Made by a program: the position numbers and the translations under genes | Assembly: GCA_002356515.1 (NCBI GenBank) | Contig: AP017605.1 | Span: 1,674,001 to 1,738,000, forward strand | DNA: 64,000 bases | From: Mesorhizobium loti | Lineage (GTDB): Bacteria; Pseudomonadota; Alphaproteobacteria; Rhizobiales; Rhizobiaceae | Direction: 5' to 3' | Shown here: piece after piece, positions 1 through 64,000 of the stretch | How positions within the stretch are numbered: the first letter of the stretch is position 1 | Layout: every line of letters begins with the position of its first letter | Notes under the pieces: generated by a model | Seen by the model: the letters and a program-made list of their open reading frames with translations, nothing else | Databases searched by the model: none | What the model was told of the DNA's origin: nothing

Positions 1-19
1 CGGGCATGGAGGTTGAACC

Positions 20-655
20 ATGTGCCAGACCTGCCTCTCCTGGTATGCGCGCTGCGTCGCACCCTATTTCGTCCATGCCGGCTGTTCGGCCGGCGCATTC
101 ACGCAGATGCGCAGGCGCGTCATCCCGAGGGCCGAAGGTGTCGTCGTCGAGGTCGGCTTCGGCTCGGGCCTCAACCTTCCCTATTACGATGCCGCGAGAG
201 TACAGCAGCTGATCGGCATCGATCCCGACGGCACCATGCTCGGCCTCGCCGCGCCGAAGAGCCGTGCCATGCCGTTTGCCGTCGAATGCATCCGCGCCGG
301 CGGCGAAAGCCTGCCCTTGGCCGACGGCATCGCCGACACGGTCGTCGTCACCTATGCCTTCTGCACCATTCCCGACGCCGAGGCGGCGCTCAGCGAAATC
401 CGCCGCATCCTGAAGCCGACGGGCCGGCTGATCTTCATCGAACACGGCCAGGCCGAGGGGCCGCGTTGCCGCCGGTGGCAGGAGCGCCTGAACCGGCTGT
501 GGGGATCGATCGCCGGCGGCTGCCACCTCAACCGCGATCCGTTGCACCTGATCGGCGCGGCGGGTTTTCGCCTGCTCGAGGTACAGCATAGCCGCTTCCC
601 CTTGCCCCTCTGGCAATTGGGCAGCCACCATGCCGGCATCGCGTCGGCGGGCTGA
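20..655 (+). CDS. Class I SAM-dependent methyltransferase
   Basis: A 211-residue cytosolic protein with a Rossmann-type methyltransferase fold. The glycine-rich SAM-binding motif EVGFGSG is at residues 44-50, the acidic end of strand 2 (GIDPD) follows, and the later segments around RRILKPTGRL and FIEHG match the Methyltransf_11 family. A GGAGG sits just upstream of the ATG, which fixes this start. The N-terminus has several cysteines (residues 2, 5, 12 and 22). The substrate cannot be read from the sequence; relatives act on lipids, quinones or small molecules. It is convergent with the allophanate hydrolase gene, 17 bp away, and is not part of that operon. Confidence 0.85.
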   Translation: MCQTCLSWYARCVAPYFVHAGCSAGAFTQMRRRVIPRAEGVVVEVGFGSGLNLPYYDAARVQQLIGIDPDGTMLGLAAPKSRAMPFAVECIRAGGESLPLADGIADTVVVTYAFCTIPDAEAALSEIRRILKPTGRLIFIEHGQAEGPRCRRWQERLNRLWGSIAGGCHLNRDPLHLIGAAGFRLLEVQHSRFPLPLWQLGSHHAGIASAG

Positions 656-672
656 CCGGCCTTTGCCGACGC

Positions 673-2511
673 TCAGCCCGGCACCGCTCTCTTCGCTCGC
701 TGTCCACCCTGCTCCGCCTCGCCGCGCTCGACAAACCGGCGCCAACCGCCGAAGGACGAGATGTCGGAGGCACCGCTGAGCCCAACGGTTTCGGCCAGGA
801 AGCCCTTGGCCGAACTGCCGTCCTCAAGCTCGACGGTGCCGATGCCGAGCGGCGGCGGGATGGCGGCGACGAAGCGGCCGAAGGCGTCGGCCGACAGCCG
901 CCAGACCTCGACCTCGACGGCGGCGCCGCCCTCGGCAACGCGGATCAGGCCGGGCTTGGGCACGGACTGGCCGGCCAGCGCATAGAGCCTGTAGGCGGTG
1001 GATGTTCTTGCCGCTCGCGAAAACCGCGCGCCGAGCTGGGTGAGCTGGCCGTTGAGCGGCATGCCCGACAGATGCGCGCCGACAACCACGAGATCGATCA
1101 TCCCGTCCGGCGCGCGCTCGTCAAGCGGTGCGCTGCCCGGCTGCGCCCAGCCGGTTGCGCCAAGCGGCAGGCCGCTCGCGGCATGGATGTCGCGGGCAAG
1201 TGCCGCCGTCAGCCAATCCCTGCCGGCCATGGCGAGCAAGGTCACGCTCATCGGCAGCCCGTCATCGCGCTCGCCGGTCGGCACGGCGATGCCGCACATG
1301 TCGAGCAGATTGACGAAATTGGTGTAGGTGCCGAGCCGGCTGTTGGTGGTGATCGGATCGGCGAGCACGGCGTCCAGCGCATAATGCGTCGGCGCGGTCG
1401 GCACGCAGAACAGGTCGACCGAAGCAATGACCGGCGCGAGCCTGGCCTTGTAGGCCTGCAGCGCATAGAGGCCCTTGAAGGCATCGGCCGCCGACAGGCC
1501 GCGCGCGCCGCCGATGATCTTGCGTGTCACCGGATGCATGGCAGCTTCATTGGCATCCATGAAATCGCGGATCGCGGCGTAGCGTTCGGCCACCCAGGCG
1601 CCTTCATAGAGCAGATTGGCCGTGGCATAGAAATCGCCGAACGGGATTTCGACCAGCCGGCAGCCGAGCTTTTCCAGCAGGCCAAGCGCCACCTCGAAGC
1701 CCGTCTGCATCGAGGCATCGCCGAAGAATTGCAGGTCCGCCTTCGCCGGCACGCCGACGCTCAGCACAGGCGGGCGGGCGGCCAGCGCCGGCACCTTCAC
1801 GGTTCGCGAATAGGCATCGGCCGGGTCCTTGGCCGCCGCGACGGAGAACACCGCATAAGCGTCGTCGATGGTGAGCCCGAACACCGAGACGCAGTCGAGC
1901 GTGCGGCAGGCCGGCACCACGCCGGCGGCCGACAGCGCGCCGACCGTCGGCTTCAGCCCGACAATGTTGTTGAGCCCGGCGGGGATGCGGCCGGAGCCGG
2001 CCGTATCGGTGCCGAGCGCGAACGAAACGATGCCGCGCGCCGTCGCCACCGCCGACCCCGACGAGGAGCCGCCTGGCACCAGGCTGGCATCGACGGCGTT
2101 CCTCGGGATCGGATAGGGCGTGCGCACGCCGACAAGGCCGGTGGCGAACTGGTCGAGATTGGTCTTGCCGACCACCAGCGCGCCGGCGGCCTTCAGCCGC
2201 GCCACCACGGTGGCGTCCGTCTCCGGCACATAGGCATATTCGGCGCAGGCGGCGGTGGTCGGCATGCCGGCGACATCGATGTTGTCCTTGACCGCGAACG
2301 GCACGCCCCACAGCGGCCTGGCCACCGGATCGAACGGTCCGAGCTTTTGCGCCTGCGCCAGCATCTCCGCCTTGCCGGCCAGATGAATGAAGATGCCGGG
2401 ATCGTCGGCCGCCGCAATGCGCTCATGCACGGCATCGACCATGGCGGCGACACTGACACCAGCCGCATAGGCCGCATGCAGACTGCCGATGTCGAAGCGG
2501 ATCTCGCTCAT
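673..2511 (-). CDS. atzF: Allophanate hydrolase
   Basis: This 612-residue enzyme hydrolyses allophanate to ammonia and CO2, the last step of biuret and cyanuric acid degradation. The N-terminal two thirds is an amidase-signature domain with the Lys-cisSer-Ser triad: K75 in AVKDN, S149 in GGSSSGSA and S173 in DTAGSGR. The spacing equals the K91/S165/S189 spacing known for AtzF. The last ~120 residues form the AtzF-type C-terminal domain (GMPLNGQL to the SSFGGWRRF region). The chosen ATG overlaps the stop of the upstream cupin gene as ATGA, implying translational coupling. It is the last gene of the leftward operon beginning near 8998. An in-frame start 69 bp upstream exists but lies inside the cupin gene. 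Confidence 0.93.
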   Translation of the reverse strand: MSEIRFDIGSLHAAYAAGVSVAAMVDAVHERIAAADDPGIFIHLAGKAEMLAQAQKLGPFDPVARPLWGVPFAVKDNIDVAGMPTTAACAEYAYVPETDATVVARLKAAGALVVGKTNLDQFATGLVGVRTPYPIPRNAVDASLVPGGSSSGSAVATARGIVSFALGTDTAGSGRIPAGLNNIVGLKPTVGALSAAGVVPACRTLDCVSVFGLTIDDAYAVFSVAAAKDPADAYSRTVKVPALAARPPVLSVGVPAKADLQFFGDASMQTGFEVALGLLEKLGCRLVEIPFGDFYATANLLYEGAWVAERYAAIRDFMDANEAAMHPVTRKIIGGARGLSAADAFKGLYALQAYKARLAPVIASVDLFCVPTAPTHYALDAVLADPITTNSRLGTYTNFVNLLDMCGIAVPTGERDDGLPMSVTLLAMAGRDWLTAALARDIHAASGLPLGATGWAQPGSAPLDERAPDGMIDLVVVGAHLSGMPLNGQLTQLGARFSRAARTSTAYRLYALAGQSVPKPGLIRVAEGGAAVEVEVWRLSADAFGRFVAAIPPPLGIGTVELEDGSSAKGFLAETVGLSGASDISSFGGWRRFVERGEAEQGGQRAKRAVPG

Positions 2512-2858
2512 TTGGCCTCCCCCAGAATGATCACCGGCAAGTCCCACTGGATCAGCACGACGCAGCCGTCCTTGGTCCACACCGAATGCTCGGTGCCGAC
2601 CGGATTCAGGATGACGCTGCCGGAGGGATAGTCGCCACTCTCGTCGCTCTGCGTGCCCTCGAGCACGACGATGGTTTCAAGTCCGACATGGCGGTGGCGC
2701 GGTACGCCGGCGCCCGCCCGGTAGTCGAGGATCGCCACCGACGGCTCGACCGGTCCGCCCTTCAACAGCCAGTGCACGGTGATGCCCTCGCGAAAAGGCT
2801 CGAACGCCAGGTCGCGCCAGCCGCCACCGACGAGGCCTGCAAAACTCAGATTAGCCAT
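2508..2858 (-). CDS. Small cupin-domain protein
   Basis: A 116-residue single-domain cupin. The segment around PRHRHVGLETIVVLEG carries the histidine and glutamate pattern of cupin motif 1, and a second strand set with GTEHSVWT matches motif 2. It overlaps the upstream hydrolase gene by 8 bp and the downstream allophanate hydrolase gene by 4 bp, so it is made as part of the same polycistron. No role for a cupin in biuret breakdown is established that I know of. It could be a metal-dependent accessory enzyme, a lyase or isomerase acting on a ureide intermediate, or a ligand-binding protein. An alternative ATG lies two codons upstream. Confidence 0.8.
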   Translation of the reverse strand: MANLSFAGLVGGGWRDLAFEPFREGITVHWLLKGGPVEPSVAILDYRAGAGVPRHRHVGLETIVVLEGTQSDESGDYPSGSVILNPVGTEHSVWTKDGCVVLIQWDLPVIILGEAK

Positions 2859-3519
2859 CGGCAAGTCCCTGCAGCACCTGGTCGGTCGTCGCCGTCCAGC
2901 CGACGATGGCGCCTTGCGCGCGGATCATGGCGATGGCCGCCGCCTTGAATTCGGGGAAATAGCTTTCCGTGGCATCTTCGGCCAACAGGCACTCATAGCC
3001 GCGATCGTTGGCCTCGCGCATCGTCGTCTGCACGCAGACCTCGGTGGTGACGCCGGCGAAAACCAGCTGCTGCGCACCGATCCGCTTCAGTTCGTCACCG
3101 AAGCTGGTCGCATAGAAGGCCCCCTTGCCCGGCTTCTCGATGACGATCTCGCCCGGCAGCGGCTTGAGTTCGTCGAGGATCGCTGTACCCGGTTCGCCTG
3201 ATATCAGCACGCGGCCCATCGGCCCGACATCGCCGATGCGGATCGACGGATTGCCGCGATTGCGCTTGGCCGGCGGCAGGTCGGATAGATCGGCGCGGTG
3301 GCACTCCATCGTGTGGATTACCGGCAGGCCGGCGGCGCGGAACCCTTCGATCAATTTCTTCACCGTCGGCACGATCGCCGTAACCCGGCTGACATCATTG
3401 CCGAGGCTGGCGCCGAAGCCGCCGGGCTCGGCGAAGTCGCGCTGCATGTCGATGACGACCAGCGCCATCGTCTGCGGCTTGAAGGCAAAGGCGAACGGCT
3501 GCGCATCGATTTCCGCCAT
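2851..3519 (-). CDS. Isochorismatase-like cysteine hydrolase, candidate triuret hydrolase
   Basis: A 222-residue cysteine hydrolase of the isochorismatase/nicotinamidase superfamily. The triad is visible as D24 (VVIDMQRDF), K129 (IEKPGKGAF) and C162 (TTEVCVQTT), and the [11 protein letters not shown] segment is shared with the BiuH paralogue encoded two genes upstream. Its start ATG overlaps the stop of the ATPase gene by one base (TGATG). Sequence outside the active site differs clearly from BiuH, so the substrate probably differs too. A triuret hydrolase (TrtA) of this superfamily is known to feed biuret to BiuH, which makes triuret the first candidate. Ureidoacrylate or another carbamoyl compound are alternatives. 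Confidence 0.85.
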   Translation of the reverse strand: MAEIDAQPFAFAFKPQTMALVVIDMQRDFAEPGGFGASLGNDVSRVTAIVPTVKKLIEGFRAAGLPVIHTMECHRADLSDLPPAKRNRGNPSIRIGDVGPMGRVLISGEPGTAILDELKPLPGEIVIEKPGKGAFYATSFGDELKRIGAQQLVFAGVTTEVCVQTTMREANDRGYECLLAEDATESYFPEFKAAAIAMIRAQGAIVGWTATTDQVLQGLADG

Positions 3520-5042
3520 CAATGATGTCCCGCCATATGCTCGCCGATGATCTGCACGCTCGCTTGCGCGATCGGCGTCTCGTAGACCAGCACGCCGTCC
3601 GACATGACGAAGATGCGGTCCGACAGTTCCAAGAGCTCGTCGAGGTCCTCCGACATCAACAGCACGGCGGCCCCCGCATTGCGCGCCTTCATGATGCGGG
3701 CGCGGATTTCAGCGACGGCCGAGAAATCGAGGCCGAAGCAGGGATTGGAGACGATCAGCAGGTCGACCTCGCCGGTCAGCTCGCGCGCCAGCACCGCACG
3801 CTGCACATTGCCGCCCGACAGCGAGGCGATGGGCGATGACAGCGATGCGGTCTTGACCTTGAACTGCTCGACCAGCCTGGCGCTGAAGGCGCGGATGGCG
3901 CTGGCATTGATCCAGCTCACGGGCTTGCCGTTGCCGTCCATGTCGAAGGTGCGGAAGGAGATGTTCTCGGCCACCGTCATTTTCGGCGCGCAGGCATTCT
4001 TCAGCGGCTCCTCGGGAATGAGCCGCACATTGAGCGCACGCGCCTCGGCGCGCGTCGCCGCATAGGCGGAGCCGCGCACAAGCACCTCGCCGGCGTCGCG
4101 CGGCCGCTGGCCGGCCAACACCTCCAGGAACTCCTTCTGGCCATTGCCGGAAATGCCGGCAATTCCGACGATCTCGCCCGAGCGCACGCCGAGATCCTCG
4201 ATGCGGATCAACTTCAGCCCGGTGCGATCCGGCGCCTTCAGCGATTTGACCTTGAGCACGATCTCGGCATCGGCCCTGGGTGCTGCGCGGCTGTCGAGGG
4301 CAGCGATCGGCTGGTCGCCGATCATCATCGCCGCCATCGCCTTGTGGTCGAGATCGGCGACGCGTCCGGTTCCCGTCAGTCTGCCCTTGCGCAGCACGCT
4401 GACATCGTCGGCGAAGGCGGTCACCTCATGGAATTTGTGCGAGATCATCAGCACGGTGAGGTCGCCGGCCTTGGTCATATCGCGCACCAGGCCCAGCACC
4501 TCCTGCGCCTCGCCCGGCGTCAGCACCGAGGTCGGCTCGTCCAGCACCAGGAAGGAGCGGCCGAGATAGAGCTGCTTGATGATTTCGAGCTTCTGCTTCT
4601 CGCCGGCCGCGAGCTCCGCCACCTTGACGTCGAGCGGCAGCTTGAAAGGCATGCGCTCCATGAACACGGCAAGCTCTCCGCGCTCCTTGCGCCAGTCGAT
4701 GACACCGGGAACTTTTTCGCGCGAGATGACGAGGTTTTCCGCACCGGTCAGCGAGGGGACGAGGGTAAAGTGCTGGTAGACCATGCCGAGCCCGAGCGCC
4801 GAGGCGTCGCGCGGACTGGCGATCGTCACCTCGCGGCCATCGACGAGGATGTCGCCTGACGTCGGGTGATAAAAACCCATCATGCATTTGACCAGCGTCG
4901 ACTTGCCGGCGCCGTTCTCGCCGAGCAGCGCGTGGAACGAGCCCGCCGGCACCTTCACCGACACGGCGTCCAGCGCCGTGAAGCCGCCGAAGCGCATGGT
5001 CATCCCAATGGTTTCGACGCCGACCGCTTTCCTGTCGCTCAT
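3519..5042 (-). CDS. ABC transporter ATP-binding protein (nucleoside/BMP-type importer)
   Basis: A 507-residue double ATPase of the sugar/nucleoside importer class. The first cassette has a canonical Walker A, GENGAGKST, at residues 41-49, and a Walker B with LVLDEPTSVLT. Its signature region reads LAAGEKQK rather than LSGGQ. The second cassette has a degenerate Walker A (GISGNGQKE) but a good signature (LSGGNVQ), a pattern usual for this class. It energises uptake with the two permeases and the binding protein encoded upstream. It starts 11 bp after biuH and ends overlapping the next hydrolase gene, so hydrolytic and transport genes are interleaved in one transcript. Confidence 0.92.
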   Translation of the reverse strand: MSDRKAVGVETIGMTMRFGGFTALDAVSVKVPAGSFHALLGENGAGKSTLVKCMMGFYHPTSGDILVDGREVTIASPRDASALGLGMVYQHFTLVPSLTGAENLVISREKVPGVIDWRKERGELAVFMERMPFKLPLDVKVAELAAGEKQKLEIIKQLYLGRSFLVLDEPTSVLTPGEAQEVLGLVRDMTKAGDLTVLMISHKFHEVTAFADDVSVLRKGRLTGTGRVADLDHKAMAAMMIGDQPIAALDSRAAPRADAEIVLKVKSLKAPDRTGLKLIRIEDLGVRSGEIVGIAGISGNGQKEFLEVLAGQRPRDAGEVLVRGSAYAATRAEARALNVRLIPEEPLKNACAPKMTVAENISFRTFDMDGNGKPVSWINASAIRAFSARLVEQFKVKTASLSSPIASLSGGNVQRAVLARELTGEVDLLIVSNPCFGLDFSAVAEIRARIMKARNAGAAVLLMSEDLDELLELSDRIFVMSDGVLVYETPIAQASVQIIGEHMAGHH

Positions 5043-5052
5043 CGTGGCCCCC

Positions 5053-5754
5053 TCACGGCAGTTGCGCGACGAGCGCCTTCGAATTCGACACCGTGCCGAA
5101 GACGCCGCCCTGCATCTTGATCATCTTGATCGCCGCCAGATGGTTGCCGTGGTCGGTCGCGCCGCAGCAATCCTCCAGCATCATGCATTCATAGCCGCGG
5201 TCATTGGCCTCGCGCATGGTGGTGTGCACGCAGACATCCGTGGTGATGCCGGTGAGAACGATGTTCTCGATGCCGCGCTGGTTGAGGATCAGCTCCAGAT
5301 CGGTGGCGCAGAACGAGCCCTTGCCGGGCTTGTCGATGATCGGCTCGCCCTCGATCGGATAGAGGTCGGGGATGATGTCCCAGCCCGGCTCGCCGCGCAC
5401 CAGGATGCGTCCGCACGGGCCGGGGTCGCCGATGCCGGCATTGATGCGGCGCGAGCGCCAGCGCTTGTTGGCCGGCAGGTCGGCGAGATCGGGACGATGC
5501 CCCTCGCGCGTGTGGATGATGGTGTAGCCTTTCGCGCGCATCGCAGACAGCACCGCCTTGATCGGTTCGATCGGCGCCCGCACCAGCGACAGATCGTAGC
5601 CCATATGGTCGACATAGCCGCCCGGCCCGCAGAAATCGGTCTGCATGTCGATGATGATCAGCGCCGTGTTGTCGGGTCGCAGGTCGCCATTGTAGGGCCA
5701 CGGATAAGGCTCGGCATCGATCGTGTGCTGGGTGAATTCGGCTCTGGCGTTCAT
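5053..5754 (-). CDS. biuH: Biuret amidohydrolase
   Basis: A 233-residue cysteine hydrolase that converts biuret to allophanate and ammonia. From the chosen ATG, the catalytic residues fall at D36 (IIIDMQTDF), K142 (IDKPGKGSF) and C175 (TTDVCVHTT), the same numbers I recall for the characterised R. leguminosarum BiuH, and long stretches such as YPWPYNG and [16 protein letters not shown] also agree with it. That match supports both the start and the assignment. A GGAG lies about 9 bases upstream. The product allophanate is the substrate of the allophanate hydrolase at the end of the operon. An upstream in-frame ATG would add 6 residues. Confidence 0.95.
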
Positions 5755-5782
5755 CGGCAAAACTCCAGTCATTTGGTGCCAG

Positions 5783-6709
5783 TCATTTGGTGATCGACAA
5801 TTCGCCTGGCGCACCGGCAAGCGATCGTGTCGGCGACGAGGTGGCGATCATGATGATAAGGGTGAGGATGTAGGGCGCGGCGTAGAACAAATAGTAGCCC
5901 TGCGTGACGCCGACCGATTGCAGCGCCGGACCAAGCGCGCCCGCTCCGCCGAACAGCAGGGCGGCGGCAAAGCAGCCGAGCGGGTTCCAGCGCGCGAAGA
6001 TGACCAGCGCCACCGCCATCAGGCCCTGGCCCGACGAGATGCGTTCGGTCCAACTGCCGGGATAGTAAAGCGACAGATAGGCGCCGCCGATGCCGGCCAG
6101 CGCGCCGCCGACGCCGGTGGCGGCGAGCCGCACCGTGTCGGGGTTGAGGCCCATGGCGCGCGCCGCATCCGAACTGTCGCCGACGACGCGCACGATCAGC
6201 CCGGCCCGGGTGTTGCGGAAGGCCCACCATAGGATGACCGAAAGCACCGCCCCGATCAGGAACAGCACGTTGACGTCGAGTGCTGCCTGCACCTGCGGTA
6301 TGTCGGACCAGCCGCCGAAGGGAATGGCCGGCAGATTGGGCGCCTTCGGCTTGATGAACGGCTTGCCGAAGAAGAAGGCCAGCCCCGAGCCGAACAGCAT
6401 CAGCGCGATGCCGATGGCGATGTCGTTCACCTTCGGGAATTTGCAGATCCAGCCATGGAACAGGCCGAAGCACAGGCCGGCGAAGGCGGCGGCAAGCAGG
6501 CCGAGCCAGGGCGAGTTGGTCATCACCGCCACCGCATAGGCTGTCATGGCGCCGAAGACGAGCGTGCCTTCGAGCCCCAGATTGATGCGGCCGGAACGCT
6601 CGGTGATCGCCTCGCCCAGCGAGACGAAGATGAAGGGCGTCGACACACGGATGGCGCCACCCAGAATGGCCAGCGGCACGCCCCAGAGGCCGATCTCGGT
6701 CGCGTCCAT
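5783..6709 (-). CDS. ABC transporter permease (second subunit)
   Basis: A 308-residue hydrophobic permease of the BPD_transp_2 family, inner membrane, with eight or more predicted membrane segments. The [18 protein letters not shown] region near residue 35 is the conserved motif of this family in BMP-type importers. The start ATG overlaps the stop of the other permease gene by one base (TGATG). An open reading frame continues upstream in the same frame, but its codons only mirror the neighbouring permease and are not protein-like. It would form the translocation channel with the partner permease, powered by the downstream ATPase. Confidence 0.92.
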
Positions 6710-7851
6710 CAGGCAGTCCCCTTCAAGAGATCGGGCCTCTTCCACAAATCGGGATTGAAGGCCTTGAAGCGGCCATAAAAGGTTTCGCTGAACAGGATGA
6801 CGATGAAGATCATGCCCTGCAACACCAGCACGGTGGCATCGGGCAGGTCGAGGCGGCGCTGGATCAGCCCGCCGGACGCGTCGATGCCGCCGAGCAGGAT
6901 GGCGACCGGAATGATGGCCAGCGGATTGTGGCGGGCCAGGAAGGCGACGAGGATGCCGGTGTAGCCATAACCGGCGGCGAGCGAGGCATTGGCGCTGCCT
7001 TGCACGGCGGCGACCTCCAGCATACCGGCAAGCCCGGCAAAACCGCCGGCCAGCGCGGTGAAGCCGACAATGAGCGGCCCAACGGCCAGCCCCTGCACCT
7101 GCGCGGCGCGCACATTGCCGCCGGCGATGCGGGCGGCGAAACCCCAGCGGGTCTTTTCGATGAGCACCCAGGAGAGAATGCAGGCAACGACGCCGACCAC
7201 CAGCCCCCAATGCACGTCCATGCCCGGTATGTTGCCGATGCGGTAGATGTCCGCCAGCGGCTGCGTCGACGGCTTGTTGAGCGAGGCCGGGTCGCGCAGC
7301 GGCCCCTCCACCAGCTGGTTCATCAGCGCGATGGCGATGTAGGCCATCAGCAGGCTGGAGATGGTTTCGTTGACGGCCCGGTAGTGGCGCAGCGCGCCGA
7401 CGGCACCGATCCAGATGCCGCCGGCGGCCAGGCCCGCCACGCCCATGGCAAGAATGACGATTGGCGAAGGCGCGCCGCTCAGCGCCACGCCTATGGCAGC
7501 GGCGGCAACACCGCCGAGCACGATGGCGCCCTCGCCGCCGATGACGACAAGGCCAAGCCGCGCCGGCAGCGCCACGCACAGCGCCGACAGAAGCAGCGGT
7601 GCTGCGCGCGACAGCGAGTTCTGGATGGAGAACCAGGAGCCGAAACCGCCCCGCCACATGGTCTCGTAGAGCAGGACCGGCGACTTGCCGACAAGCGCAA
7701 TGAACAGGCTGAACAGCGCCATGCCGACGATCAGCGCCGCCAGCGGAATGACGAAAGCCTCCGCCCGCCGCGCGATCCATTCCAGCGCCGAGGGATAGAC
7801 CCTGGCGCCGAAGAGTGCCGGCACGCCGGCTCCTGTCACCGTATCCGTCAT
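6709..7851 (-). CDS. ABC transporter permease (first subunit)
   Basis: A 380-residue permease of the BPD_transp_2 family. The N-terminal ~35 residues are hydrophilic, followed by many membrane segments; RLGLVVIGGEGAIVLGG is the family motif that aligns with the NLGLEG region of the partner. A GGGGAG stretch precedes the ATG; a GTG one codon earlier is also possible. It follows the binding-protein gene by 19 bp. In this family the two permeases form a heterodimer that takes up nucleosides or similar ring and ureide compounds, consistent with delivering the substrate for the hydrolases of this operon. Confidence 0.92.
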   Translation of the reverse strand: MTDTVTGAGVPALFGARVYPSALEWIARRAEAFVIPLAALIVGMALFSLFIALVGKSPVLLYETMWRGGFGSWFSIQNSLSRAAPLLLSALCVALPARLGLVVIGGEGAIVLGGVAAAAIGVALSGAPSPIVILAMGVAGLAAGGIWIGAVGALRHYRAVNETISSLLMAYIAIALMNQLVEGPLRDPASLNKPSTQPLADIYRIGNIPGMDVHWGLVVGVVACILSWVLIEKTRWGFAARIAGGNVRAAQVQGLAVGPLIVGFTALAGGFAGLAGMLEVAAVQGSANASLAAGYGYTGILVAFLARHNPLAIIPVAILLGGIDASGGLIQRRLDLPDATVLVLQGMIFIVILFSETFYGRFKAFNPDLWKRPDLLKGTA

Positions 7852-7870
7852 CACCCCGCTCCCCCTCGGA

Positions 7871-8998
7871 TCAGGCAGTCGAACCGACGACGCCCTCGAC
7901 GAGATAGTCCATGCTTTCGAGCTCGATGGCGGTCTCGACGAAGGCCTGGCCGGCGGTGGCGACGACAGCGCCCTTGTTGCTCTTCAGCGGCCCCTTGATG
8001 ACGGAGAAGCCACCCTTCATCATTTCGGCCAGCGTGGCGTCGAACTGCTTGCGCGCCGGCTCGCCGACGGCGGGGCCGAGCGGGCTCATCTTGACGAAGC
8101 CGTCGGCCAGGCCGCCGCGGGTGAAGTTGGGCAGCGGCGTGCCGGCGACGAGGTCGTCGACGAACATCTTGTAGACCTTGGCCCAGTTCCACTCGGCGCC
8201 GGTCAGGTATTTTTCCGGCGCCAGCGGGCTCTGGTTGGCGTGATAGCCGCAGACGAAGGCGCCGCGCCCGGCCGCCGTCTCGACCACCACTTTCGGGCTG
8301 TCGACATGGCAGGTGATGACGTCGGCGCCCTGGTCGACCAGCGCATTGGTGGCCTCCGCCTCCTTCACTGCCAGCGACCATTCGCCGGTGAAGATGACCT
8401 GGCAGGTGATGGCCGGATCGACCGAGCGCGCGCCGAGCAGGAACGAGTTGATGTTGAGCAGTACCTGCGGGATCGGCTTGGCGGCGACGAAGCCAAGCTT
8501 CTTGGTCTTCGAGGTGTGGCCGGCGACGACGCCGTTCAAATACTGGCCCATGCCGATATAGCCGAAATAGGAACCGGCATTCATCGGATGCTTGGCCTTG
8601 TCCCACATACCGCCGCAGTGGCGGAACTGCACGTCGGGGAATTTCGCGCACATGGCCAGCATGTGAGGGTCGAAATAGCCGAACGAGGTCGGGAAGATCA
8701 GCGAGGCGCCATCGAGATTGATCATCGATTCCATCGTCTTCTGGACATCGACCGTTTCGGGGACATTCTCCTCCTCGACGACGGTGATGCCCTCGATGCC
8801 CTTCAGCGCCGCCGCACCTTCGGCATGCGCCTGGTTGTAGCCATAGTCGTCCTTTGGCCCGACATAGATGAAGCCGACGGTGGCGGTGGCGGCAAAGGCT
8901 CTGCTGATGGGAAAGGCCGCCGAGGCAAGGCCGAGTGCCGTTCCAGCGGCGGAGGTCTTGAGCAACTGGCGGCGGCTAAGCATGAATCTGTCGGTCAT
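7871..8998 (-). CDS. BMP-family ABC transporter substrate-binding protein, Tat-exported
   Basis: A 375-residue periplasmic binding protein of the BMP (basic membrane protein, PF02608) family, which binds purine nucleosides and related compounds. The N-terminus has a twin-arginine motif, SRRQLLK, at residues 8-14, followed by a hydrophobic stretch and an AFA cleavage region. Mature features include FIYVGPKDDYGYNQAH and LIFPTSFGYFDP. A GGGGAG about 8 bases upstream fixes the ATG; 44 in-frame codons further upstream lack such a site. It is the first gene of the operon, as is common for the binding protein. Its ligand is inferred from the neighbours to be biuret, triuret or another ureide. Confidence 0.92.
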   Translation of the reverse strand: MTDRFMLSRRQLLKTSAAGTALGLASAAFPISRAFAATATVGFIYVGPKDDYGYNQAHAEGAAALKGIEGITVVEEENVPETVDVQKTMESMINLDGASLIFPTSFGYFDPHMLAMCAKFPDVQFRHCGGMWDKAKHPMNAGSYFGYIGMGQYLNGVVAGHTSKTKKLGFVAAKPIPQVLLNINSFLLGARSVDPAITCQVIFTGEWSLAVKEAEATNALVDQGADVITCHVDSPKVVVETAAGRGAFVCGYHANQSPLAPEKYLTGAEWNWAKVYKMFVDDLVAGTPLPNFTRGGLADGFVKMSPLGPAVGEPARKQFDATLAEMMKGGFSVIKGPLKSNKGAVVATAGQAFVETAIELESMDYLVEGVVGSTA

Positions 8999-9050
8999 GT
9001 GAATGCTCCCCTGTAGGACCCTTTCCGGGTCGGTTAACGCCTTCTCAAGA

Positions 9051-9155
9051 AAGTGCATGCAATCGTCGTGCCAGTTCAAATTTTGAAATTTAGTCAATAA
9101 AATCAATCGATGATGCAATGATGCGTGCACAAGCGGGAGGCAATTGCATGCACTT
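9051..9155. promoter_or_regulatory. 13-bp inverted repeat flanking the divergent ABC operon/GntR promoter region
   Basis: The sequence aagtgcatgcaat (9051-9063) recurs in exact reverse complement as attgcatgcactt (9143-9155), 79 bp apart. Each copy contains the self-complementary octamer tgcatgca. The DNA between them is much richer in A and T than the rest of the window and would hold the promoters of both the leftward operon and the rightward regulator gene. Two matching palindromic half-sites around a divergent promoter suggest binding sites for the GntR-family regulator encoded next door, possibly with looping. The binding itself is inference. Confidence 0.6.
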
Positions 9156-9289
9156 TATGCCTTGAAAACAGCCAATTTGACAGACAGATTAAAACATAGG
9201 CATAGAGGATACGGCCTGAGTCGGGATCGCGCCGTATGGCCGCTGGATTTCATGGCTTGGGACGCCGGAGCACGGGAGGCGAAGCGGAT

Positions 9290-9994
9290 TTGTCGGGAAA
9301 GCGCGGCTTGATCCGGTCGGGCACGACCGTCGATCAGATGGTGAGGGCGATCGGCGACCGCATCGTCACCGGCGTGCTGCGTCCGGGCGAGAAACTCGAC
9401 GAGGTTTCGCTGGCCGCCCGCTTCGAGGTGTCACGCACGCCGGTGCGCGAGGCGCTCGGCCAGCTCAGCGCGATGGGCCTGGTCGAAAGGCGGCCCAACA
9501 GGGGCGCCATCGTCGCCGTCGTCACCCAGGAGCATCTCACCTCGATGTTCGAAAGCATGGCCGAGCTGGAAGGCATATGCGCGCGCTTCTGCGCCGAGCG
9601 CATGACCGGCAGCGAGCGCCGCGCGCTCGAGGCCGAGCACCAGGCCTCGGCGCGGCTGGTGCGGCTGGGCGCCGAGGAAGACTATGAATACTTCAACACC
9701 GAGTTCCACAGCCGGCTCTATCGCGGCGCTCACAGCACGCACATCCAAGAGCTGACCGCGACGACGCGCAGCCGGCTGGCGCCCTTCCGCCGCGCCCAGT
9801 TCAGGCTGGCCGGACGCCTGGCCAAATCCTGGCAGGAGCATGACGCCATCGTCACCGCAATCCTGCGTGGCGACGGCGCCGCCGCCGGCAAGGCCGCGCG
9901 CGACCACGTCTCCATCGTCAGCGAGGCGAGCGCCGTCTTTGCCGTCGGCGACCAGCCGAAGGCGGCCACCACGATACGAGTCACGTCAGGCTGA
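9290..9994 (+). CDS. GntR-family transcriptional regulator, FCD subgroup
   Basis: About 234 residues. The winged helix-turn-helix (IGDRIVTGVLRPGEKLDEVSLAARF, then SRTPVREAL) is followed by an all-helical FCD ligand-binding domain with its metal-site pattern (EFHSRLYRGAH, then WQEHDAI and later ARDHV). FadR-type members repress catabolic operons and are released by a substrate or intermediate. The gene is divergent from the biuret-type operon, so it most likely controls it. The TTG at 9290 is preferred because GGGAGG lies 10 bases upstream; an ATG at 9236 would add 18 residues but lacks a ribosome-binding site. Confidence 0.87.
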   Translation: MSGKRGLIRSGTTVDQMVRAIGDRIVTGVLRPGEKLDEVSLAARFEVSRTPVREALGQLSAMGLVERRPNRGAIVAVVTQEHLTSMFESMAELEGICARFCAERMTGSERRALEAEHQASARLVRLGAEEDYEYFNTEFHSRLYRGAHSTHIQELTATTRSRLAPFRRAQFRLAGRLAKSWQEHDAIVTAILRGDGAAAGKAARDHVSIVSEASAVFAVGDQPKAATTIRVTSG

Positions 9995-10062
9995 CGATCC
10001 ACCCGGCGTCAGCGCCATCGGGGACATGGTCCAGCTATGTGGCACCGCGGTGCAACAAGCCC

Positions 10063-10884
10063 TTACCAAAACCCCACCAGCGACCTCAGCATCGCGGCCG
10101 GGCCAACCGCCTCGCGGCACGTCTCACGAAACCCGGCCCGTCCTGTTGCATCGAGCACATCGTCGTCGATGGCGCGCAGGATGGTGCTCGCGTTGCGCCA
10201 GCCGATCCTGACCAGCGCCGATGTCAGCTCGGCGCGCGCCGGATCGAAGGCCTTTTCATTCGTCGCGCTTTCGGCGGGATCAAAGTCATTACTCGCGCCG
10301 AGTTTGTGCCTGGGAATCGCCACCTCGCTGCGAACGTCGAAAGGACTGACACAGCCGAGGAAATCAGAGATCAGATAAAGCGACGTGGCCGGCGCCGCGA
10401 CAAGCTGCTCATAGGCGACGAAATGCACAGGCGCGCCGGTGCGGCGAAGCGCATCCATGGCGAAATAGAACTGGTTCCAGTAATCGGCCGGCGAGCGGAA
10501 CCTGTATTCCATGCGCTTGGGCTCGGTGAAATCCTGCCTGACTTCGAACGGTTGCTCGAGGAACGAGCCGAGATTCCCGTTCGGCTTGAAAATCGTGTCG
10601 TTCCTGGCAAGGCGGAACCATGACAGGATCTGTGTGACCGGATCCTTGCTCATGACGACAATGGGCAAGCCCCCATGGTCGACCTCGCGCCCGCTCATGA
10701 GCGCCGGGAAGATTCCGTGTTTCCAGAATCCCTGATCGAAGACGACCGGGATTTCGAGGTAACGTTCGACGAGATGCTTGGCGAGATTGGTGCCGGATCG
10801 CGGCGTCCCCATCACCCGGACGGCATCAATGCCGAGCCGCTCCCGCGCTCCGCCAAGCGTCGACATGTTCACGATGCTTCCCAT
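10063..10884 (-). CDS. Sulfotransferase-like protein
   Basis: A 273-residue protein with a P-loop-like GTPRSGTN at residues 26-33, the 5'-phosphosulfate-binding motif of PAPS-dependent sulfotransferases, and a later MSKDPVTQILSW segment resembling the 3'-phosphate-binding region. It would transfer sulfate to a sugar or other hydroxyl group. Its start codon overlaps the stop of the glycosyltransferase gene by one base (TAATG), so the two are translationally coupled. The pairing suggests modification of a surface polysaccharide or glycolipid. A P-loop NTPase of other function is possible but less likely. Confidence 0.75.
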   Translation of the reverse strand: MGSIVNMSTLGGARERLGIDAVRVMGTPRSGTNLAKHLVERYLEIPVVFDQGFWKHGIFPALMSGREVDHGGLPIVVMSKDPVTQILSWFRLARNDTIFKPNGNLGSFLEQPFEVRQDFTEPKRMEYRFRSPADYWNQFYFAMDALRRTGAPVHFVAYEQLVAAPATSLYLISDFLGCVSPFDVRSEVAIPRHKLGASNDFDPAESATNEKAFDPARAELTSALVRIGWRNASTILRAIDDDVLDATGRAGFRETCREAVGPAAMLRSLVGFW

Positions 10885-12398
10885 TACGCCCTGCGAAAAA
10901 CGGGTTGATCGGCTACCAATGCGCCGGCCTGTCTGGCCGGCCCGGCCAGCACCGGATGCGGCCCGTAAATCCTGGGCGTCGGATCGTCTGAAGCGGTCTC
11001 TGCGACGGGGTCAAGTTCTGCGGCATGGTCGACTTCCGCGACATGGTCAATAGCCGCGACATGGTCGACAATGGTCGCGAAAAACGCGCGCTCGCGGATC
11101 GGGCGGTATCGCGTCGTGATGGTGTGGCGCAATTCGGCGAGCCACACCGGATCGGTGCAGGCCTTGGCGATTGCGGCACACCAGCCTTCGACGTCACGCG
11201 CGGGGATGGTCGGCATCAGGCCCTGCGTCGCCTCTGTCAGCGACGGCGCGTCCGAGATCAGCACCGGCAGCCCGAAATCGAGGCACTCGGCCGCCCCCAG
11301 GCCCCAGCCTTCGACCGCCGAGGGATAGACGCTGAATTCGGCGTCCCGGTAGAGTTCCGCCAGTTCCCGGTCGCTGAGGTTGGAGCGGAACTGGACATGC
11401 TCGGCAAGCTCGGGATGCTCAGCCATGAAGGCGGTAAGCTCTTCATACATCCAGCCCCACCGGCCGCACAGCACGAGCGTCGGCAGCCTGTCCCCCAGCA
11501 GCGGCAAAAGCCGGTGCCAGACCTTGAGCAGAAGGATGTGGTTTTTCCGGATCTCGATCGTCGAGCAGTAGAGGACGAATTTGCGGTTCCGGTTTTGCTT
11601 TACGACGGACATCTCCCGGTCGGTGACGCTTTCCCTCAGGAAGGCGCCGGGCGATGCAACCGCGACCTGGGGAATCCGGCGCAGGCCGGAGGCTTTCGCA
11701 TGACACTTCACCCTGTCGGCGGTGTATTTCGACACGCAGACGAGCAGCTGCGCATTTTCCAGCTGCCATGCCGTGTTGCGGACAAAACCGCGCGCGTGAT
11801 GCGGACCGACGAATTGCGGGAAGTCGATCGGAATGAGGTCGTGCATCAAGGTGAAGATGCCGCTTTTGGCTTTTCCCGTGAGCTTCTTGGCGGCGAACTC
11901 GTGCACGCTCGCACTGGACAGAAAGCAGATGACGTTTTCGTCTTTCAGCGGATCTCCGGTATCGAGCCTGCTTGGGCGGAGCGCCGACTTCACGATCTTG
12001 AAAAGCCGGATGGCCGTCTTGGACAGTTGGAACTTGAGCCCGCGCCGCTTCTCGGAACCCGAGAGGAAGATCGCCGCCACGCGATCGAACTCGCGCCCGC
12101 AGGCGAAGGGCGCCTCCCGCATGATCGACAGCACTTTCCACAGCCGCGCCAGATACGAGCTGCCCTCGCCGCCAACCGGCTGCGGCAGATCACCGTCGAC
12201 AAGCCGCTTCAGATAGCGAAGTTCGGTTTCATCGAGCCTCTGACCCTGCCCCCATGCGTCGACGATGAAGAAGCCGACCGGCGAGCCCTTCCATCGAAGC
12301 GCCTGGCGAATGAGCGCCGTTTCGACGCGCGGGATGCCCACTGGCGGATGCGGCCCCCAGCGAAACGGCAGGGACGCATCAATATACAGTTTTTTCAA
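10884..12398 (-). CDS. Glycosyltransferase, GT4/GT1-type
   Basis: A 504-residue retaining glycosyltransferase. The C-terminal nucleotide-sugar-binding half shows LPTLVLCGRWGW, then FRSNLSDRELAELYRDAEFSVYPS followed by EGWGLGAAECLDFGLPV, the EX7E-like motif of the GT4 family. The N-terminus begins KKLYIDASLPFRWG. The start is a TTG, with GAGGT about 8 bases upstream. The last ~50 residues contain a repeated IDHVAEVDHAAELD pattern that looks like a low-complexity tail. It heads a two-gene operon with the sulfotransferase, under the palindrome-embedded promoter at 12550-12578. It probably works on a surface polysaccharide. Confidence 0.85.
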   Translation of the reverse strand: MKKLYIDASLPFRWGPHPPVGIPRVETALIRQALRWKGSPVGFFIVDAWGQGQRLDETELRYLKRLVDGDLPQPVGGEGSSYLARLWKVLSIMREAPFACGREFDRVAAIFLSGSEKRRGLKFQLSKTAIRLFKIVKSALRPSRLDTGDPLKDENVICFLSSASVHEFAAKKLTGKAKSGIFTLMHDLIPIDFPQFVGPHHARGFVRNTAWQLENAQLLVCVSKYTADRVKCHAKASGLRRIPQVAVASPGAFLRESVTDREMSVVKQNRNRKFVLYCSTIEIRKNHILLLKVWHRLLPLLGDRLPTLVLCGRWGWMYEELTAFMAEHPELAEHVQFRSNLSDRELAELYRDAEFSVYPSAVEGWGLGAAECLDFGLPVLISDAPSLTEATQGLMPTIPARDVEGWCAAIAKACTDPVWLAELRHTITTRYRPIRERAFFATIVDHVAAIDHVAEVDHAAELDPVAETASDDPTPRIYGPHPVLAGPARQAGALVADQPVFRRA

Positions 12399-12549
12399 TG
12401 GCTTACCTCTGAGGTTGCTTCACCGAAATCAATCAATCCGGAGGCAACAAAATCCGTGGCGGTCAAAGCCGCATCCTTTCGGATCGTTTGCCTTTGTTCC
12501 GATCGAGGCCCCGGAGGCTTCGCAAATGGCTTTCCCGGGAGTGCCAATC

Positions 12550-12578
12550 TATCTACGTGGGAAATTTACCCACGTCAA
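12550..12578 (-). promoter_or_regulatory. Leftward promoter with embedded palindrome, copy A
   Basis: Read leftward, TTGACG (12573-12578) and TAGATA (12550-12555) are 17 bp apart, a plausible vegetative promoter about 150 bp before the glycosyltransferase TTG. The spacer is almost exactly the palindrome gtgggaaatttacccac (12557-12573 on +). A protein bound there would block RNA polymerase, so a repressor operator is likely. The motif recurs at 12596, 15063 and 15212. Confidence 0.6.
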
Positions 12579-12588
12579 GTACGCGCGG

Positions 12589-12617
12589 TTGACTTGTGGG
12601 TTATTTTCCCACACATT
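12589..12617 (+). promoter_or_regulatory. Palindromic operator copy B behind a rightward -35-like element
   Basis: The 17-bp palindrome gtgggttattttcccac (12596-12612) begins two bases after TTGACT (12589-12594), the same spacing as at copy D. The matching -10 (around cacatt) is weak and I find no convincing rightward gene. It may be an auxiliary operator for the leftward glycosyltransferase promoter, its centre 39 bp from copy A's, or the promoter of an unannotated small RNA. The rest of 12618-12830 shows nothing I can assign. Confidence 0.5.
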
Positions 12618-12834
12618 GAGTCAGTCAGCGACTGTAAGAGGAAAGGAAGCCAAGACATTCCATAGGATTCAGCGGACCGTCCGCCCCCCGCATGGTCCGC
12701 GGAAAGCAGCCGTACCAAAAAAGCTCATACCCCTACCCAACGAGCCCCGTACGGCTGTGCCGGCCGGTCCCGTCTATCGCAAAGGACGGACCGGCCGGAT
12801 TACCGCTCCCTCCACACGCTGGCACATCAATCGC

Positions 12835-13016
12835 TTCGTCATCCTGGGGCGGAGTAAGGAGCGCAGCGACGCGGCGCAGCCCCCAGGATCCATGCCGCGA
12901 CTTCGAAGCCTCGCCACGGTGCAGAATTCTGCTCCGCTGCACGCCACGGCTAAGGTCACGGAATGGATCCCAGGGTCTTCGCGACGGAACTGCGCTCCTG
13001 CTTCGCCCAGGGATGA
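12835..13016. repeat. Mesorhizobium-type palindromic intergenic repeat element
   Basis: The segment opens with tcatcctgggg (12839) and closes with the near-inverse cccagggatga (13006-13016). Inside, atcctggggc pairs with gcccccaggat (12841-12889), and a second imperfect hairpin spans about 12966-13014. Elements built this way, with ccaggatccatgccg-like blocks, are scattered through mesorhizobial intergenic DNA. Short open frames across it are not credible genes. Confidence 0.6.
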
Positions 13017-13053
13017 CGACGCGATGCGCGGCTTCCGGGAAACGATGAAGGCT

Positions 13054-14127
13054 CTAAGGCCCGCCAGGTCCACCAGGCCCACCGGGACCGCCAGGTCCAC
13101 CCGGCCCACCGGGGCCGCCCGGACCACCGCCGGGCGCGTCCGGCCCGCCCGGCCCAGGAGGCTGACCAGGCAGACCGGGTGACTTGGGCCCGGGCATGCC
13201 GGAGCGGTTTGGCCCGCCGGCACCGCGACCACGCGACGCCGACACAATATTGCCCTCGCGATCGAACCCGACCTCGATAAATGCCCTGACGACACCAGTC
13301 GATTTCTCATCGCCGTTCTGATTGTCGACGGCGACGCCAAGACCCGATTCCAGCCGCTGTCCGCGGCGCTGCAAAAACGTCTCGTAAAGAACATCGGCGA
13401 CATTGGCCTGCGGCACCGGCGCTTCCGCTTCCAGATGCACCACTTTGTATCCGCCCTTGGCCTTGGTGAGGGTCAGCTGAACGCGCCGATTTGCCAGCGG
13501 CGACGATCCGGGGCCGATCTTGAGCTGCCCGACCTGCAACGCACCTGAGCGCACCACCGCCAGGCCGCGAAGCTGATAGGTCTGCTGGTGCGGCCTGGCC
13601 TCCACCAGGCTGGCGACGATTTTCCCGTCGGGCCGGCGAATGCCGTGGACGGCCACGATATCGCCTACCCCGACCGTCAATCCCTCCGCTAGCTGGCTGG
13701 TGTCGACCTGCTGTCCCAGCACCCGCATCGAGCCGGCGGTCTTGCGCTCGACCGGTCCGACCACCTCACTGGTGACATGGATGGCTGAGGTCACGATGCG
13801 ATCGGCCTGTTGCACCACCGCGACGCGCACGACATGCCCGATCTTGAGGCTGTCCGGGGCGAGGCGGACGCCGTCGATCCAGACCGGCACGTCGGGCTGG
13901 TACTGAACCCGCACGCCGTTGACGAAAATGCTGCCGAAGCGCTGGATCGTTCCGACGATGCCGGTGCCGCCGATGCCCTGGTCGCCGTCGGTCCCTGCCG
14001 TCCAGCCGGTGCCGCCAATGCCCTGGTCTTTCGACGGTTCGGTCGCCCGCGCAAGCAGACTGAATAACACCGCCGGCACGGCGGCTGCGAGCGTTAGGAA
14101 ATCCCGTCTGGTCGGTCTCCCGCTCAT
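13054..14127 (-). CDS. Tat-exported DUF5666-domain protein with glycine-proline tail
   Basis: A 357-residue protein of unknown function. A twin-arginine signal (TRRDFL at residues 6-11) precedes a hydrophobic stretch, so export in folded form is expected. The heptad QGIGGTG occurs at residues 35-41 and again at 50-56. The middle holds at least two OB-like DUF5666 repeats (SIFVNGVRVQY; GDIVAVHGIRRPDGKIVAS). The last ~50 residues are Pro/Gly-rich and end in about seven GGP triplets, resembling a collagen-like or cell-wall tether segment. Its start overlaps the DUF6502 stop as ATGA, so the pair is one transcription unit. Confidence 0.82.
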   Translation of the reverse strand: MSGRPTRRDFLTLAAAVPAVLFSLLARATEPSKDQGIGGTGWTAGTDGDQGIGGTGIVGTIQRFGSIFVNGVRVQYQPDVPVWIDGVRLAPDSLKIGHVVRVAVVQQADRIVTSAIHVTSEVVGPVERKTAGSMRVLGQQVDTSQLAEGLTVGVGDIVAVHGIRRPDGKIVASLVEARPHQQTYQLRGLAVVRSGALQVGQLKIGPGSSPLANRRVQLTLTKAKGGYKVVHLEAEAPVPQANVADVLYETFLQRRGQRLESGLGVAVDNQNGDEKSTGVVRAFIEVGFDREGNIVSASRGRGAGGPNRSGMPGPKSPGLPGQPPGPGGPDAPGGGPGGPGGPGGPGGPGGPGGPGGP

Positions 14128-14993
14128 GCCGTCTCTCCGCCGGCACCCTTGTTTTCAGGCTTTTCCTCGGCAACCAGCGACGTGCCGTCGGAGGTGAGGA
14201 TATAGACACCCCAGTTCCACCGGCTGGTGCCGCCTGGATCGCTTTGAATGGCCTGGTTTGCGTATTTGTTCAGGCGCAGCAGCGTTTCGACCGCGATCTC
14301 GCGGCTGTAGGCCTCGAGCGACCTGGCCAGCTCTTCCGACAGCCCGTCATAGTGGACGGCGCGCTCGAGGAAGGGCGGCGCGTCGGCCAGGACGTTGTCG
14401 ACCGAGGCCGCCGCGTGATCCCCGAGATTGCGGGCAAAATAGTAGAGCCGGACCTCGCCGTCGCCGCGCGGCACCATTGCCCCTTCCATCAGCACGATCC
14501 GGTCCTTGCCGTCGATTTCGACCAGCTTCCGGTCGAGCCAGTCGTCGAGAACCGCGCGTGGCCTGAGATCGCGGGTCACCGATTCCACCAGGCCGGCAAA
14601 GGACGGCTCTCCCGCCTCGCTTGTCCGCGCCAGCGGTAACGGCACGCCCTTGGCGTCGACGAACTGCGGATCGGCGAGCCAGCGCGCGACGATGGCGCTC
14701 GTCCTGGAAACGGCATCGGGCACCACCCGCACCGGAGCGCCCGCCCCTCTCAGCCGGCTGACTTCCTTCCGGTGGACACCCGTCAGCAGGCTGACCCTGG
14801 AGTCGGTCTGCTGCTTGTCCGGCAAGGCGAATTCATGCTCCGCCACATTGACGTAGAGCTGGCGCAGCAGATCGACGAAGGCCGGAAAGGTTACGCCACA
14901 TTTGATGGCAAGCCGCACCAAAGGGCGAAGAACCCGGTTCAACGCGTTCTGGACCCCTGCGGCATCCAGATATTGTCCCGCCGATTTGCTCAT
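14124..14993 (-). CDS. DUF6502-family protein
   Basis: A 289-residue soluble protein matching the DUF6502 family as I recall it: an N-terminal helical region (NRVLRPLVRLAIKCGVTFPAFVDLLRQLY) with a helix-turn-helix look around SRVSLLTGVHRKEVSRLRG, and a C-terminal half containing VRLYYFARNLGDHAAA. The early helices suggest DNA or protein binding, but no function is established. It is translated together with the Tat-exported DUF5666 protein. Its promoter carries palindrome copy C, which links it to the MucR-like regulator and the glycosyltransferase operon. Confidence 0.78.
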   Translation of the reverse strand: MSKSAGQYLDAAGVQNALNRVLRPLVRLAIKCGVTFPAFVDLLRQLYVNVAEHEFALPDKQQTDSRVSLLTGVHRKEVSRLRGAGAPVRVVPDAVSRTSAIVARWLADPQFVDAKGVPLPLARTSEAGEPSFAGLVESVTRDLRPRAVLDDWLDRKLVEIDGKDRIVLMEGAMVPRGDGEVRLYYFARNLGDHAAASVDNVLADAPPFLERAVHYDGLSEELARSLEAYSREIAVETLLRLNKYANQAIQSDPGGTSRWNWGVYILTSDGTSLVAEEKPENKGAGGETA

Positions 14994-15052
14994 CGTCGTC
15001 CTTCACTTGCCAATCGTGAAATCGGTCATCCATCCCTCGGAAATTCCTGCCG

Positions 15053-15081
15053 AAAATAGCTTGTGGGAAATGCTTCCACAA
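15053..15081 (-). promoter_or_regulatory. Leftward promoter with embedded palindrome, copy C
   Basis: Read leftward, TTGTGG (15076-15081) and TATTTT (15053-15058) are separated by 17 bp, about 60 bp before the DUF6502 ATG. The palindrome gtgggaaatgcttccac (15063-15079) fills the spacer and overlaps the -35, the same arrangement as at copy A. It is flanked by cttgtgg/ccacaag arms. Confidence 0.6.
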
Positions 15082-15204
15082 GGGCACCCGCCAAAGAAGC
15101 GACATCGGCGGCCCTTCTGTTGCGTCAGTTCCGGTTGGCCGCATCCAGACGGGGAACGATGCTTCGACTTGGCCGAAATCATCCCGGGGCGAGTTTCACG
15201 CCAG

Positions 15205-15234
15205 TTGACACGTGTGAAATTTTCCCACAACTAT
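15205..15234 (+). promoter_or_regulatory. Rightward promoter with embedded palindrome, copy D
   Basis: A perfect TTGACA (15205-15210) precedes the palindrome gtgtgaaattttcccac (15212-15228); aactat (15229-15234) is a fair -10 at 18-bp spacing. The MucR-like gene starts about 50 bp downstream, so this is probably its promoter and the operator suggests feedback control. Copies C and D together make 14994-15282 a divergent control region. Confidence 0.6.
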
Positions 15235-15282
15235 GGTCCGGCAGCTGCAACCGCCAGCCCATGCTCGTCAAGGAGAAGCCTT

Positions 15283-15783
15283 TTGAAGAAGCCTTATGTC
15301 AGACCAACCATAGTCCGGGCCGGAGGAATTTTCGAAGAAACACCTGGTGAAGTCACCGGCGGTGCCAGCACATACGCCGGAAATGGAAAGCATATCGATC
15401 CCGTTATTTTGATAGCCGCCGATATTGTCTCGTCCTATGTCTCGAACAACCCGATTCCCGCCGCCGAACTGCCTGACTTCATCGGGAAAATCCACGCGTC
15501 GATTCGCAATATTTCGGATGGCGCTGCCGATGGTGGCCCAGACGAGATCCGATATGCCGTCCCCGTGAAGAAATCCGTCACCCCCGATTTCATCATCTGC
15601 CTGGAGGACGGCAAGCGTTTCAAATCGCTGAAACGGCATATCGAGACGAACTATGGCCTGACGCCGGACCAGTATCGCAAGAAGTGGAACCTGCCTTCCA
15701 ACTACCCGATGGTGGCGCCAAACTATTCCGCGACCCGCTCGAAACTCGCCAAATCCATGGGGCTAGGCCGCAAATCAAAATAG
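15283..15783 (+). CDS. Ros/MucR-family transcriptional regulator with degenerate zinc site
   Basis: A 166-residue DNA-binding protein. The C-terminal half carries the family hallmark (CLEDGKRFKSLKRH, then YPMVAPNYSATRSKLAKSMGLG). The N-terminal half, from DPVILIAADIVSSYVSNNP on, is the usual helical oligomerisation region, preceded by about 35 extra residues. Metal ligands read C106, D109, H119, but the residue usually His is N123, so zinc binding may be weak or absent, as in some M. loti homologues. The TTG start has AAGGAG seven bases upstream. MucR proteins control exopolysaccharide and motility genes in rhizobia; here the targets may include the neighbouring glycosyltransferase operon. 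Confidence 0.85.
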   Translation: MKKPYVRPTIVRAGGIFEETPGEVTGGASTYAGNGKHIDPVILIAADIVSSYVSNNPIPAAELPDFIGKIHASIRNISDGAADGGPDEIRYAVPVKKSVTPDFIICLEDGKRFKSLKRHIETNYGLTPDQYRKKWNLPSNYPMVAPNYSATRSKLAKSMGLGRKSK

Positions 15784-15809
15784 GCGGCCGGAGGCGGCGC
15801 GCGCCGCCC

Positions 15810-17312
15810 TCACAGCGCCAGGCTCCCCTGCTCCGCCTCCTCGGCATTGGGGTCGCCGGGCGCCGTGGCCCAGGCGAGTTCGACCAGCGTCACGGTGCGC
15901 TTTCCCGTGCCGTCGAGCTGGCAGACGATCAGGCCTTGCTCCTCGATATAGGTCAGGAGACGCCGGGCGCGGCGCAGCGAGTGCGAGCCATAGGCGCGCG
16001 CGATCGCGGCGTCGCTCGGGCACGGCCAGCCTTCCTTGGCCGCCCGCGCGATCATCATGAACACGCCCTGCATGTCGTCGGGCAGCAGCGAGGCGCGCAC
16101 GGATACGTCGCGCCACGCGTCATCCTGCGTCGTCTCGGAGCCAAGGCCGGCGCGGGCGCGCGTCAGCATGCGGCGGAATTCGGCGAGGTCCGGCACCACA
16201 GAGGCGAGGCCCTCGATGCGGCAGCGCACGACGAATTCCTGGTAAAGCACGCCGATGACGCGAAAACCCGCATCGGGCTGCGCCAGGATGGCGCGCAGCA
16301 CGCGGTCGACCCGCTCGCGCCGCTCGGCCAGATCCTCGGCGCTGATTTGCGGCTCCGCCGGTTCGGGGCGGATTTCCAGCGCCGCCGATTTCGCCGCCAT
16401 CAGCTGGTCGAGCAGGTCTGGTGACGCCACCCGGCGCGGCGTGCGCACCGTCTCGGGCGGAGGCGCGGCCAGGATGATCGCGCGTGCGTCCTCAAGGGCT
16501 GATTCCGGCATCGCCATCAGCCGCGGCGTGCCGTTGCGCGGGCTGGTGTCGGTCGGGCCGATGCGCAGCCCCAGCGGCCGCCGTGACAGCGCCGGCCCCA
16601 GCGCCATGAACTGCCCGCGCTCCAGATCGCGAAATGCTTCCGCCTGGCGCCGCTCCATGCCGAGCAGATCGGCGGCGCGCGCCATGTCGATGTCGAGGAA
16701 GGTGCGGCCCATGAGGAAATTGGAGGCTTCCGCCGCGACATTCTTGGCGAGCTTGGCCAGCCGCTGCGTGGCGATGATGCCGGCGAGCCCCCGTTTGCGG
16801 CCACGGCACATCAGATTGGTCATGGCGCCAAGCGAGAGCTTGCGCGCCTCGTCCGAAACCTCGCCTGCCACCGCCGGCGCGAACAGCTGCGCCTCGTCCA
16901 CCACCACCAGCATCGGATACCAATGGTCGCGGGCAACCTCGAACAGCCCGCCGAGGAAGGCGGCGGCGCGCCGCATCTGGTTTTCGGCGTCGAGCCCTTC
17001 GAGGTTGAGCACGGTGGAGACGCGATGGATACGCGCCCGCTCGCCGGCCGCCTGCAGGCCGCGCTCGGTATGCTCCTCTGCATCGATCACCAGATGGCCG
17101 TAACGCTCGCCGAGCGAGACGAAGTCGCCTTCGGGGTCGATGATGGTCTGCTGCACCCAGGGCGCGCTCTGCTCCAGCAGGCGGCGCAACAGATGCGACT
17201 TGCCGGAGCCCGAATTGCCCTGCACCAGAAGGCGGGTCGCCAGCAGCTCCTCGAGATCGAGGTTCGCTGGGGCGCCCGCCGTGGTGTGTCCCATCTCGAT
17301 CGCAACGGTCAT
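15810..17312 (-). CDS. HerA/DUF87-type ATPase
   Basis: A 500-residue P-loop ATPase of the HerA-FtsK group. Walker A is GNSGSGKS near residue 33, Walker B is LVVVDEAQLF, and the ATQRLAKLAKN segment is the sensor region with the arginine typical of HerA. Members act as hexameric translocases on DNA or as unknown standalone ATPases. No NurA-like nuclease gene is adjacent. The ATG at 17312 is chosen because upstream in-frame codons give no protein-like sequence and the family begins close to this point; its ribosome-binding site is weak. It is divergent from the caspase-fold protein gene. The C-terminal 130 residues may include a winged helix. Confidence 0.8.
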   Translation of the reverse strand: MTVAIEMGHTTAGAPANLDLEELLATRLLVQGNSGSGKSHLLRRLLEQSAPWVQQTIIDPEGDFVSLGERYGHLVIDAEEHTERGLQAAGERARIHRVSTVLNLEGLDAENQMRRAAAFLGGLFEVARDHWYPMLVVVDEAQLFAPAVAGEVSDEARKLSLGAMTNLMCRGRKRGLAGIIATQRLAKLAKNVAAEASNFLMGRTFLDIDMARAADLLGMERRQAEAFRDLERGQFMALGPALSRRPLGLRIGPTDTSPRNGTPRLMAMPESALEDARAIILAAPPPETVRTPRRVASPDLLDQLMAAKSAALEIRPEPAEPQISAEDLAERRERVDRVLRAILAQPDAGFRVIGVLYQEFVVRCRIEGLASVVPDLAEFRRMLTRARAGLGSETTQDDAWRDVSVRASLLPDDMQGVFMMIARAAKEGWPCPSDAAIARAYGSHSLRRARRLLTYIEEQGLIVCQLDGTGKRTVTLVELAWATAPGDPNAEEAEQGSLAL

Positions 17313-17697
17313 GTCTCGACTCAAAAAGGTCTCCTGCGCAGCATGGGGCTTAGCAACCCAGGTGCTGCCCGTCGAGCACCGATGGCCCGCCATAGGGTGT
17401 TGCACACAGGTGTGAGGGACGACCAAGGGCCATAAGCGTGATCGCCGGCCTGTGGATAGTAACCACCTGTTCACCATGAGCCGGCGTTTCGATTGAAGGC
17501 GTCCGGCATCCGCGTAGCCTGACCTTGCATCGCGCCCCAACGAGATGCACCCCAACGCCCCAAATGGCGGCCGGCGTCTTCAAGTTTCCTTTGTGTATGC
17601 GCCGGTCGTCAGTTTTTCCGCCAGTAGGCAAACCCCATTCGTCATTGAGCCGCCACTTTAGGCCGGTTAGCATGGGGCGGGCTTATCGGGGTTATGC
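17313..17697. other. Divergent intergenic region between ATPase and caspase-fold genes
   Basis: This 385-bp stretch should contain both promoters, but I could not pick a convincing -35/-10 pair, operator or repeat. No credible gene lies in it. Confidence 0.4.
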
Positions 17698-20271
17698 ATG
17701 GCGGGTTGGCATCGCTTTGCTTTTTGCGCTGCATTGCTGCTGGCGCTGCAGGCCGTCGTGCTGGCATGGCCGGCACGGGCCGATGACGCCAGGCCGTTGC
17801 GCGGCGTGGCGCTGGTCATCGGTGAATCGCAATACCGTTCCCTGCCCGCGCTTCCCAACCCGGCCAACGATGCGCGCGCCGTCGCCCAGCTTTTGACCAG
17901 CCTCGGCTTCGAGGTCAGCTCCATTCCCGATGGCGACGGGCCTCGCCTAGGGCGCGGCCTCAAGCATTTCGTCGAGGACGCGGCCGGCGCCGACGTCGCC
18001 CTGCTCTACTATTCCGGCCACGGCATCGAGGCCGGCGGCGAGAACTACCTGGCGCCGGTCGAAGCCGACGCCTCCTCGCTTGCCGATCCGGCGAACCGGC
18101 TGGTTCCGGTCTCCACTCTGCTGGCTGAACTCAAGGCCAGCGTGCCGGTGGCGATCGTGCTGCTCGACGCCTGCCGCTCCAACCCGTTTCCGCCTGACGC
18201 GACGCTGAACGCCCCATCAGGCCCGGCACCGTTGGCCGCCGCCGGGCTCGATCTCGCTCGGGGTGTCGCAGCCCTCGCCGATGCTGCCGATGCGCCGCAA
18301 AGTCTGGGCGAGGTCATCGGCTTTGCCGCCGCGCCTGGACGTGCGGCGCTGGACGGCGAGCCCGGCGGCAACAGTCCGTATGCCGCGGCCCTTTTGAAAC
18401 ATCTCGCGGCTGGCGGTTTCGCCTTCGGCGATGTCATGACAATGGTCACCGAGGAAGTCTACGTGAAGACCGGCGGCCGGCAATTGCCCTGGACGAACGC
18501 CAGCCTGCGGCGCCTGCTCTATTTCGGCCAGGCACCGGAAGAGACCGGCAGCGACGAGGCCTCGATCCGTTCCGCACGGCGCAAGCTCTTGCTGACCATC
18601 GCCGCCACGCCCGCCGAGCAGCGCTCGATGGTCGAAACGGTGGCGGCGCAAAATGAGGTGCCGCTCGACCAGCTCTACGGCATGCTCGGTGCCTTGCAGG
18701 TCGACACGTCGGCCGGTCCCGCCGATTTGCGGGCGCAGCTCGCCGCAGGCGCGCAGAAGTTGCGTGAGATCCTCGACCGCCACGATACCGAAACCCGGCA
18801 GGATCCGGAATTGATTCGGCTTTCCGGCCTTGCCGACCGCGCGCAATCGGAAGGCGCCATCCAGCTGGCGCTGACCTTCCGCGCCAAGGCGAGCGCTCGC
18901 GCCGAGGTGATCGACAAGCAACTCGATGAGGCAGAGGCCGATATCGGGCAGCGGCGGCTGGAGCTGGCTGATACTTTTGCCGACCATGCCCGCACGGCGA
19001 TCCTGAATTTCGACTATCGCACAGCAGCAGAGCGCTACGAGGACGCCTTCCGCCAGGCCGAGCGCTGGGATCCGAAGACCGCCTTCATCTACAAGATCTT
19101 CGAGGGCGACGCGCTGACCGATCAGGGCATGATCAAGGGCGAGAACGCCGCGCTGTCGCAGGCGGTCGACGTCTACGAAGCGGCAAAGCTCCTGCCCGGG
19201 GTCACCGTCTTCACCGGCGGCCCGGCCGGCGTCGCCATCAACGAAGGCGTCACGCTGACAGCGCTGGCCGCGCGCGAAAACGGCACGGCGCGCGTCGAGC
19301 AGGCGATCAAGGTCTATGAGGACGCGCTAAAAACCTTCACCCGCAAGCGCACGCCGGCAATATGGGCCACCGTGCTGATCAATCTCGGCAACGCCTATGA
19401 CCTGATGGGACAGCGCGCCGGCGGCACGGTCTATTACGCCAAGGCCATGGATGCCTTCCGCCAGGCAACGAAGGTCTACACGAAGAAGACCAATCCCGAT
19501 GAATGGGCCGGGCTGCAGAACAACATCGGCAATGAATTCACCGCGCTTGGCGACTCCGGCGATGCCAGGAAGAGCTACGCGGCGGCGATCGATGCCTTCC
19601 ACGGCGCCCTCTCCGTGTGGACGCGCGACAAGGTACCGGTGCAATGGGCGATGGCGCTGGCCAACCTGGCCGTCGCCTTGCAGAGACTCGGCGAGATCGA
19701 GGGCGGCACGGAGAAACTGGAGGCATCGCGGGCCGCCTTCCAGGATGTGCTGGAGGTGCGCACCCGCCAGACCCAGCCGGTCGACTGGGCCAACACGCAG
19801 AACAATCTCGGCGCCGTGCTGCTGTCGCTTGGCCAGCGCGGCAAATGCCCGGACTGCTTCACCCAGGCGCTTGCCGCCCTCGACCAGGCGCATGAGGTGA
19901 TCACCCGCAGGCAGGACCCATTCACCTGGGCGACCATCACCTACAATCAGGGCCGCGCCTATCGCTTCATGGGCGACGCCGAAAACAGTGTGCCGCGCTA
20001 CCGCAAGGCGCTGGAGCAGATGGACCTCGCTCTAACGGAATTGACGCGCGAAAAATCGCCGGTCATCTGGGGCAAGACCCATTCGGTACGCGGCGAAATC
20101 CTGCTCGCCATCGGCACAAAGACCCATGACAAGGCCAGCTTGCTTGCGGCCCGCGACGCCTTCACCGCCGCCCGCGACATTTTTCGCGAGCAGCATTATT
20201 CCCCAGGCTTCGAAGGTTTCTACGAGAAGGAACTCGGCCTGGTGGACCAGCAGCTTGCCCTGGCGAAATAA
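17698..20271 (+). CDS. Secreted caspase-fold (peptidase C14) protein with TPR-like repeats
   Basis: An 857-residue protein. A signal peptide (hydrophobic residues 6-24, cleavage near PARA-DD) sends it to the periplasm or the outer face of the membrane. Residues 35-270 form a metacaspase-type domain: ALVIGESQY at the start, catalytic His108 in YYSGHGIE and Cys159 in LLDACRSNPF. From about residue 420 to the end the protein is helical with repeated W-A-x-x-x-x-N-x-G motifs (WATVLINLGNAYDLMG, WAGLQNNIGNEFTALG, WANTQNNLGAVLLSLG), typical TPR units. Similar proteins are frequent in rhizobia; substrates are unknown. It stands alone, divergent from the HerA-like ATPase gene. Confidence 0.87.
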   Translation: MAGWHRFAFCAALLLALQAVVLAWPARADDARPLRGVALVIGESQYRSLPALPNPANDARAVAQLLTSLGFEVSSIPDGDGPRLGRGLKHFVEDAAGADVALLYYSGHGIEAGGENYLAPVEADASSLADPANRLVPVSTLLAELKASVPVAIVLLDACRSNPFPPDATLNAPSGPAPLAAAGLDLARGVAALADAADAPQSLGEVIGFAAAPGRAALDGEPGGNSPYAAALLKHLAAGGFAFGDVMTMVTEEVYVKTGGRQLPWTNASLRRLLYFGQAPEETGSDEASIRSARRKLLLTIAATPAEQRSMVETVAAQNEVPLDQLYGMLGALQVDTSAGPADLRAQLAAGAQKLREILDRHDTETRQDPELIRLSGLADRAQSEGAIQLALTFRAKASARAEVIDKQLDEAEADIGQRRLELADTFADHARTAILNFDYRTAAERYEDAFRQAERWDPKTAFIYKIFEGDALTDQGMIKGENAALSQAVDVYEAAKLLPGVTVFTGGPAGVAINEGVTLTALAARENGTARVEQAIKVYEDALKTFTRKRTPAIWATVLINLGNAYDLMGQRAGGTVYYAKAMDAFRQATKVYTKKTNPDEWAGLQNNIGNEFTALGDSGDARKSYAAAIDAFHGALSVWTRDKVPVQWAMALANLAVALQRLGEIEGGTEKLEASRAAFQDVLEVRTRQTQPVDWANTQNNLGAVLLSLGQRGKCPDCFTQALAALDQAHEVITRRQDPFTWATITYNQGRAYRFMGDAENSVPRYRKALEQMDLALTELTREKSPVIWGKTHSVRGEILLAIGTKTHDKASLLAARDAFTAARDIFREQHYSPGFEGFYEKELGLVDQQLALAK

Positions 20272-20349
20272 ACCTGGACGATGTTCCGATATCGGCCGGG
20301 CGTAGCCTCTGGCTTCGCATCAGCTTGGTCGCCGCTTTGGCGCCGTGTC

Positions 20350-21030
20350 TCAGGCAGGCGTCACCGGCGGCAGATGCGGCGCATCCAGCCCCTCGAAAGG
20401 GTCGCGCCAGGCGTCGATGGCTTCGAGCTGGCGATACCAGCGGATGAGCGCGGAATAATCCTCGAGCGGCAGGCCGGCGACTTCGTTGAAGGGCAGGAAC
20501 GTCGCCATGCGGAAATCGGCATAGGAGACCCGATCTCCGACCAGCCATTGCCGGTTGCCAAGCGCTGCTTCCAGGATTGCCGCCGTCGTGTGGAACAGCT
20601 TCAGCCCCTCCTCGACCAGAAGATGATCGATTGGGCCCAAGTGATAACGCTGCTTGGTGCCGCGCTCGAAATGCACCATGTCGCAGGCCCGCGCAAAATT
20701 CTCCTTGCCCCAGCTCAGCCAGCGGATCATGTCGGGTTCGTCATGGCCGGTGCGCCAGAAATCCGATCCGACGTCGCGCGACAGCCGGCAGGCTATGGCG
20801 TCCGCTTCCCAAAGACTGCCGCCCGGCCACGCCAGTATGGGGAGGGAAAGGTTGGGATTGAGCGGTCGGAATCGCTCCGCTTGCCCCGGCGCGAAGGGTG
20901 ACGCGAATTCGAAGGTCACCTGCGCCTCGAGATGGCGTGCCACCGCGACCGCCAGGCGCGGATTGGGATTGCGGCTGAAGTACAGTTTCATCTCGCTTCC
21001 AGCCGGCATTGGCTCGACCTTGTCACGCAT
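20350..21030 (-). CDS. Glutathione S-transferase family protein
   Basis: About 226 residues. The thioredoxin-like half starts at residue 14 (MKLYFSRNPNPRL) and contains the cis-proline segment LSLPILAWPGGSLWEADAI, with the glutathione-binding Glu-Ala-Asp. The C-terminal half is helical and includes GDRVSYADFRMATFLPF, the conserved N-capping region of the GST family. It would conjugate or reduce small electrophiles in the cytosol. The ATG at 21030 has AAGGAG upstream; an inner ATG at 20991 is also possible. It is not linked to a neighbouring pathway. Confidence 0.87.
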   Translation of the reverse strand: MRDKVEPMPAGSEMKLYFSRNPNPRLAVAVARHLEAQVTFEFASPFAPGQAERFRPLNPNLSLPILAWPGGSLWEADAIACRLSRDVGSDFWRTGHDEPDMIRWLSWGKENFARACDMVHFERGTKQRYHLGPIDHLLVEEGLKLFHTTAAILEAALGNRQWLVGDRVSYADFRMATFLPFNEVAGLPLEDYSALIRWYRQLEAIDAWRDPFEGLDAPHLPPVTPA

Positions 21031-21165
21031 AGATGCCTCTCCTTGTCCTGGCGAACATCGCCAGACCTAGGACGGAGGTGGCCGATCTAATCCGACAAAG
21101 TGTGGGTTGACCACCATCGATGGCGAGGCGACACTTCATCTCGCACCAAGGCAGGAGGAATTGCG

Positions 21166-21474
21166 ATGGACGAGCCCGAACGGTGGCGCCACATGTCGAC
21201 AGCGCCCAAGGACGGCAGCCGGATCCTGGTCACGGTCCGTCCCTCCGAGCAAGGGCCGGCGGAAGTCGACCTCGCCTACTGGGCGCGCGGCGACCAGTTC
21301 GCCGGCGAAGGCTGGCGGGCGTCGGATTCCTCACCCGGCCGCGTCGTCGAATATGCCGAACCGGAGCTGAAATGCTGGATGCCCCTGCCCTCGGCCAATC
21401 TCAGCCGCGGCGGCTCGATGCCGGCGCCGTGGGAGGGCGACGACGCGCAGCAGCTGGATGGGTCTGGGATTTAG
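21166..21474 (+). CDS. Conserved small hypothetical protein
   Basis: A 102-residue soluble protein. I do not recognise a function. It begins MDEPERWRHMSTAPKDGSRI, a motif (STAPKDG followed by a hydrophobic strand) seen in several short uncharacterised bacterial and phage proteins, and ends with an acidic Gly-rich tail. A GGAGG six bases upstream of the ATG at 21166 selects this start over an in-frame ATG at 21100. It lies between convergent genes. Confidence 0.6.
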   Translation: MDEPERWRHMSTAPKDGSRILVTVRPSEQGPAEVDLAYWARGDQFAGEGWRASDSSPGRVVEYAEPELKCWMPLPSANLSRGGSMPAPWEGDDAQQLDGSGI

Positions 21475-21502
21475 CGGCCGCGCGCGCCTTCCGATCTAAT
21501 CT

Positions 21503-22333
21503 TCAAAACAAAAACGCCGCCGTGGCCGGGTTCGGGCCGTCGCGGCCGGTAGCCGAATCCATGCCCGCGATCGTCTCCAAATCCTGCGCGTCCAGTTCGA
21601 AGTCGAAGACGTCGAAATTGGCCGCGATGCGGTCCTGGCGGACCGATTTCGGGATGACGATCAGCCCTTGCTGAAGGTGCCAGCGGATGATCGTCTGCGC
21701 CGCCGACTTGCCGTGCTTCCCGGCAATGCCCGCGATCGTCGGGTCGCTGAGCAGCCGGCCGCTGCCCAGCGGGCTCCAGCTTTCCGTATGGATGTTGTGC
21801 TGGGCGTGAAATTCCCTGAGCGCGCGCTGCTGGAAACGCGGATGCAGCTCGATCTGGTTGGCCACCGGAACCACGCCGGTCTCGCCGATGATGCGTTCCA
21901 GATGGTCCCTGTTGAAATTCGAAACGCCGATCGACTTGATGCGGCCGGCCTGCTTCAGCTCGATCAGCGTCTTCCAGGCCTCGACATATTTGTCGCGGCT
22001 GGGCACCGGCCAGTGGATCAGGAACAGGTCGATCTGCTCGATGCCGAGTTTTTTCATCGTGTCGTCGAAAGCGCGCAGCGCCGCGTCGCGTTCATGCGCG
22101 CCGTTGCGCAGTTTCGAGGTGATGTACAGCGCGCGTCTCGGCACATCGGCCGCACGGATCGCCTCGCCGACGCCCTCCTCGTTCTGGTAGCCTTCGGCCG
22201 TGTCGATCAGCCGGTAGCCGGCCTTGATCGCCCAGCCCACGACTTGGGCGGTGATGTCGTGATCGACCTGCCACACGCCAAGGCCAAGCTGCGGGATAGT
22301 GGCGCCGTCGTTCAGCGTGATCTGTGCGGGCAT
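21503..22333 (-). CDS. Aldo/keto reductase
   Basis: A 276-residue NADPH-dependent oxidoreductase with the AKR (beta/alpha)8 fold. The catalytic tetrad is D44, Y49, K74 and H107 (LIDTAEGY, TSKL, LIHWP). The cofactor-binding end shows IVIPKSVRQDRI. It resembles the DkgA/2,5-diketo-D-gluconate reductase group, which reduces small aldehydes and ketones including methylglyoxal; the true substrate is unknown. It stands alone. Confidence 0.92.
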   Translation of the reverse strand: MPAQITLNDGATIPQLGLGVWQVDHDITAQVVGWAIKAGYRLIDTAEGYQNEEGVGEAIRAADVPRRALYITSKLRNGAHERDAALRAFDDTMKKLGIEQIDLFLIHWPVPSRDKYVEAWKTLIELKQAGRIKSIGVSNFNRDHLERIIGETGVVPVANQIELHPRFQQRALREFHAQHNIHTESWSPLGSGRLLSDPTIAGIAGKHGKSAAQTIIRWHLQQGLIVIPKSVRQDRIAANFDVFDFELDAQDLETIAGMDSATGRDGPNPATAAFLF

Positions 22334-22477
22334 GGTCGGGTCCTTTGCGAAGAGATGTCCGGGCGGTCGCCCAACGCAGCCTATCTAGGCACGCGCCGGG
22401 GCGACGACCAGTCGCCGGTGGACAAATTCGCGAGGCTCGAACTTCGCAGCCCTGATGTCTGCGTCAGGGGAACCGGT

Positions 22478-23110
22478 TCATTTCGGCCGGCGCACCGCCC
22501 GCACCACTCCGGTTGACGTGCTGCCGCAGTAGAGGCGGTCTGCGCCATCGGATTCCAGCCCCGAGACGGTCATGCCGGCCGGCATGTCGAGCCGCTCCAG
22601 GAGCTTGCCGGTCTTGGGATCGACGCGACGCAAATCGCTCTCGTCGCCTTCCCAGGTGCCGTGCCACAGCTCGCCATCCACCCAGGTCACGCCGGTGACG
22701 AAGCGGCTGGATTCGATGCTGCGCAGGATTTTCCCGGTCTCGGGATCGATCTGGTGGATCTTGCGCTCGCGGTATTGCCCCACCCAGAGCGTGCCTTCGG
22801 CCCAGGTCAGCCCGGAATCGCGGCCGCCACCGGGCGCCGGGATGGTGGAGACCACCGCGCCGGTATCGGGATCGATCTTCTGGATGCGATCATCGGCGAG
22901 CTGGTAAAAATACCGGCCGTCATAGGCGGTGCCGGCATGTGCGGCGACATCGATCGAACGCAGTTTCTGCCCGCTTTGCGGATCGAAGGCATTCAGCCTG
23001 TCGCCAGAGGCAAACCAGACATTCTCGCCGTCGAAGCTCACCCCATGGATTCGTTCGATCCCGGGGAAAGGTCCGTATTCGCGCAGGATTTCGGCCGGTG
23101 AATGTTTCAT
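22478..23110 (-). CDS. Beta-propeller protein, YncE/glutamine-cyclotransferase-like
   Basis: A 210-residue protein built of repeated blade motifs: WFASGDRLNAFDPQSGQ, FYQLADDRIQKIDPDTGA, LWVGQYRERKIHQIDPETGK and the DLRRVDPKTGK repeat. It has no signal peptide. Such proteins are commonly annotated as glutamine cyclotransferases or SMP-30-like proteins, but enzymatic residues cannot be confirmed. GAGG upstream supports the ATG. It follows the TPR/winged-helix regulator gene by 36 bp in the same direction and probably shares its transcript. Confidence 0.75.
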   Translation of the reverse strand: MKHSPAEILREYGPFPGIERIHGVSFDGENVWFASGDRLNAFDPQSGQKLRSIDVAAHAGTAYDGRYFYQLADDRIQKIDPDTGAVVSTIPAPGGGRDSGLTWAEGTLWVGQYRERKIHQIDPETGKILRSIESSRFVTGVTWVDGELWHGTWEGDESDLRRVDPKTGKLLERLDMPAGMTVSGLESDGADRLYCGSTSTGVVRAVRRPK

Positions 23111-23146
23111 GACTTGATCCTCGTGTGATGGTGGAATGATCCATTC

Positions 23147-24367
23147 CTAACCAGTTGCCAGCGGTGCCGGGAGTAACAAGGTGGTCGTGAATCCGGCCAC
23201 CGGCGGCGTCATCCAACGGCGCGCCCGGCCATGGCCGAAAGACTGCACCTTGCCGGCCTCGGCAAGCGGCTCGAGCGCCCGCTGTACGCTGCGCTGGCCG
23301 GTTCCGAGTGCCAGCGCCAGCGCCGAACTCGACCAGGCTTCGCCGTCGGCGAGCAAGGCAAGCACCGCCGCATGACGCTCCTCGATCGGCCGCGCCAGCA
23401 CCATCACCGCGCGCGCCTGGCGCGGCGCCAGCGTAAAGCCGCGCTTGGTGGCGCTGATGTCGGCCAGCGCGGCAAGCTCGGCGCGCAGCCGGCCGATCTC
23501 GACGCGCAAGCGGGCACGGTGCGATTCATCGGCATGCTTGCCGCCAAAGGCCCGCGCCACGAGTTCCTCGCGCGAGACATCGCCGGGCCAGGCTTCAGCG
23601 AGTGCCCGCGCCAGTGCGAACAGAACCGGCCGGCTCGCCAGCGAGACCGTCCTGTCCCCGGCACGCACGGCGTAGCGAAACGCGTCGACGACCAGCGCCG
23701 GCGACCCCTGCAGCGCCTCGACCTCTTCGAGCAGCAGCGGCCGCTCAGCACCTTGCGTGATCAGCCGCGCCGCCGGCGTCTCCAGCGCCAGCGATGCGGT
23801 GGCGACCTCTGCCATGAGCCCGGCAATGCCGGCCTGCCGGGCGGCGTTGCGTGCCCATTCCAGTGCCGCCCGCGCCGGCCGGGTTCGGAGTCGCCGCATG
23901 GCGATGCCGGCGACGGCGAGTTCATGCGCGGCCCGCGCGGCCGGTGGCAGCGGCGTCGGGTCGAGCCCGGCCAGCACATATTCGGCCTCGTCGAGCCGGC
24001 CGATCAACAGCAGGCGCCGCACCTTGAGGTGGCCGGCATGCGCCGCGTTCAGCCGGTCGCCATGCTTTTCCAACGTCGTGCGCGCCGCGTCGAGCGCCTT
24101 GGCCGGCCAGCCCAGATCACGCGAGACCAGCGCGATCTCGGCCTCGGCGACGACGCATCTGGCGCGCGCGACAGCCTCTTTCGGGCTGAAGGCGCGGGCC
24201 GCCCGCCGCAACAAAAGCTTGGCGCGGTCGAAATCGCCGAGTTGCGCCATGGCGATGCCGCGCAGCGCCAGCGCCGGCGCATCCTCGCGCAAGGCGACGC
24301 GGTCGAGCGCGCCGAGCGGATCGCCCGCCGCCAGCGCCAGCGCTGCCGCCGTGATCAGCGAGTCCAT
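23147..24367 (-). CDS. Transcriptional regulator with TPR-like N-terminus and winged helix
   Basis: A 406-residue protein. Residues 1-200 are Ala/Leu-rich helical repeats resembling TPRs. Around residues 265-310 a winged-helix segment (PGDVSREELVARAF, then RARLRVEIGRLRAELAAL) resembles the OmpR-like Trans_reg_C domain, and a further HTH-like unit near residues 330-390 (SSALALALGTGQRSVQRALEPLAEAG) is followed by a short tail. This suggests DNA binding tuned by protein-protein interaction. It is co-directional with the beta-propeller gene and divergent from the DUF899 gene, with a repeated motif in front of each. Confidence 0.75.
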   Translation of the reverse strand: MDSLITAAALALAAGDPLGALDRVALREDAPALALRGIAMAQLGDFDRAKLLLRRAARAFSPKEAVARARCVVAEAEIALVSRDLGWPAKALDAARTTLEKHGDRLNAAHAGHLKVRRLLLIGRLDEAEYVLAGLDPTPLPPAARAAHELAVAGIAMRRLRTRPARAALEWARNAARQAGIAGLMAEVATASLALETPAARLITQGAERPLLLEEVEALQGSPALVVDAFRYAVRAGDRTVSLASRPVLFALARALAEAWPGDVSREELVARAFGGKHADESHRARLRVEIGRLRAELAALADISATKRGFTLAPRQARAVMVLARPIEERHAAVLALLADGEAWSSSALALALGTGQRSVQRALEPLAEAGKVQSFGHGRARRWMTPPVAGFTTTLLLPAPLATG

Positions 24368-24368
24368 T

Positions 24369-24689
24369 CAAATCCCGTCACACTTGTAACTCCCACCCCC
24401 GCACCGCCCTAACTTAAATCACCACTGCCGGCCAGCAAGCCGCATCGAGCCGAGGGAGACCTAGCCATCTGGCTGAGAACACCACCGGCACGATTGACGC
24501 CAATTCCGGCACTCGCTAGCCTGAGCATCTCAGGTATTCATATTAAGCATCTCATTAGAGGTAGTTGAAAATGCCTGCAACCGACAATCTCGAACACACC
24601 GCACGGCCCCGCCACCCCTGCTGCGCCGGGCCGGAGGATGCAAATCCCGTCGCAGATGTAACTCACCCCTCCCCGCTTCACCGCCCTAG
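24369..24689. repeat. Pair of direct repeats in the regulator/DUF899 intergenic region
   Basis: A block beginning caaatcccgtc, then tgtaactc and ending accgcccta occurs at 24369-24413 and again at 24641-24689, both in + orientation, with spacing between the two conserved parts differing by five bases. One copy abuts the start of the regulator gene, the other lies about 50 bp before the DUF899 gene. It could be an operator or an ECF-type promoter. The DNA between the copies (24414-24640) shows no gene. Confidence 0.6.
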
Positions 24690-24740
24690 CCTGGATTCCC
24701 AGGTGGCCCGCGACGGCACCACTGGCAAAGGAGAAGACCA

Positions 24741-25490
24741 ATGACCAAGCACATGACAATGCAGACCCCGCCGATCGTTTCCAGGCAGGAATGGGACGCC
24801 GCGCGCGAAAAGATGCTGGTGAAGGAAAAGGCGACGCTGCGCGCCAAGGACGCGCTCGCCGCCGAACGCCGGCGCATGCCGTGGATGGAAGTGGACAAGG
24901 CCTATGTGTTCGAAGGCCCGAACGGCAAGGCAAGCCTGCTCGACCTGTTCGAAGGCCGCCGCCAGCTGATCGTCTACCGCGCCTTCTTCGAGCCGGGCGT
25001 CTATGGCTGGCCCGATCACGCCTGCCGCGGCTGTTCGCTCGGCGCCGACCAGGTCGGCCACCTCGCCCATCTCAACGCCCGCAACACCACGCTTGCCTAC
25101 GCCTCGCGCGCCCCGCAGGCCGATATTGCGCGGCTGAAGACGCGGATGGGCTGGGCGATGCCCTGGTACACAATCACCGACAGCTTCGACAAGGATTTCG
25201 GCGTCGACGAATGGCACGGCCACAACGTTTTCATCCATGACGGCGACCGCATCTTCCGCACCTATTTCATCAACAGCCGCGGCGACGAGGCGATGGGTAC
25301 GGTCTGGAGCTATCTCGACGCCACCCCGCTCGGCCGCCAGGAGGTCTGGGAGGACTCGCCCGAAGGCTACCCGCAGACCCCGCTCTACAGCTGGTGGAAC
25401 TGGCACGACAATTATGAAGCCGGAGCCGACAAGAAATGGGCCGAAGTGGCCGCCGCCGGCGAAGCCGCGTTCAGGGATAAGGCTGAGTAG
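24741..25490 (+). CDS. DUF899-family thioredoxin-like protein
   Basis: A 249-residue cytosolic protein matching the DUF899 family. Residues ~75-95 (LIVYRAFFEPGVYGW, then HACRGCSLGADQVGHL) give the conserved CxxC-containing segment, and RTYFINSRGDEAMGTVWSYLDATPLGRQE is the characteristic C-terminal block. The fold is thioredoxin-like and a redox role is suspected, but function is unproven. GGAG precedes the ATG. It is divergent from the TPR/winged-helix regulator. Confidence 0.88.
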   Translation: MTKHMTMQTPPIVSRQEWDAAREKMLVKEKATLRAKDALAAERRRMPWMEVDKAYVFEGPNGKASLLDLFEGRRQLIVYRAFFEPGVYGWPDHACRGCSLGADQVGHLAHLNARNTTLAYASRAPQADIARLKTRMGWAMPWYTITDSFDKDFGVDEWHGHNVFIHDGDRIFRTYFINSRGDEAMGTVWSYLDATPLGRQEVWEDSPEGYPQTPLYSWWNWHDNYEAGADKKWAEVAAAGEAAFRDKAE

Positions 25491-25506
25491 GAACGGCTGT
25501 CCAGCC

Positions 25507-25683
25507 TGGGTTCCTCGCCCCCACGAAAGTGGGGGGTCCGAAGGACGGGCGAGACGCGTGGCTCGCCCCGGGACGGTGGCTCGGCGAAGCCGAGACGGAG
25601 AGGGGTCTGCGCCCTACGAAGGCCCCCTCTCCGTCCGCTTCGCGGACACCTCTGCCCCGCCTTTAGCGGGGGCGAGGAACCCA
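25507..25683. repeat. Palindromic intergenic element with 16-bp terminal inverted repeats
   Basis: The arms tgggttcctcgccccc (25507-25522) and gggggcgaggaaccca (25668-25683) are exact reverse complements. The interior contains a second stem (about 25595-25640, ctccgtccgcttcgcggac). It has no coding capacity. It resembles miniature or RIME-like repeats of rhizobia and fills the 25491-25720 gap. Confidence 0.7.
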
Positions 25684-25720
25684 AGTTCTGACGGGCCGCA
25701 ACCATCAAGGGACACGAACT

Positions 25721-25978
25721 ATGAGCGATACCCACATAAGCACCGGCAGCGCGCCCCCTGAAAATACCACCCCCCTCGGCATCGCCGACTGGCTGTGCCT
25801 CGCCGCGGCACCGACCTTCGCCGTGATGGCCCTGCTCTCCTGCCTTCAGGGCAGTGACGCCACCATGCTGTGCATGGGCACCTCACCGCTCACCGGCATG
25901 GCAGCCATGTATCTCCTGATGAGCGCCTTCCACCTGGCACCCTGGCTGCGGGTGATTTCCGGCCGGCAAACCCGGTAG
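25721..25978 (+). CDS. Small two-helix membrane protein
   Basis: An 85-residue protein. A polar N-terminus of about 20 residues is followed by two hydrophobic helices (WLCLAAAPTFAVMALLSCL and MAAMYLLMSAFHLAPWL) ending in a basic RQTR. Inner-membrane location is expected. An AAGGGA stretch precedes the ATG. It ends 50 bp before the oxidoreductase gene and could be co-transcribed. Function unknown. Confidence 0.7.
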   Translation: MSDTHISTGSAPPENTTPLGIADWLCLAAAPTFAVMALLSCLQGSDATMLCMGTSPLTGMAAMYLLMSAFHLAPWLRVISGRQTR

Positions 25979-26028
25979 CAGGTCTCGGCCCGCCGCCACC
26001 CAAACGTCCCCACACATCGGAGAAGACA

Positions 26029-27033
26029 ATGAAGCTCGTCAGGCTGAGGGCGCCGGGTGGCTTGGACAGGCTCGACCTGGTTGAGGAAGATCCGCCACAG
26101 CTGGGACCCGGTGACGTGATGGTGAGGATCCGCGCCTGCTCGTTGAACATGCGCGACGATTTCGCGGTGCAAGGCAAGACACCGCTGGCCGATGGCCGCG
26201 TGCCACTGTCCGACGGCGCGGGCGAAGTGATCGCCGTCGGCAGCGGCGTCGATGCGCTCAAGCCCGGCGACAGCGTCGTCAGCACCTTCTACCCCTGGTG
26301 GCAGGACGGCGACATGACGCCCGCCACCAGGCGCGACATTCCAGGAGAAAGCTTCGACGGCTTCGCCAGCGAATATGTGTGCATGCCGGCACAGACCTTC
26401 ACGAAAGCTCCGGCGGGCTACACGCATGCCGAAGCCGCGACGCTGACCTGCACCGGCGTCACTGCCTGGCGAGGCCTGGTCGTGTGCGGCAAGGTGAAGC
26501 CAGGCGACACGGTGCTGGTTCTCGGCACCGGCAGCGTGTCGATGTTTGCGCTGCAATTCGCCAAGGCCGCCGGCGCCAGGGTCATCGCCACCTCCTCCGA
26601 CGAGGAAAAGCTGGAGCGGCTGAGCCGCCTCGGCGCCGACGCCGTCATCAACTACAAGGCGGTGCCAGACTGGGGCCGCAAGGCCAGGGAGTTGACCTGC
26701 GGACGCGGCGTCGACCACGTGATCGAGGTCGGCGGCCCGGCCACGTTGGCGCAGTCGATAGCTGCCTGCCGCACAGGCGGTCACATCGCCCTGATCGGCG
26801 TGCTGACTGGCTTTGCCGCCGATGTCTCGATCCCGGCCGTATTCTCGAACCAGATCCGCATCAGCGGTATTTCGATCGGCAGTCGGGCGGATCAAGAGGA
26901 CATGATCCGTGCGATCGAGATCAACGGCATAGAGCCTGTCATCGACCGCCGTTTCCCCCTGCGCGACATCGCCGCCGCCTTCACGCACTACGCAGCCCAG
27001 AAGCATTTTGGCAAAGTCTGCCTCGAGCTTTAG
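26029..27033 (+). CDS. Zinc-independent quinone oxidoreductase-like MDR protein
   Basis: A 334-residue NADPH-binding medium-chain dehydrogenase/reductase. The GroES-like half (PGDVMVRIRACSLNMRDD) lacks the zinc-ligand cysteines, and the Rossmann half has VLVLGTGSVSMFALQFAKAAGA and SSDEEKLERL. A GGAG about 6 bases upstream of the ATG at 26029 sets the start; 53 earlier in-frame codons overlap the membrane-protein gene and are not protein-like. It is similar in layout to the protein encoded at 41064-42074. The substrate is unknown. Confidence 0.9.
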   Translation: MKLVRLRAPGGLDRLDLVEEDPPQLGPGDVMVRIRACSLNMRDDFAVQGKTPLADGRVPLSDGAGEVIAVGSGVDALKPGDSVVSTFYPWWQDGDMTPATRRDIPGESFDGFASEYVCMPAQTFTKAPAGYTHAEAATLTCTGVTAWRGLVVCGKVKPGDTVLVLGTGSVSMFALQFAKAAGARVIATSSDEEKLERLSRLGADAVINYKAVPDWGRKARELTCGRGVDHVIEVGGPATLAQSIAACRTGGHIALIGVLTGFAADVSIPAVFSNQIRISGISIGSRADQEDMIRAIEINGIEPVIDRRFPLRDIAAAFTHYAAQKHFGKVCLEL

Positions 27034-27154
27034 GAGATCCATCAGCAACAGCTAATTGACAGCCTGCCGGAAACGGCGCTCACTGGCTCGTAAAGGTGGA
27101 TCGCAGCAACAGGCGGGCGATATCGGCCGCCGGCGTCACCTTGGGGAGGATGCC

Positions 27155-27427
27155 ATGCCAACCGTCATCGGCCATCACAACATCACGAAAGACAGCAAGC
27201 ACTGGTTGAGCTCACCCAAGCGAAAGGAGCTTTTCGGCTCGCTGGGGATCACCAACATCCGTACCTTCGTCGATCCGCAGAACCCGAAACGGGTGGCCGT
27301 GATGATGGACGTTCCGGACATGGATAAGATGGCCGCACTGATGCAGAGCAAGGCAGCCGCCGACGCGATGGCGCATGATGGCGTGGTGCCGGAATCGCTG
27401 GTGATCCTGGTCGAGGCGAAGGCGTAG
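27155..27427 (+). CDS. Conserved small hypothetical protein
   Basis: A 90-residue soluble protein beginning MPTVIGHHNITKDSKHWLSS and containing MMDVPDMDKMAALMQSKAA. The alternation of strands and helices resembles ferredoxin-like (dabb/EthD-type) stress or monooxygenase domains, but I do not recognise a family with confidence. A strong GGGGAGGA upstream of the ATG at 27155 supports translation. It follows the oxidoreductase gene by 121 bp. Confidence 0.7.
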   Translation: MPTVIGHHNITKDSKHWLSSPKRKELFGSLGITNIRTFVDPQNPKRVAVMMDVPDMDKMAALMQSKAAADAMAHDGVVPESLVILVEAKA

Positions 27428-27470
27428 CCGCGCCGCCAGCAGGGGTGCACGTCTTTAGCGTCAGCCAGAC

Positions 27471-27497
27471 ATGGGCGCGGGTTTCCCCCGCGCCCAT
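27471..27497. terminator. Hairpin between convergent genes
   Basis: A perfect 11-bp stem, atgggcgcggg / cccgcgcccat, with a 5-base loop lies between the ends of two convergent genes. No T-run follows on either strand, so termination is likely by position but not proven. Confidence 0.5.
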
Positions 27498-27507
27498 CTC
27501 CCCTACC

Positions 27508-28659
27508 TCAATTGCACTTCGGCTTGGCGCTGTTGCAGGCGTCGATCAGTTCGGCCGGCGGATCCTTGTGGAAGACGGTCTTGTAGGATTCCAGCACGTT
27601 GGACTGCACCACCGGCAGCGACTGCACGCCGACCCAGGCGGGCGTGGGTTGCCCGATCAGCGCCTTCATCATGGCCATCGCCTCGGCGACGCCCTGATCA
27701 TAGGGGCGCTGCGAGCCGGTTGCCTTGAGTGGCCCGCCCTTGGCGATCTCGATCGCCGACTGCAGGCCGAGATCGACCGTGGTGATCGGAATGTCGATGC
27801 CTTGCGCACGCATCGAGGATAGCGTGTCGAGCGCCGGCTGGTCCCAGACCGCGAACAGGCCTTTCACATCGGGATTGCCGGTGAGGAAGTCGCCGGCGAT
27901 CTGCGAGACTTTCGATGGATCGGTGAAGTCGACCTGCTTCAAGACGATGTCGGGCCGGTTCGCCTTCATCCACTCGCTGACCCCCTTGGTCCGCTCATTG
28001 GTGCTGAAATAGTCGACGCCGAAATTCACCAGCCCGATCGTGCCACCCTTGGGCATGCAGGACGCCAGGATCGTTGCCGCGATCTGACCATTGCCCTGGC
28101 TGTCGGCCGAGATCATCGAGGCAAAATCCTTTGGCGACGAGAGGCCAACCGGAATGCTGTCCATGAACACCAGCTTGATGCCGGCCTCGCCCACTTTCTT
28201 GTAGGTCGGCGCCGTCGCGGTGAAATCGACGGGGATGGAAATGATGCCGTCGGGATGCTGCTGGATGGTGTTCTCGATATCGGCGATCTGCTTGTCGACT
28301 TGATATTCGGCCGACGCCACGCCGGTGACGGTGACGCCATATTTGGCCAGCGTTTCGCTGATGCCCGCCACCTGCAGCTGCGACCAGTCGAGGTTGACCG
28401 TCTGCATGGAGATGCCGACCTTGAACTTGCCGGCCTTGACCTTGGCGGCTTCGTCGTCGGTCAGTTTCAGCTCGTCAGGCGAGGCCGCCTTTTCGCCATG
28501 CGGGCCCTGGCCGACAATGCCCTTGGGGCCAAGCGTCGCCATGTCGACGCCGGTAACGCAGGTGTCGGGCGTTTGCGCGAGACTGAGCGACGTCGACAGC
28601 GCGAAGGCGCTGGCGGCGAGGCTGAATGTGCCGAATAGGATTCGTGCCGAGTGCTTCAT
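27508..28659 (-). CDS. Sugar ABC transporter substrate-binding protein
   Basis: A 383-residue periplasmic binding protein of the ribose/galactose (Peripla_BP_4) group. A typical Sec signal peptide ends near LSLAQ. Mature motifs include VGISMQTVNLDWSQLQ and DGIISIPVDFTATAP, and the C-terminus holds a cysteine pair (DACNSAKPKC). A perfect GGAGG upstream supports the ATG. It is the last gene of the leftward importer operon. The sugar or polyol it binds is not deducible. Confidence 0.92.
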   Translation of the reverse strand: MKHSARILFGTFSLAASAFALSTSLSLAQTPDTCVTGVDMATLGPKGIVGQGPHGEKAASPDELKLTDDEAAKVKAGKFKVGISMQTVNLDWSQLQVAGISETLAKYGVTVTGVASAEYQVDKQIADIENTIQQHPDGIISIPVDFTATAPTYKKVGEAGIKLVFMDSIPVGLSSPKDFASMISADSQGNGQIAATILASCMPKGGTIGLVNFGVDYFSTNERTKGVSEWMKANRPDIVLKQVDFTDPSKVSQIAGDFLTGNPDVKGLFAVWDQPALDTLSSMRAQGIDIPITTVDLGLQSAIEIAKGGPLKATGSQRPYDQGVAEAMAMMKALIGQPTPAWVGVQSLPVVQSNVLESYKTVFHKDPPAELIDACNSAKPKCN

Positions 28660-28735
28660 GACTTTCCTCCGTTGATTTTGATGTTCGTTTGCCGTTTGGA
28701 GCCGGCGGTTTTCTGCTGATTTCCGGGTGCGCGCC

Positions 28736-29718
28736 TTACCTCCTCGTGAACGCGACCGCGGCGACGATGATTGCTCCCTTGATGACAAGTTGCAGCGACG
28801 AGCTGACGCCGAGCAGCACCAGCCCGTTGTTGAGCGTGCCGATGATCAGGCTGCCGAGCAGCGTGCCGAGCACGAAGCCGCGGCCGCCGAACAGGCTGCA
28901 GCCGCCGAGGATGACCGAGGCGATGACGTCGAGTTCCATGCCTTGCACGACGTCGGGCCGCGCCGCGTGCGAGCGCGCCGACAGGATCAGCGATGCCAGC
29001 CCGGCGAGCGTGCCGGTCAGCACGAAGGCGAGCGTCGTGACCTGCTTGATATGGACGCCGGAATAAAGCGCCGCCGTCGGATTACCGCCGGCGGCGTAAA
29101 CCCGCCGTCCATAGACACTGTAGTGCAGCAGCAATATGCCGGCGACGGTGACGCCGAGCGTCCACAGGATCGGCGCCGGGATGCCGAGCACCGAGCCCTC
29201 GCCGAAGATCGCGAAATAATGCTCGTTGGTGATGATGACCGGCTTGGTGTTGGTGACCATCAGCGCTAGGCCGCGCGCGCCACTCAACGTGCCCAATGTC
29301 ACCAGGAAGGACGGGATTTCGAGGCGCGTGGTCAAGACACCGTTGATCAACCCGATCAGCGCGCCGGTGCCCAGCCCCGCCACGGCACCGACGACCCAGT
29401 TGTTGGCGACAAAAGCCATGGCCAGCGACGCGCTCATGCCCGAAAGCGCCAGCGTCGAGGCGACGGACAGGTCGATCTGCCTGGAGATGATGACGAATGT
29501 CATGCCGACCGCAATGATCGACACCAGCGTCGTCTGGCGGCCGATGTTGAGGAAATTATCGATCGACAGGAACCAGGGCGACGCCAGGCTGAAGACGATC
29601 AGCATGATGGCGAAGGCGACGTAGAGCATGTAGGGCCGCTCGCCCTGCAGCAGATGCTGCAGCGCCGAGCGCCCTCCCGGCGGATTGACGGCAGCTTTTT
29701 CCGGGCTTTTTGTGTCGG

Positions 29719-29722
<4 letters not shown>
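28736..29722 (-). CDS. Sugar ABC transporter permease (RbsC-type)
   Basis: A 328-residue inner-membrane permease of the BPD_transp_2 family. A polar N-terminus of ~30 residues leads into multiple membrane helices; GTGALIGLINGVLTTRLEIPSF and GGCSLFGGRG are family motifs. The ATG overlaps the ATPase stop as ATGA. It forms the channel of the importer as a likely homodimer, as no second permease gene is present. Confidence 0.92.
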
Positions 29723-31311
<1,589 letters not shown>

Positions 31312-31360
31312 GACGCCCGCACTTCCTCCCTTTGACGCGTCCCCTACCCAGACTGTCCGG

Positions 31361-31398
31361 AGTCTCTTTTGAGACTTCTCTTACTTTTTTTGTGACTT
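31361..31398. promoter_or_regulatory. Probable DeoR operator: direct repeats and palindrome
   Basis: The 11-mer ttttgagactt (31367-31377) recurs as ttttgtgactt (31388-31398), offset 21 bp or two helical turns. The first also forms part of agtctc-tttt-gagact (31361-31376), a perfect 6-bp inverted repeat. DeoR-family regulators often bind such spaced short repeats. The site sits between the regulator and the transporter genes. Confidence 0.55.
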
Positions 31399-31429
31399 TT
31401 CCATCACCTTGGGGAAATGTCAAACGGAG

Positions 31430-32173
31430 TCAGGCTGGCGGCCGGAATGAATCCGGCCCGACCTCGCCATGTTCGGTGATGATGGCGTCGAAGCCGTCCA
31501 TGGCTGAGAAAAAGGCGCGCTTGAGCTTGCCGATCTTGCTGGAGTCGATAACCAGATAATTTTCGCGCGCCAGGCTCATCACCTTCTGTTTCACCACCGC
31601 CTCGTGGAAATGCTCGCAGGTGGCGCCGCGCTTGGCATCGACGCCGGCGGCGGACAGGAAGGCGGCGTTGATGCCGACGCTGTTCAAAATGTCGAAATCA
31701 TGCGTGCCCGAAAAAGACGCCGACGCCGGATGATAGACGCCCCCCAGCATGATGATGGTGACATTGGGTTTGCGGCTTAGGCGCTCCGCGACATTCATGG
31801 CGTAACATATTGCCGTTATTTGATAATTGTCGGGAATGAGATCGATCAGATGGATCAGCGTCGTGCCGCAGTCGATGAAGATCGTCTCGTCGGGCCGTAT
31901 CTTGCGCACCGCATGCGCGCAGGCTTCGCGCTTCGCCGCCGCATGGCTGTCGGCCGCGGTCGCCAGTTCGTACGGAACATCGGCCTCGATCTCGGCCGCC
32001 GCCAATATGTGCCCGCCGAGATAGGCGATCTGCCCCTGGTTGGTGGCGATGTCGCGCCGCACCGTCATCTCCGAGACGCCAAGCAGCGCCGCCGCTTCGC
32101 TGAGATGGATGACCCGTCGCTGCGACAGCAGATCGATCAGCCGTGCCGTCCTTTGCGCCTTGCGAGCAGTCAT
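31430..32173 (-). CDS. DeoR/GlpR-family transcriptional regulator
   Basis: A 247-residue repressor. The N-terminal helix-turn-helix (RVIHLSEAAALLGVSEMTVRRDI) is the DeoR type. The sensor domain shows IFIDCGTTLIHLIDLIP, LGGVYHPASASFSG and VVKQKVMSLARENYLVIDSSKIGK, the sugar-phosphate isomerase-like pattern that binds a phosphorylated sugar. It lies directly upstream of the importer operon in the same direction and probably controls it in response to the transported sugar. Confidence 0.92.
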   Translation of the reverse strand: MTARKAQRTARLIDLLSQRRVIHLSEAAALLGVSEMTVRRDIATNQGQIAYLGGHILAAAEIEADVPYELATAADSHAAAKREACAHAVRKIRPDETIFIDCGTTLIHLIDLIPDNYQITAICYAMNVAERLSRKPNVTIIMLGGVYHPASASFSGTHDFDILNSVGINAAFLSAAGVDAKRGATCEHFHEAVVKQKVMSLARENYLVIDSSKIGKLKRAFFSAMDGFDAIITEHGEVGPDSFRPPA

Positions 32174-32282
32174 GCGTTGGGCCTGTGCATCCCTTGAAAT
32201 GTGAGGATTTTAACAACCGCTCGCATTCAGATGCAAGGCCGGTGCGCGGATTCGCGCTGCAATGGCTAACGGACGCGCCTGT

Positions 32283-32942
32283 TTACGAGGTTTTTGCTTG
32301 GGCGGGACCGGTCGCGGAACCGTCAGGCTTGGCGACCGCCCCGAACCGCAACCCGTCCATCAACAGCTTGACCAGCCGCCGTGATCGGTCGCGCCATTCC
32401 GGCGTATCAGGGGCGGAGTAGATGCCGGACAGCGCATGCAGCACGTCCGAGGCGTCGACATCGCCGCGGATGGTGCCGTCGGCCACCGCCGCCTCGACCA
32501 GTTGCCGCAGGGCCTGCGAGACGCGGCCCGACGTGTCGGAAAACAGCGTCGAATTGGTGGTGAGCAGTATGCGCAGGCTGGTCGCCAGGCCGCGCTTGGT
32601 GGCGATGTAATCGACGAAGCGCCGCATCCATTCTTCCAGCGCGATGTCGGAAGGATGTTTCGCCGCGAGCTCGCCGGCAGCAGCACACAGCGCCTCCACC
32701 TCGCGGCGGTAGACCACCTCGACCAGATGCTCGCGCGTCGGGAAATGCCGGTAGAGCGTGCCGATACCGACGCCGGCGCGGCGCGCGATCTCCTCCAGCG
32801 AGGCATCGATGCCGCGCTCGGCAAACACCGTCGCCGCCACCTCGACCAGCCGGTCGCGGTTGCGCTGAGCGTCGGCGCGCAGCGGTTTTTCCACTGCGGC
32901 CTTCTCTGCGGCGATGTCGGCGTCTGCCAATTTTTTCTCCAC
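32283..32942 (-). CDS. TetR/AcrR-family transcriptional regulator
   Basis: About 219 residues. The DNA-binding part (VEVAATVFAERGIDASLEEIARRAGVGIGTLYRHFPTRE) is classic TetR; the C-terminal half is helical with a ligand pocket. A GTG starts this frame; a TTG at 32930 with GGAG six bases upstream may be the real start. It is divergent from the first molybdenum hydroxylase module, with a palindrome between them, so it probably represses that operon. Confidence 0.9.
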   Translation of the reverse strand: MEKKLADADIAAEKAAVEKPLRADAQRNRDRLVEVAATVFAERGIDASLEEIARRAGVGIGTLYRHFPTREHLVEVVYRREVEALCAAAGELAAKHPSDIALEEWMRRFVDYIATKRGLATSLRILLTTNSTLFSDTSGRVSQALRQLVEAAVADGTIRGDVDASDVLHALSGIYSAPDTPEWRDRSRRLVKLLMDGLRFGAVAKPDGSATGPAQAKTS

Positions 32943-32993
32943 GGACCAAATATGGGGGCTTGAACCCGGCCGGGCCAGCTCCCACCTAACAAA

Positions 32994-33007
32994 CGGAGGC
33001 GCCTCCG
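32994..33007. promoter_or_regulatory. Perfect 14-bp palindrome, likely TetR operator
   Basis: cggaggcgcctccg lies in the divergent region between the TetR regulator and the hydroxylase operon, flanked by aaa on one side and ctt on the other. TetR dimers bind such symmetric sites. The rest of 32943-33221 shows no gene. Confidence 0.65.
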
Positions 33008-33221
33008 CTTTAGTGGAGTGCCTTTATCATATAAGAAGGGGAAGCGGTATGTCACGTCTTTCGAACCTGCAAGCCGACATCTCCCCTGCCCGCCTGTTTC
33101 CCGGGACATCCGCTGTCATCTCCACCTCCGCCCGCACCTGACCTTAAGGTTACCTTGCCCTTCTCCGGCAAGGCACCAGTTCACTTCCCATCCGCGTCAA
33201 GCAAACTGGAGCCAGACGCCC

Positions 33222-33719
33222 ATGACCAGCCTTCCCATCACCCTCACCATCAACGGACACCGACACGCGCTGGAGGTCGACCCGCGCGTAACCCTGCTCG
33301 ACCTCTTGCGTGAGCGGCTTGACCTCACCGGCACCAAGAAAGGCTGCGACCGCGGCCAGTGCGGCGCCTGCACGGTGCTGGTCGACGGCAAGCGCATCAA
33401 CTCCTGCCTGGCGCTGGCGGTCAGCCATGACGGCGCCGATGTCTTGACCATCGAAGGCGTGGCCCATGGTGAAGAGCTGCATCCGGTGCAGGCCGCCTTC
33501 ATCGCCCATGACGGCTTCCAGTGCGGCTTCTGCACGCCCGGCCAGATCATGAGCACGCTCGGCCTGATCGCCGAGGGACAGGCCGGCGACGATCCCGAAC
33601 GCATCCGCGAGGGGCTGAGCGGCAACATATGCCGCTGCGCGGCCTATGGCGGCATCGTCGAGGCCGTCCTGGAAGCCCAGGAAAAACTTGCCACAGCCGA
33701 CCGGAGGGCCGCGGCATGA
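33222..33719 (+). CDS. Molybdenum hydroxylase, 2Fe-2S subunit (module 1)
   Basis: A 165-residue ferredoxin-like subunit (PaoA/XdhA type) without a signal peptide, so cytosolic. The first cluster ligands are in CDRGQCGAC with a following Cys (RINSC); the second cluster uses CGFC and CRC near residues 104 and 138. It relays electrons from the molybdenum centre to the FAD subunit. The ATG at 33222 is preceded by GGAG and by a leader of ~30 bases nearly identical to that of the module 2 subunit. The stop overlaps the next gene as ATGA. Confidence 0.93.
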   Translation: MTSLPITLTINGHRHALEVDPRVTLLDLLRERLDLTGTKKGCDRGQCGACTVLVDGKRINSCLALAVSHDGADVLTIEGVAHGEELHPVQAAFIAHDGFQCGFCTPGQIMSTLGLIAEGQAGDDPERIREGLSGNICRCAAYGGIVEAVLEAQEKLATADRRAAA

Positions 33720-34774
33720 GAGACTTCGACTATATCAGACCCGCCACCATTCCCGACGCCATCGCGGCGGCGGCCGAGCCGGGTTCGGCCTACCTGGCCG
33801 GCGGCACCAATCTGCTCGACCTGATGAAGGGCGGCATCACCAGCCCCGAGCGCGTCGTCGACATCTCGCGGCTGCCGGAACTCAACCGCATCGAGCGGCT
33901 GGACGATGGCGGCCTGCGCATCGGTGCGCTGGTCCGCAATGCCGATCTCGCCCACGACGCGGCGTTCGCAAAAGCCTATCCGGCGGTGGCCGAAGCGTTG
34001 CTGTCGGGAGCCTCGGCGCAGCTTCGCAACGCCGCCACGGTCGGCGGCAATCTCCTGCAGCGCACGCGCTGCAGCTATTTCTACGACACCGCCAGCGCCT
34101 GCAACAAGCGTGTATCAGGCGCCGGCTGCGATGCATTGGGCGGCGAGAACCGCCTGCATGCGGTGCTCGGCTGGAGCGATGCCTGCATCGCCACCCATCC
34201 GTCGGACTTCTGCGTGCCGCTGGTGGCGCTCGACGCCGTCGTCGAGATCGAGGGCAAGAAGGGCCGGCGCCACGTCACGCTGGCTGAATTCCACCGGCTT
34301 CCCGGCGAAACGCCGCAGCGGGAGAATGCGCTGGAGCCGGGCGACCTGATCGTGGCGGTGCGCCTGCCGGCCGAGGCCGCCTCCTTCGCGGCCAATGCCC
34401 GTTACCTGAAAGTCCGCGAGCGCACCTCCTATGCTTTCGCCGTCGTTTCGGCCGCCGCGGCACTTGTCGTCGATGGCGGCAAGATCCGCGCCGCACGGCT
34501 TGCATTGGGCGGCGTCGCGGCCAAGCCGTGGCGGGCGCGCTCGGCGGAAGCCGTCCTGCTTGGCGCCGATGCCAACGAGGCGACCTTCGCCAGTGCGGCG
34601 GACGCCGCCTTGGCCGATGCCAGCCCCTCCGGCGACAATGCGTTCAAGATCGAGCTTGCCCGCCGCATCGTGATCAGGGCGCTGAAATCTGCCCTGGCGG
34701 GAACGCCCGAGCGGCTTCCGGCCCTTCCTGCCTCCCCGTTCTCAAACAGTCCCGGAGTGCACCATGACGCTTGA
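33716..34774 (+). CDS. Molybdenum hydroxylase, FAD subunit with extra Fe-S loop (module 1)
   Basis: A 352-residue subunit binding FAD (LAGGTNLLDLMK near residue 30; VGGNLLQRTRC near 110). It has four cysteines at C119, C129, C138 and C157 in a loop matching E. coli PaoB, which carries an additional [4Fe-4S] cluster; normal XDH subunits lack this loop. That argues for an aldehyde oxidoreductase rather than a xanthine dehydrogenase. It overlaps both neighbours (4 and 11 bp), so the three subunits are co-translated. Confidence 0.92.
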   Translation: MRDFDYIRPATIPDAIAAAAEPGSAYLAGGTNLLDLMKGGITSPERVVDISRLPELNRIERLDDGGLRIGALVRNADLAHDAAFAKAYPAVAEALLSGASAQLRNAATVGGNLLQRTRCSYFYDTASACNKRVSGAGCDALGGENRLHAVLGWSDACIATHPSDFCVPLVALDAVVEIEGKKGRRHVTLAEFHRLPGETPQRENALEPGDLIVAVRLPAEAASFAANARYLKVRERTSYAFAVVSAAAALVVDGGKIRAARLALGGVAAKPWRARSAEAVLLGADANEATFASAADAALADASPSGDNAFKIELARRIVIRALKSALAGTPERLPALPASPFSNSPGVHHDA

Positions 34775-37022
34775 ACTCAGCCTCAACCAGCAACCCGCCC
34801 ATATCAGGCAGGGCTCCAGCATCGGTCAGCCACTGACCCGCCGCGACGGCTTCCTGAAAGTCACCGGAGTCGCGCGCTACGCGGCCGACAACCATCCGCC
34901 CGGCATGCTCTACGCCGTGCTCGCTGTCTCCAGCATCGCGCGCGGCCGCGTTGCCTCGCTGGATGTCGAGGCAGCCAAGGCGCACAAGGGCGTGGTCGAG
35001 GTGATGACGCCCAAGAACCGGCCGGCGCTCGCCGCCGACCCGGATGCCAAGGACCATCCCTTCATGTTCCGGCTCGACCTGCTGCAGAACGATCAGGTCC
35101 GCTACCCCAACCAGAGCATCGCCGTGGTGATCGCCGAAACGCTGGAGGCGGCGACCGAGGGGGCGGCGCTGCTCTCGCCGCGCTATGAAGCGCTGCCGGC
35201 GCGCGTCGGTCTAGACGGTGCCGAAAGCTTCGTGCCGCGTGGGGTCGGCGTCGGCAATCCGGCCGTCCAGCACAAGGGCGATGTCGAGGCCGGCCTCAAA
35301 TCGGCGAAGACGCGGATCGAGGCCACCTACGAGACGCCGGCCCAGTACCACAACGCCATGGAGCCGCACGCGATCGTCGCCGCCTGGGATGGCGACCGGC
35401 TGTCGATCGACACGCCGAGCCAGGGCCTGGCCATGGCGCAGGGCCGCATCGCCGGCCTGTTTGGCATCGCGTCGCAAAACATCCACATCCGCAGCCCCTT
35501 CCTCGGCGGCGGCTTCGGTTCGAAAGGCATGATTTCCGGGCCGCAGGTGCTGGGCATCCTGGCGGCGCGTCTCGTTGGCCGTCCCGTCAAGCTGGTGCTG
35601 CGGCGCGAGCAGATGTACGGGCCGGTCGGCCACCGCGCGCCGACGCTCCAGACCCTGCGCATGGGCATGGATGGCGAGGGGCGGCTGACGGCCATCGACC
35701 ATCACGCCAAGACCACGTCGAGCACCTTCGACGATTTCTTCGAACCGGCGGCGGACGCCTCGCACACGCTCTATGCCAGCCCTGCCATCACCACCTCGCA
35801 CGAGGCGGTGCGGCTCGACACCGGGACGCCGCTGTTCATGCGCGCGCCCGGCGAAGCCACCGGCTCGATCGCGCTCGAAAGCGCCATCGATGAGGCGGCG
35901 CACGCCTGCGGCATGGACCCGCTGGAATTCCGGCTGCGGAACTATGCCGAGGTCGAGCCGATGACCGGCAAGCCGTTTTCCTCCAAGGCACTGCGCGAAT
36001 GCTACAGACAGGCGGCCGAGACGTTCGGCTGGGCGAGCCGCCCGCTGCAGCCGCGACTGATGCGCGACGCCGACGGTTTCCTCACCGGCTGGGGCGTGGG
36101 CACGGCGACCTTCCCGGCCCTGATGTTCCAGGCCGAAGCGCGTGCGGTGCTCAAGGCCGATGGCAGCGGCCTGATGGAGACCGGCGCGCAGGATATGGGG
36201 CAAGGCGCCTGGACCGCCTTCACCCAGATCGCCGCCGATGGGCTGGGGCTCGACATCGACCAGGTCGACTTCAGGGCCGGCAGCTCCGACCTGCCCAATG
36301 CGGGCATTGCCGGCGGCTCCGGCCATACGGCGACGGCCGGCATGGCGATCCACAATGCGGGTGCCGCCGTCATCGCCAGGCTCGCCGATCTCGCCACCGG
36401 CAACGAGGCCTCGCCGCTGTTCGGCGCCGGCAATGAGGGCGTTGTGGCGCGCGGCGGCCGGCTGTATCGCCGCGACGACGAAAATTGCAGCGAAAGCTAC
36501 GCCGAGATCCTCACACGCGCCGGCCTGACGGAGATCGAAGGCCACGGCAAGGGCGCTCCAGACCCGGCGTCCCAGGAGACCTATGCCAAGCACGCGCATG
36601 GTGCCGTCTTCGCCGAGGTCAAGGTCGATCCCGATTTCGGCCAGATCCGCGTCACAAGGCTGGTCGGCGCCTTCGCCGCAGGGCGGGTCATCAATCCCAG
36701 GCTTGTGCGCAGCCAGTATTATGGCGGCATGATCTGGGGCGTCTCCTTCGCGCTGCACGAGGAAGCCGTCACCGACCGGCGCTCGGGCCGGATCCAGAAT
36801 GCCAACCTCGCCGAATACCATGTCCCGGTGAATGCCGACGTGCCGTCGGTCGAGGCGATCCTGATCCATGAGGACGACCCTTACGTCAATGCGCTCGGCA
36901 TCAAGGGCGTCGGCGAAATCGGCGTCACCGGCACGGCTGGCGCGGTTGCCAACGCGATCTGGCATGCAACCGGCGTGCGGCCCCGCCGCTTTCCGATCCG
37001 CATCGAGGATCTGCTGGCCTGA
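34764..37022 (+). CDS. Molybdenum hydroxylase, molybdopterin-binding subunit (module 1)
   Basis: A 752-residue catalytic subunit, about the length of PaoC. Cofactor-binding motifs include GGGFGSKG near 250, MRAPGEA near 365 and QDMGQG near 475. The catalytic glutamate is in GVGEIG close to the C-terminus. It would oxidise an aldehyde or N-heterocycle at the Mo centre. The start lies 11 bp inside the FAD-subunit gene. No XdhC/PaoD-type cofactor-insertion chaperone is encoded here, so it must come from elsewhere. Confidence 0.93.
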   Translation: MTLELSLNQQPAHIRQGSSIGQPLTRRDGFLKVTGVARYAADNHPPGMLYAVLAVSSIARGRVASLDVEAAKAHKGVVEVMTPKNRPALAADPDAKDHPFMFRLDLLQNDQVRYPNQSIAVVIAETLEAATEGAALLSPRYEALPARVGLDGAESFVPRGVGVGNPAVQHKGDVEAGLKSAKTRIEATYETPAQYHNAMEPHAIVAAWDGDRLSIDTPSQGLAMAQGRIAGLFGIASQNIHIRSPFLGGGFGSKGMISGPQVLGILAARLVGRPVKLVLRREQMYGPVGHRAPTLQTLRMGMDGEGRLTAIDHHAKTTSSTFDDFFEPAADASHTLYASPAITTSHEAVRLDTGTPLFMRAPGEATGSIALESAIDEAAHACGMDPLEFRLRNYAEVEPMTGKPFSSKALRECYRQAAETFGWASRPLQPRLMRDADGFLTGWGVGTATFPALMFQAEARAVLKADGSGLMETGAQDMGQGAWTAFTQIAADGLGLDIDQVDFRAGSSDLPNAGIAGGSGHTATAGMAIHNAGAAVIARLADLATGNEASPLFGAGNEGVVARGGRLYRRDDENCSESYAEILTRAGLTEIEGHGKGAPDPASQETYAKHAHGAVFAEVKVDPDFGQIRVTRLVGAFAAGRVINPRLVRSQYYGGMIWGVSFALHEEAVTDRRSGRIQNANLAEYHVPVNADVPSVEAILIHEDDPYVNALGIKGVGEIGVTGTAGAVANAIWHATGVRPRRFPIRIEDLLA

Positions 37023-37127
37023 GAAATGGCGAACGCCGGGAGCGAAAGCGCCGGACGGACAGGAGGGCCTCCACCTGTCCAACATGAAATAATCCCACCA
37101 GCGTCAAGCAACTGGAGCCCGACGCCC

Positions 37128-37601
37128 ATGACGAAAATCCCCGTACATCTCGACATTAACGGCACACATCATCACCTGGAACTCGAACCTCGTGTCACGC
37201 TGCTCGACGCCTTGCGCGAGCGGCTCGGCCTGACCGGCACCAAGAAGGGCTGCGACCACGGCCAGTGCGGTGCCTGCACCGTCCATATCGACGGCGAGCG
37301 CGTGCTGGCTTGCCTGACACTGGCGGCGCAAGCCGAGGGCCGCGCCATCACCACCATTGAGGGGCTTGCACGGGAGGGCGAACTGCATCCCGTGCAGGCT
37401 GCCTTCCTCGAGCAGGACGCCTTCCAGTGCGGTTATTGCACCCCGGGCCAGATCATGTCGGCGGTGGCCTGCATCCGCGAGGGCCATGCCGGCTCCGACG
37501 AGGAAATCCGCGAATACATGGCCGGCAATCTCTGCCGCTGCGGCGCCTATCCGCACATTGTCGCCGCTGTCCGCCAGGCAGCCCTGGAGGTCGCATCATG
37601 A
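37128..37601 (+). CDS. Molybdenum hydroxylase, 2Fe-2S subunit (module 2)
   Basis: A 157-residue paralogue of the module 1 subunit, with CDHGQCGAC, CGYC and CRC cluster ligands and no signal peptide. The ATG has GGAG upstream and shares a near-identical leader with module 1 (positions 37101-37131 against 33194-33226, one indel and one substitution), a trace of module duplication. The stop overlaps the FAD-subunit gene as ATGA. Confidence 0.93.
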   Translation: MTKIPVHLDINGTHHHLELEPRVTLLDALRERLGLTGTKKGCDHGQCGACTVHIDGERVLACLTLAAQAEGRAITTIEGLAREGELHPVQAAFLEQDAFQCGYCTPGQIMSAVACIREGHAGSDEEIREYMAGNLCRCGAYPHIVAAVRQAALEVAS

Positions 37602-38581
37602 GGGATTTTTCCTATCTTCGCGCCACGTCGGCTGAGACCGCACGCCAGGCGGCGGCCCTGCCCGGCGCCATGCTGCTTGCCGGCGGCACCACGCTGATCG
37701 ACCTCGCCAAGTGCGGCGTCGCCGAACCCGACACGCTGGTCGACATCACCCATCTCAAAGGCCTCGACCGGATCGAGGTGAACGAGCGCGGCGCCAACAT
37801 CGGCGCGCTCGCCAAAATGGGCCATGTCGCCGACCACGCCGACATCAAGAGCCGCTTCCCCGCCATCTCCGAAGCGCTGTGGCAGGCCGCCTCGGCGCAG
37901 ATCCGCAACATGGCGACCATCGGCGGCAATCTGATGCAGCGCACGCGCTGCCCCTATTTCCGCGATCCCGCGAATTTTTCCGCCTGCAACAAGCGCACGC
38001 CAGGCAGCGGCTGTTCGGCGATCGGCGGCGTCACCAGGGGACATGCGGTGCTTGGCACCAGCGAGGCCTGCATCGCCATGTATCCCGGCGACCTCGCCAC
38101 TGCGCTGGTCGCCTTCGACGCAACAGTCCATCTCGGTGAGCGTAGGCTTCTGGTGGACGACTTCTTCCTGCTGCCCGGCACCACGCCGGACAGGGAGCAT
38201 GCGATCGAGCCGGGCGAGATGATCACCGCCATCGAAATCCCCTCATCCGCCGCCGCCCGCCGCTCGACCTATCTGAAGATCCGCGACCGGCAATCCTATG
38301 AATTCGCCGCCGCGAGTGCCGTGGTCGGCATCGAATTCGAGGCCGATGGGCGCACCATCCGCGACCTGCGCGTGGCGCTTGGCGGCGTTGCCGCGAAACC
38401 ATGGCGGGCGCGGGCCGTCGAAGCCGCTTTGAAAGGCAAGGTGCTGGAGCCGGAAGCCGTCCGTGCCGCCAGCCTGCTCGCCGTCGAAGGCGCCGTCGAC
38501 CATGGCGCCAACCACTACAAGATCGAGCTCGCGCCGCGCGTCGTCGCCAGGGCCATCCTCAAATTGGGAGAGACGGCATGA
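37598..38581 (+). CDS. Molybdenum hydroxylase, FAD subunit with extra Fe-S loop (module 2)
   Basis: A 327-residue FAD subunit. LAGGTTLIDLAK and IGGNLMQRTRC bind FAD, and four cysteines (C118, C130, C139, C158) occupy the PaoB-type [4Fe-4S] loop as in module 1. It is 25 residues shorter than the module 1 subunit at the C-terminus. It overlaps both neighbours by ATGA. Confidence 0.92.
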   Translation: MRDFSYLRATSAETARQAAALPGAMLLAGGTTLIDLAKCGVAEPDTLVDITHLKGLDRIEVNERGANIGALAKMGHVADHADIKSRFPAISEALWQAASAQIRNMATIGGNLMQRTRCPYFRDPANFSACNKRTPGSGCSAIGGVTRGHAVLGTSEACIAMYPGDLATALVAFDATVHLGERRLLVDDFFLLPGTTPDREHAIEPGEMITAIEIPSSAAARRSTYLKIRDRQSYEFAAASAVVGIEFEADGRTIRDLRVALGGVAAKPWRARAVEAALKGKVLEPEAVRAASLLAVEGAVDHGANHYKIELAPRVVARAILKLGETA

Positions 38582-40875
38582 CCGTTCACAACATCAGACA
38601 TGGCGATGCTTCGGATGGCGTACTGGCGGAAGCCGTCGGCGGCCGGCTGTCGCGCGTCGACGGCCCGGCCAAGATCACCGGTGCCGCCAAATACGCCGTC
38701 GAGCAGCAGCTCGAAGGCCTCGCCTACGCCGTGCTGGTCGAAAGCACGATTGCCTCAGGTAAGGTGCGCGCGATCGACATCGCACAGGCAGAGGCAGCGC
38801 CGGGCGTGCTGCAAGTGCTGACACCGGACACCATCATCAGCCTCAGGACCGCATCCGACTGGTTCGGCACGCCGCCGCCCGACAAGCCTTATTGCCCACT
38901 GGCGCGCGACATCACCTTCTCCGGCCAACACGTCGCGGCAGTTGTCGCCGAAACCTTCGAGCAGGCGGTCGCCGCGGCGGCCCTGGTCGAGATCAGCTAT
39001 GACGAGACGCCGGCGATCGTCGACCTCAGCGACGGCAAGGCCGGCGACGGCATTCCGATCGACGCCATGACCAAGGAATGGGGCAATGCGCCCGCCGCTT
39101 TCGCCGCCGCGCCGGTGCGGATATGCGCCGCCTACAACACGCCGCGCGAATACCAGGCGCCTATGGAGCCGCACGGCCTGATCGCCCGCTGGGAAGGCGA
39201 TCATCTCACCGTGTGGGAGCCGAGCCAGTGGCTCGACGGCATGGCCCGCACCTATGCCGAATGGTTCGAAGTGCCGTTCGAGAATGTGCGGCTGGTCTCG
39301 CCCTACATTGGCGGCGGCTTCGGCTCCAAGGCGCTGGCGCTCAGCCATGGCGCGGTGGCCGCAAGTGCCGCCAAAATGCTGGGCCGGCCGGTGAAGCTGG
39401 TAATGACGCGGCCGCAGACCTTTACCGGCTATGGCGGCCGCGCGGCGACCCGGCAGACGGTGACGATCGGCGCCGACCATGACGGCGTGATCCAGTCGAT
39501 CGTGCATCGCGGCGTCAATGAAACCTCCATCGACGGCATGTGGGTCGAGCCGCTGGGCTCGGTCACCTCGATCATGTACGCAACGCCGAATTTCTCCTCC
39601 AAGCAGAATGTCGTGCGGGTGAATTCGGTGGTGCCGGGCGCCATGCGCGCGCCGGGCGAAAACCCCTCGGCCTTCGGCATCGAAAGCGCCATCGACGAGC
39701 TTGCCTATGAGGTCGGCATCGATCCGCTGGAGATCCGGCTGCGGAACTATGCCGAGCAGGACCCGCACGCCAAAAAAGCCTGGTCGACCAGGCAGTTGCG
39801 CGAGGCTTTTGCCGCAGGCGCCGAGCGCTTCGGCTGGGCCAGGCGCTCGCCAAAGCCGCGCTCGATGCGCGACGGCAATCAGCTGATCGGCTGGGGCGTT
39901 GCCGCCGGCACCTATCCGGTGCGGCGCGCCTATGGCGAGGCTGTCGTGCGCATCCTGGCAAACGGTTCGGTCGAGGTCGAAAGCTCCTCAATCGACATGG
40001 GCCAGGGCACCTACACCATCCTGGCGCAGACCGCCGCCGAGACGGTCGGCGTGCCGGCCGACGACGTGGTGGTGAAGCTCGGCGACTCCCGCTTCCCCCG
40101 CGCCGGCGTCACCGGCGGCTCGCGTCTGGCGGGCGTGATGACCGGTGCCGTCTACAAGGCCGCGACCTCGGCGCTCGACCAGCTGGTGGGGCTAGCGATC
40201 AGCGATCCGCGCTCGCCATTCCATGCGCTGCAGGCCAACACGCTGGTCGTCGCCAATGGCCGCATCGGCTCACCGCGCGGCGACGGCCCCGATATCTCGA
40301 TCGCCGAACTGCTCAAGAGCGTCGGCCGCGACCATATCGAGGCGACCGGCGACACCATGCCGGCCAATTCGACGGCCGACGACCGCTACAAGAACTACAC
40401 CACCATCGCCATGGCGTTGCCGCACACCGAGGGCGACTATTCCCGCCACTCCTGGTGCGCGCATTTCATCGAGGTGCGCGTCGACGAGGATTTCGGCACG
40501 GTGCGCGTGTCGCGCGTGGTGTCGGCGCTGGATTCGGGCCGGCTCTACAACCCGAAGCTCGCCGAAAGCCAGTGGAAGGGCGGCATCATCATGGGCATCG
40601 GCCAGGCACTGCTGGAGGAAGGCATCATGGACCGCCGCCACGGCCGCATCGTCAACAACAACCTTGCCGACTACCTCGTGCCGACCAATGCCGACATCCC
40701 CGACATCGAGGTAATCTCCGTCGGTATCCCCGACCTGCACTCCTCGGTGCTCGGCGGCAAGGGCGTCGGGGAGCTCGCCATCGTCGGCGTCGCGCCGGCG
40801 ATCGCCAACGCGGTATTCCATGCGACGGGAAAGAGGATCAGGGACCTGCCGATTACCTTGGAGAAGTTGATTTAG
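38578..40875 (+). CDS. Molybdenum hydroxylase, molybdopterin-binding subunit (module 2)
   Basis: A 765-residue catalytic subunit with GGGFGSKA near 245, MRAPGEN near 355, SIDMGQGT near 475 and the catalytic Glu in GVGELA. Substrate-pocket residues around GENPSAFG differ from GEATGS in module 1, so the two modules probably prefer different substrates. It overlaps the FAD subunit as ATGA and ends the six-gene run from 33222. Confidence 0.93.
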   Translation: MTVHNIRHGDASDGVLAEAVGGRLSRVDGPAKITGAAKYAVEQQLEGLAYAVLVESTIASGKVRAIDIAQAEAAPGVLQVLTPDTIISLRTASDWFGTPPPDKPYCPLARDITFSGQHVAAVVAETFEQAVAAAALVEISYDETPAIVDLSDGKAGDGIPIDAMTKEWGNAPAAFAAAPVRICAAYNTPREYQAPMEPHGLIARWEGDHLTVWEPSQWLDGMARTYAEWFEVPFENVRLVSPYIGGGFGSKALALSHGAVAASAAKMLGRPVKLVMTRPQTFTGYGGRAATRQTVTIGADHDGVIQSIVHRGVNETSIDGMWVEPLGSVTSIMYATPNFSSKQNVVRVNSVVPGAMRAPGENPSAFGIESAIDELAYEVGIDPLEIRLRNYAEQDPHAKKAWSTRQLREAFAAGAERFGWARRSPKPRSMRDGNQLIGWGVAAGTYPVRRAYGEAVVRILANGSVEVESSSIDMGQGTYTILAQTAAETVGVPADDVVVKLGDSRFPRAGVTGGSRLAGVMTGAVYKAATSALDQLVGLAISDPRSPFHALQANTLVVANGRIGSPRGDGPDISIAELLKSVGRDHIEATGDTMPANSTADDRYKNYTTIAMALPHTEGDYSRHSWCAHFIEVRVDEDFGTVRVSRVVSALDSGRLYNPKLAESQWKGGIIMGIGQALLEEGIMDRRHGRIVNNNLADYLVPTNADIPDIEVISVGIPDLHSSVLGGKGVGELAIVGVAPAIANAVFHATGKRIRDLPITLEKLI

Positions 40876-40897
40876 ACAGAGGCGTGGTGCGAGGCGC

Positions 40898-41047
40898 ACC
40901 CCTCTGCCCTGCCGGGCATCTCCCCCTCAAGGGGGGAGATTGGCAGCTTTGGCGCTCCGCCAGCTCTACAGCCTTGATCATTGGCGAAGACGATGAAGCG
41001 AATGATCTCCCCCCTTGAGGGGGAGATGGCCGGCAGGGCAGAGGGGG
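40898..41047. repeat. Long inverted repeat element
   Basis: Outer arms around ctctgccctgccgg (40902-40915) and its complement in ccggcagggcagag (41030-41043) enclose inner arms agggggagat-like on each side (about 40917-40940 and 41005-41027). It could fold into a long hairpin between convergent genes. It is the third palindromic element type in this window and a typical rhizobial intergenic repeat. Confidence 0.7.
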
Positions 41048-41063
41048 CGGCCAGGCGCAAACC

Positions 41064-42074
41064 TCACCACTCCAACCCGAACACCAGCTTGCCGAAATGC
41101 AGGCCGCCCGCGGCCATGTGGGCGTAGGCTTCGGCCGCATCATCGGGTGAAAACACCTTGTCGACGACCGGCGCGATCCCGGCAGCGCCGATGGCGCGGG
41201 CGGCGTCGCGAAGGTCGGACACCGACCCGGTGTTGTTGCCGATCACCTTCAGTGCCTTGATGATGATCGGCAGCAGGTTGATCGTGGCCTCGGCTCCGGT
41301 GACGAAGCCGATGGTGAACAGCGTGCCGCCGGGTGCGGTGGCGTTGATGGCGCGGGCGAAGGTGGCGGTGCCGCCGGTTTCGACGACGAGGTCGGCGCCG
41401 AGGCCATCGGTCAGCTCCAGCACCTTGCCGTCCCAATCTGATGTCGCGCGGTAGTTGATGAGATGATCGGCGCCGAGCGCCTTCGCCCGCTCCAGCTTCT
41501 CGTCCGACGACGAGGTGATGATGACGGTGGCGCCGGCGGCCTTCGCCAGTTGCAGGGTGAAGATCGAGACGCCGCCGGTGCCGAGCAATACGACGACCGA
41601 GCCCGGCCCGACATTGGCGGCGCGGATGGCGTTCCAGGCGGTGGTGCCGGCGATCGGCAGCGTCGACGCCGCCTCGAAGGAGAGATGCGCCGGCACCGGC
41701 ACGATCGAATTGGCCGGCAACGCGACATATTCGGCCAGCGACCCAGGCAGCGAGATGCCGCGCATCTGCGTCATCTCGTAGGGCCGCGGCCGGCCACCGA
41801 TCCAGCGCGGCTTGGCATGGGCGACGACACGATCGCCAGCGCTGAAACCCGTAACGCCCTCGCCCAGCGCGACGATCTCGCCGGCGCCGTCGGCGACAGG
41901 GATCAGCGGAAAGCTCGGTCCGGGATAATTGCCGCTCGCCACCGCGACATCGACAAAATTGAGGCTTGCCGCACGCTGGCGGATCAGCACCTCGCCGCGC
42001 TGCGGTTCGGGTGTGGCGACAGTGGCGGCGCGGAAGGCGTCGAGCCTGGCTTGGCTCAGTTCGATGGCTTTCAT
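41064..42074 (-). CDS. Zinc-independent quinone oxidoreductase-like MDR protein
   Basis: A 336-residue NADPH-dependent medium-chain reductase. The N-terminal domain (RGEVLIRQRAASLNFVDVAVASG) lacks zinc-binding cysteines; the Rossmann half has VVVLLGTGGVSIFTLQLAKAAGA and SSSDEKLERAKALGA. An in-frame extension upstream into the LysR gene is not protein-like, so the ATG at 42074 is used. It is divergent from the LysR gene with 96 bp between, a typical regulator-target arrangement. Confidence 0.92.
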   Translation of the reverse strand: MKAIELSQARLDAFRAATVATPEPQRGEVLIRQRAASLNFVDVAVASGNYPGPSFPLIPVADGAGEIVALGEGVTGFSAGDRVVAHAKPRWIGGRPRPYEMTQMRGISLPGSLAEYVALPANSIVPVPAHLSFEAASTLPIAGTTAWNAIRAANVGPGSVVVLLGTGGVSIFTLQLAKAAGATVIITSSSDEKLERAKALGADHLINYRATSDWDGKVLELTDGLGADLVVETGGTATFARAINATAPGGTLFTIGFVTGAEATINLLPIIIKALKVIGNNTGSVSDLRDAARAIGAAGIAPVVDKVFSPDDAAEAYAHMAAGGLHFGKLVFGLEW

Positions 42075-42170
42075 GGTTTCACTCCGGTGGGACGATTGAT
42101 GGTTGAGTGAACCTATCTGCTGCGCTATTTCTGGATAATCATTCCATTTTGCATTTGAGTACTGCGAAAC

Positions 42171-43100
42171 ATGCAGCAATCTTACGAGCCTGCGGCCCTT
42201 GCCGAAATGGCGGCCTTCGCGGCCATCGCCGAGGCGCGCTCCTTCACCAGGGCGGCGGCGCGTGTCGGGCGTGACGCGACCATCCTGTCGCGGCGCCTGC
42301 AATCGCTGGAGGAACGGCTGGGGGTCAGGCTGCTCCATCGCACGACGCGCAGCGTGTCGCTGACCGAGGCGGGCGCCGAATTCCTGGTGCGCGTGCGCGC
42401 CATCCTCGCCTCCGTCGACGAGGCCGAGGCCGCCGCGTCGGCGCATGCCGGCGGCGGCCCGCGCGGCCTGCTCAGGCTGGCGCTGCCTGGCACGTTCGGG
42501 CGCATGTGGATCGGACCGCTGCTGCCGCAATTCCTTGCCGAATTTCCCGATATCCGCATCGAGGCAGAATTCTCCAACCGTTTCGCCGATCTGGTCGCCG
42601 AGAATTTCGACGTCGCCGTGCGGCTCGGCGCGCTGGAGGATTCGCGCCTGGTGGCGCGCAAGGTGGCGACACGGCACCGGCTGCTTTGCGCCGCGCCCGC
42701 CTATCTTGCCCGAAGAGGCAGGCCGCGGACACCGCAGGCGCTGCTCGAACATTCCTGCCTGGGCTTCAGCGGCTTCCAGACCTTTCCAGTCTGGGAGATG
42801 ACCGACCGCGAGGGCCGGCGCGCGCGCGTCGAGGTTTCCGGGCCGTTGGTCAGCGACGACGCCGAGGTGTTGGTTCAGGCCGCCGTGCAAGGCGTCGGCC
42901 TGATGATGAGCACCGACTGGCTGATCGGCCGCGAGCTCGCCGACGGACGGCTGGTGCCTGTGCTGGAGGAGTGGACCCTGGCCGACGAAGGCGCGGTCTA
43001 TGTCGTCGTGCCCTCGGCCAAGGGACAAGCCGCCAAGACCCGCGCCTTCGCCGACTGGATCACCAAGCGATTTTCGCCGGAGCCGCCGTGGCGAGGGTGA
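42171..43100 (+). CDS. LysR-family transcriptional regulator
   Basis: A 309-residue regulator. The DNA-binding helix-turn-helix is at residues ~10-60 (FAAIAEARSFTRAAARVGRDATILSRRLQSLEERLG, then LLHRTTRSVSLTEAG); the remainder is the periplasmic-binding-like effector domain. It most likely controls the divergent quinone oxidoreductase gene. The effector is unknown. Confidence 0.93.
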   Translation: MQQSYEPAALAEMAAFAAIAEARSFTRAAARVGRDATILSRRLQSLEERLGVRLLHRTTRSVSLTEAGAEFLVRVRAILASVDEAEAAASAHAGGGPRGLLRLALPGTFGRMWIGPLLPQFLAEFPDIRIEAEFSNRFADLVAENFDVAVRLGALEDSRLVARKVATRHRLLCAAPAYLARRGRPRTPQALLEHSCLGFSGFQTFPVWEMTDREGRRARVEVSGPLVSDDAEVLVQAAVQGVGLMMSTDWLIGRELADGRLVPVLEEWTLADEGAVYVVVPSAKGQAAKTRAFADWITKRFSPEPPWRG

Positions 43101-43134
43101 GGTGCCGCCATTCGGTTTTCGCCAATCTCCCCAC

Positions 43135-44256
43135 CTATCCTGGAAAATCCCAGTTCGACCGGTTCAGGACAGCGCTGGGTGGAAGAATCTCTTCGGGCTT
43201 GAGCTCTCGGCGCTGAACCTCATCGGCGACAAATTCCTCACGTGGCCCCCACGCTCCACCACTGCCGATTTTTAGCGGGATTTTGTCCTGCGTCAGACAT
43301 TGCGAAAGGTTTATGTCAAACGTACCCGGAGCCATGTCGAACCAGTCGCACGCCTCGCCGAGAACACTGTCCGTGCGCCCCATGCTCTCCGGGATGACAT
43401 TGCGGCCGAGGTGAATAGCCAGCGAATCTCCGGGCCGGCATTCCGCGCATATGGAGAGCCGCTCAAACGCGCCGCCCTTGGCGGCCCTGAAGGATAGTGC
43501 CTGCCCCGTTTGGTCATTGCGGATATTCAGGGTTCGCCGTCCATCGGGATACGATATTTCATCGTAGGTCCACGGATCGTGCCGCCGCAATGCCCTGACC
43601 GCACCTTGCCATTGCATGTGCATGGCAAAATCCGGCGGGCGCTTGACTGCGGTTGCTGCTTGGGGTGGCTGATCGAAGTGCAGCCATTGGGCAACGTCCA
43701 ATAAATTGGCAGGCAGTTCGACCTCCTCGGCGGACACGGGGCGGCGTTCGAGTCTGACAATCGCCGTTGATTGAAACAGCGAGCCGTTCACAGACACCCT
43801 GGTGGCAATCTCGATACCATCAGCAGTCAGGCAACTCAGCCATTGCAGTTGAGGGGCCTGCTTGTCTGGATCGCGCCGCACAACTTCCCGCACGTCGCAT
43901 CGTTCGCCGGCATGCGTCTCGGTCTGGCCGGTTTTGGTTACTGCGCGAATTCGTTCGTAGGATGTCGACGTCTCACGGTTTATCGAAACAGAGGAATAGT
44001 TTGAATCCTTGCTGAATGAGACTGTTATTTGCTTTGCCGGATTTGCGTAGATGACAGTCCCCAGTTCGTCCACACGGACCCAGCCGTCATGATGTGTGAC
44101 GATCCTCGTATGGGATCCGGTCGAATTTCCCGATGGTTGCACCGTCATGGTCGCGACATAGTCGGGGACGTCGGCGGAGGGCGCATAGGGGATGTCGCCT
44201 GCCCGCGCCGCGGAACCTGCAAGAACGAGAGCGGCCATGATCGACAATCTCATCAT
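43135..44256 (-). CDS. Secreted hypothetical protein
   Basis: A 373-residue protein with a signal peptide (MMRLSIMAALVLAGSAARA). I do not recognise the family. It is rich in beta-strand with few charged clusters and has six Cys (for example GERCDVR, LSCLTAD, CAECRPG, CDWFD and LSQCLT), suggesting disulfides in the periplasm. GGGGAG about 6 bases upstream supports the start. It is convergent with the LysR gene and 75 bp downstream of the stomatin-like gene, in the same direction. Confidence 0.72.
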   Translation of the reverse strand: MMRLSIMAALVLAGSAARAGDIPYAPSADVPDYVATMTVQPSGNSTGSHTRIVTHHDGWVRVDELGTVIYANPAKQITVSFSKDSNYSSVSINRETSTSYERIRAVTKTGQTETHAGERCDVREVVRRDPDKQAPQLQWLSCLTADGIEIATRVSVNGSLFQSTAIVRLERRPVSAEEVELPANLLDVAQWLHFDQPPQAATAVKRPPDFAMHMQWQGAVRALRRHDPWTYDEISYPDGRRTLNIRNDQTGQALSFRAAKGGAFERLSICAECRPGDSLAIHLGRNVIPESMGRTDSVLGEACDWFDMAPGTFDINLSQCLTQDKIPLKIGSGGAWGPREEFVADEVQRRELKPEEILPPSAVLNRSNWDFPG

Positions 44257-44331
44257 GGGTTCTCCCCCGCTTGCCACGCAGCTGCCAGTCGAACAATTCC
44301 CAGCAACAGCGGCTATTTTGCGACTGGTTTC

Positions 44332-45096
44332 TTACTTTGCCCCACCCTGCCCCTTCATGAACTGGCTGAGCAGATCCACCGGCAGCGGGAACACCACAGT
44401 GGACGAGCGCTCGCCGGCGATGTCGTGCAAGGCCTCGAAATAGCGCAGCTGCATGGCCTGCGGTTCGGCTGCCAGCATGCGGCCTGCCTCGACCAGTTTC
44501 GCCGCCGCCTGCTGCTCGCCATCGGCATTGATCACCTTGGCGCGCCGCAACCGCTCGGCCTCGGCCTGCTTGGCGATGGCGCGGATCATGCTTTCGTTCA
44601 GGTCGACATGCTTGATCTCGACATTGGAAACCTTGATGCCCCAGGCATCGGTGCGTTGGTCGAGAATCTCCTGGATGTCGCTGTTCAGCTTGTCGCGCTC
44701 GGCCAGCATCTCGTCGAGTTCGTGCTTGCCGAGCACCGAGCGCAGCGTGGTCTGTGCCAGCTGGTTGGTGGCGGCCATATAGTCCTCGACCTGGATGATC
44801 GCACGCTCGGCATCGACGATGCGGAAATAGAGCACCGCGTTGACCTTCACCGAGACGTTGTCGCGCGAAATCACGTCCTGCGGCGGCACATCCTGCACCA
44901 CCACCCGCAGGTCGACCTTCACCATCTGCTGCACGAAGGGGACGAGGATGATGAGGCCGGGACCCTTGACCCCGGTGAAGCGGCCGAGCGTGAAAACCAC
45001 CCCGCGCTGATATTCCCTGAGGATACGGACGGCCGCGGACAGGAACACGACCACGACCAGTGCAAGCAGCAGATAGGCGACGTAACCGATGCTCAT
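44332..45096 (-). CDS. SPFH/stomatin-like membrane protein (slipin)
   Basis: A 254-residue protein. One N-terminal membrane helix (residues 5-23) is followed by the SPFH domain: [49 protein letters not shown] and later [15 protein letters not shown]. The C-terminal coiled coil has [24 protein letters not shown]. Stomatins organise membrane microdomains and partner with NfeD proteases. It overlaps nfeD by ATGA. Confidence 0.93.
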
Positions 45097-46478
45097 TGTC
45101 TTGCTCCATTCTCTCCCGGATCGCGCCGCCGCACGGTGAGCACGAGGTCGCTGATGTCGGTGACCTCGGCACTGTCGCCGGCGGCGATCGGCCCGTCGGC
45201 CTTTGCCCGCCAGCGCTCGCCCAGAGCCAGCACATGGCCCTCGCCGCCCTGCCAGTCGAGGATTTCGACGGGCAGGCCGCGCATCGCCTCGCCGCCGACG
45301 CGCGGCGGGTTCTTGCGCGCCGCCCAGACATAGGTGCCGGTCAAGAGCGCCAGCCCAAGCGTCAGCGCGGCGGCGGGACCGATGACGGCCCAGGACATGG
45401 CAAAGCCCGGCCCCTCTACCCGCAGCAGCATGGCGGCGCCGAACAGAAAGGCAGCCACGCCGCCGAGCCCAAGCACGACGGTGGGATTGAAGGCCTCGAT
45501 GACGAGGAAGGCGATGCCGAGCAGCATCAGCGCAAGGCCGGTATAGTTGATCGGCAAGAGGTTGAGCGCATAGAGCCCAAGCACGAGGCAGATCGTGCCG
45601 ATGACGCCGGGCGCGATCGCGCCGGGACTGGTGAACTCGAAGATGATGGCGTAGACGCCGACCAGCATCAGGATGATGGCGATGTTCGGATCGGTGATGA
45701 CGGCAAGCAGCCGGATGAACCAGCCGGGCTCCAGCGTCTCGACCGGCAGCCCCTTGGTCGCCAGAACCACTTTTTTGCCGGCAACGTCGACGGTGCGCCC
45801 ATCGGCCAGTTGCAACAGCTCGGTGGTGTCGTTGGCGACGAAGTCGATGACATGCTCCTGCAGTGCCGCATTGGCCGACAGGCTTGCCGCCTCGCGCACC
45901 GCCTTCTCGCCCCAGTCGCCATTGCGCCCGCGCAGTTCGGCGAGCGAGCGGATCAGGGCGACCGCGTCATTGGTCACCTTGGCCATCATCGCGTCGCCTG
46001 CCGGTCGACCGTCCTGGCTCTTCTGATCGCCCTGGTCTTTCTGATCGCCCTTATCGCCGCCCGGGAGCGACGGCAGCCCGCCGATCTCGACCGGTGTCGC
46101 AGCACCCAGATTGGTGCCGGGCGCCATCGCCGCGACATGGGTGGCGTAGAGGATATAGGTGCCGGCACTCGCCGCATGGCCGCCGGCCGGCGCGACATAG
46201 CCGATGACGGGCACCGGCGAGGCCAGGATGTCGGCGATCATCTCGCGCATCGAGGTGACCAGCCCGCCGGGCGTATCGAGTTGCAGGATGAGGACTTCGG
46301 CGTTCCGCTTGGCGGCGACATCGAGCGCTTCCTCGAGCTGCCTGGTGCTCGCCGGCCCGATGGCGCCATCGATGGCGACGCTCAGCGCAACCCTCTCGCT
46401 CCCAGCCGAGGAGAAGGGAGAAAATGCAGCCACGGCGACAAAGGCCGCGGCAAGAAGGGCCACCCGCGCGAAGGTCAC
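45093..46478 (-). CDS. nfeD: NfeD-family membrane serine protease
   Basis: About 461 residues. A signal peptide leads to a ClpP-like serine protease domain ([68 protein letters not shown], with Ser in AASAGTY). Four to six membrane helices follow and a C-terminal OB domain ([30 protein letters not shown]). Members cleave the hydrophobic C-terminus of the partner stomatin. The GTG at 46478 is preferred: GGAG lies 8 bases upstream; a TTG at 46484 is too close. The linker ([17 protein letters not shown]) is low-complexity. Confidence 0.92.
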
Positions 46479-46517
46479 GCTCAAAGCTCCATGGACTCAA
46501 TATGGGTGGTGCCCCAG

Positions 46518-46549
46518 CGAAGTCCAATGGGGGCGAAGTCCAATGGGGG
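46518..46549. repeat. Tandem 16-bp duplication
   Basis: The unit cgaagtccaatggggg occurs twice in a row (46518-46533 and 46534-46549), immediately downstream of an imperfect third copy. It lies upstream of nfeD and downstream of the porin-like genes. Possibly slippage; a role in regulation is unproven. Confidence 0.6.
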
Positions 46550-46626
46550 AATTGACGTCGGCGATTGCCGGACGTGGCCGAGCACGCAATCGTCCCCCTG
46601 AAGGGGGAAATTCGCGGCTTCAGCGG

Positions 46627-47346
46627 TCAGAATTTATAGGCGATGCCGATGCGGATATCGTGCGTCGTCAGTTCGATGGCATCCGAATTGAAGGGCGCCC
46701 CATCGAAAGTCGAGTGGCGCACGGAGGTGTGGCGGCCGAAATCGGCAAACCGGTATTCGCCGCGAACCAGCCAATTGTCGGTGACGGCATATTCCGCACC
46801 GGCGCCCAGCGTATAGCCCGCTATCGTACCCCTGGCGTCGGCATAGGCAACACCGCTGGGAAGATCCACTGTGGCGTGCTTGTAGGATCCCACCGCAAGG
46901 CCTGTGGTAACAAAAGGCAGCCACCGATCCATCGCGTAGCCGGCCCGCAGGCGAACGGATCCGACTGAATCCAGCTTGAGCTCGCCGCCAAAGGCAGGGT
47001 CGTCAACGCCGAGCGCGCGATAGAGCGTGGTGTCTTTCACGCCGGCGAAGCTGTAATCACCCTCGACGCCAAGAACCAGCCCGCTCTCGAACTGATGGTT
47101 GAAGCCGGCATACAGGCCGCCGAGACCACCCGACGGACTGTAAGCCCAGCCGTAGTCGTCGAAGCTGCCCGGCGCGAAGGTTTGCCCGACCCTTGCGTTT
47201 CCCCAGGCATATCCGGCTTGCGCGCCGATATAGGCGCCGGACCAGTTATAGGTGGCGGCAACCAGCAGAACTTCATTGGTATCCGCCGCGCAAGCCATGC
47301 CGATCGGTGCAAGGATTAGGGCCGTCGCGAGAAGAATGGTTTTCAT
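46627..47346 (-). CDS. Omp25/31-type outer-membrane beta-barrel protein
   Basis: A 239-residue protein with a signal peptide (cleavage after ACA-AD). The mature part starts YNWSGAYIGAQAGYAWGNAR, shows repeated amphipathic strands with Gly-Tyr patterns (YNWSGAYIG; AGYTLGAGAEYAVTDNWLVRGEYRFADFG) and ends in IGIAYKF, a C-terminal phenylalanine typical of outer-membrane barrels. The family is common in alphaproteobacteria. It lies 74 bp from a paralogue with an almost identical signal peptide. Confidence 0.92.
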   Translation of the reverse strand: MKTILLATALILAPIGMACAADTNEVLLVAATYNWSGAYIGAQAGYAWGNARVGQTFAPGSFDDYGWAYSPSGGLGGLYAGFNHQFESGLVLGVEGDYSFAGVKDTTLYRALGVDDPAFGGELKLDSVGSVRLRAGYAMDRWLPFVTTGLAVGSYKHATVDLPSGVAYADARGTIAGYTLGAGAEYAVTDNWLVRGEYRFADFGRHTSVRHSTFDGAPFNSDAIELTTHDIRIGIAYKF

Positions 47347-47377
47347 CGTTTGTCTGCTGTTCCGAAATATTGCGTTT

Positions 47378-47402
47378 CCCCGCGCGGCAAAGGCGCGCGG
47401 GG
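47378..47402. terminator. Hairpin between the two porin-like genes
   Basis: ccccgcgcg (47378-47386) and cgcgcgggg (47394-47402) pair with a 7-base loop. It stands in the 73-bp spacer between the two co-directional genes and could terminate or attenuate, but no T-run follows on either strand. Confidence 0.4.
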
Positions 47403-47419
47403 GCGTTCAGCCTGGCGGC

Positions 47420-48124
47420 TCAGAACTTGTAGCTGAGGCCGACCCGGACATCGTGCGTCTGCAGATCGACATGCGTTTCCGTGAGCAGACCGGCTGCTAT
47501 CGAGAGGTCCTTGCTGCCGAAGTCGGAGTAGCGATATTCGGCCCGCGCGATCCACCGGTCGGTGAAGGCGTGCTCGATGCCGGCGCCAACGGTCCAGCCG
47601 ACATGGGTCTCATCATGGAATGGTATTTGGATGGCGCCGCTGCTGCCAATCGCAGTCACTTCATACTTTGCCGCGGCCACGCCGGCAGCGATGTAGGGCA
47701 AAGTCCGATCGAAAGCGTAGCCCGCTCGCAGCCGCGCCGCGCCCGACCACTTAAGTTCGCTCTTAAGCAATGTGCTGAAACCACCGCCACTAGCATCGAG
47801 GGGCGTTATCGCGTCGGCATTGCTGTAGGCAATGTCAGCCTCGGCGCCGATCACGAAACGGTTCTCCATCTGGTAATTGGCGCCGATATGAATGCCGCCA
47901 ATAAAACCGTCCGGATCGACGGGAAGGTTAAGGTCCGAGGCCCCACCGAAGCCGCCGCCGGCGACGAAGAAATTGGATTTTCCGGCCATGTAACCGATGT
48001 CGACGCCGGCATAGAGGCCGGACCAGTCGTAGCCGGAAACGGGCGAAACCTCATTGATATCAGCCGCGCACGCCATGCCGATCGGCGCGAGGATGAAGGC
48101 CGTAGCGAGTAGGATCGTTTTCAT
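47420..48124 (-). CDS. Omp25/31-type outer-membrane beta-barrel protein
   Basis: A 234-residue paralogue of the neighbouring barrel: same signal peptide start (MKTILLATAFILAPIGMACA), mature start YDWSGLYAGVDIGYMAG, then FIGGIHIGANYQMENRFVIGAEADIAYS, and C-terminal VGLSYKF. The two differ strongly in loop regions, so they may expose different surfaces. A longer in-frame extension upstream has no signal peptide and is rejected. It has its own upstream region (48125-48331). Confidence 0.92.
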   Translation of the reverse strand: MKTILLATAFILAPIGMACAADINEVSPVSGYDWSGLYAGVDIGYMAGKSNFFVAGGGFGGASDLNLPVDPDGFIGGIHIGANYQMENRFVIGAEADIAYSNADAITPLDASGGGFSTLLKSELKWSGAARLRAGYAFDRTLPYIAAGVAAAKYEVTAIGSSGAIQIPFHDETHVGWTVGAGIEHAFTDRWIARAEYRYSDFGSKDLSIAAGLLTETHVDLQTHDVRVGLSYKF

Positions 48125-48331
48125 TGTTTGTCTGCCGCCCCAGGGGTTGTGGTTCCCCGCCACGAAAAATGCTCCGCGGCGATCGAGCACCCGGTGTTGC
48201 ATTGTCCGCCGGCCGCGTCTTGGGCTGGGCCGCACTGGAATTGTCCTGGACGGCGATACAGCGCTTTCCCGAGCGGTGTGGCCATTCAGCCGCAGTCGAT
48301 TTGGCGTCCGACAGGACTGGCGGCGGTGAGT

Positions 48332-49291
48332 CTACCTGGCGCCGCTCGGCGTCGAGCCGAAGCGGCGGCGGAAGCAGCGATTGAAATAGGAGACGTCGGA
48401 GAAGCCGCTGAGCAGCGCGATCTCGCTGATGCGCATCTGGACGTTGCGCCTGTCGGAAAGCATCCGGTGCGCTCTCTGCAGGCGCAATTCGAGAATGCGC
48501 TCGGCAAAGCTCACTCCAGTTTCCTGCAGGAGATCATGGACGTAGCGCACGGAGAGCCGCAACTGCCAGGCGACGCTTTGGGCCGAAATGGCGGGATCGG
48601 CGAAATTGTCCCGCATCTTTTGCAGGATGGCCTGCAGCCTTGCCGCGCGCAGGCCGCGCAGGCCCGCGAGTTCCGCGGCCTCGCCCTTGGCGCCGGTCGC
48701 CAGGCCGATCAGGTCGACGACCGTTTCGGTGGCATGGCTGACAAGATCGGGCGAGACCAGAGCCGGCCCCGCTTCCAGGAAGCTGCAATAGCGCTTGAGC
48801 ATGCCGAGCGCCTCATTGTCGGCGCCGACGGTCAACGCCAACCGGTCCTCGACATGCGTGAAGGCATTCTCCAGCACGGCGCGCGGGAGCACCACATTGG
48901 CCCAGACATTGTTGTCGCCGCCCGTCATCTGCAATGCCTCCGAAGCCGAGACCAACGCGGCCTCCCCCTTGCCCACACGATAGTCTCGGCCGATCTGGGT
49001 GCCGCTGAGCACCGTATCGCCATTGTTGATCAGCAAGAGATAGCCATCACGGCCGTCAGCGGCGATGTTGCTTGCCTTGCGCCTGGCATGCCGGATCGTC
49101 CCGGCCATCTGCCCGAGCACCAGTGGTCCGACGGCCGTGGCTTCGATCGCCGCCTCGAACGACAGCTTCTCGGAAATCGTATATTCGACCGACCATATTT
49201 CGGCGACGTGGATGTCCTGCCAGAGCGCGAACCGAGCATGATGGTCCAGATGCGGCGGCAGGTCGACCGATGAGAAGACATTCTTTTGCAA
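48332..49291 (-). CDS. AraC-family transcriptional regulator
   Basis: A 319-residue regulator. The N-terminal ~200 residues match the AraC-binding-like (PF14525) type (SVEYTISEKLSFEAAIEATAVGPLVLGQM; DYRVGKGEAALVSAS); the C-terminal domain has two helix-turn-helix units (ISAQSVAWQLRLSVRYVHDLLQETG and ISEIALLSGFSDVSYFNRCFRRRFGSTPS). The start is a TTG with a weak upstream site. It lies downstream of nothing obvious; 49292-49562 shows no gene. Confidence 0.92.
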   Translation of the reverse strand: MQKNVFSSVDLPPHLDHHARFALWQDIHVAEIWSVEYTISEKLSFEAAIEATAVGPLVLGQMAGTIRHARRKASNIAADGRDGYLLLINNGDTVLSGTQIGRDYRVGKGEAALVSASEALQMTGGDNNVWANVVLPRAVLENAFTHVEDRLALTVGADNEALGMLKRYCSFLEAGPALVSPDLVSHATETVVDLIGLATGAKGEAAELAGLRGLRAARLQAILQKMRDNFADPAISAQSVAWQLRLSVRYVHDLLQETGVSFAERILELRLQRAHRMLSDRRNVQMRISEIALLSGFSDVSYFNRCFRRRFGSTPSGAR

Positions 49292-49562
49292 GGAACAACC
49301 AGACCTTTTTCACGCGCATATTCACTTTGTTGTGCACCGTATTGGACCAGATGATGATCTGTCCAGAGCCGGAAATACTTCTGCCATGGCCGACAATTTA
49401 AGTGCCGTTTTAGACAAGAATTTTCCTCGACGTCGTCGATCTGGCCTGCATGGAGATTTTCGGAATACACGCACAAGCCAGCAAAACCGGCGACGTCCGG
49501 CCTCATGCGGTCTCTACGCAGCACTTACCGCCGAGACGGCGATGGGAAGGCACAGCTCGCCC

Positions 49563-50444
49563 CTACTCCGGCGACGGCACCGGGGGCTTCGAGGTCAGCG
49601 CGGTGCCGGCGGCCGCGACAATGACGGCGGCGATGCCGGCCAGTTGCGGCGGGGTCAGGCTCTCGTGCAGGAACAGGAAACCGGCCAGCGCGCCCAGCCC
49701 CGGCTCCAGGCAGGTCAGCGTGCCGTAGATGCGCGCCGGCATACGGGTCAGCGCCACCATCTCCAGGAAGAACGGCAATGCGCTTGAAAACAGGCCGACG
49801 AGCAGCGCGCTGACCAGGATCGACGGTGCGAGCAGCCCCGCTCCCGCCTGCGCCACGCCGAAGGGCAGCACCAGCACGGCGGCGATCGCCATGCCATAGG
49901 CGGTGGTGCGGGTACCGAGCTCGGCGCCTGCCTTCTGGGCAAGCACGATGTAGAGCGCCCAGAAGCCACCGGCCGCCAGTGCCAGCATCACCCCGGTCGG
50001 ATCGAGCGGCTGCAGCGAATGGATGAAGGGCGACAACAGGATGATGCCGGCCACCGCAAGCGCGATCCAGGCAAAATCGCTGGCGCGCCGCGAGGTCAGC
50101 GTCGCCACCAGCAGCGGCCCGGAAAATTCGAGCGCCACGGCGACACCGAGCGGGATCCGGGCAAGCGCTGCATAGAACAGGAGGTTGAGCGCGCAGAGCG
50201 TCACGCCATAGGCGACCAGCCACGGCAAGGTGGCCCGCGTCGGCCGCATCTGCCAGGGCCGCAGCACCGCGATCAGCATCAGTGCGCCGATGACCAGCCG
50301 CAGCGTCGTCGTGCCTTGCGCGCCGATCTGCGGGAACAGCGTCTTGGCGAAGGTGGCGCCGATCTGGATCGACACCATGGCCCCCATCAGCGCCGCGACG
50401 GGCAAGGGCGCCGCTTCGCGATTGGCAACCGGCATCGATGTCAC
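49563..50444 (-). CDS. rhtA: EamA/RhtA-type amino-acid exporter
   Basis: A 293-residue inner-membrane protein with ten predicted helices. It matches E. coli RhtA along its length: MVSIQIGATFAKTLFPQIGA, ALRLVIGAL-like segments, FYAALARIPLGVAVALEFSGPL and SSALPFFLEMVALTRMPARIYGTL. RhtA exports threonine and homoserine. The start is a GTG with GGGAGG upstream; an ATG at 50435 is possible. Confidence 0.85.
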   Translation of the reverse strand: MTSMPVANREAAPLPVAALMGAMVSIQIGATFAKTLFPQIGAQGTTTLRLVIGALMLIAVLRPWQMRPTRATLPWLVAYGVTLCALNLLFYAALARIPLGVAVALEFSGPLLVATLTSRRASDFAWIALAVAGIILLSPFIHSLQPLDPTGVMLALAAGGFWALYIVLAQKAGAELGTRTTAYGMAIAAVLVLPFGVAQAGAGLLAPSILVSALLVGLFSSALPFFLEMVALTRMPARIYGTLTCLEPGLGALAGFLFLHESLTPPQLAGIAAVIVAAAGTALTSKPPVPSPE

Positions 50445-50632
50445 TTCTGTTCACCCTCCCCTGCCGTGCCGGGCATCCGCGCGACCCGGCAGCATGGCTG
50501 GCAGCTATGGCCTGCCCGGGCGGGCCTGTCGTGAGGCACGGGACGACAGTCGGCTGGGGCAAGCGCTGGAATGGGTCCCGCAAGTCGGGGAACACCCTTC
50601 CGGCCACTCAAGGCATCCGTTGGGCTGCCTGC

Positions 50633-51718
50633 CTAAGCAGCGGCGGCGGCAGAGCGCTTAAAGACGATGGTGACCCGCGTGCCCTCGCTGGCGCTCGAAT
50701 TCACGTCGAATTCCGCCTTGGCGTTCTCGGTCAGCGAACGCGCGATCAGCGCGCCGAGCTTGCCGGGCTTGGGCCAGGTCTCGCCTTCGGGCAGGCCGAT
50801 GCCGTCGTCGGCGATGACAATACGGCAGCCATCGCCGTTGACGATGCTGTGCAGTGTGATCGTGCCGCCGTCGCGCCCTTTGAAGGCATGCTTGAGCGCA
50901 TTGGTCAAAAGCTCGTTCACCACCAGCCCGGTTGGCATGGCGACGTTGACCGACACCGGATAGGTATCGACCTTCATGTCGAGGCGAATGCCCTCGACCG
51001 CATGCGAGTTCATCACCGCCGACGCGATCTGGCTGAGATAGACGCCGAGATCGACCTCGTCCTTGTGATCGTCGCCCGACAGCGTCTGGTAAAGGATCGC
51101 CAGCGCGTCGACGCGGCCGGCCAGCCTCTCGAACCGCTTCTGGTCCGGCTCCATCGCGTTGCGCGTCTCCAGCCGGATCAGCGCGGTGATCATCTGCAAA
51201 TTGTTTTTCACCCGGTGCTGCAATTCGCGCAGCAGCGTGTCCTTCTCGCGCACGCGTTCCTCGACCGTAGCTGCATCTTCGGTCTCGCCATGGGCCGAGA
51301 CGTCGACCAGCGCCACCAGCCGGAAGCAGACCTTGCCATTGTCGTCCTCGATGACATTGGAGTAGGCGTCAACGATCGCCGGCGTATGCTCGGCCCGCTC
51401 CAGCCGGAACGTACCGACAAAATCGGTCTCCTCGACCAACGCTTCGAACAGCGCGCGGTCCTTCTGCTGATGCAGGCCGGTGCCGGAAAGTGCCGCCCAG
51501 TGCTTCTGGGCGAGCCTGGCCGCCTTCAGCCCTGACAGCTTCTCGAATTCCGGGTTGGCATAGACGACGCGCTCCTTCGCGCCGAGGTCCGAGACGGCAA
51601 TGGCGATCGGCACCTGGTCGAGGAATTTCTTGAACTGTTCGCTTTCCAACGCGCTGGCAAGGTCCGGCGTATCGAGCAACTGCTCGACCGCTTCGGCCTT
51701 CTGTGTGTCGGATGTCAT
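50633..51718 (-). CDS. PAS-domain sensor histidine kinase, HisKA_2 type
   Basis: A 361-residue cytosolic histidine kinase. A PAS domain occupies residues ~28-145 (IAIAVSDLGAKERVVYANPEF). The phospho-acceptor His is in LLRELQHRVKNNLQMI near residue 167, the HisKA_2 type found in general stress and light-sensing kinases of alphaproteobacteria. The ATPase domain has NELLTNALKHAF and DDGIGLPEG. No membrane segment is present and no response regulator is adjacent. The PAS ligand is unknown; the LOV cysteine motif is absent. Confidence 0.9.
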   Translation of the reverse strand: MTSDTQKAEAVEQLLDTPDLASALESEQFKKFLDQVPIAIAVSDLGAKERVVYANPEFEKLSGLKAARLAQKHWAALSGTGLHQQKDRALFEALVEETDFVGTFRLERAEHTPAIVDAYSNVIEDDNGKVCFRLVALVDVSAHGETEDAATVEERVREKDTLLRELQHRVKNNLQMITALIRLETRNAMEPDQKRFERLAGRVDALAILYQTLSGDDHKDEVDLGVYLSQIASAVMNSHAVEGIRLDMKVDTYPVSVNVAMPTGLVVNELLTNALKHAFKGRDGGTITLHSIVNGDGCRIVIADDGIGLPEGETWPKPGKLGALIARSLTENAKAEFDVNSSASEGTRVTIVFKRSAAAAA

Positions 51719-51870
51719 CTGCGGCGCCTGTGCTGTGCGTGAGCGCCATCAGTATCAGCGATAGGGCGCGCCCGCCATCACAATGCAGGAGGATGCTGGC
51801 ACCTGCCTCCGCGTCAGGGCGCCAAAATCGGTTTCGCTCGCCCCAGGCCGCCAAGACGCCCGCCATCGGT

Positions 51871-52557
51871 TCAGCCGCTGAACGACACGCCCCTGCGACG
51901 CATCCCCGCCTGCACGCCGCGTACGATCAGCCGGGACAGCATCTCCATGTCCCAGGGCATTCCCGGCCGCCAGACATCCAGTAGCAAGGCGATCCGGGCT
52001 TCATCGGCATTGTTCATCACCTCGTGCGGGTAGGTGTCGTCCCACAGCATGCCTTCGCCGTCAGTGATGCGTTTCTCCTGATGGTCGATCATCATGATGG
52101 TTGCCGGGCGGCCATCGGCCTGTCGCGGAATGACCAGACCAAGGTGGAACCGCATGATGCCGCGGAAAGGCCCGCGGTGGGCGGGGATGTGCTTGCGCGG
52201 CGCGAGGAACGAGATAGCCGCCGATTTGACTTCCGGGCATTCGGCAAGCAAGCGGCTGAGAACCGGCATGCGCGCAAGGTTCTCCGGCACCGCCATATCA
52301 TAGGCCTTGAGCACGAACATGCGCCAGTCCAGCCCGTCATTGGCTGAGATATCGGCCTGCTCCGGCATGATGTCATGGAAGCGCGGGACCTTGCCCAGAT
52401 GCACGCCAAGCGCTTCGTCACGGATGTCGCGCCAGGCATTGGTGAATTTCGCCGCGTTCGGAAATTCGGTGGCGGCATCGAGGATCGCCGGTGCGTCTAT
52501 TCGCTTTTCATAGACACGCCGGATCACATCGGATGCAAGATCGTAGGTATGGGACAT
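51871..52557 (-). CDS. Aspartyl/asparaginyl beta-hydroxylase family protein
   Basis: A 228-residue protein of the Asp_Arg_Hydrox (PF05118) group. The core is SAAISFLAPRKHIPAHRGPF (first metal His and surrounding residues), MRFHLGLVIP, then LWDDTYPHEVMNNADEARIALLLDVWRP, with the second His and the 2-oxoglutarate-binding Arg. These are Fe(II)/2-oxoglutarate dioxygenases that hydroxylate proteins or lipids; the LpxO group acts on lipid A. The substrate is unknown. GGAGG is near the ATG. It is monocistronic. Confidence 0.85.
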   Translation of the reverse strand: MSHTYDLASDVIRRVYEKRIDAPAILDAATEFPNAAKFTNAWRDIRDEALGVHLGKVPRFHDIMPEQADISANDGLDWRMFVLKAYDMAVPENLARMPVLSRLLAECPEVKSAAISFLAPRKHIPAHRGPFRGIMRFHLGLVIPRQADGRPATIMMIDHQEKRITDGEGMLWDDTYPHEVMNNADEARIALLLDVWRPGMPWDMEMLSRLIVRGVQAGMRRRGVSFSG

Positions 52558-52615
52558 CGCATTGCCTCCACCACATTATAAACGGACGGCTACGGGTTGT
52601 GCTTACACATTTTGT

Positions 52616-54109
52616 TCACTGTGGCGTCATCGTCGCCGCCAGCCGTGGCCCGGTCTTGACGTCGACGACCTCGGGCCTGCTGCTGTCGACCGTGCCGTCC
52701 CAGCCGCCGCCAAGCGCCTTGTTGAGGGCGATGTAGTTGGTCGCCAGAAGCACGCGGCTTTGCAGCAGTGAATCCTCGGCCGAATAGAGCGAGCGCTGCG
52801 CGTCGAGCACGTCGAGCAGGCTGGTCTCGCCAGCCTTGTAGAGCGTGCCTTCGAGGCTCGCCGCCTGGCCATAGGATTTCGCCGACGCGGCAAGCTTGCC
52901 GATCCGGATGCGCTCCTGCGCCATCAGCACCAGCGCATTCTCGACATCCTCGAGCGCGGCCAGCACCGACGCGCGGTAGGCGATGAAATACTGGTCGCGC
53001 TGCGCGCGGGCGACGTCGGCGGCCGCCTGCAGCTGGCCGGCATTGAACAGCGGCACGCTGAGCGACGGCCCGAACGACCAGCCGATCGACGAATTCTTGC
53101 CAAGATCGCCGAGATTGAGCGCCGCCGTGCTGATGTTTCCCGTCAGGCTAACCGAGGGATAGCGCGCCGCCTCGGCCTGGCCGACCTTCGCGGTGTACTG
53201 CGCATATTGCCGCTCGGCCATGCGCACATCCGGGCGCGACAAAAGGATGTCGGCGGGAATCCCGGTCGGCATCGGCAGGCGCGGCGACGGGATCGGCTTG
53301 CTGCGCTTCAGCCGCTCGCTAAGCGCTGCCGGCGGCCGGCCGGTGAGCACCGCCAGACGATGCACCGCCTCGGCATAGCTTGCCTCCAGCGTCGGCACCG
53401 CCGCCTCGGTGCTGGCCGCCTGCCCCATCGCCTTGGCGACATCGGCGGCCGTCGCCGACCCGGCCAGCGCCATGGTGCGGGTGAGTTCGGCGGTCTGCCG
53501 CTGCGACACGGCCGAACGCCGGGCGAGCGCGATGCGGGCCTGGTAGCCGCGCGCCTGGGTGTAATAGGACGCGACATCGCCGACCAGGGTGAGAAGCGTC
53601 GAACGCAACTCCTCTTCCGACGCATCGACGCCGTAGCGCGCCGCCTCGACGCCCCTGCGGTTGGCGCCGAACAGGTCGAGCTCCCAGCTGGCGTCGAAGC
53701 CGGCCTGGTATTCTGAGTAGATGGAATTGGTCCCCGAAGTGGTCTCGGCCGACTTGTTGCGCGTCACCGAGCCGGAGCCGTCCACGGACGGCAGCAATGT
53801 GCCGGCGCTCTGGCGGTAGCTGGCGCGCGCCTCGCGGATCTTGGCCTTGGCGGTGGCGACGTCGAGATTGCCGGCGACGGCTTCCTCGATCAGCGTGTTG
53901 AGCTGCGGATCGCGCAGCCGCTGCCACCATTGCGACAATTGCGCCGGCTGGACGGATTTCGTCGGCTTCTCACTGCTCCAGTTCGCCGGCATCGGCAGGA
54001 TGGGCGTGCGATAGTCCGGGCCGACGACGCATCCGGCGAGCAGAACAGCCGTAATCATGGGCGCAATGAGCCGCCCCGCGGCCACCGGGCCACGTTCAAA
54101 ACCTGTCAT
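52616..54109 (-). CDS. NodT-type outer-membrane efflux channel
   Basis: A 497-residue outer-membrane factor (TolC family). A lipoprotein-type signal (LLAGCVVGPDY, Cys near residue 27) suggests acylation. Helical hairpin repeats follow (ATAKAKIREARASYRQSAGTLLPSVDGSGS; PVPLFNAGQLQAA-like). It forms the exit duct for the RND pumps encoded upstream. It starts 12 bp after the RND permease gene and is the only outer-membrane channel gene in the cluster. Confidence 0.93.
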   Translation of the reverse strand: MTGFERGPVAAGRLIAPMITAVLLAGCVVGPDYRTPILPMPANWSSEKPTKSVQPAQLSQWWQRLRDPQLNTLIEEAVAGNLDVATAKAKIREARASYRQSAGTLLPSVDGSGSVTRNKSAETTSGTNSIYSEYQAGFDASWELDLFGANRRGVEAARYGVDASEEELRSTLLTLVGDVASYYTQARGYQARIALARRSAVSQRQTAELTRTMALAGSATAADVAKAMGQAASTEAAVPTLEASYAEAVHRLAVLTGRPPAALSERLKRSKPIPSPRLPMPTGIPADILLSRPDVRMAERQYAQYTAKVGQAEAARYPSVSLTGNISTAALNLGDLGKNSSIGWSFGPSLSVPLFNAGQLQAAADVARAQRDQYFIAYRASVLAALEDVENALVLMAQERIRIGKLAASAKSYGQAASLEGTLYKAGETSLLDVLDAQRSLYSAEDSLLQSRVLLATNYIALNKALGGGWDGTVDSSRPEVVDVKTGPRLAATMTPQ

Positions 54110-54120
54110 GGAAAGTTTCC

Positions 54121-57100
54121 TTATTGCTGGTTGGCCGTCGCCGGCTTCTCGTCCTGTTTGGCCGCCCTGCCCTTGAAGATCCGCCGCACCGTGACGAACA
54201 GCAGCGGCACCAGGAACACGCCGATCACCGTCGCCGCGATCATGCCGCCCATGACGCCGATGCCGACCGAGTTCTGCGCGCCGGAGCCGGCGCCACTGGC
54301 GATCGCCAGCGGCGTAACGCCGAGGATGAAGGCCAGCGACGTCATCAGGATCGGCCGCAATCGTTGTCGCGCCGCCTCCAGAGTCGCCTCGATGAGCCCC
54401 ATGCCGGCCGCCTGCCGCTCGATGGCGAACTCGACGATGAGGATGGCGTTCTTGGAGGCGAGGCCGATCGTCGTCAGCAGGCCGACCTTGAAATAGACGT
54501 CGTTGGTCTGGCCGAAGAGTGTCGCCGCGGCGAGCGCGCCAAAAATGCCGATCGGCACCGACAGCATGACCGCGAACGGGATCGACCAGCTCTCATAAAG
54601 GGCCGCCAGGCACAGGAACACGACCAGCGCCGAAATCGCATAGAGCGACAGCGCCTGGTTGCCCGAAAGCCGTTCCTGATGTGACAGCCCGGTCCACTCA
54701 TGCGAATAGCCGGCCGGCAGTTGCGCCACCAGCCTGTCGATCTCGTCCATCGCCGCACCGGAGCTCACGCCCGCTGCCGCCGCACCCTGGATCTCGACCG
54801 CCGCCGAGCCATTGTAGCGTTCCAGCCTGGGGGAGCCGAATGTCCAGTGGCTGGAGGTGAAGGCCGAGAACGGCACCATGGCGCCGCTGGCATTGCGCAC
54901 CTGCCATTTGTCCAGATCTTCCGGCTGCATGCGGAAGTTCGCGTCCGACTGCATATAGACCGGCTTCACCCGGCCGCGATCGATGAAGTCGTTGACGTAG
55001 TCGCTGCCCCAGGCGCTCGACAGCGTGTTGTTGATGTCGGCGAGGCTGACTCCGAGCGCGCTGGCCTTTTCCTGGTCGATGTCGATCGAGAATTGCGGCT
55101 GGTCCTCCTGGCCATTGGGCCTTGTGGCGGTCAGCAGCTTGCTCTGTGCCGCGAGGCCCAGAAGCTGGTTGCGCGTCTGGATAAGCGCATCATGGCCGGC
55201 GCCGTTGACATCCTGCAGGTAGAAGTCGAAGCCGTTGGTGTTGCCAAAGCCCTGGATCGCGGGCGGGGCAAGCGCGAAAACCTGCGCATCCCTGATTTTG
55301 GAGAAGGCACCCATGGCGCGGCGGGCCACCGCTTGCGCCGACAGAGCCGGAGACTTGCGCTGGCTGAATTCCTTCATCGGCACGAAAGCGATACCGACAT
55401 TCTGCCCGGCGCCGCCAAAACCGAAGCCGGAGGCCGTAAAGACGCCCTGGACAGCGTCCTTTTCCTCCTTGAGATAATGATCGGTCACCTCAGCCAGCAC
55501 ACGTTCGGTCCGGTCCTGTGTCGCGCCGACCGGCAGCGACACGCTGGTGATCAGGATGCCCTGGTCCTCTTCCGGCAGGAACGAGCTCGGCAGCCGGGCA
55601 AACATCCAGCCCATGGCGACAACGATGGCGAGGAAGAGGGCGAGGAAGCGCCAGGACCGGTTGATGATGCCATGTGAGCCGTCACGATAGGCCGTCGTGC
55701 CGCGGTCGAAGACGCGGTTGAACCAGCCGAACGGGCCGGTCTGCGTGGCATGGTCCTTGGGCCGCCGCAGGATGGTGGCGCACAGCGCCGGCGTCAGCAC
55801 AAGTGCTACCAGCACCGACAGCACCATGGCCGAGACGATGGTCACCGAAAACTGCCGGTAGATGATGCCGGTCGAGCCACCGAAGAAGGCCATCGGCACG
55901 AACACCGCCGACAAAACGGTGGCGATGCCGACCAGCGCCCCGGTGATCTCGTTCATCGATTTTCGCGTCGCCTCCTTAGGCGACAGATCTTCCTCCTGCA
56001 TGACGCGTTCGACATTCTCGACCACGACGATGGCGTCGTCGACCAGCAGGCCGATGGCCAGCACCATGGCGAACATGGTCAGCGTGTTGACCGAATAGCC
56101 GAACAGCGACAGCACGCCGAACGTGCCGAGCAGCACCACCGGCACGGCGATCGTCGGGATGATGGTCGCCCGCAGATTCTGCAGGAAGATGAACATCACC
56201 AGGAACACCAGCACGATCGCCTCGGCCAGCGTCTTGACCACCTCCTCGATCGACAGCCGCACGAAGGGCGAGGTGTCGTAGGGGTAGACGACCTCGACCC
56301 CTTGCGGGAAGGTCGAGCTCAGCCGATTGATCGTCGAGCGCACCGCTTCCGCCGTGCTGATGGCGTTGGCGCCGGTTGCCAGGTTGACGGCGACGCCGGC
56401 CGCCGGCTGGCCATTGTATCTGGCGGCCGTCGTATAGCTTTCAGCGCCGAGCTCGACGGTGGCGACATCGTTGAGGCGCACCAGCGAGCCATCCGTCTGG
56501 CTCTTCAGGATGATGTTGCGGAACTGTTCGGCGGTCTGCAGCCGGCTCTTGGCCGTCACCGTGGCGTTGAGCTGCTGGCCCTTGCGTTGCGGCATGCCGC
56601 CGAGCTGGCCGGCCGAGACCTGCGTGTTCTGCGCCTCGATCGCCGAGGCCACATCGCTCGGCATCAGCGTATATTTGGCGAGCTTGTCCGGATCGAGCCA
56701 GATGCGCATGGCATAGCTGGAGCCGAACAATTGCGTCGAGCCGACGCCCTCGACGCGCTTCAGCGTGTCGTTGATGGTCGAGTCGACATAGTCGGCAAGA
56801 TCGGTCGAGTTCATCTTGCCGTCGCTGGAGACGAAGCCGATGACCATCAGGAAGCCGGTCGAGGATTTGGAGACGGTGATGCCGTTGCTCTGCACCACCT
56901 GCGGCAGCTGCGACTGCACCAGCTGCAGCTTGTTCTGCGTCTGCACCTGGGCGGTGTCGGGATCGGCCGCGCTGGTGAAGGTCAGCGTGATCGTGGCCGC
57001 ACCGGTCGAGGTCGAGGTCGCCGTCATATAGTCGAGATTGTCGATGCCGGTCATGCCTTGCTCGATGACCTTGGTCACCGAATTTTCGACCGTCTGCGCG

Positions 57101-57258
57101 TCGGCGCCGGGATAGGAGGCGCTGATGTTGACCGTGGTCGGCGCGATCTGCGGATATTGCGAGATCGGCAGCGTGGTGAGCGCGAGCAGGCCGCCCAGCA
57201 TGATCACGATGGCGATCACCCAGGCGAAGATCGGCCGGTTGATGAAGAATGCTGACAT
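54121..57258 (-). CDS. RND multidrug efflux permease, HAE1 family (AcrB-like)
   Basis: A 1045-residue inner-membrane pump with 12 membrane helices in two halves separated by two large periplasmic loops, the AcrB layout. It starts [20 protein letters not shown] and contains the proton-relay Asp pair in [13 protein letters not shown] near residue 405, [18 protein letters not shown] and the [18 protein letters not shown] motif near the C-terminus. It exports drugs, dyes or plant compounds with its adaptor (57263-58522) and the outer-membrane channel. Confidence 0.95.
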
Positions 57259-57262
57259 CGCC

Positions 57263-58522
57263 TCAGTTCCCGGTCGACTGGCTGCTATCGGCCATCTTGG
57301 ACGTGGAAGACGTGGATGAAGAGGTCTGTGCCCGGTCCTTGACCTCGCCGGTGGTCTCGTCGATCGTCACTTCGACACCCGTCGCGTCGCCGCCGGGACG
57401 CACCAGCTGCAGGCCCTCGACGATGACGCGGTCGCCGTCGCCGACGCCCGAATCCACCAGCCAGTTGTTGCCGACGCTGTTGCGCACGGCCAGCACACGC
57501 GTCTCGACCTTGCCCTGCGCATTGATGACCATGGCGGTCGCCTCGCCCTTGGTGTTGCGGGTGACGCCGCGCTGCGGCACCAGGAAACTGTTCTGGGCGA
57601 CGCCCTCCTCGACCAGCGCCCGCACATACATGCCCGGCAGAAGCAGACGATCGGGATTGGGGAACTCGGCCCGCAGCGCGAAAGTGCCGGTCGTCTGGTC
57701 GACATTGGCGCCGGCGAATTCCAGCTTGCCGGTCTGGTTATAGATGGTGCCGTTCTCGAGCTTCAGCTTGACGCTGACATTGGGCCCGCTGAACTTCAGC
57801 CGGCCCTCATTGATGGCCTGACGCAGATTGAGCAGATTGGTGCTCGACTGCGTGACGTCGACATTGATCGGATCGAGCGAACGGATGGTGGTGAGCAAGG
57901 TATCCTGATTGGCGGTGACCAGGGCGCCCGGCGTCAGCGATGACTTGTCGATGCGGCCGGCGATCGGCGCGGTGATCTTGGTGTAGTCGAGATTGATGCG
58001 CGCGGTTTCGACACTGGCCTTGGCCGACGCCACATCCGCATTGGCCTGGGCCAGCGTTGCCGCGGCATCGTCATAATCCTGTTTGGAAACAACGTTCTGC
58101 TTCAACAAGCCAGCATAACGGTCGAACTTGGCCTGCGCCGTCGGCACCGCCGCCTCGGCCTTCTGCTGGGCTGCCTGCGCGCTGTCATAGGCTGCCTGGT
58201 AGCTCGCCGGATCGATGAGGTAGAGCGGCTGCCCGACCACCACCTCGCTGCCCTCCTTGAACAGCCGCGCCTGGATGATGCCGTTGACCTGCGGGCGCAC
58301 ATCGGCGGTGAGCGAGGCTGACGTGCGTCCCGGCAGTTCGGCCGTGATCGCCACCGATTGCGGATGCAACGTGACGACGCCGACTTCCGGCTTGCCGACG
58401 CCGCCCATGCCGGCGGGAGCTTTGCTCCCCTCCTGCGAACAGGCCGCCAGAAGAACCGTGGTGACGAGTATCGCCGCGAACCGGCGGGCCGGCAGGGAAG
58501 ACGGGCTAGACTGGATAGACAT
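57263..58522 (-). CDS. RND efflux periplasmic adaptor (AcrA-like)
   Basis: A 419-residue membrane-fusion protein. A lipoprotein-type signal (LLAACSQEG, Cys near 28) precedes the barrel-sandwich segments ([35 protein letters not shown]). Coiled-coil hairpin, beta-barrel and C-terminal membrane-proximal domain follow ([20 protein letters not shown]). It pairs with the AcrB-like pump, 4 bp away. Its start overlaps the upstream RND gene by 17 bp. Confidence 0.94.
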
Positions 58523-61500
58523 GGCCTGGATGATCTTTCGCTGGGGTTGCGGTCGCCGTCTGGCTGTCGGGATCGGAGCGCTCCACCAGAAGCCGGCTCA
58601 AATACCGGCCGAGGAAGCGCTGGATGTCGTCCATGAAGGTGTAGACGACGGGAACATAGACGAGGCTGAGCACGGTCGAGGAGATGAGCCCGCCGATCAC
58701 GGCGATCGCCATCGGCGACCGCGTCTCGGCGTCGGCGCCGATGCCGAGCGCGATCGGCAGCATGCCGGCGCCCATGGCGATCGATGTCATGACGATGGGC
58801 CGTGCCCGCTTGCGGGCTGCGTCGAGCAGTGCGTCGAAGCGGCTCATGCCACGCTCCTTCTCGGCGACCAAGGCGTACTCGACAAGCAGGATCGAGTTCT
58901 TGGCCGCAATGCCCATCAGCATCAGTATGCCGATCAGCGGCGATATGCCAAGCGCCTTGCCGGCAATCAGCATGAAGCCGAGCGCGCCGCCGATCGACAG
59001 CGGCAGCGCGACCAGGATGGTCACCGGCTGCACGAAGCCGCGGAAAAGCAGCACCAGCGTCAGGTACATCAGCAGGATGCCGGCGGCGATCGCGGTGGCG
59101 AAACCCGTGAACAATTCCTGCATGCGCTGGGCGTCGCCGCGCGCCAGTTCCTGCACGCCGGCGGGCAAATTACGCATCGCCGGCAAGGCATGGATGGCTG
59201 CGGTCGCCTGGCCGAGCGTCAGGCCGGAGAGGTCCGCCTCGACCGTGGCGCTGCGGCTGCGCCCCACCCTTGTGATGCTGTTCGGCCCGGCATTGAAGCC
59301 GATATCGGCCACCGCCCCGAGCGGCACCGTGCCCCTGCTGCCGATCAGCGGCAGCACGGCCAGTTTCGCCGGATCGTCGATGGCGCCGTCGGGCAACGTG
59401 ACGACGATCGCCACCTGGCGGTCGCCGAGATTGAATTTTGCCAGGCTGGTATCGGTGTCGCCGATGGTGGCGATCTTCACCGTCGACGCGATCTCGGTCG
59501 GGGTGACGCCGAGTTCGGCCGCCGTGGCGCTGTCGGGGCGCACGATCAGCTCCGGCTTGGTCGTCGCCGCGGTCGACGTCGGATTGATCAGGCCGGGCAC
59601 CGACTTCATGCCGTCGATCAGCGCGTCGCTGGCCTTCTGCAGCGCCTCGCCATCGTCGCCGACCAGCGTGATCGCCACCTTGGCGCCGGCAAAGCCGTCG
59701 GCGCCGAACTGGATGCGGGCGCCGGGAATGTCGTTGAGCTTCGGTGAGGCCTCGGCCTCGAACTGCTGCTGGCTGACATCGCGCTCGCCGCGCGGTTTCA
59801 AATTGACGGTGACGTTGGCGCTGCGCACTTCCGCCGAGGTCGAGCCACGGTTCGGCCCGCCGCCGGATGAGGCCGCCGTACCGATGGTGGCGAAGATGCT
59901 GTCGACGGCCGGCTCGTCCTTCAGGCGCCTTGTGATGTCCTGGACGACGGCGGTTGTCTGTTCGATCGTCGAGCCCGGCTGCAGCTCGACCGAGATCATC
60001 GAGCGGCCGCGATCGGTCGCCGCCATGAATTCCGTCGGCAATTTGGTTGCGAGCCCAATCGAGCCGGCGAAGAAGGCGATGCCGGCGACAAGCGTGATCC
60101 AGCGATGGTCGAGCGCCTTGCGCAGCAGCCAGAGATAAGTTGGCACCCAGCCCGGCAGATCGTCCTCGCTGTGGCCGCCGGCGCGCACCAGATAGGCGCC
60201 CATCAGCGGGGTGAGCATGCGCGCGACAAGCAGCGAGAATAGCACCGACACGCAGACGGCGACGGCAAACGAGAAGAAGAATTTTCCCGGAATGCCGGGC
60301 ATGAAGGCGACCGGCAGGAACACCGCGACAATAGTCGCCGTGGTCGCCACTACCGCAAGCCCGATCTCGTCTGCTGCCTCGATCGCCGCTTGGTAGGCGC
60401 TGGCGCCGGTCTGGCGCATATGGCGCACGATGTTCTCGATCTCGACGATGGCGTCGTCGACCAGGATGCCGACCACCAGCGACAGCGCCAGCAAGGTGAT
60501 GTTGTTGAGCGAAATGTCGAACGCCGCCATGACGGCGAAGGTCGGGATGAGCGACAGCGGCATGGCGACCGCCGACACCAGCGTCGCCCTGATGTCGCGC
60601 AGGAACAGCCAGACGACGCCGATGGCGAGCAGCGCGCCGATCCACAAAGCCTCGAACGCAGCATCATAGCTCTCCTGCACGAAGCCGGACGACGAGGTGA
60701 CCTCGGTGAATTTAGCAATGTCGGTCTTCGCTGCAATCCCGGCTATCGCGGAGCGCGCGGCCTTGACCACGTCGATCTCGCTCGAACCGACCGAGCGGTA
60801 GACGTTGAAGGCGACGACCTGCCTGCCGTCGAGATAGGCGGCCTGGCGCGGCTTTTCCCAGCTGTCGACCACCCTGCCCAGATCGGAGAGCTTGACGCCG
60901 CCGGCGCCTGACAGCGCGATGCGTGTGTCGGCCAGCTCCTCGACGGTGCCGGCGCTGGCCAGCGTGCGCACCGACTGCTCCTGGCCACCGACGCTGGTGC
61001 GGCCGCCCGGCTGGTTGACATTGTTGGAGGCAAGCGTCTGGCTGACATCGCCGGCGCTGATGCCGAGTGCGGCCAGACGGTCCGGATCGAGTTCGACGCG
61101 GATGACGCGGTCGACGCCGCCCGAGCGGGTGACCTTGGAGACGCCGTCGACCCCGAGCAGCGCCTTGGCGACATCATTGTCGATGTACCAGCTCAACGCG
61201 TCCGGCGACATCGACGGCGCCTCGACGACATAGGTCAGCACCGAATTGCCTGATGCGTTCATCTTGGCCACGACCGGCGACTGCGCCGCGGCCGGCAGGC
61301 TGGACTGCACTTCCGACACCGCGTTGCGGACATCGTTGGCGGCGGTCTCGGGATCGATACCGAGCGTGAACTCGACCGTGGTGACGGACGAGCCTTCACT
61401 GATCGAGGTCGAGACGTCGTCGACGCCTTCCAGCGTCGCCACGGCGTTCTCGACCACCCGCGCCACCTGCACTTCCATTTCGCTTGGCGCGGCGCCCGGC

Positions 61501-61655
61501 TGCGAAACGGTGACGGTGACCGTCGGCAGGTCGATGTCGGGCATGTTGTTGGTGCGCAGCTGCATGAAGCCGTAGAGGCCGGCGATGCTCAGCGACAGGA
61601 ACAGCACGATGGTCGGCACTGGGTTGCGGATCGACCAGGAGGAAATGGCGTTCAT
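58506..61655 (-). CDS. RND efflux permease, second pump of the cluster
   Basis: A 1049-residue RND pump. It begins ISSWSIRNPVPTIVLFLSLSI, shows GILVDDAIVEIENIVRHM (TM4 Asp pair) and GIAAKNSILLVEYALVAEKE, and is only distantly similar to its neighbour. It carries a GPNRGST segment in its second periplasmic loop. Its partner adaptor gene overlaps its start by ATGA at 61652-61655. Substrate preference is unknown; closest groups include hydrophobic-compound and solvent pumps. Confidence 0.94.
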   Translation of the reverse strand: MNAISSWSIRNPVPTIVLFLSLSIAGLYGFMQLRTNNMPDIDLPTVTVTVSQPGAAPSEMEVQVARVVENAVATLEGVDDVSTSISEGSSVTTVEFTLGIDPETAANDVRNAVSEVQSSLPAAAQSPVVAKMNASGNSVLTYVVEAPSMSPDALSWYIDNDVAKALLGVDGVSKVTRSGGVDRVIRVELDPDRLAALGISAGDVSQTLASNNVNQPGGRTSVGGQEQSVRTLASAGTVEELADTRIALSGAGGVKLSDLGRVVDSWEKPRQAAYLDGRQVVAFNVYRSVGSSEIDVVKAARSAIAGIAAKTDIAKFTEVTSSSGFVQESYDAAFEALWIGALLAIGVVWLFLRDIRATLVSAVAMPLSLIPTFAVMAAFDISLNNITLLALSLVVGILVDDAIVEIENIVRHMRQTGASAYQAAIEAADEIGLAVVATTATIVAVFLPVAFMPGIPGKFFFSFAVAVCVSVLFSLLVARMLTPLMGAYLVRAGGHSEDDLPGWVPTYLWLLRKALDHRWITLVAGIAFFAGSIGLATKLPTEFMAATDRGRSMISVELQPGSTIEQTTAVVQDITRRLKDEPAVDSIFATIGTAASSGGGPNRGSTSAEVRSANVTVNLKPRGERDVSQQQFEAEASPKLNDIPGARIQFGADGFAGAKVAITLVGDDGEALQKASDALIDGMKSVPGLINPTSTAATTKPELIVRPDSATAAELGVTPTEIASTVKIATIGDTDTSLAKFNLGDRQVAIVVTLPDGAIDDPAKLAVLPLIGSRGTVPLGAVADIGFNAGPNSITRVGRSRSATVEADLSGLTLGQATAAIHALPAMRNLPAGVQELARGDAQRMQELFTGFATAIAAGILLMYLTLVLLFRGFVQPVTILVALPLSIGGALGFMLIAGKALGISPLIGILMLMGIAAKNSILLVEYALVAEKERGMSRFDALLDAARKRARPIVMTSIAMGAGMLPIALGIGADAETRSPMAIAVIGGLISSTVLSLVYVPVVYTFMDDIQRFLGRYLSRLLVERSDPDSQTATATPAKDHPGHVYPV

Positions 61656-62800
61656 CGCGCCGCCTCCGTCACCTTGCCGGCGGCGCCCGCTTGCGCATCG
61701 GCGATACGCACCAGATTGCCGTCGCTGAGGAAGCCGGCACCGGCGACGACGACGCTGTCGCCTTCCGACAGCCCGCTTTCGATGGCGACGCGGCCGTTCT
61801 GGTGCGGGCCAGTGGTGACGGCACGCGAGGCCGCCTTGCCGGCGACGTCGACCACGAAGACAACAGGTTTTCCGCCCTGCCAGACAAGGGCGGCCTCGGC
61901 GACGCTGAGCCTTTGCGAGACCGCTCCCGCGATCGAGACGCGGGCGAACATGCCGGGCTTCAGGCCCGAGCCTTCGCCCAGCCCGACATAGACCGTGGCG
62001 AGCCGTGTCGTCGAACTGACCGTTTGCGCGATCGAGGATACCTGTCCTGCAAAAGTCCGGCCGGAGGCGTCGACGACATTGGCCGCCTGCCCGACCGAGA
62101 CCGACGGAAGGTCTTTTTCGGGGACAAGCACGCCGACTTCCAGCCGGCCGTCGCGGATGATCTTCATCAGCTCGGTGCCGGCCTGGACGATCGACCCGGC
62201 AACCGCCGGCCGGCTGGAGACGATGCCGTCGAAGGGCGCGCGGATGGTCGCCTGGTCGAGTTGGGCCTGCAGCCGCTCGGCGGCGGCCTTGGCCTGTTCA
62301 AGCGCGGCCCGGCCGGTCTTGACGGCGGTCGCCTTATCCTCAGCCGTTTCGGCGCTGATCGCCTTGCTGGCCAGCAGCCTGTCGGCGCGGCCGGCGGCGG
62401 AGATCGCCGTGTCCAGCGTCGCCTGGGCCTGGTCGACGGCGGCCTTCTGCTCGGCCAGCTGTGCCTTGAGCACCGAGGCGTCGAGCCGCGCGACGACATC
62501 GCCGGCCCGCACATGGTCGCCTTCGCCAACCAGCACCTCGGTCAATTTGAGGCTGGAGGTCTCGGCGCCGATGGTTGCTTCCTGCCAGGCGGAGACGGTG
62601 CCGGTGGCGCTGATCGACGAGGCGATTGCCTGCGAGCGCACTTTTTCGACCGCGACCGTGAGGCTGGCGCGCGGCGCAGCGACGGCTGGCGCGGCCGGTT
62701 CAACGGTCGCGCGCCCATAGGCTCTCAGCGCCGCCATCGCCCCCAGGACGGTCAGCACGCCGGCCAGGACAAGATAGGTCTTACGCGATCTTGCGGTCAT
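61652..62800 (-). CDS. RND efflux periplasmic adaptor, second pump
   Basis: A 382-residue membrane-fusion protein: N-terminal anchor or signal (RKTYLVLAGVLTVLGAMAAL), lipoyl-like domain (VLVGEGDHVRAGDVVARLDASVLKAQLAEQKA), long coiled coil with repeated Ala/Glu, and beta-barrel (DGIVSSRPAVAGSIVQAGTELMKII). It pairs with the RND permease overlapping its end. The ATG at 62800 is chosen because upstream codons are not protein-like; its ribosome-binding site is weak. Confidence 0.9.
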   Translation of the reverse strand: MTARSRKTYLVLAGVLTVLGAMAALRAYGRATVEPAAPAVAAPRASLTVAVEKVRSQAIASSISATGTVSAWQEATIGAETSSLKLTEVLVGEGDHVRAGDVVARLDASVLKAQLAEQKAAVDQAQATLDTAISAAGRADRLLASKAISAETAEDKATAVKTGRAALEQAKAAAERLQAQLDQATIRAPFDGIVSSRPAVAGSIVQAGTELMKIIRDGRLEVGVLVPEKDLPSVSVGQAANVVDASGRTFAGQVSSIAQTVSSTTRLATVYVGLGEGSGLKPGMFARVSIAGAVSQRLSVAEAALVWQGGKPVVFVVDVAGKAASRAVTTGPHQNGRVAIESGLSEGDSVVVAGAGFLSDGNLVRIADAQAGAAGKVTEAAR

Positions 62801-62993
62801 GATGTCCGTGGCCGTTGGGCTGCTGCGAAACCGGCAGCGACAGGCGCCATGCGGCAAAGTGCAAGCGCACCGCGCCCTTCAGCGTATCGGTCGGCAGCGC
62901 CGCCGGCGTGGCGGCATGGCTGACGCCCTGACAGACCGAGAGCCTCGGGCTCATCGATGCGATCAGCCGCAGCATCATCATGGCTTCCCACAT
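62781..62993 (-). CDS. Possible small hypothetical protein at the adaptor start
   Basis: A 70-residue reading frame starting MWEAMMMLRLIASMSPRL and ending GHGHHDRKIA, overlapping the adaptor start by 20 bp. A GGAAG lies before one candidate ATG and GGGAAG before another (MMML). It has no recognisable family. It could be a leader peptide or a conserved small protein, or chance; the rating is low. Confidence 0.3.
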   Translation of the reverse strand: MWEAMMMLRLIASMSPRLSVCQGVSHAATPAALPTDTLKGAVRLHFAAWRLSLPVSQQPNGHGHHDRKIA

Positions 62994-63117
62994 TGCCGTG
63001 CTTCCATTGTGGATGAGTTTGAACGGTGGGATGGCGGAACATGCCGCCATCCCACGAGACCGGCCGGCCCGAGAACGGGTTGGACATCGGGCCGGCCGGC
63101 GCAACCGGACGGAGTTG

Positions 63118-63819
63118 TCAGCCATTCCCGGGCTGGGGCGGCGGAAGCTGTCCGCCCTGGTCGGGCGGACCTCCAGGTCCGGCTGCGTCTTCCGGCGGGC
63201 CGCCCCAAGGACCGGGGGGTGGTCCATGGGGGCGTTCCGCCGAAGCCAGGATTTCGAGCTGTTCGGGCGACAGCTTGGTGCGCAGCTCGGCGATCGCGTC
63301 CTTCAGCTTGGCGGCCGAAGCCGCGCGAGCCGTGACCTCGTCGGCCAGCCTTTCCTGGAAGGCGAACGGATCGGGCTTGCCGCCCGGAGCCGCATCGGGT
63401 CCCTTGGCCTCGGGTTCACCCGGGCCGGGGCCGCCAGTGCCGCCGGGGCCGCGATCATGCCGTGGCGGCGCAAGCACGGCCTGCAGCGCGCTGGTGTAGT
63501 CGCGCCAGGCGTCGAGCTGTTCGCTGCGGATGCCGACGCGTGTCTCCAGCGCCGCCAGCCGGGCGGCCAGCATGAATTCCGGCGGCGGTCCCATACGGTG
63601 CGGGCCGAAGCCTTCCGGACCCTGCGGACCAAAACCGTGCGGACCAGGCCGCATCGGCCCATGCGGGCCATTCTGGCCAAACCAGCCCATCGGGCCATGG
63701 TCGGGTCCATCCTGAGCGATGACCGGGGGCTCGCCGGCGCGGGCATCGGGCTGTGCCGCCAGCACGGGGTGGATTGCGGCGACGGAAAACAGGCCGAGCG
63801 CAAGAAGTCTGCTTCGCAT
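63118..63819 (-). CDS. Spy/CpxP-like periplasmic protein with Gly/Pro-rich regions
   Basis: A 233-residue exported protein. The signal peptide (MRSRLLALGLFSVAAIHPVLA) is followed by a Gly/Pro/His-rich segment with repeated GPxGFGP units, then a helical domain (AARLAALETRVGIRSEQLDAWRDYTSALQAVL; LKDAIAELRTKLSPEQLEIL). LSPEQLEIL resembles the LTxxQ motif of Spy/CpxP periplasmic chaperones and metal-stress sensors. AAAGGAA precedes the ATG. It heads the efflux cluster, suggesting envelope-stress or metal control of the pumps. Window positions 63820-64000 show no further gene. Confidence 0.75.
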   Translation of the reverse strand: MRSRLLALGLFSVAAIHPVLAAQPDARAGEPPVIAQDGPDHGPMGWFGQNGPHGPMRPGPHGFGPQGPEGFGPHRMGPPPEFMLAARLAALETRVGIRSEQLDAWRDYTSALQAVLAPPRHDRGPGGTGGPGPGEPEAKGPDAAPGGKPDPFAFQERLADEVTARAASAAKLKDAIAELRTKLSPEQLEILASAERPHGPPPGPWGGPPEDAAGPGGPPDQGGQLPPPQPGNG

Positions 63820-64000
63820 GACGGTGTTCCTTTCTCTCATGCATCGGACAGCCCTGAGGATAGGAAGCCTGTTTGTCTGCTTCGCGTCGGCATGTTGCCG
63901 AAGGTTTCCGCAAAGCGGCAATTTGTTTCCGAACGTTTCTCGCCCCCGGTCAGAAACATTGCGTTGCAATTTTCCATGCCGCTGGCGCGCGCGCCCCCTA

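Follow-up and report, generated by a model that had tools for sequence, protein, structure and literature searches.

The locus

The window, a stretch of 64,000 nucleotides from Mesorhizobium loti, contains a module whose coordinates are collected in Table 1. A group-1 glycosyltransferase (GT) gene and an overlapping sulfotransferase-like gene are followed by the DUF5666 and DUF6502 genes, which share a 4-base overlap and run in the same direction, and by a divergent gene for a MucR-like protein. The DUF6502 protein belongs to PF20112, a family matched by 27 of the 27 members of alignment A1. A weak structure model places a helix-turn-helix-like region at residues 64–82 and has faint fold likeness to DNA-binding domains of the DeoR, IclR, MarR and DtxR types. 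A PDB search for sequence relatives of DUF6502 gave a best E of 0.26, and no DUF6502 was found in viral contigs. The DUF5666 protein carries a twin-arginine-type signal; its structure model (pLDDT 36.9) was too poor for use.

Table 1. Features of the module in the window, and related genes at other loci
Feature	Position	Strand	Remarks
Sulfotransferase-like protein	10063..10884	-	PF00685, 23.3 bits (cut-off 22); overlaps GT gene
Group-1 glycosyltransferase (GT)	10884..12398	-	PF00534; first gene after operator A
Putative operator A	12557..12573	-	In GT promoter
Promoter-like elements of A	-35 TTGACG 12578-12573; -10 TAGATA 12555-12550	-	Spacer 17
-35-like element of B	TTGACT 12589-12594	+
Putative operator B	12596..12612	+	Before conserved RNA
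Candidate small RNA	about 12624-12806	+	Three-stem core 12665-12806; C-rich loops; predicted 5' end
DUF5666 protein	13054..14127	-	Pfam, 34 bits
DUF6502 protein	14124..14993	-	PF20112, 106.1 bits (cut-off 27); proposed repressor
Elements of C	-35-like TTGTGG 15081-15076; -10-like TATTTT 15058-15053	-
Putative operator C	15063..15079	-	In DUF6502-DUF5666 promoter
-35-like element of D	TTGACA 15205-15210	+
Putative operator D	15212..15228	+	Before MucR-like gene
MucR-like (ROS/MUCR) protein	15283..15783	+	PF05443, 162.9 bits; TTG start chosen in this analysis; proposed target
Second sulfotransferase-like genes	L009 1545-2351; L010 4421-5236; L011 4421-5239; L016 4375-5169; L023 2771-3529		Other Mesorhizobium loci

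Two further features of the neighbourhood were seen. A caspase-domain protein with TPR repeats is encoded near the module (window 17698–20271), and a related caspase region also lies near DUF6502 in Methylocapsa (L024, 9635–11635). In five Mesorhizobium loci a second sulfotransferase-like gene, with 65–75% identity to that of the window, adjoins the MucR-like gene; no such gene was seen beside the MucR-like gene of the window.

Four rare palindromes in promoter-like settings

Four copies of a 17-bp palindrome, with 1, 2, 3 and 1 mismatches to GTGGGAAATTTTCCCAC in A, B, C and D respectively, were found at exactly the places given in a preliminary description of this DNA. Scanning the window gave 7 strand-hits against 0.05 expected, and 0 of 100 shuffles reached 7. 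When up to 3 mismatches were allowed, the pattern matched the complete 8.45 Mb genome at the four window places and at 4 scattered single positions; the reversed control pattern gave 5 matches. The window shuffles and the genome-wide count together rule out a chance origin of the palindromes. The motif is local to this module and is not a genome-wide repeat.

The surroundings of the sites were compared between the window and 14 of 15 Mesorhizobium loci, L015 being left out, and each of A–D keeps its own identity across these loci. Footprint A consists of CTTGAC, the site and gTA, with TTGAC directly before the site in 13 of 14 cases (ATGAC in L019); CTTGAC is the usual alphaproteobacterial −35 element. 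On the plus strand, footprint B reads TTGAC(t/a)T followed by the site, again with TTGAC in 13 of 14 (ATGAC in L014), while footprint D has TTGAC, 2 bases and the site in 14 of 14, the left arm being GTGTG every time. In footprint C, on the minus strand, TTGTGG is followed at a distance of 17 bases by TATTTT in 13 of 15 cases (the exceptions are L017 and L022). Since most of the remaining flanking bases vary, selection on the sites and on the −35 elements is suggested. In the preliminary description A and C had both been taken to fill 17-bp spacers. This holds for A and not for C, whose palindrome overlaps the −35-like hexamer, so that C is no simple spacer filler. A −35-like hexamer had also been proposed before B, as the conserved TTGAC bears out, and we agree that the −10 matches at B and D are poor.

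The same arrangement was seen on a broader scale. Among 143 sites from 69 loci and the window, TTGAC lay within 0–3 bases of the site at 69 (about 0.9 expected), at an offset of 0 in 38, 2 in 30 and 3 in 1. The best −10 hexamers at those 69 sites were mediocre, with 3/6 positions matching in 36, 4/6 in 21, 2/6 in 11 and 5/6 in 1. Where the −35 element abuts the site, a 17-base spacer to a −10-like hexamer fits best among the spacers tried (16–18). A strict sigma-70 scan reported neither promoter nor terminator in either intergenic region of the window. A palindrome between the −35 and −10 elements occupies the classical position for a repressor.

A candidate structured RNA behind site B

Judged by comparison of related loci, the unit behind site B is a conserved structured RNA, which the preliminary description had missed. 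A common element of about 140–150 bases is present 3' of site B in 14 sequences, the window and 13 loci; L015 was dropped from this alignment, as the pattern had caught one arm only, and L017, which is without site B, was omitted. The plus strand of the window folded more stably than its shuffles (z −5.34), with a far smaller effect on the minus strand (z −1.20). In the consensus structure 94.0% of cells were paired (92.2 in shuffles), and 8 pairs showed double changes preserving pairing, against 4.1 in shuffles, with 0 of 500 shuffles reaching 8; further pair types were not in excess (25 versus 25.1 in shuffles). Sliding the partners as a control reduced pairing to at most 43%. On the plus strand there were 32 G-U cells to 16 A-C cells. 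A protein gene behind B was considered and rejected: no open frame common to all loci was seen (related frames recur in some), and the structure points to RNA.

A covariance model of the RNA, built partly from species later searched with it, matched 28 of 146 genomes of the genus. These comprised 25 of the 26 DUF6502-positive genomes, at E below 1e-19, and three marginal matches in DUF6502-negative ones (G375, G421 and G395). Outside Mesorhizobium, where 48 stretches were searched for the same RNA, the best E was 0.08. Rfam 15 contained no plus-strand match even at E ≤ 5. The sole Rfam hit was MIR820 on the minus strand at 12832–13023, with 40.4 bits against a gathering score of 196; this segment, 3' of the RNA, resembles a repeat element and consists of a long imperfect inverted repeat. 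The C-rich loops of the RNA suggest pairing with ribosome-binding sites, and a trial of RNA–target pairing gave unspecific results.

Sites come and go with their units

Differences in gene content within Mesorhizobium connect each site with its unit. L022 has no divergent MucR-like gene and no site D, a MucR relative (55%) lying about 6 kb off, and retains A, B and C. In L017 the GT gene and sites A and B are missing, while the MucR-like gene, DUF6502 and sites C and D are present; the RNA is absent too from this assembly (G329 in the genome set), which has two sites only. G396 has lost GT and site A and keeps the RNA with site B, as well as C and D. Taken together, these loci show A to belong with the GT unit, B with the RNA, C with DUF6502-DUF5666 and D with the MucR-like gene, and since D is absent where the divergent MucR-like gene is absent, that gene looks like a target. 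L017 and G329 are one assembly, L022 and G359 apparently one, and each was counted once; the locus and genome sets may overlap in further genomes.

Two side observations concern the same genus. Another palindrome, GTGGGGAATTTCCCCAC, occurs in four genomes, G314, G326, G359 (two places) and G396, two of which are without DUF6502, and may be the site of another regulator. On plasmid pMHb of Mesorhizobium huakuii 7653R (L200, 6916–7675) transposase genes surround an unannotated DUF6502 stretch with 225 residues matched and a C-like site; the stretch is probably a decaying copy.

The motif tracks DUF6502

Of the 146 genomes of the genus, 26 encode DUF6502, and the motif at up to 2 mismatches was found in 25 of these 26 (the exception is G329). 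Among the 120 DUF6502-negative genomes 18 had such a match, one isolated site each, and 30 had a match to the reversed control; clustered sites were confined to DUF6502-positive genomes. MucR family matches were obtained in all 146. GT matches of at least 65% identity occurred in 24 of 26 DUF6502-positive and 0 of 120 negative genomes, the next listed matches being at 38% or below. In 297 genomes of the order, DUF6502 was found in 22 at E ≤ 0.001, 21 of them above cut-off. Twelve genomes of the order have a site at up to 1 mismatch, and 11 of these also have DUF6502, with site and gene on separate contigs in G067 and G045. The twelfth, G037, has no DUF6502, and its site is inside an open frame that we read as cytochrome b561. 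In the order, a match at up to 2 mismatches was present in 17 of 20 other DUF6502-positive genomes, against a control total of one match.

The DUF6502 protein search gave 27 loci, 15 from Mesorhizobium and 12 from other Hyphomicrobiales, and 26 of the 27 have the site at up to 4 mismatches, with none in L034. Within 370 bases upstream of DUF6502, the best match was within 4 mismatches in 15/15 Mesorhizobium loci, 11/12 loci of other Hyphomicrobiales, 20/21 of an order sample (21 of 23 places, omitting L049, the window itself, and L057, below cut-off) and 9/18 of a sample from 398 Pseudomonadota genomes (18 of 24 places, six already counted elsewhere being omitted; L102 belongs to the window's own order). 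Shuffle means were 0.05–0.20 in all four samples; here and for the looser class below, shuffling was by dinucleotide resampling and ignored kinship. Distant DUF6502 members have variants on the same plan, for example ATGGGAAATTTTCCCAT, TTGGGTAAACTACCCAA and ATGTGTAAATTGCACAT. A looser palindrome class, defined post hoc after these variants had been seen, was found upstream in 12/15 Mesorhizobium loci (0.45 expected), 12/12 of other Hyphomicrobiales (0.40), 18/21 of the order sample (0.69) and 14/18 further Pseudomonadota (0.60), with none upstream of DUF6502 in L103, L107, L108 and L114. In Rhizobium etli and R. leguminosarum the search upstream of DUF6502 found no site; there ATGGGAAATTTTCCCAT lies between DUF5666 and a small hypothetical gene.

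The clustering upstream of orthologues that the preliminary description had offered as a check is present across related loci. It had named the MucR-like or the DUF6502 protein as a possible regulator; co-distribution favours DUF6502 and speaks against MucR, which is in every genome of the genus and does not track the motif. Its suggestion that one regulator joins surface-polysaccharide genes with an exported DUF5666 protein is supported in the form of a local regulon.

Outside Mesorhizobium the neighbours of the sites vary. In Kaistia (L035), G225 and G130 a homologous GT gene is divergent from DUF6502 with putative operators in between. The same arrangement is present on an annotated Methylocystis plasmid, where two further sites precede a gene for an outer-membrane beta-barrel protein. 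A gene read by eye as GT joined to an ABC-2 exporter is preceded by a site in Methylocapsa (L024) and Alsobacter (L033). Among the far-off sites that were fetched, some have sulfatase genes (in two genomes), a GT gene or a GDSL hydrolase gene as neighbours. For others the neighbours are genes of two-component, HlyD-type and methyltransferase proteins, and the link with the envelope is thus no more than a tendency. Four far-off sites (L140–L143) precede a putative small membrane protein frame, read by eye. When 14 stretches behind far-off or downstream sites of other genomes were folded, L155 was strong (z −5.24) and five lay between −2.3 and −2.9.

Proposed circuit and alternatives

The best reading of these data, to which we give a probability of roughly 70%, is that GTGGGAAATTTTCCCAC is the operator of DUF6502, which would act as an autorepressor of CTTGAC-type promoters with a small, local envelope regulon. 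A DUF6502 dimer would bind GTGGG-N7-CCCAC, possibly through the N-terminal helix-turn-helix region of the weak model. Binding would most simply block RNA polymerase, as the sites adjoin CTTGAC-type −35 elements, or overlap them, at about normal spacing. DUF6502 would thereby control its own DUF5666 operon from C, the GT-sulfotransferase unit from A, the MucR-like regulator from D and the small RNA, if expressed, from B. The RNA probably acts on translation in trans, its loops pairing with ribosome-binding sites, which is the weakest step of the scheme. Exported DUF5666 from the same operon might, as a guess, form part of the derepressing signal. Outside Mesorhizobium the pair of DUF6502 and operator may serve other envelope genes.

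The identity of the regulator could be questioned in two ways. The MucR-like protein, or further MucR proteins of this genome, might bind the palindromes and repress all four units, the MucR-like gene included; the MucR-like gene adjoins site D, PF05443 is a known kind of DNA-binding regulator, and in most Mesorhizobium loci the gene is inherited together with the module. We rejected this as highly improbable, because the family is ubiquitous in the genus, including the 120 genomes without DUF6502 and without clustered sites, because no MucR-like match (E ≤ 1e-8) was found in the stretches examined around 12 of 12 non-Mesorhizobium loci, 11 of which carry sites, and because L022 keeps A–C with no MucR-like gene beside DUF6502. 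It is also distinctly unlikely that a third, unlinked regulator reads the sites, with DUF6502 as a regularly co-inherited target. DNA binding by DUF6502 is itself a prediction, and DUF6502 and DUF5666 co-occur in most loci, as such a reading would have it. However, the motif goes with DUF6502 in families and gene neighbourhoods that differ, with at most a stray match in negatives, so a third regulator would have to vanish with DUF6502 each time.

Two other alternatives concern the sign of control and the nature of the element behind B. DUF6502 could bind and activate, or both activate and repress, from the promoter spacer. MerR-type regulators bind there, with the spacer lengthened to 19–20 bases, and both the sites between −35 and −10-like elements and the weak −10s, as at activated promoters, would suit this. 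We consider it unlikely, since, among the spacers of 16–18 bases tried, the −10-like hexamer is mostly at the normal 17 where the −35 abuts the site, which would leave no stretched spacer to correct. Moreover, a site in the regulator's own promoter, as with the putative operator C and the upstream sites in related loci, is commoner for repressors. The element behind B could instead belong to the 3' end of the convergent DUF5666 unit, as a transcription terminator or a repeat-like sequence, with B only a second operator for A. It sits just past DUF5666 on the opposite strand, its last stem, a strong GC hairpin, could stop transcription coming from either side, and no U-run terminator was found for the plus-strand RNA. 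Set against this are the folding of the plus strand beyond its shuffles where the minus strand barely differs, the twofold G-U to A-C ratio, the eight pairs that stay paired through double changes, the conserved TTGAC that B has of its own, and G396, which keeps the RNA and B without GT and A. A terminator or repeat is thus improbable, and a small RNA controlled from B remains our preferred reading.

A wider proposal, for which we see even odds, is that DUF6502 is an undescribed family of Pseudomonadota transcription factors with the operator RTGGG-N7-CCCAY and variants, governing envelope and surface-glycan remodelling. In Mesorhizobium its reach would extend to a small RNA and a MucR-like regulator, giving a circuit that works on DNA as well as on RNA. 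If true, a domain of unknown function would become a regulator family with a predictable site, whose regulons can be read from genomes. In plant symbionts and in other bacteria, the family would be tied to surface structures that are glycosylated or sulfated, and synthesis of the small RNA should also depend on DUF6502.

Comparison with known systems

The proposed circuit resembles local autorepressors of the TetR, MarR or DeoR style, whose own promoters, like those of neighbouring or divergent genes, hold a palindromic operator, and the predicted model of DUF6502 has a weak fold likeness to DeoR, IclR, MarR and DtxR-type domains. Unlike those proteins, DUF6502 matches no sequence family of that kind, its putative operator recurs over a wide host range and one of the predicted targets is an RNA. 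ROS/MucR proteins are regulators of rhizobial surface polysaccharides, and the module both encodes a member and has surface-glycan genes among its putative targets; in contrast to those systems, the motif is not tracked by MucR and the MucR-like gene here looks regulated. Alphaproteobacterial small RNAs with C-rich, anti-Shine-Dalgarno loops exist, and the candidate RNA is like them in being intergenic, with three stem-loops and C-rich loops. It differs in having no plus-strand Rfam family and in occurring within the genus only with the DUF6502 module, bar the three marginal matches.
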